Program-made: the position numbers and the translations under genes
The notes under the pieces: generated by a model
The model's input: the letters and a program-made list of their open reading frames with translations, nothing else
Told to the model about the DNA's origin: nothing
The model's database searches: none
Shown here: one piece after another, positions 1-33,843 of the stretch
Position numbering within the stretch: the first letter of the stretch is position 1
Layout of the letters: the number at the start of each line of letters is the position of its first letter
Assembly (NCBI GenBank): GCA_021785395.1
Contig: JAJYFO010000009.1
Coordinates: forward strand, 1 to 33,843
DNA length: 33,843 nt
Reading direction: 5' to 3'
From: a bacterium
GTDB lineage: Bacteria; Cyanobacteriota; Vampirovibrionia; Obscuribacterales; JAKAZS01

Positions 1-422
1 CTTTAATAGAAGACTTCGTCAATATGAAAATTCTAAGCCAAAACGTTGACCGAGAAGCTCTATATAACGACTTGGCGCCTATTATTCAAGCCAGATTCAA
101 TTCCAAGATGTCTAAAATCAGGTTCAAGCAAGTACTGTTTGATTTTTCTGACGTCTGCTGGCGTTACCCATTTAGCCTACCTAGCGAATTTACCTATATA
201 ATGAGAGCTCTATTAACCCTAGAAGGGGTTGCCCTTAGCATCAACCCACAGTTTGACTTCATTTCTGCGGCTATGCCTTTTGCTCAGTCAATTGTTTTGA
301 AAAACAATAAAACAATTGGTACGGCTTTACTAAAAGAAGTTTTTACGCACGGTAAATTTAACCCTAAAAGAGCTTTTACCTTAATTAGAGCTGCTGCTAA
401 ATTCAAGGCCAATTATTTTTAA
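1..422 (+). CDS. ABC1/UbiB (AarF) family kinase-like protein, C-terminal end only
   Basis: This is the tail of a larger gene whose start lies before the window. The frame is open from base 3, upstream of the first Met at 24. The segment PFSLPSEFTYIMRALLTLEG, followed by a line reading VALSINPQFDF and a Pro-containing helix, matches the end of ABC1/UbiB atypical kinases, where a similar stretch (P-F-x-L-P, then R-x-L-x-T-L-E-G) follows the kinase domain. These proteins act on quinone and isoprenoid lipid metabolism at the membrane; the catalytic motifs would lie off the window, so activity cannot be judged. The gene ends 36 bases before the convergent ribF stop codon. I am confident of the family and not of the substrate. 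Confidence 0.8.
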   Translation, partial: LIEDFVNMKILSQNVDREALYNDLAPIIQARFNSKMSKIRFKQVLFDFSDVCWRYPFSLPSEFTYIMRALLTLEGVALSINPQFDFISAAMPFAQSIVLKNNKTIGTALLKEVFTHGKFNPKRAFTLIRAAAKFKANYF

Positions 423-458
423 ATTTTAGGTACTTTATGTGGTTTTAAATATCTTTGC

Positions 459-1379
459 TTATTTAGCGCTAATAACTAGATGGCAGTCTTCTTTGATTTG
501 ATTGATTAAAGCGTCTACTGAATCAAATTTTCGCTCGGCGCGAATATAATCTAAGAAGGATAGCTCTATATCTTTATCGTAGATATCGCCGTTAAAATTA
601 AGAATATGCGCTTCGATTAAGGGTTCAAGGTGGTTAGTGTTTTCAAATGTAGGCCTTAGGCCAATATTAACCACAGTCTTGTAGGCTTGCTTGTCAATTT
701 TTACTTCGCCAGAGTAGACGCCATTGGCCGGAATTGACTGAAATTTGTTGATTTGTAAATTGGCTGTAGGAAAGCCAATCGTGCGCCCGCGTTTTTGCCC
801 AGAAACGACTTTTCCGCAAATGGCAAAATTGCGACCTAGTAATTTATTGACAATGTTAATATGGCCAAGGCTAAGGTTTTGTCTTATAACTGTGCTGGAA
901 ACGTCAAATTCATCGATTTTAAGAATAGGGCTAACGTGTAGGGTAAACATATTCTCTTTAGCCATCGACTCTAATAAAACGCAGTCACCTTGCCTGTCCT
1001 TGCCAAAGTGATGGTTCTGACCGATGGAAATATATTTAGCCCCCATAGAACCTTTAAGAATATTTTTTACGTAGTCTTTAGCGCTTAAATTGCATAGCTC
1101 GGGGGTAAATGTAAGAACCAGAGCCGTTTCAACCCCCAAGTCGCTGAATCTAGCCAGTCTTTGTTCTAAAGACGTCAGTAACATCGGTTGTTTGGCCAAG
1201 GTAAGTGTCCGAGGGTGGTCTTTAAAAGTGACTATACCGCTTTCTACATTATTGGCTCTGGCATAGTTAACACTGGCCTTTATGACGCTCTGATGACCTA
1301 GATGAACACCGTCGAAAAAACCTAGAGCTATGGCTGATCGACTAATAATGCCTGGTTGCGGACTGGTATATACTTTCAA
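459..1379 (-). CDS. ribF: Bifunctional riboflavin kinase / FAD synthetase
   Basis: The 306-residue protein makes FMN from riboflavin and ATP, then adenylates FMN to FAD. The N-terminal FAD-synthetase half carries GFFDGVHLGHQ at about residues 20-30, the nucleotidyltransferase HxGH-like site. The C-terminal riboflavin kinase half carries GRTIGFPTANL near residue 200 and the later Glu-containing region (EPLIEAHILNF). Length is normal for bacterial RibF. The start is TTG: the frame meets a stop two codons upstream, and no ATG lies nearby. Only a weak AGAG-type ribosome site precedes it. It stands alone on the minus strand, convergent with the ABC1 gene and divergent from gyrB. Confidence 0.95.
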   Translation of the reverse strand: MKVYTSPQPGIISRSAIALGFFDGVHLGHQSVIKASVNYARANNVESGIVTFKDHPRTLTLAKQPMLLTSLEQRLARFSDLGVETALVLTFTPELCNLSAKDYVKNILKGSMGAKYISIGQNHHFGKDRQGDCVLLESMAKENMFTLHVSPILKIDEFDVSSTVIRQNLSLGHINIVNKLLGRNFAICGKVVSGQKRGRTIGFPTANLQINKFQSIPANGVYSGEVKIDKQAYKTVVNIGLRPTFENTNHLEPLIEAHILNFNGDIYDKDIELSFLDYIRAERKFDSVDALINQIKEDCHLVISAK

Positions 1380-3815
<2,436 letters not shown>

Positions 3816-3867
3816 ACATTGGATTCCCAAAAAAAATCTTGATCATTTTAAATTTACAGGTTTATAT

Positions 3868-3924
3868 AAAATAATCGATAAGTTGCTACTAATATAAAAT
3901 TTGCGTATTTTTAAAATAATCGAT
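3868..3924. repeat. 12-bp direct repeat AAAATAATCGAT in the gap before the phosphatidyltransferase
   Basis: AAAATAATCGAT occurs at 3868-3879 and again, exactly, at 3913-3924, 45 bases apart, between gyrB and the next gene. Each contains the palindrome ATCGAT. The spacing of about four helical turns would suit a cooperative binding site, but in such AT-rich DNA chance is possible. No terminator hairpin is visible after gyrB. Confidence 0.3.
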
Positions 3925-3956
3925 CACACTAGAACTAGTCTTAAAGTGAGTTTTAT

Positions 3957-4559
3957 ATGAGCAGTTTAAAGTTAGCCGACATAGTAACACTAAGTCGAGT
4001 TGTTTTAGCTGTTATTGTAATCGGTATATTAAACCAGGAAAACTTAAGGCTGTTAGCCTTTTTTTTAACAGCCATTATTATATGGATGGATGGGCTTGAT
4101 GGCTATATCGCACGAAAGTTAAATCAGGCCAATAAGTTTGGCGCCAGTCTAGACATCGTTTGCGACAGAATTATAGAAATGATATATTGGGTCGGTTTTA
4201 GCAGTTTTAATTGGGTTAGTTTATGGGTCCCCATTATTTTTTTAATCCGTGGGAATTTTGTCGATAATATTAGAGCCTTTGCTCAAAGCGAGGGCTATAC
4301 TGCTTTTGGTGAAAAAACGATGATGGTTAATCCGGTTGCAAAATTTTTAGTCGCCTCTAATTTTAGCCGATTTACTTACGCAATTACCAAAGCCTTGGCT
4401 TTTTGCATGATTATTGCTGCCCACTGTTCTAACTTTTCTAATTTTAATTTAAACCATATTAATTCTTTAGCTCAAGTACTCGTTTATATAGCCACTGCAT
4501 TCTGTCTTCTAAGGGGTATTCCAGTTTTAATAGAAGGCAGCCGTTTTTTGCACGATTAA
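3957..4559 (+). CDS. CDP-alcohol phosphatidyltransferase family membrane protein (PgsA-like)
   Basis: This enzyme class moves a phosphatidyl group from CDP-diacylglycerol to an alcohol in the membrane, as in phosphatidylglycerophosphate synthesis. The family signature is complete: Asp45, Asp48-Gly49, Ala52-Arg53, then after eight residues Gly62, Asp66 and Asp70 (D-x2-D-G-x2-A-R-x8-G-x3-D-x3-D). Several hydrophobic helices surround it, and 200 residues is the usual length. The ATG follows an AAAGTGAG ribosome site. PgsA is the likeliest role, but the exact alcohol (glycerol phosphate, inositol phosphate or other) cannot be read from the sequence. The next gene starts 25 bases downstream, so the two may be co-transcribed. 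Confidence 0.85.
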   Translation: MSSLKLADIVTLSRVVLAVIVIGILNQENLRLLAFFLTAIIIWMDGLDGYIARKLNQANKFGASLDIVCDRIIEMIYWVGFSSFNWVSLWVPIIFLIRGNFVDNIRAFAQSEGYTAFGEKTMMVNPVAKFLVASNFSRFTYAITKALAFCMIIAAHCSNFSNFNLNHINSLAQVLVYIATAFCLLRGIPVLIEGSRFLHD

Positions 4560-4584
4560 TGCCTGTCTATATCAATTTTTATTT

Positions 4585-5415
4585 ATGACATTATTAATAT
4601 TTTTTTTGTTATTAAATCAAATTTTATCTAACCAGCTAAGTGTTAGTGCCAAACCGATTGATGCTAAACAGGGTTATTTAACGCCTAAATTAGACGAAGT
4701 TTCACCAGCCAAAGCCAATCAGGTTTTGCAAGGAGCCATTGTTTTAAGCCGGTCAATCGTGACGTCCAAACGTCTTAAAGCGGTTTCAAATAATTTAAAA
4801 ACAGGGGTTAATTTTGATGAAAAAAATCTGCCTAAAGAGAATCAAACCATACAGTGGTACCCTATTCCTAAATGGTTAGCTGGAGAGTGGTGTCGAAAAA
4901 CTGAAAGGATACTTTCCAAAGATAATATGTATACTTCTAGTCCCGAATTTATGTCGCAGGTAACTATTATGCAGGGCTTGCAATTAGATAAAGATAAAAA
5001 TATCTGGAATTATCATAGTTCACCGTCCATTACAACTATTAATGGCAGTAATATCAGTGTCAAAAATATAATGGTGCATTATGAGATTCTGTCTAAAGAC
5101 AACCATAAATTTATTACTAAAACGAGGTCTATTCAGATTTGTATAAATAAAATGACTAATTTAATTGCAAAAGTTCAACAAAACGAAATAGTTAGTATCA
5201 CCCAGCCTTTAAATAATACTCAAAATCAGACCTATTCAAAAGTCCAATGGTATAACGAAGAAGGCTTTTATTTATCTAATGATGAAAGAGTTTCGGTAGC
5301 GACTAAAATTAAAGATTTTGAAATCCAGCCAGAGCTCGAAAATGGTGAAAACGCTTTTGAGAGCTTTAAAAATTATTTAACTAAAGTCGGTTTAAGTTAT
5401 TTGATACCACGATAA
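4585..5415 (+). CDS. Secreted protein of unknown function
   Basis: I do not recognise this family. The first 22 residues form a hydrophobic segment ending in Val-Ser-Ala before KPID, so export by a signal peptide is likely. The mature part begins with a polar stretch, then IPKWLAGEWCRKTE at about residues 93-106. Such a Trp-x2-Gly-x-Trp motif often opens a lipocalin-like beta barrel, and the rest is beta-prone with several aromatic residues, which fits but does not prove that fold. Two cysteines are present after the signal. No good ribosome site precedes the ATG, suggesting coupling to the phosphatidyltransferase gene 25 bases upstream. A role in the envelope is inference from position and export alone. 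Confidence 0.7.
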   Translation: MTLLIFFLLLNQILSNQLSVSAKPIDAKQGYLTPKLDEVSPAKANQVLQGAIVLSRSIVTSKRLKAVSNNLKTGVNFDEKNLPKENQTIQWYPIPKWLAGEWCRKTERILSKDNMYTSSPEFMSQVTIMQGLQLDKDKNIWNYHSSPSITTINGSNISVKNIMVHYEILSKDNHKFITKTRSIQICINKMTNLIAKVQQNEIVSITQPLNNTQNQTYSKVQWYNEEGFYLSNDERVSVATKIKDFEIQPELENGENAFESFKNYLTKVGLSYLIPR

Positions 5416-5440
5416 TTTTGGTTGATTCTCTAATCAGTAA

Positions 5441-5454
5441 TTAGCTATAGCTAA
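5441..5454. promoter_or_regulatory. 14-bp perfect palindrome TTAGCTATAGCTAA
   Basis: The palindrome lies 26 bases after the stop codon of the secreted protein, in a gap shared with the left edge of repeat copy A. It could be a weak hairpin or a protein-binding site. No T-run follows, so a standard terminator is unlikely. Confidence 0.3.
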
Positions 5455-5583
5455 ATAATAATTACCTCTAAAATTTATTAGTTAAATAAACACTAGAAGT
5501 TATACTAGTTAAGCTATTTATTAATTTCTAAGGCAATAATGACTAAGTATAGTTTTTTTTATAACTTTATATCGGTTGAAACG

Positions 5584-5629
5584 CCAAAACAAAAACACTG
5601 TCTGAAACGAGTTCACGACAGTGTCTTTG
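5584..5629 (-). terminator. Terminator-like hairpin, repeat copy A
   Basis: Arms at 5590-5602 and 5617-5629 pair in 12 of 13 positions around a 14-base loop. Read on the minus strand, the hairpin ends in GTGTTTTTGTTTTGG, a U-rich tract, so it would end transcription coming from the small membrane-protein gene at 6035-6487. The distance of about 400 bases from that stop codon leaves a long structured 3' region. Confidence 0.5.
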
Positions 5630-5928
5630 CTACTATTTGGCTGCTTGTGGCTTACAAGCGTTAGTATTTCTTTATGCTTTAGCCAAAAATCACATAAAGC
5701 GGGCTTGTGGCTGGTGTTTCTGGTGGGCGCCACCTGAAGTTTCTGCTACTGCCCCTGGGCTCATCGCAATTACCAATTTAATTGCTCACCCTTATGCTGT
5801 TAATATACCAAGAATTTCTTGTACTTTAAACTACCCCAAATAAGATTTAATCTTTTTCGCTTTTAAAATGCTATCAAGGCTTTGTAGTTTCCAAGTTTTC
5901 GAGCTTATCCAAGCTATGTATTGCATAT
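5584..5928 (-). repeat. 345-bp hairpin-rich repeat, copy A (candidate structured RNA / 3'-end cassette)
   Basis: This segment matches 6602-6946 without any net gap at a constant offset of 1018 bases, with 20 differences (about 94% identity). The core is nearly identical: 5626-5705 and 5710-5798 match exactly. Hairpins in order on the plus strand are 5590-5629, 5643-5659 (GCTTGT/ACAAGC), 5670-5699 (CTTTATG/CATAAAG), 5722-5734 (GGTGG/CCACC), 5766-5785 (GCAATTA/TAATTGC) and 5809-5821 (CAAGAA/TTCTTG). The U-rich end of the first hairpin points to transcription on the minus strand, the direction of both upstream genes. The right edge encodes, on the minus strand, HSLDKLENLETTKP and a stop, like the desaturase C terminus. 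I cannot match it to a known RNA family. Confidence 0.8.
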
Positions 5929-6087
5929 TTAATAAGTATATAATTAGCTTGGTGTGACAAGTTAGCGTGTTTAAATTTATATTTAAAGACTTTGGCAGTC
6001 GAGCCGTGCATTGTATATGCAATATATATATATATTAATTGACTTGATCCGATAAGTCTGCGTGTTTAAATTCGTATTTATCGCTTT
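5913..6087 (-). repeat. Diverged tandem duplication of a gene 3' end
   Basis: Two units of about 80 bases align: 5913-5990 and 6003-6087, roughly three quarters identical by eye. Unit 2 covers the end of the small membrane protein, whose last residues are KYEFKHADLSDQVN. Unit 1, in the same strand, still reads KYKFKHANLSHQAN, but then continues in frame through YILIKYAIHSLDKLENLETTKP to a stop inside repeat A. The region thus holds a decayed second copy of the gene's 3' end fused to the desaturase-like tail. There is no start codon for this remnant that I would trust. Confidence 0.6.
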
Positions 6088-6487
6088 TTTGCAGTGGTAC
6101 TATGTATTCCATAAATCCTAGTGCGGCGCCTACGGCAAGTGAACCTATCAAGGCTGCTTGTGGTGAAGCCAGCCTAGTCGCCATTAAAGCCAAACCAAGT
6201 GCGCCAGCAGAACCTGTTCCTATGATCCCATCGGCTAATATGCTACTTAATTTGTATACTTCCAAAGATTTAGCTGAATTTACAAAATTAAATTGCCCGT
6301 TGTCATTTTCGATTTTTAAGCCATTGAAATTTGAAGAGTTATTAATCTCATTAGCTAACTCTTTCATTTCACTAGGGTTGAGATTAAAGGCCTCTTTGCG
6401 CAACAAATCGGCTGTAACAAGTCGACTACCTTTATTAGATTCAACTTTAGCTAGATTGTCGAATGCCTGCGTAACGTTTTTGTCCAT
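6035..6487 (-). CDS. Small predicted membrane protein with Gly-rich helices, unknown function
   Basis: I do not recognise the 150-residue product. Residues 1-80 are polar and mostly helical. From about residue 85 there are two hydrophobic stretches rich in Gly and Ala (GTGSAGALGLALMATRLA and AALIGSLAVGAALGF), separated by Ser-Pro, giving a helical hairpin with glycine-zipper spacing. Such hairpins occur in pore-forming peptides, holins and membrane anchors, but nothing here proves a toxin. There is no signal peptide. AAGGG lies 9 bases before the ATG. The gene is enclosed by the two 345-bp repeats, and its 3' end is partly duplicated downstream. A selfish, phage-derived or immunity-type role is possible and unproven. 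Confidence 0.65.
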   Translation of the reverse strand: MDKNVTQAFDNLAKVESNKGSRLVTADLLRKEAFNLNPSEMKELANEINNSSNFNGLKIENDNGQFNFVNSAKSLEVYKLSSILADGIIGTGSAGALGLALMATRLASPQAALIGSLAVGAALGFMEYIVPLQKSDKYEFKHADLSDQVN

Positions 6488-6601
6488 AATCGATTACCCT
6501 TTATTTTAAAGTCAGACATATTTCTTAGATATAACAACTTTAAATACTTTAAAAAAACAAGGGGAAAATTACGTAGATTAGAATTGATAACAGATCACAG
6601 C

Positions 6602-6647
6602 CCAAAACAAAAGCACTGCCTGAAACGAGTTCACGACAGTGCTTTTG
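6602..6647 (-). terminator. Terminator-like hairpin, repeat copy B
   Basis: Arms at 6608-6620 and 6635-6647 pair in 12 of 13 positions. On the minus strand the stem is followed by TTTTGTTTTGG-like U-rich sequence, suitable to end transcripts from the desaturase gene, about 250 bases after its stop. The loop sequence is identical to copy A. Confidence 0.5.
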
Positions 6648-6946
6648 CTACTATTTGGCTGCTTGTGGCTTACAAGCGTTAGTATTTCTTTATGCTTTAG
6701 CCAAAAATCACATAAAGCGGGCTACTAGCTGGTGTTTCTGGTGGGCGCCACCTGAAGTTTCTGCTACTGCCCCTGGGCTCATCGCAATTACCAATTTAAT
6801 TGCTCACCCTTATGCTATTAATATACCAAGAGATTCTTGAATTTTAAACTACCCCAAATAAGATTTAATCTTTTCTGCTTTTTAAATACTATCAAAGCTT
6901 TGTAGTTTCCAAGTTTTCGAGCCTATCCAAGCTATGTGTTGTATAT
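6602..6946 (-). repeat. 345-bp hairpin-rich repeat, copy B, overlapping the desaturase 3' end
   Basis: This is the second copy of the element at 5584-5928. Its right end (6892-6946) is the last 17 codons and stop of the desaturase, so here the repeat is literally the 3' end of a gene plus about 290 bases downstream. All six hairpins of copy A are kept. The first hairpin has one compensatory change: pair A-T in copy A at 5595/5624 is G-C in copy B at 6613/6642. Differences from copy A are concentrated outside the core, at 6818-6946. No inverted terminal repeats or target duplications are evident at the edges, so it does not look like a standard MITE. Confidence 0.8.
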
Positions 6947-7725
6947 GTATCGTTTAAATTTTTGGTATTATAAATATTCCAAACAAGGCGTAATTTTTTT
7001 AAGCCCATTATTACCAGCCAGGTAAAATCAAACTCGAACCATCTCAAACCGTGCCTTGCCGATTTGGGATTATGGTGATGATTGTTATGAAAACCCTCAC
7101 CAAGGGCTAGTATACCTACCCACCATACGTTAAGGCTGTTGTCGTTGGTTGGGTAATTGCGATAGCTAAACCAAGCTTGGGGCTTGTGACAAATTACATT
7201 GACCAGCTGCGTGCTTATAAAAACGGCACAACAGGCAATGATGTTTATTATAACAAGGTTTACCCCGCCAATACAGAAAAGCAAGCATCTATATAAGGTG
7301 CAAAAGCCAAGGCATAATAAACCTTGTTTATAGCAATTTTTCGTACCCAAAAAACGCCAAACCGGGTCGGTAAATAAATCTTTGGTCTGCTGTTTGATTT
7401 CGTCATTGCTTAAGTATTTTGACAACTCAAACATCCAACCGATAAAAGAATGGAATAAACCATGCAAGGGTGAATGGGGGTCTTTAGCTAGGTCGGTATT
7501 TTGATGATGGCTGCGGTGCATGGCTACCCAGACTATGGGCGAACCCATAAACGATAAATATCCACCCATTACGATAAAATACATAAGCCATTTAGGCATA
7601 CTTACGCATTTATGGCTTAAAAGACGGTGATAACCAAGAGTTATGCCGATTCCGTGGTATAGATAAAATAACAGAAAAATTAGAGCAACTGACAGGCCAC
7701 TATTGGCTTGAAACGCTAAATGCAT
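6892..7725 (-). CDS. Acyl-lipid / acyl-CoA delta-9-type fatty acid desaturase
   Basis: This integral membrane di-iron enzyme introduces a double bond in an acyl chain using O2. All three histidine boxes are present: His33-Arg-Leu-Leu-Ser-His38, His70-Arg-Ser-His73-His74 and His213-Asn-Asn-His216-His217, with an extra His180. Four to five hydrophobic helices surround them. At 277 residues it matches the DesC / stearoyl-CoA desaturase-like class. The ATG has an AGAGG ribosome site. The last 17 residues, with HSLDRLENLETTKL, belong to the repeated element and are also found as a remnant near 5900, so the natural C terminus may have been replaced or shared. It implies an aerobic or microaerobic life phase and control of membrane fluidity. 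Confidence 0.9.
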   Translation of the reverse strand: MHLAFQANSGLSVALIFLLFYLYHGIGITLGYHRLLSHKCVSMPKWLMYFIVMGGYLSFMGSPIVWVAMHRSHHQNTDLAKDPHSPLHGLFHSFIGWMFELSKYLSNDEIKQQTKDLFTDPVWRFLGTKNCYKQGLLCLGFCTLYRCLLFCIGGVNLVIINIIACCAVFISTQLVNVICHKPQAWFSYRNYPTNDNSLNVWWVGILALGEGFHNNHHHNPKSARHGLRWFEFDFTWLVIMGLKKLRLVWNIYNTKNLNDTYTTHSLDRLENLETTKL

Positions 7726-7862
7726 GTTTGACCTCTTGCTAATTACAGTTGCTCAAACACTAACGTTAACATTCAATAACTGATAAATACATCATAGCCA
7801 ATAAAAATTTTAAAGGCGTTGTTTGGCCGCTAACCGTTACAAAACTATGTCAAAAATAATAA

Positions 7863-8297
7863 TTATTTAATTTTGGTCCAATTGCTCTTGATAATGTATT
7901 TTGGATGTTTATAACTATTGCATGTAATTGGACTAAAACATTCGTTAGCATTTAATGTTGAATTTAATATTAAATTTTGCCCATTGTCTAAAGCATTAAC
8001 GTTCAAAGCTTTATTATTATTGATATTGTTAGCTAAGTTACTTATTATACTGTTGATCGTATTGACTTCTAGTAAATCATATTTTAATTTCGTGTAGTTT
8101 GGATGTGTCTACTTTTTGGGGGGGACCTCAATAAACTTGGGCTTCTTTAACGTTTTCGAGTGGTCGAATTTTATGGTATCATTAGCAAAATAAATCATAA
8201 GTCCAAACTGTAAGTATTCTTGGCTTGTTTTAATTGTTCTGGTAATTATTAAAGGCTCAAACTTAATTATTTTACTTGTTTTGATAGTGAATACCAA
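7863..8297 (-). pseudogene. Reading frame interrupted by one amber codon; unrecognised
   Basis: On the minus strand one frame runs from a TTG at 8297 for 62 codons to a TAG at 8109-8111, then continues in the same frame for another 81 codons to a TAA at 7863. A C7 then A5 run (8112-8123) lies just before the TAG, striking in such AT-rich DNA. Frames shifted by one base close quickly, so a simple nonsense change fits better than a frameshift. The product is polar and Asn/Lys/Ile-rich, without a motif I know. The first part could also be a short gene by itself. It follows the helical-repeat gene by 21 bases on the same strand and may be linked to it. The 137 bases from 7726 to 7862 hold only the desaturase upstream region. 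Confidence 0.35.
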
Positions 8298-8318
8298 ATG
8301 GGCGTAGGCTCAAACGCA

Positions 8319-9191
8319 CTACAACAAATACTTATTAAGTTCTTCATAATTTTTTTCATAACCCATTTTTTTTAACCAGTTACAAGCAATTTTAAGTAGT
8401 AAAAGGTCTGTTTTTTCAATTTTTGACAATTCCATAATGTTACTGATAAAAAGTTCGGGTTTAATCGAAAAGCCTTCAAAACATATATCTAAAACTCGAG
8501 GGTGGTCTGAATTTGTCTCTATCCACTTATGGATAAAATTAGCATTACTCTCATCAAACATAACCAAAGCTTTTATTAACAATATAGTTTCATTAGATAT
8601 ATTTCGTTGCTTGAAAATTTCCAATGCTTCATTCACAAAACTTTGATTCGGATAATTATTTAACAAACAAGCCAATACTATAACACTGTACCAATCATGT
8701 TTATTTTCATTGAACCAATTAATTGCGATCTTAATAAAAAATTCAATTGGCTCAATTTTAGAATGAATTATTTGTACTATCAAAACTGGTGAAATTTTAC
8801 TGTTTTCACGAACTGAAATCCATTCATAAACCATATTTGACAGTTCAACAACTTCAAAATCATTTATAAGAATTACAGCCAAAAATATGGAACTCTCAGA
8901 GTTATTATTTAGCCTAATTAGTTTAATCGCAAAGTTAATTAATTTTGTCTTTAATTTTGGCTTATATTTAATTAAATATGGCAATAGTTTACAGGCAATA
9001 CTAATATTCTCTCGAAAAATTTTTAGCAATTTAATATAAATTTGTTTATCCCTACAATTTTTTATTAAAGATTTTGCAACAACTTTAAAATGTTTGTTTG
9101 ATGTATTATTTTTAAGCCAGTTGTAGACTTTATTTGATAGATGCTTATTTTTTTTAGTATTTATTAATTTAATTAATTTTTTTAATTTCAA
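8319..9191 (-). CDS. Alpha-helical repeat protein (HEAT/TPR-like), unknown function
   Basis: The 290-residue product is a string of helix pairs with recurring Trp: VYNWLKNN, VYEWISVREN, AINWFNENKHDW, FIHKWIETNSDHP and ACNWLKKMG, spaced about 35-70 residues apart. This resembles the C-terminal helical repeats of STAND/NACHT-type NTPases in cyanobacteria, but there is no NTPase domain here. It may be a detached repeat module or a stand-alone scaffold. It has no signal peptide. The start is TTG with AAAGGT six bases or so upstream. Base composition is clearly more AT-rich than the housekeeping genes nearby, which suggests acquisition. The defence link is inference only. The 158 bases upstream to acpS show nothing I can name. 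Confidence 0.65.
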   Translation of the reverse strand: MKLKKLIKLINTKKNKHLSNKVYNWLKNNTSNKHFKVVAKSLIKNCRDKQIYIKLLKIFRENISIACKLLPYLIKYKPKLKTKLINFAIKLIRLNNNSESSIFLAVILINDFEVVELSNMVYEWISVRENSKISPVLIVQIIHSKIEPIEFFIKIAINWFNENKHDWYSVIVLACLLNNYPNQSFVNEALEIFKQRNISNETILLIKALVMFDESNANFIHKWIETNSDHPRVLDICFEGFSIKPELFISNIMELSKIEKTDLLLLKIACNWLKKMGYEKNYEELNKYLL

Positions 9192-9349
9192 ACTATTGAC
9201 CTTTGATAAGTATGACTAGTTGATAAACATAATGAGACACTTTGATAATTAAGTTAATATTGTTCAATAATAAATAATTTAGCTGCTATACCGGTTATCT
9301 ATAACAAGGCCAGTTTTTCTAAGCAATCAAAAAAGAAGCCATAATCGCA

Positions 9350-9727
9350 TTATAATACAATAACACTAGCTATGGCGTAGTCTTTTTCGTGCGAGATACT
9401 GAGTATAATGTCTTTGGCGGCAAGGCTATTATAATGGTCTAAAATACCACCGTGTAAAATAATACAAGGTTTCCCGCTAGCATAATGACTAATTTCGATT
9501 TCTCTAAGGGCGCTGTAAGAAGTTGTATAGTCTAAAGCCTTGATTAAAGCTTCTTTAGCTGCAAATTTGCCAGCTAGTTTTTGATTTAGATTTTTTTTAT
9601 CGGTATTTAATAAAATCAACTTTTCTGATTCAGTAAAGGCTTTGGTCAAGAATTTTCGGCCGTATTTTAAATAAATATGCTCAACCCTTTTAATTGAACA
9701 AATATCTATACCGTGTCTTAATAGCAT
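9350..9727 (-). CDS. acpS: Holo-[acyl-carrier-protein] synthase
   Basis: AcpS transfers the 4'-phosphopantetheine arm from CoA to a serine of acyl carrier protein, activating it for fatty acid synthesis. The Mg-binding residues are present: Asp8 in GIDICSIKRV and Glu59 in GKFAAKEALIKAL. The C-terminal SISHEKDYAIASVIVL is the usual final beta strand. At 125 residues the length is standard. The ATG has no clear ribosome site, so coupling with folK, 35 bases upstream on the same strand, is likely. It is the last gene of the perM-like, folK, acpS cluster. Confidence 0.95.
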   Translation of the reverse strand: MLLRHGIDICSIKRVEHIYLKYGRKFLTKAFTESEKLILLNTDKKNLNQKLAGKFAAKEALIKALDYTTSYSALREIEISHYASGKPCIILHGGILDHYNSLAAKDIILSISHEKDYAIASVIVL

Positions 9728-9762
9728 ATATTTTATTATTGAAAGGAAAATGATGTAATAAA

Positions 9763-10293
9763 TTAAACGTTAGTTCCGTACAATAAAACCTGCTCAGGAT
9801 TTGGTAGTAATTCATATAATTTAGTTATTGATTTTTCTAATTTAGGATGAATTAAATCAGGTGCTATTTCTAAAAGTGGTACTAAAATAGAGGCTTTCAT
9901 CGGAATATTTTTATTTGGAACGTTAAAATTATTGCTTTCGTAGACAAGGTCTTCGTAGAATAATAATTCAAGCTCGAACAATTTATTTGAATTGTTGATT
10001 TCTTCTTTGTCATATAGTGACTGCATGAAATTTTCGATGACTTTAATTTCATGATAAAGTTGTTTTGGTGGCAATTTAGTAAAGGCATTTATTACAGCGC
10101 AAATGCTCCAGGTGTTATTGAGCGATTCTACTTCATAAAAACTTGTGCTGTTAATGATTTCAAGTTTTATTTTGTCTTTTAACAATTGAACGCATTGTTG
10201 TAGCGAACTAATTTTATCGCCGTAGCTAGAAGCTAGGCTTAAAAAAATGTTAAACTTGGCGTTGTTGCCAAACGGTCGTTGGTGCTCAGTCAT
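9763..10293 (-). CDS. folK: Divergent 6-hydroxymethyl-7,8-dihydropterin pyrophosphokinase (HPPK)-like protein
   Basis: HPPK moves pyrophosphate from ATP to hydroxymethyl-dihydropterin in folate synthesis. The family outline is visible: NIFLSLASSYGDKISSL in place of the usual L-G-S-N-x-G-D opening, STSFYEVESL, a conserved INAF region, the Ile-Glu helix at 85-87, and the end MKASILVPLLEIAPDLIHPKL, where other members have a Phe-Val-Leu-x-Pro-Leu-x-Glu-Ile-Ala-Pro run. The catalytic region is altered: the usual Arg-x2-Asp-x-Asp, which binds both Mg ions, here reads Lys104-x2-Glu107-x-Glu109, and the upstream Arg-rich loop is replaced by DKEEINNSN. The start ATG overlaps the upstream permease stop (ATGA), so the genes are translationally coupled. 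Homology is likely; normal HPPK activity is uncertain. Confidence 0.7.
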   Translation of the reverse strand: MTEHQRPFGNNAKFNIFLSLASSYGDKISSLQQCVQLLKDKIKLEIINSTSFYEVESLNNTWSICAVINAFTKLPPKQLYHEIKVIENFMQSLYDKEEINNSNKLFELELLFYEDLVYESNNFNVPNKNIPMKASILVPLLEIAPDLIHPKLEKSITKLYELLPNPEQVLLYGTNV

Positions 10294-11387
10294 TGGTTTG
10301 GGTTTATCGGGTTGGGGTATAGGCTTGCTTTCAAATAGTGAATAAATTCATGAATAATACAGGCTATTGGTAACGAGATAATTATACCAGTTAAACCATC
10401 AAGTTTTGCGCCAATTAATATGGAAATAATTATTAAAATTGGGTGGAGGCCAATTTTATTACCTACGTATTTGGGCGCTACTATATTGTCTTTTACCCAC
10501 TGAAATACATTAAATAAAATAAAGATAACTAAAATCTGACTTAATCTGTTGAACCCTAAATTATCCATACCTTTTAGGCTTACCGATACAAATATTGGTA
10601 CAAACCCGATCGGTGGTCCAACCACGGGTACGATTTCCCAAAATGCCAGAAAGGCTGTAAGCGCCAATGGGTAATGCACACCCAAAATTAACAGTAGTAT
10701 TAAGATGATTAGGCTAAAAATCAAAGCCAGTACAATTTGGCCTTGAAAAAATTGGTTCAAAGTTGAATTTATGGCTACGAGCATTTGGCCAAATTTAGCC
10801 TGTTGTCCGAGTGGTACATGTTTTAGTATTTCTTTGTCGATTTTGTCGCTATCTAGTAAAAAATAAAATGTAAAAATTAAAACCATGAAAAAATTGGTCA
10901 GAAAAATTATCGTTGAACCGGCCATATTGGTTATTTGATTAATAAAGGACTGAGGGTCAAGCTTTAATAAATTCGCCGATATAATATTGTAAAAATCGTT
11001 GAACGATGTATTAGTAATGTTATAGTGAATTTTGGCGGCTAAGGGTGTAACCGCATCTCTTAGCCAATTTAGCATGACCGGTATATGGTTTTGTAAATTG
11101 TCGCTTAAAGTCATAAACTGTGAGATTACTTCTGGTACTACCAGTAAAACGCCAAGCGTTACGACAATGGCAATGCCGACGTAAATTAAAATGATGCTAT
11201 AAATTCGATTTTTAATAATTTTTTCTAGGATCTTGAGCAAAGGGTAGAGCAAATAAGTAGTAAAGACGGAAAGCAATATTAGTCTTATAATGTCAGCGAA
11301 GAAACCTGCAATAATAAAACTTAGAATTACGGAAATTAATCCAAGTACCAGAATGGCTATTTGTTTAAGAAACTTATCAAGATTCAT
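10290..11387 (-). CDS. AI-2E / PerM family membrane permease
   Basis: The 365-residue protein has the family layout: two or three N-terminal membrane helices, a soluble segment at about 90-155, then a cluster of helices. Signature stretches are EIVPVVGPPIGFVPIF near residue 255 and the Asp-x-x-Val-x-Pro-x-Tyr-Val-Gly run (KDNIVAPKYVGNKIGLHP) near 305, followed by a Gly-rich final helix pair. Members are exporters of varied small molecules or sodium/proton antiporters; AI-2 transport is known only for some, so no substrate is claimed. It is the first gene of a minus-strand cluster and overlaps folK by four bases. No strong ribosome site precedes its ATG. Confidence 0.88.
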   Translation of the reverse strand: MNLDKFLKQIAILVLGLISVILSFIIAGFFADIIRLILLSVFTTYLLYPLLKILEKIIKNRIYSIILIYVGIAIVVTLGVLLVVPEVISQFMTLSDNLQNHIPVMLNWLRDAVTPLAAKIHYNITNTSFNDFYNIISANLLKLDPQSFINQITNMAGSTIIFLTNFFMVLIFTFYFLLDSDKIDKEILKHVPLGQQAKFGQMLVAINSTLNQFFQGQIVLALIFSLIILILLLILGVHYPLALTAFLAFWEIVPVVGPPIGFVPIFVSVSLKGMDNLGFNRLSQILVIFILFNVFQWVKDNIVAPKYVGNKIGLHPILIIISILIGAKLDGLTGIIISLPIACIIHEFIHYLKASLYPNPINPNQ

Positions 11388-11495
11388 GACTAGTAAAGGC
11401 GCGCACTGTTAATAAATTTAATATTAACCTAAATAAACGATTAAATTTTCATTTTAAATATTAAATTTTAGATGAAAAATGTAAAATTTTTAATC

Positions 11496-11524
11496 TTGTC
11501 AGTAAATCACTTTAAGTTTATGTT
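11496..11524 (+). promoter_or_regulatory. Candidate sigma-70-type promoter for the nucleotidyltransferase gene
   Basis: TTGTCA at 11496-11501 and TATGTT at 11519-11524 are separated by 17 bases, in the 282-bp gap between the divergent permease and nucleotidyltransferase genes. The match is fair. A long leader of about 140 bases to the start codon would follow. No gene lies in the gap. Confidence 0.35.
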
Positions 11525-11669
11525 AAAATTGTTTCTTTAATTTAACTATGAATAAGCCTGACTTAAGAATTTAAGCCAATTATGCTTATTTGACAAACTG
11601 TAAAGAGGTTGAATTTGACTGCGCTATTGTCAATAGATTTGCGAAAAAGAAATTAATAAGGAGTCAATA

Positions 11670-12674
11670 ATGAAAGCAATGGTTTTAGCGGCTGGGGTTG
11701 GTTCAAGATTAGACCCACTCACCTGCGATTTACCTAAGCCACTTGTTCCAATAGCTAATTTTGCGATAATTGAACACATTATTCAATTGTTGAAAAAACA
11801 TAATTTTGATAATTTAAGCGTAAACTTGCATTATATGGCGTCAAAAATTATTGACAAAATTGGTGATGGCTTTAATTATGGAGTTAGCGTCAAATATACA
11901 ATAGAAGAATCGCTATCGGGTGATGCTGGAGGTCTTAGGTCTTGTCGCAGTAATTTTCTTGACGAGACCTTTTTAGTCATTAATTCTGACCTTCTTACCG
12001 ATTTTGATTTGACTTATTTAATAAAACAGCACAAAGCCAAAAAAGCTTTGGCTTCGGTTGCTCTGACAAGGGTTAATGACGTTAGTCAATTCGGTGTGGC
12101 TTTGACCAATAAAGATGGTTTTATAAGAGGTTTTCAAGAAAAACCCAAACCTTCTGAAGCTTTATCTGACCTTATATCTACTGGCATTTATATTTTTGAA
12201 CCGCAGATTTTTGAATATATTCCTGGCACTGGTACCTATGGCTTCGGTAAAGATTTATTTCCAAAATTGCTGGCTTTAAATTTGCCCTTACTAGGCATTA
12301 ATATTGACGGTTATTGGTCTGATATAGGTACAATTCCTAAATATTGCGAGTCTAATTTTGACGTCTTAAATAAAAAAATCAACGTTAATATGTCGGGAAC
12401 ACTGTTAAATGGTTGTTCGAACGATACTTCTAAAGATAGCAATTTAAAAATTCATGACTCTGTTAAAATCGATGGACAGGTCTTAATTGGCGATAATTCA
12501 GTTATAGAAGAGAATGTAAATTTAATTGGAAACGTAGTTATCGGTGCTGATTCTATCGTTAAAAAAAATGTAACTATTGAAAATTCGGTGATTTGGCAGA
12601 ATAATATAATTGAACCTGGCCAAAATATTAAAAATACCATTTTAGGTTTTAAAGAAATTGCTTGTTTAATCTAG
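11670..12674 (+). CDS. NDP-sugar nucleotidyltransferase (mannose-1-phosphate guanylyltransferase-like)
   Basis: It makes an activated NDP-sugar from a sugar 1-phosphate and NTP in the cytoplasm. The nucleotide-binding opening is MVLAAGVGSRLDPLTCDLPK with the Lys of LPKPLVPI; SGDAGGL binds the base; NSDLLTDFD carries the metal Asp; the closing GYWSDIGT is typical. After about residue 245 comes a left-handed beta-helix (hexapeptide repeats of the I-x-G type). This two-domain shape fits GDP-mannose or glucose pyrophosphorylases for cell-surface polysaccharide; the sugar cannot be fixed. AAGGAG lies 8 bases before the ATG, the best ribosome site in this part. The next frame overlaps its 3' end. 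Confidence 0.88.
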   Translation: MKAMVLAAGVGSRLDPLTCDLPKPLVPIANFAIIEHIIQLLKKHNFDNLSVNLHYMASKIIDKIGDGFNYGVSVKYTIEESLSGDAGGLRSCRSNFLDETFLVINSDLLTDFDLTYLIKQHKAKKALASVALTRVNDVSQFGVALTNKDGFIRGFQEKPKPSEALSDLISTGIYIFEPQIFEYIPGTGTYGFGKDLFPKLLALNLPLLGINIDGYWSDIGTIPKYCESNFDVLNKKINVNMSGTLLNGCSNDTSKDSNLKIHDSVKIDGQVLIGDNSVIEENVNLIGNVVIGADSIVKKNVTIENSVIWQNNIIEPGQNIKNTILGFKEIACLI

Positions 12675-13975
12675 ATTATAAATTTAAAATTAATTTAGTG
12701 TTTAGTTTTTATCTAAGTATATTGCTGATTTGTTTATTAATGGTTTCAAATAGTTTTTCTTTTGCTCAAGACCAAAGTGTTAAACCCCACAGTGACTGGG
12801 TTGAAACCCCAGGCGCTAGCGATACAGCTAGCAATGATTCATATAATATGCACCCAGACCGAAAATGTTTCAAGCTTGATGCAAGTAAAACGATTATAAA
12901 TACAGACGATTTTAAAAACGATAGTAAAACCATATTGCCTCAGGCGGATAATTCTGACAGTACAAATGATGCTATTACTAAAAAAAATAATAAAGACTTA
13001 AAAACGAAAGAGAACCTAAGCAATACCTCTAATTTGAAAGTCGATGAAACGCTTTTGCCTCCGCCTATAATGAATAGTTCTATCCAGTCAAGTTCATTAA
13101 AGACGAATGATATTATAGATGTAAATCGACTAAATAATAAGTTTAATCAGTTTGATGACATAATTGATCCGCCACCGATAGTTCAAAATCAAGAACTTAA
13201 TTTTAATCAGATAAATATTTCCCAACTAGAAAACACCAATAATCTTAAAGCTCTAAAACTATTCAAAGAAGGTGTCGAAGGTTATAAACAGGGGCATTAT
13301 TTAAGCGCCAAAGCCCAGTTTGAAATGGCTGCTAATTTGGCTCACGACTGGGCCAGTCCACATTTTTATTTGGCTATGCTAGATAATAAGCTTGACGACC
13401 CACAAGGAGCTATTGACCAATACCTTATTACCATTAAGCTTGATAAATCTGGATTACTTCACCGATACGCAGCTTTAGCCGTTCACGATTGGGTTAAATT
13501 ATCTAGCGCTAAATATGGCACAGCCAGCCAATATTGCTGGGCTGGAATTTATCCCAATACATCTTGGCACCACTATAGCGATTGTAATAATATGACTGTG
13601 GCTTATGGCATGAAAGTAATGAAAAGGTTATGTTATTATCTGCAAGCTCAGGGCTATTCGAGTGCAAAAATTAATTCCATGGCTTTAAGACCATCGTATT
13701 ATGGTGAATTATGCGCCTTGGTATATTTTATAATTAAAGACGATGGCAGCTTAAAGTACGGGTTTTTGCACAGCCCTCAAGTGCCAGAATTTAATAAAAT
13801 GGTTGAAACGGCTTTTAGCACTATAAATCACGACAGTATTCTTAAAATCCCCGCTAATTTCCATCGAACAATTTATATGGCCTGTTGTATTTCTTTTAGC
13901 CCAGCTAATTATAATTGCCAATGTACGCATTCATGGTATCAAATTCGACAATATTTAAGTATGGAACATCACTAG
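12662..13975 (+). CDS. Secreted protein with TPR and TonB-C-like domains
   Basis: The likely start is TTG at 12662, overlapping the upstream gene by 13 bases; it gives a proper signal peptide with Lys residues before the hydrophobic core and a cleavage near Phe-Ala-Gln. A later GTG would lose the positive charges. Residues 40-195 are Asn/Asp/Ser-rich and disordered. A TPR pair lies at about 198-265 (LFKEGVEGYKQGHYLSAKAQ and AMLDNKLDDPQGAIDQY). The end, about 315-400, with YYLQAQGYSSAKIN then VYFIIKDDGSLKYGFLHSPQ, resembles a TonB/TolA C-terminal domain. This suggests a periplasmic protein that contacts the envelope. The domain call for the end is by pattern, not search. Confidence 0.7.
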   Translation: MFNLDYKFKINLVFSFYLSILLICLLMVSNSFSFAQDQSVKPHSDWVETPGASDTASNDSYNMHPDRKCFKLDASKTIINTDDFKNDSKTILPQADNSDSTNDAITKKNNKDLKTKENLSNTSNLKVDETLLPPPIMNSSIQSSSLKTNDIIDVNRLNNKFNQFDDIIDPPPIVQNQELNFNQINISQLENTNNLKALKLFKEGVEGYKQGHYLSAKAQFEMAANLAHDWASPHFYLAMLDNKLDDPQGAIDQYLITIKLDKSGLLHRYAALAVHDWVKLSSAKYGTASQYCWAGIYPNTSWHHYSDCNNMTVAYGMKVMKRLCYYLQAQGYSSAKINSMALRPSYYGELCALVYFIIKDDGSLKYGFLHSPQVPEFNKMVETAFSTINHDSILKIPANFHRTIYMACCISFSPANYNCQCTHSWYQIRQYLSMEHH

Positions 13976-14010
13976 ATCTCTCATAAAATTTATAAAGGTA
14001 GCTTAACATT

Positions 14011-15828
14011 ATGGACAACGAAATATTTGATATTAATAAAGGTTTCATCGATGCGTCTGAACTTTTAGTAGCGGGGTCGCATAAAAATGATAAAGACCTG
14101 TTATTAAAGGCGATTGAAATGTTCAAAAAAATAGTTGAAATTGAGCCTGATTATGCTGAGGCGTTTTATAATATCGCTTTAGCCTATTATTATTTGGCTG
14201 AATTTGCAAGCTCCATAATTTATTATTCTAAAGTTTTAGAACTAGACCCCAACGATCACGAAGTTTTGCTCGAGAGGGCTTCTTTATACGCTAAAACAAA
14301 AGAATTTAAAAAAGCCATCGATGACTATACAAAAGCTATTGATTACGATAAGGAAAATGCCAGTTTGTATCATAATAGAGGGCTTTTATACGGAGAAATT
14401 AAAGATTATACAATGGCTATTAGCGACCTAAACCAGGCCATTAAGTTTGATTCAGGTAAAGCTCATTATTATTATAACTTGGCTAATTTTATCAAAGATA
14501 CAGGTGATTATAAATTGGCTATTAAAGACTATGACAAGGCGATTGAATTAAACCCTAAAGATGATTATGGTTTTATCAACAAAGGTATTTGTCTAGCTAA
14601 ATTAAATGAGCACGATGCTGCCATTGAAAACTATCAAATGGCTGTTAAAATTTGTCCAGAAAATTATCTAAGCTATTATAATTGTGCACACTCTTTCGAT
14701 ATTTTAGGTAACTATGAAAAGGTAATTGAGAATTATACTAAGGTTATTAATATAGCACCTGAAAATATTAACGCTTTTATTAACAGGGGTATTGCTTATA
14801 CTAAAATAAAAAAATATAATGACGCTTTGGATGATTTTAAAATGGCTATTAATATAGAACCAAGGCACCCACTAATTTTTTATAATCGTGGTATTACTTT
14901 TAATGCAATGAAAATGCCGCAAGAGGCTATTGAAGATTACAGTATGGCTATAAGCTTAAACCCATATGAATCAGACTGTTACTTTAATAGAGGTAACATA
15001 TACTTTAAGCGCAAAGAATTCTTCAAGGCTTTTGGCGATTTTATACAGGCTATTGAACTTGATTTAAATTATGCTTTGACGCATTATTTCGCTTATTATG
15101 ACCAAGTAAAAAGTAATAATCTGCAAAAAGATTTAACGCTTATAAATAAAGCCATTAAAATCAACCCTGATAAACAGGAATTATTATTGAACAAAATAAT
15201 CTTGCTGGATAAGTCATTTAAATTTAAAGAGGCTTTTGACCTAAATGAATTGATTAAAATACCTCAAACCGAGTATATTTATTTAAACAAAATTATCCTT
15301 AATACTAGGTTGAAAAAATATGACACAGCTTTAAATAATGTGGCTGACTTGCCAGATAATATTGCCAATACGGCTTATTCTGGTTTGATTTCAGCAGTAT
15401 TAAATATCGCTTGTGGCAATTTTGACAGTGCTGAGAGTGCTTTAGACAAGGTCTTAAAATTAAGTAAAAGTAGTTTCGACAAAACTTCTTTTGTCTATAT
15501 TTTAAAATTTTTAATAAGCAAAATTACCGGTAAAAATTCTGATAATTTAGCTAATACTTTACATACACAGGTTTACAGTAAGACAAGCTTATTGTCTAAT
15601 AATTTTAGTAGTAGTCTCGTATTATATATAGATGGGCGACTAAGTATTGACGAATTGTTAGGTCAAGCCGATACCATTACTTATAAGACAATTGCTAATT
15701 TATTTATAGGCTTAAATTTACTGGCTCAAAACGAGTCGCAATCTGCTAATACTTATTTTAACTGGATCATCCATAATGCCAACAAGGCTTCAGTCGCTTT
15801 TATAATTGCGCAAGCTCTAAATAAGTAA
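14011..15828 (+). CDS. Tetratricopeptide repeat protein
   Basis: The first 350 residues are about ten regular 34-residue TPRs, with repeated forms such as AIDDYTKAIDYD, AIKDYDKAIELNP and AIEDYSMAISLNP, each with the usual Trp/Leu, Gly/Ala/Ser, Tyr, Ala and Pro positions. The second half, to 605, is still helical but the repeats are degenerate. TPR arrays bind protein partners; no catalytic domain is attached. There is no signal peptide, so it is probably cytoplasmic. AAGG precedes the ATG. It follows the secreted TPR/TonB-C gene by 35 bases on the same strand, so the two may work together. It meets the minus-strand SLH gene 11 bases after its stop, with no visible terminator between. Confidence 0.88.
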   Translation: MDNEIFDINKGFIDASELLVAGSHKNDKDLLLKAIEMFKKIVEIEPDYAEAFYNIALAYYYLAEFASSIIYYSKVLELDPNDHEVLLERASLYAKTKEFKKAIDDYTKAIDYDKENASLYHNRGLLYGEIKDYTMAISDLNQAIKFDSGKAHYYYNLANFIKDTGDYKLAIKDYDKAIELNPKDDYGFINKGICLAKLNEHDAAIENYQMAVKICPENYLSYYNCAHSFDILGNYEKVIENYTKVINIAPENINAFINRGIAYTKIKKYNDALDDFKMAINIEPRHPLIFYNRGITFNAMKMPQEAIEDYSMAISLNPYESDCYFNRGNIYFKRKEFFKAFGDFIQAIELDLNYALTHYFAYYDQVKSNNLQKDLTLINKAIKINPDKQELLLNKIILLDKSFKFKEAFDLNELIKIPQTEYIYLNKIILNTRLKKYDTALNNVADLPDNIANTAYSGLISAVLNIACGNFDSAESALDKVLKLSKSSFDKTSFVYILKFLISKITGKNSDNLANTLHTQVYSKTSLLSNNFSSSLVLYIDGRLSIDELLGQADTITYKTIANLFIGLNLLAQNESQSANTYFNWIIHNANKASVAFIIAQALNK

Positions 15829-15839
15829 GTATTAATTTT

Positions 15840-17990
15840 TTAAGGAATATTTAGCGGTGCGTCAAGTACTATCGGCAATTCTGTGCCAGAAACTATTTTT
15901 ACTTCTGACCCTTTGCGCACACCAGCTCCTACCAGTCCCACGCCAGACCCTATAGCTGTGCCAAAAACAGCCCCCATGCCAGTAGCCCTACCGACATTGC
16001 CGTTAGAAGTTCCGCCGACAATAGCGCCAAGCCCAGTGCCTAAAGCCGCTCCACCCAAGGCTCCACCACCAACAGCTAGAGCACTTTTGCCAACTCTACC
16101 CATATTGCTGCCACCAGAAAGTGACATTTTATTTGTATCTACGCTTGCTTGAATACTTAATTTGCGACCGTCAGGCAATTGAACTTGGGTGAAACTAATA
16201 GCTATTTGGCCGTTGGCACCAAATTTGAATCTTTTGGCCGATACCACTTTGGTAACCTGACCTGAGATAACCGTATTTGGTGGCAATACCATTTTGCCAT
16301 CTTGCATTAACCCATTAACCAACGTTGTCTCTACCGGTTCGCCAACTTGCGTTGAAGCAGAATCGAGTGAATTTTTTAGAGTGGCCGCCATAAGTGCTCC
16401 AGAATTAATTGTTGTAGCGTATCCTTGGAGAATCTGACCTGAGTTATTAGGATTAAACTGATAATTATTATTGGCTTGGTTGTAGGCCATTTGTGGATTA
16501 CTCATATTTTGTCCGTAACTGTTTTGTCCATAATTATTAGAATTATAATTGCTACCTGTATTTATATTTTGCTGGCTGACTTGGCCTTGAAAATTGCCTT
16601 GTGGGTAGTTGTTTTGAGGATAATTGCCGTTGTTTGGATTGTTATTTGGCGGTGGATAATTTTGTGGATATACGCCGTTATTTTGACTATTTACATTAGA
16701 CTGGGCAAAATTATTTTGGTTGGAGTAATTGTTTTGTGGATAATTACCGGTATTTGGATTGTTATTTGGCGGTGGATAATTCTGTGGGTAGACGCCGTTA
16801 TTTTGACTATTTACATTAGACTGGGCAAAATTATTTTGGTTGGAGTAATTGTTTTGTGGATAATTACCGGTGTTTGAATTATTATTTGGCGATGGATAGT
16901 TTTGATGATAGTTTCCGGTATTTGGACTATTATTTGGCGGTGGGTAATTTTGCGGGTAGACGCCGTTATTTTGACTATTTTGTGGTGGCGGATAATTTTG
17001 CGGGTATATTCCTTGATTTTGGGTATTATTTGTCTGGCTAAAATTATTTGAGCTAAAATTATTTGAACTAGAAGGATAATTTTTTTGGTAATTATCTTGG
17101 TTGCCGTAATTGGGAGGGGCAAAATTATTATTATTAGGGCTTACAAAATTATTGCTGGGCTTAAGACCAGTAGCGGTATTATGGGGAATATTGTCTATAT
17201 TGCCGCTAGAATTAAAATTAGGCTGGTTTTGGCTGGCTATATTCTGATTAGAATTATTGGGGATATAGTTGTTATTGCCATTGTAATTAGGACTGGGTGG
17301 TTCGTCGCTTTGGCTAAGTGTTGGCTTTAGTCTTTTTCTAGGTTTCATTCCGCTCACAATTTCTTGCTTGGTTAAATAGCGATCGAATTTATAAAATATT
17401 GCCGCCGCCTGGTCGCGGTCGATAAGTTTTAAGGCGTTGACGGTATTATTGTCGGGGTAATTGACTAAAATATTGTCTTGATATGCCTGTGCTATAGCGC
17501 TTCTGGCCCAAGCAGGAATAAGCGTCTTGTCGCTAAATCCATCCAAAATATCGTCTTGTTGCGACTGGGTCATATTTTGGGGTGGAAGGTAGCGGGTAAG
17601 TATTAACAGCACTTCGCCTTTAGTCATAAATTGTTCTGGGCGAAAGCCGTCGGCGTAGCCTGATATAAGGTTACTCTGACGGGCTATTTCGATATATTTA
17701 TAGTATGGGTCATAAAGACTTACGTCTTTATAAGCTGGTTTTTGCGAAAATGGTTCATTCTCAAGGTGCAGTAAATAAACTAACCACTTGGCAAATTCTG
17801 CTCTGGTCAAGGGTTTGCCTGGGTTGAATTTGCCATCCTTTTCGGATTGTAAAATGTTTTCGTCGCTTAAGTAGTTTATATATTTTTGCGCCCAATTATT
17901 ATCTAAGTCAACGTATCTTGCGGCAATCGCCGTTTCGGTTACGAATACCTGGGCTATTATAAGCGCTGATAGGATATAAATTTTTTTCAT
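15840..17990 (-). CDS. Secreted SLH-domain protein with Asn/Pro/Gln repeats and a VirB10/TrbI-like C-terminal domain
   Basis: A signal peptide (residues 1-23, ending Ala-Ile-Ala-Ala) is followed by three SLH motifs at about 24-210 (YVDLDNNWAQKYINYL, FNPGKPLTRAEFAKWLVYLL, then two further units). SLH domains tether proteins to pyruvylated polymers or peptidoglycan. Residues 225-525 are low complexity, built of Asn, Pro, Gln, Tyr, with 40-residue repeats. From about 530 comes a compact domain with LPPNTVISGQVTKVV, QVQLPDGRKLSIQA, a Gly-rich double stretch and a closing SGTELPIVLDAPL, like VirB10/TrbI beta barrels and related cyanobacterial proteins. The whole could span periplasm to outer membrane. 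It is last in a three-gene minus-strand set. Confidence 0.82.
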   Translation of the reverse strand: MKKIYILSALIIAQVFVTETAIAARYVDLDNNWAQKYINYLSDENILQSEKDGKFNPGKPLTRAEFAKWLVYLLHLENEPFSQKPAYKDVSLYDPYYKYIEIARQSNLISGYADGFRPEQFMTKGEVLLILTRYLPPQNMTQSQQDDILDGFSDKTLIPAWARSAIAQAYQDNILVNYPDNNTVNALKLIDRDQAAAIFYKFDRYLTKQEIVSGMKPRKRLKPTLSQSDEPPSPNYNGNNNYIPNNSNQNIASQNQPNFNSSGNIDNIPHNTATGLKPSNNFVSPNNNNFAPPNYGNQDNYQKNYPSSSNNFSSNNFSQTNNTQNQGIYPQNYPPPQNSQNNGVYPQNYPPPNNSPNTGNYHQNYPSPNNNSNTGNYPQNNYSNQNNFAQSNVNSQNNGVYPQNYPPPNNNPNTGNYPQNNYSNQNNFAQSNVNSQNNGVYPQNYPPPNNNPNNGNYPQNNYPQGNFQGQVSQQNINTGSNYNSNNYGQNSYGQNMSNPQMAYNQANNNYQFNPNNSGQILQGYATTINSGALMAATLKNSLDSASTQVGEPVETTLVNGLMQDGKMVLPPNTVISGQVTKVVSAKRFKFGANGQIAISFTQVQLPDGRKLSIQASVDTNKMSLSGGSNMGRVGKSALAVGGGALGGAALGTGLGAIVGGTSNGNVGRATGMGAVFGTAIGSGVGLVGAGVRKGSEVKIVSGTELPIVLDAPLNIP
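16621..16870. repeat. 120-bp tandem repeats inside the SLH protein gene
   Basis: Units 16621-16740 and 16741-16860 differ at only a few bases; 16672-16751 and 16792-16871 are identical for 80 bases. Each unit encodes 40 residues of the type YPQNYPPPNNNPNTGNYPQN followed by NYSNQNNFAQSNVNSQ. More degenerate copies continue to about 17050. The number of units could vary by slippage or recombination, changing the length of the linker between SLH and VirB10-like parts. Confidence 0.9.
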
Positions 17991-18039
17991 AAAATTATTC
18001 GAAAATATTTGGCTTAAATATTTAGTTCTTAGTACTTAA

Positions 18040-18068
18040 ATTTTAACCCAAAATAAAGATTTAAACAA
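18040..18068 (-). promoter_or_regulatory. Candidate promoter of the SLH protein gene
   Basis: On the minus strand TTGTTT (18063-18068) and TAAAAT (18040-18045) are 17 bases apart, starting just after the stop codon of the Roadblock gene and 50 bases before the SLH start. The -35 match is weak. It would allow transcription of the SLH gene apart from the two upstream genes. Confidence 0.3.
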
Positions 18069-18070
18069 TT

Positions 18071-18448
18071 TTATGGTAATAGACTATCTATTTGACCGGC
18101 TTTTTCTTCCACGAGCTTGATTAGACCTTCTAGATTAATCCTTTGTCCCTTGGAAGTTATTACCATTAGCAGATAGTCTTTAATCTGGTAGAAATGCAGG
18201 ATTACCTGGTCGGTTAAAAGGGTCATTTGGTGCAATTGGCCACGGTTCATTTTTTGGATAGAGACGTCGTTATTGGCAAATAACGTTCCGCTAAGCGCCC
18301 CAATAGTGCCAATGTCTATATTGGGTGGCAAAGACGAGCCAAAGACTTCCCCGCTTTTGGCGATAAGCATCGAACCCATAATACCGTGTTGGCCATTAAA
18401 TGAACCTAATAGGGTTTGTAATTGTGTTTGACTATCAGATACCGACAT
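18071..18448 (-). CDS. Roadblock/LC7 domain protein (MglB-like)
   Basis: This 125-residue protein is essentially one Roadblock/LC7 domain: LQTLLGSFNGQHGIMGSMLI, then AKSGEVFGSSLPP, IGALSGTLFANN and a final beta strand with DYLLMVITSKGQRINL. In bacteria such proteins are partners or GTPase-activating proteins for Ras-like MglA switches, but no MglA gene is in the window. I prefer the ATG at 18448 to an in-frame TTG four codons earlier, since GGA lies six bases before it. It begins about 20 bases after the stop of the secreted OB-like protein, suggesting one transcript with it and perhaps with the SLH protein downstream. Confidence 0.85.
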   Translation of the reverse strand: MSVSDSQTQLQTLLGSFNGQHGIMGSMLIAKSGEVFGSSLPPNIDIGTIGALSGTLFANNDVSIQKMNRGQLHQMTLLTDQVILHFYQIKDYLLMVITSKGQRINLEGLIKLVEEKAGQIDSLLP

Positions 18449-18469
18449 TTGTAATTCCAATTCAATAAT

Positions 18470-19192
18470 TTATTTTTTCTTTTCGTTTATTTCTGGAGGT
18501 AATGAATCTGTTTTTTTATGGTTAGGTTCTTTATTTTTCTTTTTTTCGATTAAATCATCTGAATCGACTACGTCGTCTTCGTCGTCTTTGTCTGGTTTAG
18601 GTGGTTCGAGGCGTTTTAGGTCAATGACGTCGACCCAAGGGTCTCCAAGCGCCATGGAAAATTCGGTGCCCACTATTTCAATTTTGTCGCCATCTTTTAA
18701 TGTTCCGAGCATTTTATTAAAAGTGGTATTATCTTTAGACATCGGTACGGCCAGTTTAAGCTCAGATAAGGGAGTGTGGCTATCGTCACGCAAGACCAGT
18801 ATGGACAAGTAGTCTTTAGAAGACCGCATAGCCGGCTTGTAGTCAAGTGCCAAGCTGGAAAATGCGTAAAACCTTGTTTTGAAGCGTACGTGCTTGTCGA
18901 GGTATTTCTTAGGGTCGTTGACTAGGTCTAAACAGTTAATATCTACTGTGTCTTTGGGAATAATAACTGGCTTCTCTTTACTGGCCTCGGGTTTTTTGTC
19001 GCTGGTATCTGGCTTGACCTTGGTTTGAGCCTTTTTAGCAACAGCATAGGCTGGCAATTTTGACTTGACAGTATTGTCAAGGTTGGCACTCACTCCATTA
19101 GTTGCGCCAAATAGAAGCAAAAGCCCAAAAGCGGCTTTAGATTTTAATGGCACATTGGTTTTATTCTTCTGGCTTTTTGGTGCGATAAGCAT
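18470..19192 (-). CDS. Exported protein with a possible OB-fold domain and charged tail
   Basis: No named family is recognised. The N terminus has Lys residues and a hydrophobic stretch (KAAFGLLLLFGATNGVSANL, residues 19-38) like a signal peptide. After a Lys/Pro-rich linker, residues 85-195 read as a small beta barrel: DLVNDPKKYLDKHVRFKTRF, YLSILVLRDD, LKDGDKIEIVGTEF and PWVDVIDLKRLE, the order seen in OB-fold/tRNA_anti-like exported domains. The end is strongly charged (KDDEDDVVDSDD then Lys-rich). The ATG lacks a clear ribosome site. It heads the minus-strand set with the Roadblock and SLH genes, divergent from mutS across a 213-base gap with no other gene. Confidence 0.65.
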   Translation of the reverse strand: MLIAPKSQKNKTNVPLKSKAAFGLLLLFGATNGVSANLDNTVKSKLPAYAVAKKAQTKVKPDTSDKKPEASKEKPVIIPKDTVDINCLDLVNDPKKYLDKHVRFKTRFYAFSSLALDYKPAMRSSKDYLSILVLRDDSHTPLSELKLAVPMSKDNTTFNKMLGTLKDGDKIEIVGTEFSMALGDPWVDVIDLKRLEPPKPDKDDEDDVVDSDDLIEKKKNKEPNHKKTDSLPPEINEKKK

Positions 19193-19405
19193 GTTGGCAA
19201 CCCGTGGTATATACGAATGATAAAAATAATTTTAAATCTATTTTACGACAATTAGTTTAATTAAAGCATAAAATTAAATTATACAAGCTAACTTTTATAG
19301 TAAATGTTTAAAATTATCATCAATCGTATAAAATTAACGTGTTTGATACATTATTAACAAAAGTTAATTTGTATAAAAACTTATAAGTATAACCGGAGTT
19401 TTACC

Positions 19406-21982
19406 TTGACAATAAGCGAAGATAAGACCAACAATGCCTCAACAGCTCTTATAAAACAGTATTTCGACTTAAAAGCTAAACATAAAGAACATTTCTTGTT
19501 TTTTCGGGTTGGTGATTTTTATGAAATGTTCGATAAAGACGCTGAGCTGGCTGCCAGAGAACTAGAGATTACGCTGACAAGTAAGTCAGATAGTGGATTT
19601 GAAACTGGTAAAATACCTATGGCTGGAGTTCCAGCCAAGTCTTACGAGACCTATGTCGCTAAACTTTTGACCAAAGGCTATAGCGTCGCCATTTGTGAGC
19701 AGGTAGGCCAGGTTGGTGCCAACAAAGGCCCGGTTGAACGTGATGTGGTTAGGATTCTAACCCCGGGTACAATTATCGAGTCGCATTTGCTACCGGCTAA
19801 AGAAAACAATTTTTTAGCCTGCTTGGTTCAAGATAAAAACCAATGGGGGCTAGCTTTTGTCGATATTTCGTGCGGACAGTTTTTGGCGACGCAATTATAC
19901 GACAAAGACGTGAACCAAGAAATAGCTAAAATAAACGCCAAGGAAATTCTGGTTAAAACCGTCGTGGTCCAAGATAAAGATTTGAAAATCGATAAAATTG
20001 TCAAAGAAATGCCGCCAATTTGCCATAATAATTCTAAGTATAAAATAACAGCCCTGCAAGAATACGCCTTTAATGAGGATAGAGCTAGGCGCAAGATCCT
20101 CAATTATTTTAATGTCGCTACTGTCGATGGCTTCGGTCTAAATTCTAAGCCGCTGGCGATTATAGCCTGCGGCGTAATTTTAGATTATTTGGAAAAAACC
20201 TGCCCTAGTCAATTGCCTTTTTTCCCAGGTATTGTGAGCTACGAGGCTAGCGAAAGCCTGGAAATAGACGGGCAAACGCAAAGCACGCTAGAGATACTAG
20301 AAACTTTACGTGACAAAAAATTTGAAGGGTCTTTGTTGTGGGCTATCGATAAAACTAAAACGGCTATGGGTAGTAGACTTCTACGCAAGTGGCTGGTAAA
20401 GCCGCTAAAAGATATAAATAAAATCCTAGCCAGGCAATCTGTCACTGAAGAACTACTGCATAACGACAGTTTAAGACATGACTTTGAGTTGGCGTTTAAC
20501 CAGTTAAATGATCTAGAAAGGCTTAGCGTCAAACTGGCTCAAGGTAATGTAAATCCTCGAGACCTTTTGGCGATAGCTGAATCTATAAATAAACTTGAAT
20601 TTTTAAACAACCTTTACCACAGTATTAAAACACCTTATCTAAAAGAATTAACCAATATCGGTGACTTTGCCTTTGAATTGCATAATTTGATTAATCGAGC
20701 TATTGCCAATGACGCACCAAGAGAATTGACCGACGGCAATATTTTTCTAGATAATTACGATGAAAATCTTGACGAGTTACGAAGTTTATTAACCGGTGGC
20801 GAAAACTGGCTAAAACAGCTACAAGAAAATGAAATTCAAAAAACCGGTATTAAAAATTTAAAAGTTTCGTTTAATAGAATTTTTGGCTATTTTATTGAAG
20901 TTACTAATTCGTACAAAAAAAATGTCCCGCCCAATTACATCCGCAAACAGACTTTAGCCAACGGCGAGCGTTATATAACCGACGAATTAAAACAGTTTGA
21001 AACCAAAATTTTATCGGCTAAAGACAAGGCCTGCGATTTAGAGTACAAGTTATTCAGCGATTTAAGAAACCAGTTGAAGTTTTTTGGCCAAGATTTACTC
21101 GAATTGTCTCAAAAAATTGCTACAATCGATGTTTTATTGTCGTTTGCGCTTACGGCTAAAAGCAATAATTATGTAAAACCACAAATCGATGACTCGTTAA
21201 TTTTAGATATAAAAGACGGGCGTCACCCAGTTCTTGAGGCTTTATTGCCTAAAAATACGTATCAGGCCAATGATTTGTACCTAGTTGGTGATAATAGTAC
21301 CAATGAGTTGATTATTCTAACCGGACCCAATATGTCTGGCAAGTCTAGCTATTTGCGGCAGACAGCGCATATAGTAATAATGGCCCAGCTTGGTTCTTTT
21401 GTTAGCGCCAAATCTGCTCATATAGGTATTGTTGACCGTATTTTTACAAGAATTGGGGCAAGCGATGACGTGACATCAGGCCAGTCTACTTTTTTGGTGG
21501 AAATGACCGAAACTACGCAATGCTGCATTCTGTCAACCAAAAGGTCTTTAATCCTGCTTGACGAGGTCGGTCGTGGTACTAGCACATACGATGGTGTCGC
21601 CATTGCCTATAGTGTGGCTGAGTATTTGGCGCTAGAAGTTCGAGCCAGGACAATTTTTGCCACGCATTATCATGAATTAAACTCACTTAGTCAAAAATAT
21701 CCGCAAATAGAGAATTTTCAGGTTCTAGTAAGCGAGCTTAATGGCTCGGTCGAATTTTTGCACAAAGTAGCTCCTGGTAAAGCCGATAAAAGCTATGGTA
21801 TTCATGTAGCTTCTATGGCCGGTTTACCCGTTTCAATTATTAATCGAGCCAAATTCCTTATGTCTAAAATGGAAAGTAAAAGTGCTGCTGGCTCAATTCT
21901 AGAACAAAAAGGTAAAAACAAGAAAGACAGCGAGGAAAATTCTGGTGTCATTCAATTGACATTATTCGATAGCCTAAATTAG
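19406..21982 (+). CDS. mutS: DNA mismatch repair protein MutS
   Basis: MutS binds mispaired bases and recruits MutL. The mismatch-contact motif is intact: Phe38-Tyr-Glu40 in VGDFYEMF. The connector, lever and clamp regions follow. The ABC-type ATPase has the Walker A GPNMSGKSS at 640-648, Walker B with LLDEVGRGTSTYDG (Asp719, Glu720) and the His loop FATHYHEL. At 858 residues it is a full-length MutS1. The start is TTG, supported by GGAG at 19395-19398 seven bases upstream. No mutL is near. The gap before it holds the short palindrome TTAACAAAAGTTAA at 19354. Confidence 0.97.
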   Translation: MTISEDKTNNASTALIKQYFDLKAKHKEHFLFFRVGDFYEMFDKDAELAARELEITLTSKSDSGFETGKIPMAGVPAKSYETYVAKLLTKGYSVAICEQVGQVGANKGPVERDVVRILTPGTIIESHLLPAKENNFLACLVQDKNQWGLAFVDISCGQFLATQLYDKDVNQEIAKINAKEILVKTVVVQDKDLKIDKIVKEMPPICHNNSKYKITALQEYAFNEDRARRKILNYFNVATVDGFGLNSKPLAIIACGVILDYLEKTCPSQLPFFPGIVSYEASESLEIDGQTQSTLEILETLRDKKFEGSLLWAIDKTKTAMGSRLLRKWLVKPLKDINKILARQSVTEELLHNDSLRHDFELAFNQLNDLERLSVKLAQGNVNPRDLLAIAESINKLEFLNNLYHSIKTPYLKELTNIGDFAFELHNLINRAIANDAPRELTDGNIFLDNYDENLDELRSLLTGGENWLKQLQENEIQKTGIKNLKVSFNRIFGYFIEVTNSYKKNVPPNYIRKQTLANGERYITDELKQFETKILSAKDKACDLEYKLFSDLRNQLKFFGQDLLELSQKIATIDVLLSFALTAKSNNYVKPQIDDSLILDIKDGRHPVLEALLPKNTYQANDLYLVGDNSTNELIILTGPNMSGKSSYLRQTAHIVIMAQLGSFVSAKSAHIGIVDRIFTRIGASDDVTSGQSTFLVEMTETTQCCILSTKRSLILLDEVGRGTSTYDGVAIAYSVAEYLALEVRARTIFATHYHELNSLSQKYPQIENFQVLVSELNGSVEFLHKVAPGKADKSYGIHVASMAGLPVSIINRAKFLMSKMESKSAAGSILEQKGKNKKDSEENSGVIQLTLFDSLN

Positions 21983-22022
21983 TTTTATTAAATATGTGTT
22001 TATGGTTTGTAAAGGAGGAATT

Positions 22023-22298
22023 ATGCAAAAAGGGAATTCAATACTGGTCTATTTAATTTGTTTGAATATTATAGGTTCATTTATTCCATTATCAGCTATG
22101 GCTGGTCCGATTCGCCGCATGGTAAGACATGAAATGATGAAAGAAGAAATGCAAAACAAACAAAAGGCCAACAAAAATAAAACTGATAAAACTGGTAAAG
22201 ATGCTAGCGAAAATAAATCTGACAAAACGGCTAAAGACTCTAACGAAAATAAATCTGGCTCTAGTACCGATAATGCAAAAGACAAGGCTGTCAAGTAA
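22023..22298 (+). CDS. Small exported Lys/Asn-rich protein
   Basis: The start is the ATG at 22023, with a strong AAAGGAGG site at 22011-22018; an upstream TTG lacks one. The 91-residue product has a signal peptide (about residues 1-28, ending Ala-Met-Ala-Gly), then a basic helix (IRRMVRHEMMKEEMQNKQK) and a repetitive charged tail with NKTDKTGKDASE, NKSDKTAKDSNE and NKSG. No known family. It follows mutS by 40 bases but is unlikely to share its function. A 6-bp hairpin with AACG loop at 22291-22306 overlaps the stop codon. Confidence 0.65.
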   Translation: MQKGNSILVYLICLNIIGSFIPLSAMAGPIRRMVRHEMMKEEMQNKQKANKNKTDKTGKDASENKSDKTAKDSNENKSGSSTDNAKDKAVK

Positions 22299-22400
22299 CG
22301 ACTTGATTATATAAGTAGATATACCAAATTTTTTTTTATTAAAACTATTGCTGGTATACTAAAACCACTTTAAATAATCATTTAAAGGATTTTTTTGCTT

Positions 22401-23591
22401 ATGAACGGTAAATTTAAAATCAATTTTAAACTAGAATTTGCCATTATATTTTTTATTGTATTGGCGTTTAGTCAATTACTTTTAGCCCGAAATACCCAAG
22501 CCCAGAATAACCAGCTAAAGCCAGAAAAACCTTGTTTGGCTGGCGACAACAATAATTCTGATACTGGTTCTACTTTTGACCTTAAGGAAAATTATAATAA
22601 TTCTATAACTTACTCTAGTCGCCAAAATAATAAGGGAATTAATCCTATCCAGATTGGCCAAGTTAGCGATTTTAACTTAAAAACTTCTATATACGCTGAT
22701 AATGCGCCATTAGCGCCGTCTTTTTGGCTAAAGGCGGTTCACCCTGAATTTTCTCTAACAGCGCAAAAATCGAACCGACAAATTATTGAGGTTATAGGTG
22801 GTGCTGACTCGGTAGGCCCATTGCTTAATCAGATGGGACTTATGTTTACACGGGTTGGCGTGGATGATTTGTCCCAAATTTTATCTGGTAAAACCAGAAT
22901 TTTGGCTATCGATTGCTGTGGTGAACCCTATATATCAGATAAGTTAATAATTGCCAATAACTCTGGTATCGCAAATGATACGCTTAAACCTATACATCGT
23001 AAAGACTGGCCAATTATCCGACAATGGGTTGAAAATGGTGGCTATTTGCTTGCTACCGACTGGACTCTGGATAATTTTTTAAGTCAAGCGTTTCCTGGTT
23101 ATCTGTCTTACCAGGGCAATAACGGTATGGCAAATATTGTGCAAGCGCTACCTAAAGGGCAATATCGGTCAGTTTTTGGCCAAACTGTAAACGTTAATAG
23201 TGGCTCATTGGTTACTAGTTTGCGCAGTTTAGATGTAATGTTTTTGGGCGAAGGTCTACTCGTACCAGTTTCTGTAACTGGTCAGGATCCGGCTTTGTTC
23301 AATGGAACTAGAGGGTTGCCAAATAACTGGGCGATGGCCGGTTTGCTAGGAGTCCAAGTCGATGGTGCTAGTGGCTTGAGGGTTTTGGTAGAACCAGTGG
23401 CGGTTAAACCATATTCAGAGTTGGGTCCAATAGCTTGTGAATTTTCTTGTGGTAAAGGGCACGTATTATATTTAACTGGTCATTTTTGCAATAGAACAAA
23501 TAATGCTAATTTTGATATAATAAGAATGGACTTAAAAACGGCTATGTTTACGAATTTTATTATTTTTGGACTTGAAGATAATTTAAAATGA
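22401..23591 (+). CDS. Exported protein with a class-I amidotransferase-like (GATase/ThuA-type) core
   Basis: A signal anchor (about residues 8-35, ending with Thr-Gln-Ala-Gln) is followed by a disordered 80 residues. From about 120 the pattern is alpha/beta: RQIIEVIGGADSVGPLLNQM, TRILAIDCCGEPYIS, IIRQWVENGGYLLATDW (a strand-turn after a helix, as in ThuA and GATase-like folds), GLRVLVEPVAV and KGHVLYLTGHF near the end. The adjacent Cys-Cys is not in the GATase nucleophile-elbow setting I would expect, so it may be a non-catalytic member. The ATG at 22401 is used; a TTG at 22395 sits closer to AAAGGA. The stop overlaps the ATG of a short ORF (ATGA). Confidence 0.6.
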   Translation: MNGKFKINFKLEFAIIFFIVLAFSQLLLARNTQAQNNQLKPEKPCLAGDNNNSDTGSTFDLKENYNNSITYSSRQNNKGINPIQIGQVSDFNLKTSIYADNAPLAPSFWLKAVHPEFSLTAQKSNRQIIEVIGGADSVGPLLNQMGLMFTRVGVDDLSQILSGKTRILAIDCCGEPYISDKLIIANNSGIANDTLKPIHRKDWPIIRQWVENGGYLLATDWTLDNFLSQAFPGYLSYQGNNGMANIVQALPKGQYRSVFGQTVNVNSGSLVTSLRSLDVMFLGEGLLVPVSVTGQDPALFNGTRGLPNNWAMAGLLGVQVDGASGLRVLVEPVAVKPYSELGPIACEFSCGKGHVLYLTGHFCNRTNNANFDIIRMDLKTAMFTNFIIFGLEDNLK

Positions 23592-23707
23592 TTCAAAAAT
23601 ATTTGTTATATTTAATTAAACCAGACTTATACTTGATTGGCTGTTTAAGCATTGTTTTATTTTTGATACCACTGCTTGGTCGAATTGACTATTTTAACTA
23701 CCGATAG
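23588..23707 (+). pseudogene. 39-codon membrane ORF, probable stump of a gene cut by the ars operon
   Basis: The ATG overlaps the previous stop codon as ATGA, the usual form of translational coupling. The product starts MIQKYLLYLIKPDLYLIGCL and has one hydrophobic stretch (LYLIGCLSIVLFLIPLL) before stopping at 23707. The last 51 bases run antisense through the 3' end of acr3. This looks like the N terminus of a larger membrane protein whose remainder has been replaced by the ars genes. It could also be a true small protein. Confidence 0.4.
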
Positions 23708-24718
23708 CATAACCGGCACTTCGATTAAAACGCCGACTACGGTAGCTAAGGCCGCTCCCGAATTAAAGCCAAACAAACTTATGGCTGTAGCCACAGCCAA
23801 TTCAAAAAAATTGCTAGCACCAATTAGCGCCGAAGGACAAGCCACATTATGCGCTACTTTAAAATGTTTATTGAGTAAATAAGCTAGCGTCGAATTAAAA
23901 TAGACCTGAACCAGAATAGGACAAGCTAGCATGGCGATTATCAGTGGCTGTTTTATGATGGCTTGCCCTTGAAAAGCAAACAAAAGTATCAATGTCGAAA
24001 GTAATGATACCAAAGATACCTGTCCTAATTTTTTGAGTATATGCTGAAACGCTGTATAGCCTTCTTTTAATAGAGATTTGCGCCAGATTTGTGCCATAAA
24101 AACGGGCATGGCTATGTACAGGCCTACCGAAATCAAAAGCGTATCCCAGGGCACACTTATAGAAGAAAGACCAAGCAATAGACCTACTACAGGTGCGAAT
24201 GCAAATACCATAATTAAGTCGTTTAGCGCGACTTGGGTTAGGGTAAAATAAGGGTCACCGTCGGTTAGCTGACTCCACACAAATACCATGGCCGTGCAAG
24301 GAGCTGCGGCTAAAAGGATTAATCCAGCTATGTAGCTGTCTATTTGGTCAATGGGAAGATAAGGGGCAAAGATGTGGCGGATAAAGATATACGCCAAAAA
24401 GGCCATAGAAAACGGTTTGAAGCCCCAATTTATAAGCAGTGTAACCAAAATTCCCTTCCATTGACTTTTAACCTGGTGTAAGGCGGCAAAGTCGATTTTC
24501 ATTAACATAGGTACGATCATAAGCCATATTAAAATGCCAACCGGTATATTGACCTTGGCGATTTCTAGCGACGCAATTAGTTTAAATGGACCGGGAAATA
24601 ACTGTCCTAGCAATATACCGATACCGATGCACATAAATACCCACAGTGTCAGATAGCGTTCGAAAAAGCCAATTTTGGCTTCACTATCTGACACTTGGTT
24701 AGGAGTTGCTGTAGTCAT
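23657..24718 (-). CDS. acr3: Arsenite efflux permease, ACR3 family
   Basis: ACR3 exports arsenite using the proton gradient. The 353-residue protein shows ten hydrophobic helices and the family signature AAAPCTAMVFVWSQLTDGD, with the essential Cys at 141, plus the Gly-Ala-Ser-Asn-Phe-Phe-Glu-Leu-Ala run and the late Glu in VLIEVPVMLSVV. Bacterial ACR3 proteins have this length. It is the last gene of the arsR-arsI-arsC-acr3 set, 57 bases after arsC. Its 3' end overlaps a short plus-strand ORF. It pairs with ArsC, which supplies arsenite from arsenate. Confidence 0.95.
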   Translation of the reverse strand: MTTATPNQVSDSEAKIGFFERYLTLWVFMCIGIGILLGQLFPGPFKLIASLEIAKVNIPVGILIWLMIVPMLMKIDFAALHQVKSQWKGILVTLLINWGFKPFSMAFLAYIFIRHIFAPYLPIDQIDSYIAGLILLAAAPCTAMVFVWSQLTDGDPYFTLTQVALNDLIMVFAFAPVVGLLLGLSSISVPWDTLLISVGLYIAMPVFMAQIWRKSLLKEGYTAFQHILKKLGQVSLVSLLSTLILLFAFQGQAIIKQPLIIAMLACPILVQVYFNSTLAYLLNKHFKVAHNVACPSALIGASNFFELAVATAISLFGFNSGAALATVVGVLIEVPVMLSVVKIVNSTKQWYQK

Positions 24719-24775
24719 CGTTTTCGTTTCTCGTCTATTTACGGCTTGGTTTTTCTTATTTTCTATTTTTTCGTT

Positions 24776-25183
24776 TTATATTTCTTGCGCCAGGGCGCCT
24801 AGTTCGTGCAATAAGTCAGCCACTTTGGTCTTTATCTCGTCACGGATAGATGCGACTTCTTTAGGCGACTTATCCTTGGGGTCAGCCAAAGACCAGTTTT
24901 TCTGTCTTAGCCCGGGTTGGTTTGGACAGACTTGCCCACAGCCCATTGTTACAAGCATTTGAGCCTGGCTAGCTAATTCGTCGGTAAGAAGTTGCGGTTT
25001 GGCATTGGATAGATCTATACCGACTTCTTTCATGGCGTCTAAGACTACTGCGTGTATTGTGTCAGCCGGAGCCGTTCCGGCTGACACAGCTGTAACCTTG
25101 CTCAAGTCAGCCATCTGGTTAAAAAAGGCCGCCGCCATTTGAGAGCGGCCAGCATTATGGACGCAGGCAAATATTACTTTCAT
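24776..25183 (-). CDS. arsC: Arsenate reductase, low-molecular-weight phosphatase type
   Basis: It reduces arsenate to arsenite. The phosphatase-like loop is Cys7-Val-His-Asn-Ala-Gly-Arg13-Ser. The redox relay pair is Cys82 and Cys86 in TMGCGQVCP, and the Trp-Ser-Leu-Ala-Asp-Pro segment closes the site. This cysteine set is typical of thioredoxin-linked ArsC. At 135 residues the length is standard. Its ATG overlaps the arsI stop by four bases (25180-25183), so translation is coupled. Confidence 0.95.
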   Translation of the reverse strand: MKVIFACVHNAGRSQMAAAFFNQMADLSKVTAVSAGTAPADTIHAVVLDAMKEVGIDLSNAKPQLLTDELASQAQMLVTMGCGQVCPNQPGLRQKNWSLADPKDKSPKEVASIRDEIKTKVADLLHELGALAQEI

Positions 25184-25665
25184 TTATCTTTAACCTTTAA
25201 CGTCGCAACTATATCTTGCGTAGCTTGTGGTTTGCAGCACGCTGATTTTTTTGCCATAGGTATTTGATCGTGTGACAGGTTTTTATCTTGTCCGTAAACG
25301 GTCGATGTATTAGTGGTGTAAAACGTCTCCCAAGCAATTCCTTGGCAGTCGATGACCCAAGCTTTGTCAGACTCAGCATAGCAGCATGTGGTATTACCTT
25401 CGTCCAGTATTTCCATATTGGCAGTTTTAAGCTGTTGTGTTAATTCTTTAAGCTCGTCTTGACTATCGGCTTGTATACCCAAATGGTCTAAACCTGGCTC
25501 TAAACCAGGTCTTACAGAAATCGCAAAATTGACGAAAGGGTCATTGAGCATCCATTTGGCGTAATCATCTTTTATAACTGTTGGCTTGGCGTCAAACAAC
25601 TTGGTGTAGAATTTAGCCGACTGTTCGATACAATCTACTGAAACGTGAACGTGGAACCTTTTCAT
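25180..25665 (-). CDS. arsI: ArsI/CadI-type vicinal oxygen chelate protein, probable C-As lyase
   Basis: ArsI breaks the carbon-arsenic bond of trivalent methylated or aromatic organoarsenicals using Fe(II) and O2. The family marks are present: Cys94-Cys95 in NTTCCYAESDKAWV, His61 in LDHLGIQ, and Glu113 in AWETF as metal-site residues, with His5 where other members have Gln or His. A Cys-Cys pair also lies in the C-terminal extension (KKSACCKPQ). At 161 residues it matches ArsI and CadI. AGAGG precedes the ATG. The 142-base gap to arsR shows a 21-base imperfect direct repeat (CAAGTCT..AATATT) but no gene I accept. Confidence 0.88.
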   Translation of the reverse strand: MKRFHVHVSVDCIEQSAKFYTKLFDAKPTVIKDDYAKWMLNDPFVNFAISVRPGLEPGLDHLGIQADSQDELKELTQQLKTANMEILDEGNTTCCYAESDKAWVIDCQGIAWETFYTTNTSTVYGQDKNLSHDQIPMAKKSACCKPQATQDIVATLKVKDK

Positions 25666-25807
25666 TAATATTTACCTCTATTATCGTTATTTAGTTAAGG
25701 TCAAGTCTAAAAAATATTCTGGACAATTTTTTGTTAATATTTCATCTGGCTTGTCACTTGATTTAGGGCAAGTCTCATAAATATTTTGGTAGTGGGAAAT
25801 TTTTTTT

Positions 25808-26107
25808 TTAACATTTACCCCCATTGTCGCTGCAGCAGTTCTCGACCAAAAAATTAATCAACGCGTTCATATTGTCGTAATTGGCTGCGTATATAATTGA
25901 ACGACTCTTACGTCTAGCTGTTATCAAGCCAGCGTTGGTCAACTCTTTTAGATGAAAAGACATGGTTGCTTTAGGCAGGCCAAAATAATCGCTTAATTCG
26001 CCAGCTGCCATACCCGTTTTGCCTTTTCTAACGAGTAGCCTAAATATATCCAGGCGCGATTCTTGCGCTAGGGCTGTTAATGATTTGACGGCGTTTGATT
26101 TTTCCAT
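25808..26107 (-). CDS. arsR: ArsR-family arsenic-responsive repressor
   Basis: This 99-residue winged-helix protein should repress the operon and release DNA on binding arsenite. The recognition helix is in LPKATMSFHLKELTNAGLI, and the wing is ARRKSRSIIYAANY. The classic Cys-Val-Cys in the DNA-binding helix is missing. Instead the C terminus ends Cys91-Cys92-x6-Cys99, close to the site known from Acidithiobacillus ferrooxidans ArsR (Cys95, Cys96, Cys102). This is the first gene of the minus-strand operon and has a palindrome just upstream. Confidence 0.93.
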   Translation of the reverse strand: MEKSNAVKSLTALAQESRLDIFRLLVRKGKTGMAAGELSDYFGLPKATMSFHLKELTNAGLITARRKSRSIIYAANYDNMNALINFLVENCCSDNGGKC

Positions 26108-26119
26108 TACTCTAAAAAT

Positions 26120-26144
26120 TTATAATTCTATATTTCCATTATAA
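26120..26144 (-). promoter_or_regulatory. Candidate ArsR operator overlapping a -10 box
   Basis: TTATAAT (26120-26126) and ATTATAA (26138-26144) are perfect inverted repeats 11 bases apart, 12 bases upstream of the arsR start codon. On the minus strand the distal arm contains TATAAT, so a bound repressor would cover the promoter. No clear -35 box is seen. Confidence 0.55.
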
Positions 26145-26204
26145 TCGAAATGTTTTTGAGCGCGTAGATTGAAAATATTTCGTTACAAACTTTAATAACG
26201 CCTA

Positions 26205-27410
26205 TTAAAGGCCCATTTGTTTAGGAGATTTTTCTTTTAAAATTAACACGTGTTTGCCTAATTCTGCCGAAACGTCTTGGAAAGTAAAATCGGCCGAATC
26301 GGCTAAATCAGAATTAATTAATTTATCGATTAATCTAAAGGGTAGATTATGTTTTAGCTTTAAAGCGTCAACGTCTATGAAGTAGCGATTTTCAGGGTAA
26401 TCAAGGTAGAGTTCGTTAAAATTTTGCCCTAATTCAAAAAATTGCGACGATAGACCAAGCCTTGGTACGTCAGAACTTAGGTTCTGCGATAATTTAAGCC
26501 AGGGGTCGCTTTTATCGGTAAAAATATACACGCGTCTGGCGAACTTACAAATATTATTTTGTTCCATTAAAAACGCTGGTAAGCTTTTATCGGCAGCAAT
26601 CCACTGCATTTCATCAAAATATAAATTAGTATGGTCGCACCAGCGCAAAAGCTCGTTGTAGATAAGCCGATTGCCCATGCTGTGACCAATCAAAATGCAT
26701 TTGTATCTTTTTGTATAGGGGGCTAAAAACAGCATGAAATCATGAAAATTATGGTAGCTAATCTCAAGCGCTCGCTCAGATTTTCGGTAGGCGTTTATTT
26801 CGGGTATAATTGGCGCCTGAGACCGCCCTGGTGTTGCCCAATCAAATATTAAAACGGGTAACTTAGTATTTAAGGCAATTTCACCGGCGGTTTGAAAAGT
26901 TTCGTTTATGTTAAGGCAGCAGCCGTGGATAAATAAAATAAATTTTGCCTGTGTCTGGTTTTTGACGTATTTTTCAAAGGTGTTAATAAAATCGTCAATT
27001 AAATCGATGTTTTTATTAAATAGTTTAGAATTGGGATTGGGCGACCCATACGCCATATAGGCTTCTGGGGTTTGATGAAATTGGTCGACGATACTTAATG
27101 ATTGATTATTTGAACTAGTAGTCACTTTCCAATTAAGCTTACTCAAAATATTGGCGTCTAAAGTATCGGTTGGGCTGGTTTTAACTCTAACATTTATGCG
27201 GCCAAAGCGAACATGCTGGCCGGTTGTTACCTGTTCAAAAGACTGTTTGTCAAAGCGATGGTGCATCGAAATGCGGTCGCTTACGAAATAAATAGGAATT
27301 TCGACATAATTGTTATGAGCCATAGCCAAGCTTATATCGCTAAAAAAAATAAAAATTAAGCAAAAGGCTAAGTTAGGAATATTTACTCGTAAAGTTGTGG
27401 GAAAAGTCAT
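26205..27410 (-). CDS. Exported alpha/beta hydrolase, DUF900 type
   Basis: A signal peptide (about residues 1-30, ending Ala-Met-Ala) precedes a 400-residue protein with an alpha/beta hydrolase core. The oxyanion region is ILFIHGCCLNINETFQTA, followed by LPVLIFDWATPGR, and the nucleophile elbow is Gly-His-Ser-Met-Gly with LIGHSMGNRLIYNEL. This combination and spacing fit the DUF900 group of periplasmic hydrolases of unknown substrate. I use the ATG at 27410; a TTG three codons upstream is possible. It starts 14 bases after the LysR stop, on the same strand, so the pair is probably co-transcribed. Confidence 0.8.
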   Translation of the reverse strand: MTFPTTLRVNIPNLAFCLIFIFFSDISLAMAHNNYVEIPIYFVSDRISMHHRFDKQSFEQVTTGQHVRFGRINVRVKTSPTDTLDANILSKLNWKVTTSSNNQSLSIVDQFHQTPEAYMAYGSPNPNSKLFNKNIDLIDDFINTFEKYVKNQTQAKFILFIHGCCLNINETFQTAGEIALNTKLPVLIFDWATPGRSQAPIIPEINAYRKSERALEISYHNFHDFMLFLAPYTKRYKCILIGHSMGNRLIYNELLRWCDHTNLYFDEMQWIAADKSLPAFLMEQNNICKFARRVYIFTDKSDPWLKLSQNLSSDVPRLGLSSQFFELGQNFNELYLDYPENRYFIDVDALKLKHNLPFRLIDKLINSDLADSADFTFQDVSAELGKHVLILKEKSPKQMGL

Positions 27411-27424
27411 TTTAGTCAATCTAG

Positions 27425-28378
27425 TTATGCTTGCGGGTAATCTTTGGCGAATTTGATAAAGTCTTTGAGCAAATTATTGTAATTATTATCTTTATATATA
27501 AAATTAAACGGACGGTTAATTTTTAAGCCAGGTAAGTCTAGTACCGATAATGTCTTTAGCCGAAGTTCTTTTTTTATGGCTAATTTTGACACAAAAGCCA
27601 CACCTAAGCCAGCTTCAACCAGAGCTTTGATAACTTCAGTGGAATTGGTTTCAAGGACTATATTTAAATTTTTGGTTTTAATTTTATTTTTTTCTAAGTT
27701 GTTAATTAATATATTGCGCGTGCCAGAATCAAATTCGCGCATTATTAAGGGAAGTTTACCGATAAAATTACCCAGACCATTTGATTTATACAAATCTTCA
27801 CTGTCTATTAATTTTTTTATTATAAGATTTTTGGTACTATAAATTAAAACCAGTTCGTCTAAAGTAAATAACTGTGACTTGAAATACGGCAACTCTTTAT
27901 CGTCTTCGATCAAACCTAAGTCGATTTCGTTGTTGTCGAGCCATTCGATGACTTTACCGCTGTTACCGGTCAAGAAAGTCAAGGTTAAAGCGGGGTGTTT
28001 TAGCTTATAATCGGCTATGATTGGTGGTATCACATATTGGGCAATAGAAGTTGATGCAGCAATTTTAAGACTTCCAGCTAAATTGCCGGATAAGTTTTTT
28101 AATTTATCCTCCATTTCATTAACCTGACTCAATATTTTTAAGGCGTTTTCATAAAATAATAAACCGGCTGCAGTTAATTCGATTTTTCCGTTGTTCTTGC
28201 GTCTGAATAATTCGATATCATATTCTTTTTCTAAAGTTTTAATCTGGTTAGTAACCGACGGCTGAGAGATAAACAATAATTGACTGGCTTTAGTAAAGCT
28301 TAGATTTTGCGCCACGCAAATAAATGTTTTTAATTTCGAATCGATTATACTAGACTCGTTTTTAGTTGATAAATCCAC
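27425..28378 (-). CDS. LysR-family transcriptional regulator
   Basis: The N-terminal winged helix-turn-helix is classic: FICVAQNLSFTKASQLLFIS followed by QPSVTNQIKTLE and the wing ELFRRKNNGKIELTAAG. The rest is a periplasmic-binding-like effector domain (GSLKIAASTSIAQYVIPPII, GLIEDDKE, LVEAGLGVAFVSK). The start is GTG. The 317-residue length is slightly long. The effector is unknown. By the usual arrangement it would control the divergent oxidoreductase gene, whose promoter lies 60 bases from its start, and possibly the hydrolase downstream of itself. Confidence 0.9.
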   Translation of the reverse strand: MDLSTKNESSIIDSKLKTFICVAQNLSFTKASQLLFISQPSVTNQIKTLEKEYDIELFRRKNNGKIELTAAGLLFYENALKILSQVNEMEDKLKNLSGNLAGSLKIAASTSIAQYVIPPIIADYKLKHPALTLTFLTGNSGKVIEWLDNNEIDLGLIEDDKELPYFKSQLFTLDELVLIYSTKNLIIKKLIDSEDLYKSNGLGNFIGKLPLIMREFDSGTRNILINNLEKNKIKTKNLNIVLETNSTEVIKALVEAGLGVAFVSKLAIKKELRLKTLSVLDLPGLKINRPFNFIYKDNNYNNLLKDFIKFAKDYPQA

Positions 28379-28437
28379 GCTGAATAAATATCCTAAACTA
28401 GACTTTTATTTTTTATGGGGGTATAAAATAATAATAT

Positions 28438-28466
28438 TAGACAGTAAACACTTTAAAAAGTATACT
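28438..28466 (+). promoter_or_regulatory. Promoter of the oxidoreductase gene
   Basis: TAGACA (28438-28443) and TATACT (28461-28466) are exactly 17 bases apart; each hexamer matches the sigma-70 consensus at five of six positions. This is the best promoter seen in the window. It lies in the divergent gap with the LysR gene, a natural site for LysR control. Confidence 0.6.
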
Positions 28467-28513
28467 GTTATTAGAAAGTTTTGACATTAGATTTTGTAAA
28501 TAAGGTAAATAAT

Positions 28514-29938
28514 ATGAATAATGATAAGCGCAATATTGTAATAATCGGTGGTGGTTTTTCAGGGTCTATGCTAGCTATTAATTTGGCTTGCGACCAAAGC
28601 TTATCCGATTACAATATTTATATCGTCGAAAAAAACCATGAAGTCCCCAAAGGTCTTGCTTACAGCACTAATACTAATTTACACTTATTAAATGTACCGG
28701 TCAAAAATATGAGCGCTTTTAGTGATAAGCCTGACGATTTTTTGGATTACTGCCACGAAAAGTGGAACCGTCGGGTAGACTTAAAAGAATTGGGCAATTA
28801 TTATCTGCCCAGAGCTTTCTATGCAGATTATCTCAAAGATAAAATGAATTTGGCCAAGTCACAGTTTGCCAATATTAAACTGGTCAAAGCTCAGGCTCAA
28901 GATATTCTGCTTAAAGAAAATCACGGCTATGAAGTTATACTAGACAATAATGAGACTTTACAAGCCCAGTTTGTAGTTTTAGCCGTTGGTAATATTGCTT
29001 ACGGGAATCCTCGTATAGCAAATAGTGATTACTTTAAATCGCCAACTTACGTCCAAAATCCCTGGGATATGCGTTATTTAAGCTCGCTTGACCCCAATAA
29101 ACCGGTTTTAATTATGGGTACGGCTCAAACGGCTATCGATATAGCTTTGGTTTTAAATGACCACGGTCTTGCAGCACCCATTTACATGTTGTCAAGGCAC
29201 GGTTATATGTCGCAACCGCACACGCAAGCAGCGACAAAAGTCATGTGTTCTGGATATGATGCTGGTTTAAATATCGACAACCTCGACAAAAATATTCTAA
29301 AAGCCTTTAAACAGGTTAGGCAAGCTATTAAACAAAGTCACGACTGGCGCCTGGTCATCGATTCACTGCGCCTATTTACCCAAAAATACTGGGCTAGCCT
29401 TGATATTTGGCAAAAGAAGCGATTTACCCGGCATATCCAGGTAATCTGGGATATCCATCGCCATAGATTAGCTATGGGTGTTGCCAACGACGTAAACAGG
29501 CTTTTAGACGCCGGTAAAATTAAAATTTTAAAGGGTCGGATTATAAATATCGAAGAAGAAGGCAATATGGCTAAAGTTACTTATAGACGACGTGGTGAAA
29601 ATATAAATAGTCAATTAGACGTAGCTTATGTATTTAATTGTACTGGACCCAATTTTAACCTAAAAACTTTAGACAACGAGCTTTTGCGTAATTTAAATGC
29701 TTCAGGCTTTATCTGCCCCCATGAATTTGGCGTTGGGGTTAAAACGAGTAATATCTATAATATTGTTGACGCAAGCGATAAGGTTTTAGACAACGTTTAT
29801 ATAATGGGGCCTATTTTAAAACCGCAATTGTTTGAAACGGTGGCTGTGCCTGAATTAAGAAATGAGGTCAAAGACATCGCTGATAAAATAATAAATCAAG
29901 TGAAAAATAATTATTCTGTCGTGTTAAAGAAATCCTAG
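28514..29938 (+). CDS. FAD/NAD(P)-binding oxidoreductase (NAD_binding_9 / YdhS-like)
   Basis: The start is the ATG at 28514 with AAGG eight bases upstream; a TTG at 28481 would add eleven poor residues. The Rossmann opening IVIIGGGFSGSMLAINLAC binds FAD, followed by the acidic residue in YIVEKN. HLLNVPVKNMSAFSD and a second nucleotide region, VLIMGTAQTAIDIALVLNDHG, fit the pfam13454 type of FAD-dependent proteins, a group with few defined substrates. VFNCTGPNFN near the end is a further FAD-contact strand. About 474 residues is normal. It stands alone, divergent from the LysR gene. A role in small-molecule oxidation is all that can be said. Confidence 0.85.
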   Translation: MNNDKRNIVIIGGGFSGSMLAINLACDQSLSDYNIYIVEKNHEVPKGLAYSTNTNLHLLNVPVKNMSAFSDKPDDFLDYCHEKWNRRVDLKELGNYYLPRAFYADYLKDKMNLAKSQFANIKLVKAQAQDILLKENHGYEVILDNNETLQAQFVVLAVGNIAYGNPRIANSDYFKSPTYVQNPWDMRYLSSLDPNKPVLIMGTAQTAIDIALVLNDHGLAAPIYMLSRHGYMSQPHTQAATKVMCSGYDAGLNIDNLDKNILKAFKQVRQAIKQSHDWRLVIDSLRLFTQKYWASLDIWQKKRFTRHIQVIWDIHRHRLAMGVANDVNRLLDAGKIKILKGRIINIEEEGNMAKVTYRRRGENINSQLDVAYVFNCTGPNFNLKTLDNELLRNLNASGFICPHEFGVGVKTSNIYNIVDASDKVLDNVYIMGPILKPQLFETVAVPELRNEVKDIADKIINQVKNNYSVVLKKS

Positions 29939-30032
29939 GCTTTAACGTGTTTTATTTGGTCAATATATCGACAAAACTCAAATTTTTAATTTCGTTTTAA
30001 GCTTTTTTATATCTAAAAAAACGGTAGTGTAA

Positions 30033-30038
30033 TATAAT
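30033..30038 (+). promoter_or_regulatory. Candidate -10 box TATAAT before the giant repeat protein
   Basis: A perfect TATAAT lies 42 bases before the start codon at 30080. No good -35 hexamer is present at the right distance. The 141-base gap after the oxidoreductase shows no hairpin terminator. Confidence 0.35.
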
Positions 30039-30079
30039 GAAAACTTGTATCACATTATTGGGCTTAAAAAGGCTAAAAA

Positions 30080-33000
30080 ATGATCTTTAGAATTAATAAA
30101 ATAATTATATTTTTAATCTTTGTGTTGACGGTTAACCAAACTTATGCTAGCGAAAATATAGAAGTAGCCACATCTAGCCCAAGCAATATAAGTCATTACA
30201 ACGATAACGTTAACATGAATAATATTTTGCACGAGTCGCTTGCGTCAAACATGGATCTAAGTTCTTGGACTCCCAGTTTTACTGCGTCTTCTATCGCTGC
30301 ATTTCACAATGTCGATATAAAACTTTCCAGTCAAGACGTGGCTATTAGCCATAATACCTTGTTGACGCCAGCTGAATATATTTTAGTTAGGGAAATTTTG
30401 ACTAATTCGGCAAATCTATTGCGCTTAAATAATTTTGGCCAAGCTATTGGTGGTAGTTTTAATTTGAGCCTATTGCCCAATACTACTGATGGTCTTATTG
30501 TTCCAGCTAACGTTGTAGCTTTTGGCAACAATATCAGTTTGAATTTGAGTGAAAATCTGGTGAATTATGGTGATATTAATTTAAACTCTGGAAATTATGG
30601 CTCTAGTATTGCTTGCAATAATTTTTTCAACGCTAAAAATGCTTCTATCAACGAGTTCTCGTCTAATAACGAGACTAGTTTTGACATTAAAGCCATGGCT
30701 GATTTTATCAACGCCGGGAATATCACAAGTAATAGTAACGTTAATATTCAAACTCAAACTGGCGTTATAGAAAATTTAAACACCGGTATAATTACGGCTG
30801 GTTTAAATTTGGGGCTTAATACAGGTGGTTTGTACTTCGATAACTACGGCAGTATAACTTCAATAGATAAAAGCATTTTTATTGATGGAGGTATTAATGG
30901 CAATTTGGATATAAATGCATTGTCTGGGAATTTTGAAGCCCATCAAGATATAACGTTTAACTCTAGTTATAATTCATCTGACAAATCGGTTTTAAGCGTT
31001 AATGGAGGCGACTTTAACGGTCAGAATGTACTCAATAGCAATTTGAATTTTTTGGCTGGCAATGGTAACTTGCATATAGATATCAACGAAGTCGTGGCTA
31101 CCGTAAATCTGTCCGGCCGAAATCTTGGTCTGGAAGTTAATACCGCTTCTTTAAACTTGGGTAAGTTTAATATTACGGGTGACCCGTTAATTTTAAACAC
31201 CAATGGAAATATAACCTTGCCCAGTGGCGGAATTACAACCGGAGGCTATGATTTAGTTATTCTTGCCAGTGGCAGTATTTTTAGTAATTCTTCTAACCCT
31301 GGTGTTCTGGATACATCGGTGACAGGTTATGGTGTTACAAGCAGTTCTGGTACCAGTATTGTACTTAATAGTTCACAAGTATTGAATCAATATAATGGTG
31401 GAGCGGGTAATTTGACCATTATAGCTGGGGCAAGTATCAGCAATAATGCTAATATTGCGACAGTCAATGGCGCAAGCTTAACTGGTGGCCAGGTGTCTTT
31501 AATTGGCATGACGTCTATAAATACATTTGGCGATGGTATTAATAATACCAGCACGCCACCATCTGGAGTAAGCTATTTTATTCCTAATCTTAACGCGGGT
31601 AATCTGGTTGTAGCGGCTTACGGAGGTAATAGTAGTAATTCTGGAATTATAACTATTACGGCTAATAATGCAATAACTACCGGCGGGACTTCTAACGGAC
31701 AAAATTTTAATATAACCGGTATAAAACAAGGCACGGGTATAAATGGTGACGTAATTATTTTAGCCGGTGCGCAGAATCTAACTAGCTCTACAAATTCTAT
31801 CGACTTAACTAGCCTTAGTACCCAGCCCTATAGCAATCAAGGCAGCTCGAGTAATGGCGGTTTAATAGACTTATTCACCCAGATCCCGGTTATAAATTCG
31901 AGTAATAATACGTTTACCAATTCAAGTACTAATGCTAATTTAATAAATAACCAAGACACTTCTACCCTTTTTATTAATACCCTGTTAAATCCAGCTATAG
32001 TAGCTTTGTCGGCTACTGGTGTGGTTAATGTAGCTGGTTCCATAACTTCTTCGGGCGACGGCATAAATATATCCAGTGCCAGTGATTTTATTTTTACCAA
32101 TTATATCGATATATCCGGTGGTAATTTAGGGCTTACCGTCTATAGCGGAGGCAATATCAATATTCCTGTTCTAACTATGTACCCAGCTATAAATGTTTTA
32201 AGCCCTAATAATCACGGAACTATTTGGTTAGAAGCTAGCGGACCTGGTACTAGTAGCAGCGGTAATATATATGTAAGCTCGCAAATTAAAGGGTATAACG
32301 TCAATCTTTTAACCGACAATAACGGCAGTATTTATTTTTATAACCCTGGCACCAATTTAAGTGAACTGGCTGTTCTAGCCGCCAATACTTTGTCTATAAG
32401 CGTTAACGGGTATGGAAATGTTAATGATGTTAATAATGCTTTTATCCAGGCTGTAAATTTGCCAATTATAGGACAACTAGGTCTTATCGGGTCAGGCAAC
32501 GGTCTTTACATTAATGCTCCTAATATATCTTTTTCGGGTTATTCCGTTAATGTAACCGACAACTATAACGGCAACGTCAATATATATCCATCTAAGATTA
32601 ATTTTCTTTTTCTGACTTTATCCAGTAGTGGCAGTAATTTAGATCTAATGGGATTAATTAATCCTAATCCTTCAGTTAGTGGTTATGTTGACCTGACTTT
32701 TACTGGCAATGGGTCAATTATAAATTCGCTTGGATCCTCTATTATGCCAATAAGCGCTGGCGATTTAACTATTACAGCTGGTACGGGAAATTTTGGGACG
32801 AGTACAAACCCTCTTTTGATAAACACCAGTGACTTAAATTTATTCGGCCAAGGCAATTTTTATTTTTCCGATAACGCTAAGATTCTCTATATTGGTCAGG
32901 ATGTTAATTCTAGTGCTAATAGCTTGGCTTTAACCGATACTGCTTACTTGGCGAGTATAAATTTAAGTTATTCCGCAAATTTTAGTTTAAATTACTTGCT

Positions 33001-33843
33001 TTTAACTGCTAGCCAATCTGGCAATGTAAATATAGGTGGTGCTATTAATGGTGCCTCTGGCGACGCTTTGGCTGTTTCGTTAAACACTAATGGAAGCGGC
33101 CAGATTATTTTTGAAAATAATTATGTAGGACCACGCATCGAAACTGTTTCTCTAGCACTGCAATCATCTAATGGTGGTATTGGTGTAGCTAATTCGCAGT
33201 CTGTATTGACTGACGCTAGTAATCTATACGTCAATACTAGTAACAATTGCAATATTACAGACACTAATTCTGGCAACGTGAATCTAAACCAAGTCGCAGC
33301 TAATAATTTAACTTTAACGGCTAGTGGTGCCTTAACCGTCAATGGCAGTGTGAATGTCGCAAATAGCTTAAATTTAACGGCTCAGTCTATTTCAACTAAT
33401 TCTAAAACGAGTGTTTTGGCTTCACAGGTATATTTTTCATCAACTCAAGCCCAATCTTTTTCTGGTAGTGTTTTAGCTGATAACAACTTAGAAATAGTCG
33501 CTGGCAATGTAACTGTCAATTCGACAGGGTCACTTAACGCTGCTTCGATATTGGTTAGCGAAAATTCGTTGGCAACGTTTACCAATAACGGATCAATTGT
33601 GACAGGCAGTCAGGTCAATGACAAATTTTCCATAACTTCTAACTACGCCTTAACGCTAGCCGGAAATGGTATTTTTACTTCACCGCAAGAATTTTATATC
33701 TATGTTTATGGGAATTTAAATCTTGGTAATTTATTAACGTTAAGCCAGCCGGTAAGCACACAAGATTTGAGCCTTAATGCCGAAGAGCCAAGTGTTGGCT
33801 CGACGGCTTATAACATTATTACAAACGCTAGTACAATTAGCGC
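30080..33843 (+). CDS. Giant exported beta-strand-repeat protein, adhesin-like, 3' end beyond the window
   Basis: The frame opens at an ATG preceded by AAAAAGG and stays open for 1254 codons to the window edge. Residues 1-23 form a signal peptide (IIIFLIFVLTV core, cleavage near Tyr-Ala-Ser). Residues 90-145 contain LTPAEYILVREILTNSANLL then GGSFNLSLLPNT, a short helix and strand region before the repeats. The remainder is Asn, Ser, Gly, Thr and Leu rich, with short beta strands such as NLTLTASGALTVNGSVNVAN, as in filamentous haemagglutinin and other beta-helix surface proteins. It probably sits on the outer surface. The secretion partner and any C-terminal anchor lie off the window. Confidence 0.85.
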   Translation, partial: MIFRINKIIIFLIFVLTVNQTYASENIEVATSSPSNISHYNDNVNMNNILHESLASNMDLSSWTPSFTASSIAAFHNVDIKLSSQDVAISHNTLLTPAEYILVREILTNSANLLRLNNFGQAIGGSFNLSLLPNTTDGLIVPANVVAFGNNISLNLSENLVNYGDINLNSGNYGSSIACNNFFNAKNASINEFSSNNETSFDIKAMADFINAGNITSNSNVNIQTQTGVIENLNTGIITAGLNLGLNTGGLYFDNYGSITSIDKSIFIDGGINGNLDINALSGNFEAHQDITFNSSYNSSDKSVLSVNGGDFNGQNVLNSNLNFLAGNGNLHIDINEVVATVNLSGRNLGLEVNTASLNLGKFNITGDPLILNTNGNITLPSGGITTGGYDLVILASGSIFSNSSNPGVLDTSVTGYGVTSSSGTSIVLNSSQVLNQYNGGAGNLTIIAGASISNNANIATVNGASLTGGQVSLIGMTSINTFGDGINNTSTPPSGVSYFIPNLNAGNLVVAAYGGNSSNSGIITITANNAITTGGTSNGQNFNITGIKQGTGINGDVIILAGAQNLTSSTNSIDLTSLSTQPYSNQGSSSNGGLIDLFTQIPVINSSNNTFTNSSTNANLINNQDTSTLFINTLLNPAIVALSATGVVNVAGSITSSGDGINISSASDFIFTNYIDISGGNLGLTVYSGGNINIPVLTMYPAINVLSPNNHGTIWLEASGPGTSSSGNIYVSSQIKGYNVNLLTDNNGSIYFYNPGTNLSELAVLAANTLSISVNGYGNVNDVNNAFIQAVNLPIIGQLGLIGSGNGLYINAPNISFSGYSVNVTDNYNGNVNIYPSKINFLFLTLSSSGSNLDLMGLINPNPSVSGYVDLTFTGNGSIINSLGSSIMPISAGDLTITAGTGNFGTSTNPLLINTSDLNLFGQGNFYFSDNAKILYIGQDVNSSANSLALTDTAYLASINLSYSANFSLNYLLLTASQSGNVNIGGAINGASGDALAVSLNTNGSGQIIFENNYVGPRIETVSLALQSSNGGIGVANSQSVLTDASNLYVNTSNNCNITDTNSGNVNLNQVAANNLTLTASGALTVNGSVNVANSLNLTAQSISTNSKTSVLASQVYFSSTQAQSFSGSVLADNNLEIVAGNVTVNSTGSLNAASILVSENSLATFTNNGSIVTGSQVNDKFSITSNYALTLAGNGIFTSPQEFYIYVYGNLNLGNLLTLSQPVSTQDLSLNAEEPSVGSTAYNIITNASTIS

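Follow-up and report, generated by a model that had tools for sequence, protein, structure and literature searches.

What could a small cytoplasmic Roadblock/LC7 protein have in common with two exported proteins encoded on either side of it, one with an OB-like fold and the other combining S-layer homology (SLH) repeats, an Asn/Pro/Gln-rich linker and a VirB10/TrbI-like domain? The question is posed by three genes (the trio) on the minus strand of a 33,843-nucleotide contig (C294; the window, meaning the whole stretch of DNA analysed) from a genome of the order Obscuribacterales (G000; 2.83 Mb, 88.5% complete). The photosystem reaction-centre family is absent from the class, Vampirovibrionia, and present in most of the genomes tested from the rest of the phylum, so the class is treated here as non-photosynthetic Cyanobacteriota. 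Its members have genes for a diderm envelope, including those of lipid A synthesis (PMC4040986). The initial annotation had placed the three genes as in Table 1, and the position and strand of all three are confirmed. One boundary changes: the Roadblock gene had been started at a TTG (18460), and its relatives make the ATG at 18448 the probable start.

Table 1. Features of the trio and its divergent neighbour in the window
Feature	Coordinates	Strand	Basis or remark
OB-fold protein, exported, 240 aa	18470..19192	-	Model and structure matches
OB domain within the OB-fold protein	~18593-18982	-	
Charged low-complexity tail, C-terminal end of the OB-fold protein			
Roadblock/LC7 protein, cytoplasmic	18071..18448	-	Without signal or TM segment
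SLH-linker-TrbI-like protein, exported, 716 aa	15840..17990	-	
SLH repeats, three (~residues 24-205)	17376..17921	-	Pfam SLH, 7e-25
Asn/Pro/Gln-rich linker	16425..17342	-	97 N, 40 P, 37 Q in 306 aa; partly tandem repeat
VirB10/TrbI-like C-terminal domain	15843..16418	-	
Gly-zipper hairpin in the TrbI-like domain, before the last strands	15915..16118	-	~35% Gly, many GxxxG
mutS	19406..21982	+	Divergent neighbour outside the module; marker of conserved synteny in the order

Elsewhere in the window, an arsenic-resistance-like cluster can be recognized by sequence at 23657-26107 (ACR3-like transporter, ArsC-like reductase, glyoxalase-like protein and ArsR-like regulator), and an ORF of >1250 aa with a signal-like start and no Pfam match runs off the contig end at 30080-33843.

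The identity of the trio proteins was approached through sequence families and structural models. The SLH assignment in the window protein is certain at the sequence level, the Pfam match extending over three stretches. The linker that follows carries a 120-bp tandem repeat (16605-16931, 2.7 copies, 89% match), and its length is therefore likely to vary from strain to strain. The Roadblock assignment is borderline for the single protein, which at 22.1 bits falls just below the Pfam cut-off of 23, and certain for the family as judged by profiles: Robl_LC7 is matched by all 18 aligned relatives (best, 7e-12), and a search of solved structures with the family profile reaches Roadblock proteins at 8e-10. 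Searches of the single window proteins with Pfam and NCBIfam missed both the OB and the TrbI-like protein. The OB protein has no significant sequence match; its model is confident (pLDDT 85), and its best matches among solved structures are proteins bearing an OB fold, which argues for a predicted OB-type beta barrel. For the third protein, the window copy is without a Pfam match to VirB10/TrbI, 6 of 16 relatives match the Pfam TrbI family (best, 6e-10), and the TrbI-like profile gave chance matches only when run by sequence against solved structures. With the model of the C-terminal domain, the first 24 solved structures returned by Foldseek are all VirB10-type domains of type IV secretion systems, at probability 1.00, the matches comprising VirB10, TrwE, ComB10, CagY, Dot/Icm and F-type C-terminal domains. 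The model of this domain is poor, at low confidence, in domain residues 101-168, the Gly-zipper hairpin, whose place presumably corresponds to that of the VirB10 membrane antenna. That this poorly modelled hairpin inserts into a membrane is something we infer. Export signals of the OB and TrbI-like proteins were judged by inspection. The description of an OB-like exported protein, of a cytoplasmic Roadblock protein between two exported ones, and of a VirB10/TrbI-like C-terminal domain, the point on which the initial annotation had staked itself, thus holds.

Within the order the three genes keep company. The ~125-aa Roadblock gene occurs in 51 of 53 genomes, and the two others are 65% and 76% complete. 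At all 22 loci opened, the OB-Roadblock pair is divergent to mutS, and the TrbI-like gene is next in line at 18, with one further locus cut by a contig end. The automatic choice of ORFs passed over the Roadblock genes of two loci (L043 and L049), both of which were found by other searches; that of L049 is intact, its apparent stop preceding the ATG. The third gene is SLH-bearing at 16 of the 22 loci, TrbI-like without SLH at three and absent from three (L052, L055 and L057), where OB and Roadblock are retained. The proposed fusion of SLH, linker and VirB10-like domain is real in the window copy, but the set does not always include the SLH repeats.

Beyond the order, a profile search found the OB gene in one copy in each of 25 genomes of the class and in none of 10 tested from the rest of the phylum. 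It is without the other two genes in families f3, f5, f6, f8 and f10. At 18 of 18 loci in families f4 and f7, a middle gene of ~100-135 aa comes next and then a TrbI-like gene of ~225-290 aa, and the middle gene is limited to these families (18 of 289 class genomes). The middle protein was tied to Roadblock first by where its gene lies and then by profiles of the families. Outside the order, a search with a single Roadblock sequence had no match, nor does the Pfam Roadblock model match the f4/f7 middle proteins. In reciprocal profile searches of 1515 non-redundant ORFs, the top non-self matches of a profile of 17 middle proteins are the trio Roadblocks of the order, 26 in a row (2e-7 to 3e-3), and the first 12 non-member matches of a Roadblock-only profile are middle proteins. 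Alignment of the two by hhalign is near full-length at 58%, against 0.4% for an unrelated control. The likeness, reciprocal but weak per sequence, indicates that the middle protein is very probably a diverged Roadblock homologue. None of the f4/f7 TrbI-like copies has SLH; the repeats are a lineage addition to the TrbI-like protein. The gene order that the initial annotation wished to see kept in relatives is kept, the trio genes being adjacent at most of the order loci opened and in f4 and f7.

Since the three genes occur together across three lineages, the evidence points to a joint role in the cell envelope, one undescribed so far. An envelope role for the TrbI-like family is supported by its nearness to TonB-ExbB-ExbD genes, which lie ~5 kb from the trio in f7 and directly beside a TrbI-like paralogue in f5 and f10. 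In the latter, small genomes of 2 Mb, the TrbI-like gene directly adjoins genes for TonB, ExbB and two ExbD (L114-L117). The f5/f10 set may be an envelope system linked to TonB and containing a VirB10-like protein.

Roadblock proteins bring small GTPases to mind, and an MglA-type GTPase, for which the initial annotation had suggested a search, is indeed present in the carrier genome, on another contig than the trio (C277, L166:7376-7954). It matches M. xanthus MglA at ~1e-75 and the other solved MglA at 1e-72. Arf-family (PF00025) matches occur in 50 of the 53 order genomes, with ORFs of ~190-225 aa in nearly all, and MglA was found at 12 of 12 order loci opened, flanked by hsp33-like and recG genes. 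The gene is highly conserved (G000, L167-L177) and single in most of the order; there is a second copy at L170 and L175 and a more divergent copy at L168 and L123. PF08477 was discarded as an MglA probe: nearly all its matches lie in long ORFs, probably GTPases of translation or ribosome assembly. In G289, a deeper-branching genome of the phylum, an MglA that is 76% identical has a Roadblock gene as its direct neighbour.

The trio might accordingly be the effector arm of an MglA polarity switch, with the Roadblock protein as the MglB-like partner and the exported proteins polarised. The true MglA in the genome and its spread through the order are as this reading expects, and no Roadblock gene lies beside mglA in the order, so that a partner would have to be sought elsewhere. 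We nevertheless consider the reading unlikely. The same query found no MglA in 29 other genomes of the class, including 16 with the OB-middle-TrbI trio, and among solved structures no MglB chain matches the trio Roadblock profile up to E 10. Two further conserved Roadblock families in the order also compete for the role of MglA partner. The first is a membrane-type protein that has some four TM segments and carries either a single Roadblock domain or two (L063, L065, L066, L068, L070, L073, L075, L076; L059, L061). The second, of ~1000-1800 aa, has a Cys-bearing N-terminus (MNCxxFRxLIQ...), continues with a long stretch of low complexity and ends in a Roadblock domain; it is found in one conserved neighbourhood in the order (L058, L062, L064, L067, L069, L071, L072, L074). 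The partner of MglA could be any of the three Roadblock families. Since MglA is unlinked to the trio and was not found in f4 and f7, an MglA/MglB switch alone does not describe the trio.

The layout of the third protein suggests another reading, an outer-membrane tether of the OmpM type, its SLH repeats in the cell wall, its C-terminal part in the outer membrane and the Roadblock gene incidental. N-terminal SLH, a long linker and an outer-membrane-type C-terminal domain do resemble OmpM (PMC10628300). However, the C-terminal domain is TrbI-like and not a porin barrel, with no porin family in Pfam found for the window copy or its relatives; SLH is missing at three order loci and from every f4/f7 copy; class genomes have homologues of the porins SomA and SomB, which are thought to do the tethering (PMC4040986); and a conserved Roadblock gene is left unexplained. 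We regard a tether of this kind as decidedly improbable.

It may also be asked whether the genes are neighbours by inheritance, unshuffled and without a joint function. In the order, the neighbourhood is conserved as a whole, mutS and uppS included, as such a view would predict. However, the same trio order recurs amid changed surroundings, with a coaBC-like neighbour in f7 and a thrS-like one in f4. Mere neighbourhood is thus an unlikely reason for the linkage, and we would give inheritance without function very little chance. Lastly, the view that the trio belongs to a type IV secretion or conjugation system or is what remains of one, suggested by the VirB10/TrbI fold, is contradicted already and almost certainly wrong: VirB4 (PF03135) is absent from G000 and from 33 of 35 genomes tested, which is why the trio is not read as such a system, the two exceptions have it on another contig or ~40 kb from the trio, no secretion genes lie next to the trio at the loci opened, and TrbI-like genes occur in several copies throughout the class, with seven in G000. 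One order member (G026, contig C1: L189, L191) has two VirB4-like genes, possibly of a conjugative element.

The reading we favour, while giving it no better than even chances, is an envelope module in which a VirB10-like protein associated with the outer membrane is combined with a Roadblock adaptor in the cytoplasm; such a module would not need MglA. The reading is prompted by finding the same trio order in three lineages, each with a genomic setting of its own. The TrbI-like domain would reside at the outer membrane, the Gly-zipper hairpin taking the place of the VirB10 membrane antenna, and the OB protein would be its periplasmic partner. TrbI-like copies with SLH repeats would be anchored to the cell wall by them. 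The Roadblock protein, probably a dimer, would act as an adaptor in the cytoplasm, positioning or regulating the assembly through an inner-membrane partner encoded elsewhere; the gene set itself has no membrane-spanning link between Roadblock and the exported proteins. In the order, the membrane-type Roadblock paralogue is a candidate for that link; in the window's own family it lies two genes from a TrbI-like gene, and it was not seen in f4 or f7. MglA may have been recruited to the Roadblock adaptor in the order, the module itself being independent of it. A bolder version, a trans-envelope machine of a new type that predates the link to MglA in the order and in which Roadblock runs or places an outer-membrane ring of VirB10-like protein that belongs to no secretion system, seems to us improbable. 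The surface machine with a cytoplasmic switch of the initial annotation is partly supported: the neighbours, the fold and the presence of MglA agree with it, while the GTPase is unlinked and not found in f4 and f7, SLH is optional, and no membrane protein of the set joins Roadblock to the exported proteins, so that it stays a hypothesis.

The same annotation knew of no system with this composition, and our search found none. No paper found combines VirB10, TrbI and S-layer homology, or Vampirovibrionia and Roadblock, and Roadblock occurs with S-layer homology only in an unrelated review, in a literature search that took in few subscription papers. The set fails a defining test of each known kind considered. 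Its composition, as distinct from its function, could be categorically new, a claim to which we give about even chances. Should the trio work jointly, a VirB10-type outer-membrane domain would be in use outside secretion, and a Roadblock protein would serve exported proteins with no GTPase strictly required. The trio, accompanied by MglA in one order and not in two families, offers a natural comparison, informative on how such switches are wired onto older modules.

How, then, does the trio compare with known systems? With the VirB10/TrbI proteins of type IV secretion (TrwE, ComB10, CagY, TraB) it shares the C-terminal fold, a low-complexity linker ahead of the domain and an insert before the last strands. 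The insert of the trio, however, is a Gly-zipper hairpin, SLH stands behind the N-terminal hydrophobic segment, and the family is multi-copy in genomes mostly without VirB4, with no secretion genes nearby. As in MglA/MglB systems, a Roadblock-family protein and a true MglA occur in one genome, but the trio Roadblock is not next to mglA and is unmatched by MglB chains, and the f4/f7 trios are without MglA. The OmpM/SlpA-type SLH tethers of Terrabacteria likewise have N-terminal SLH, a long linker and a C-terminal part that is probably outer-membrane-associated; in the trio that part is TrbI-like instead of a porin barrel, SLH is optional, and OB and Roadblock genes are linked. Finally, the actinobacterial conservons (CvnA-D) are also small conserved operons with a Roadblock gene, but where they have a histidine kinase, a CvnC-type gene and a GTPase, the trio neighbourhoods inspected have two exported proteins instead.
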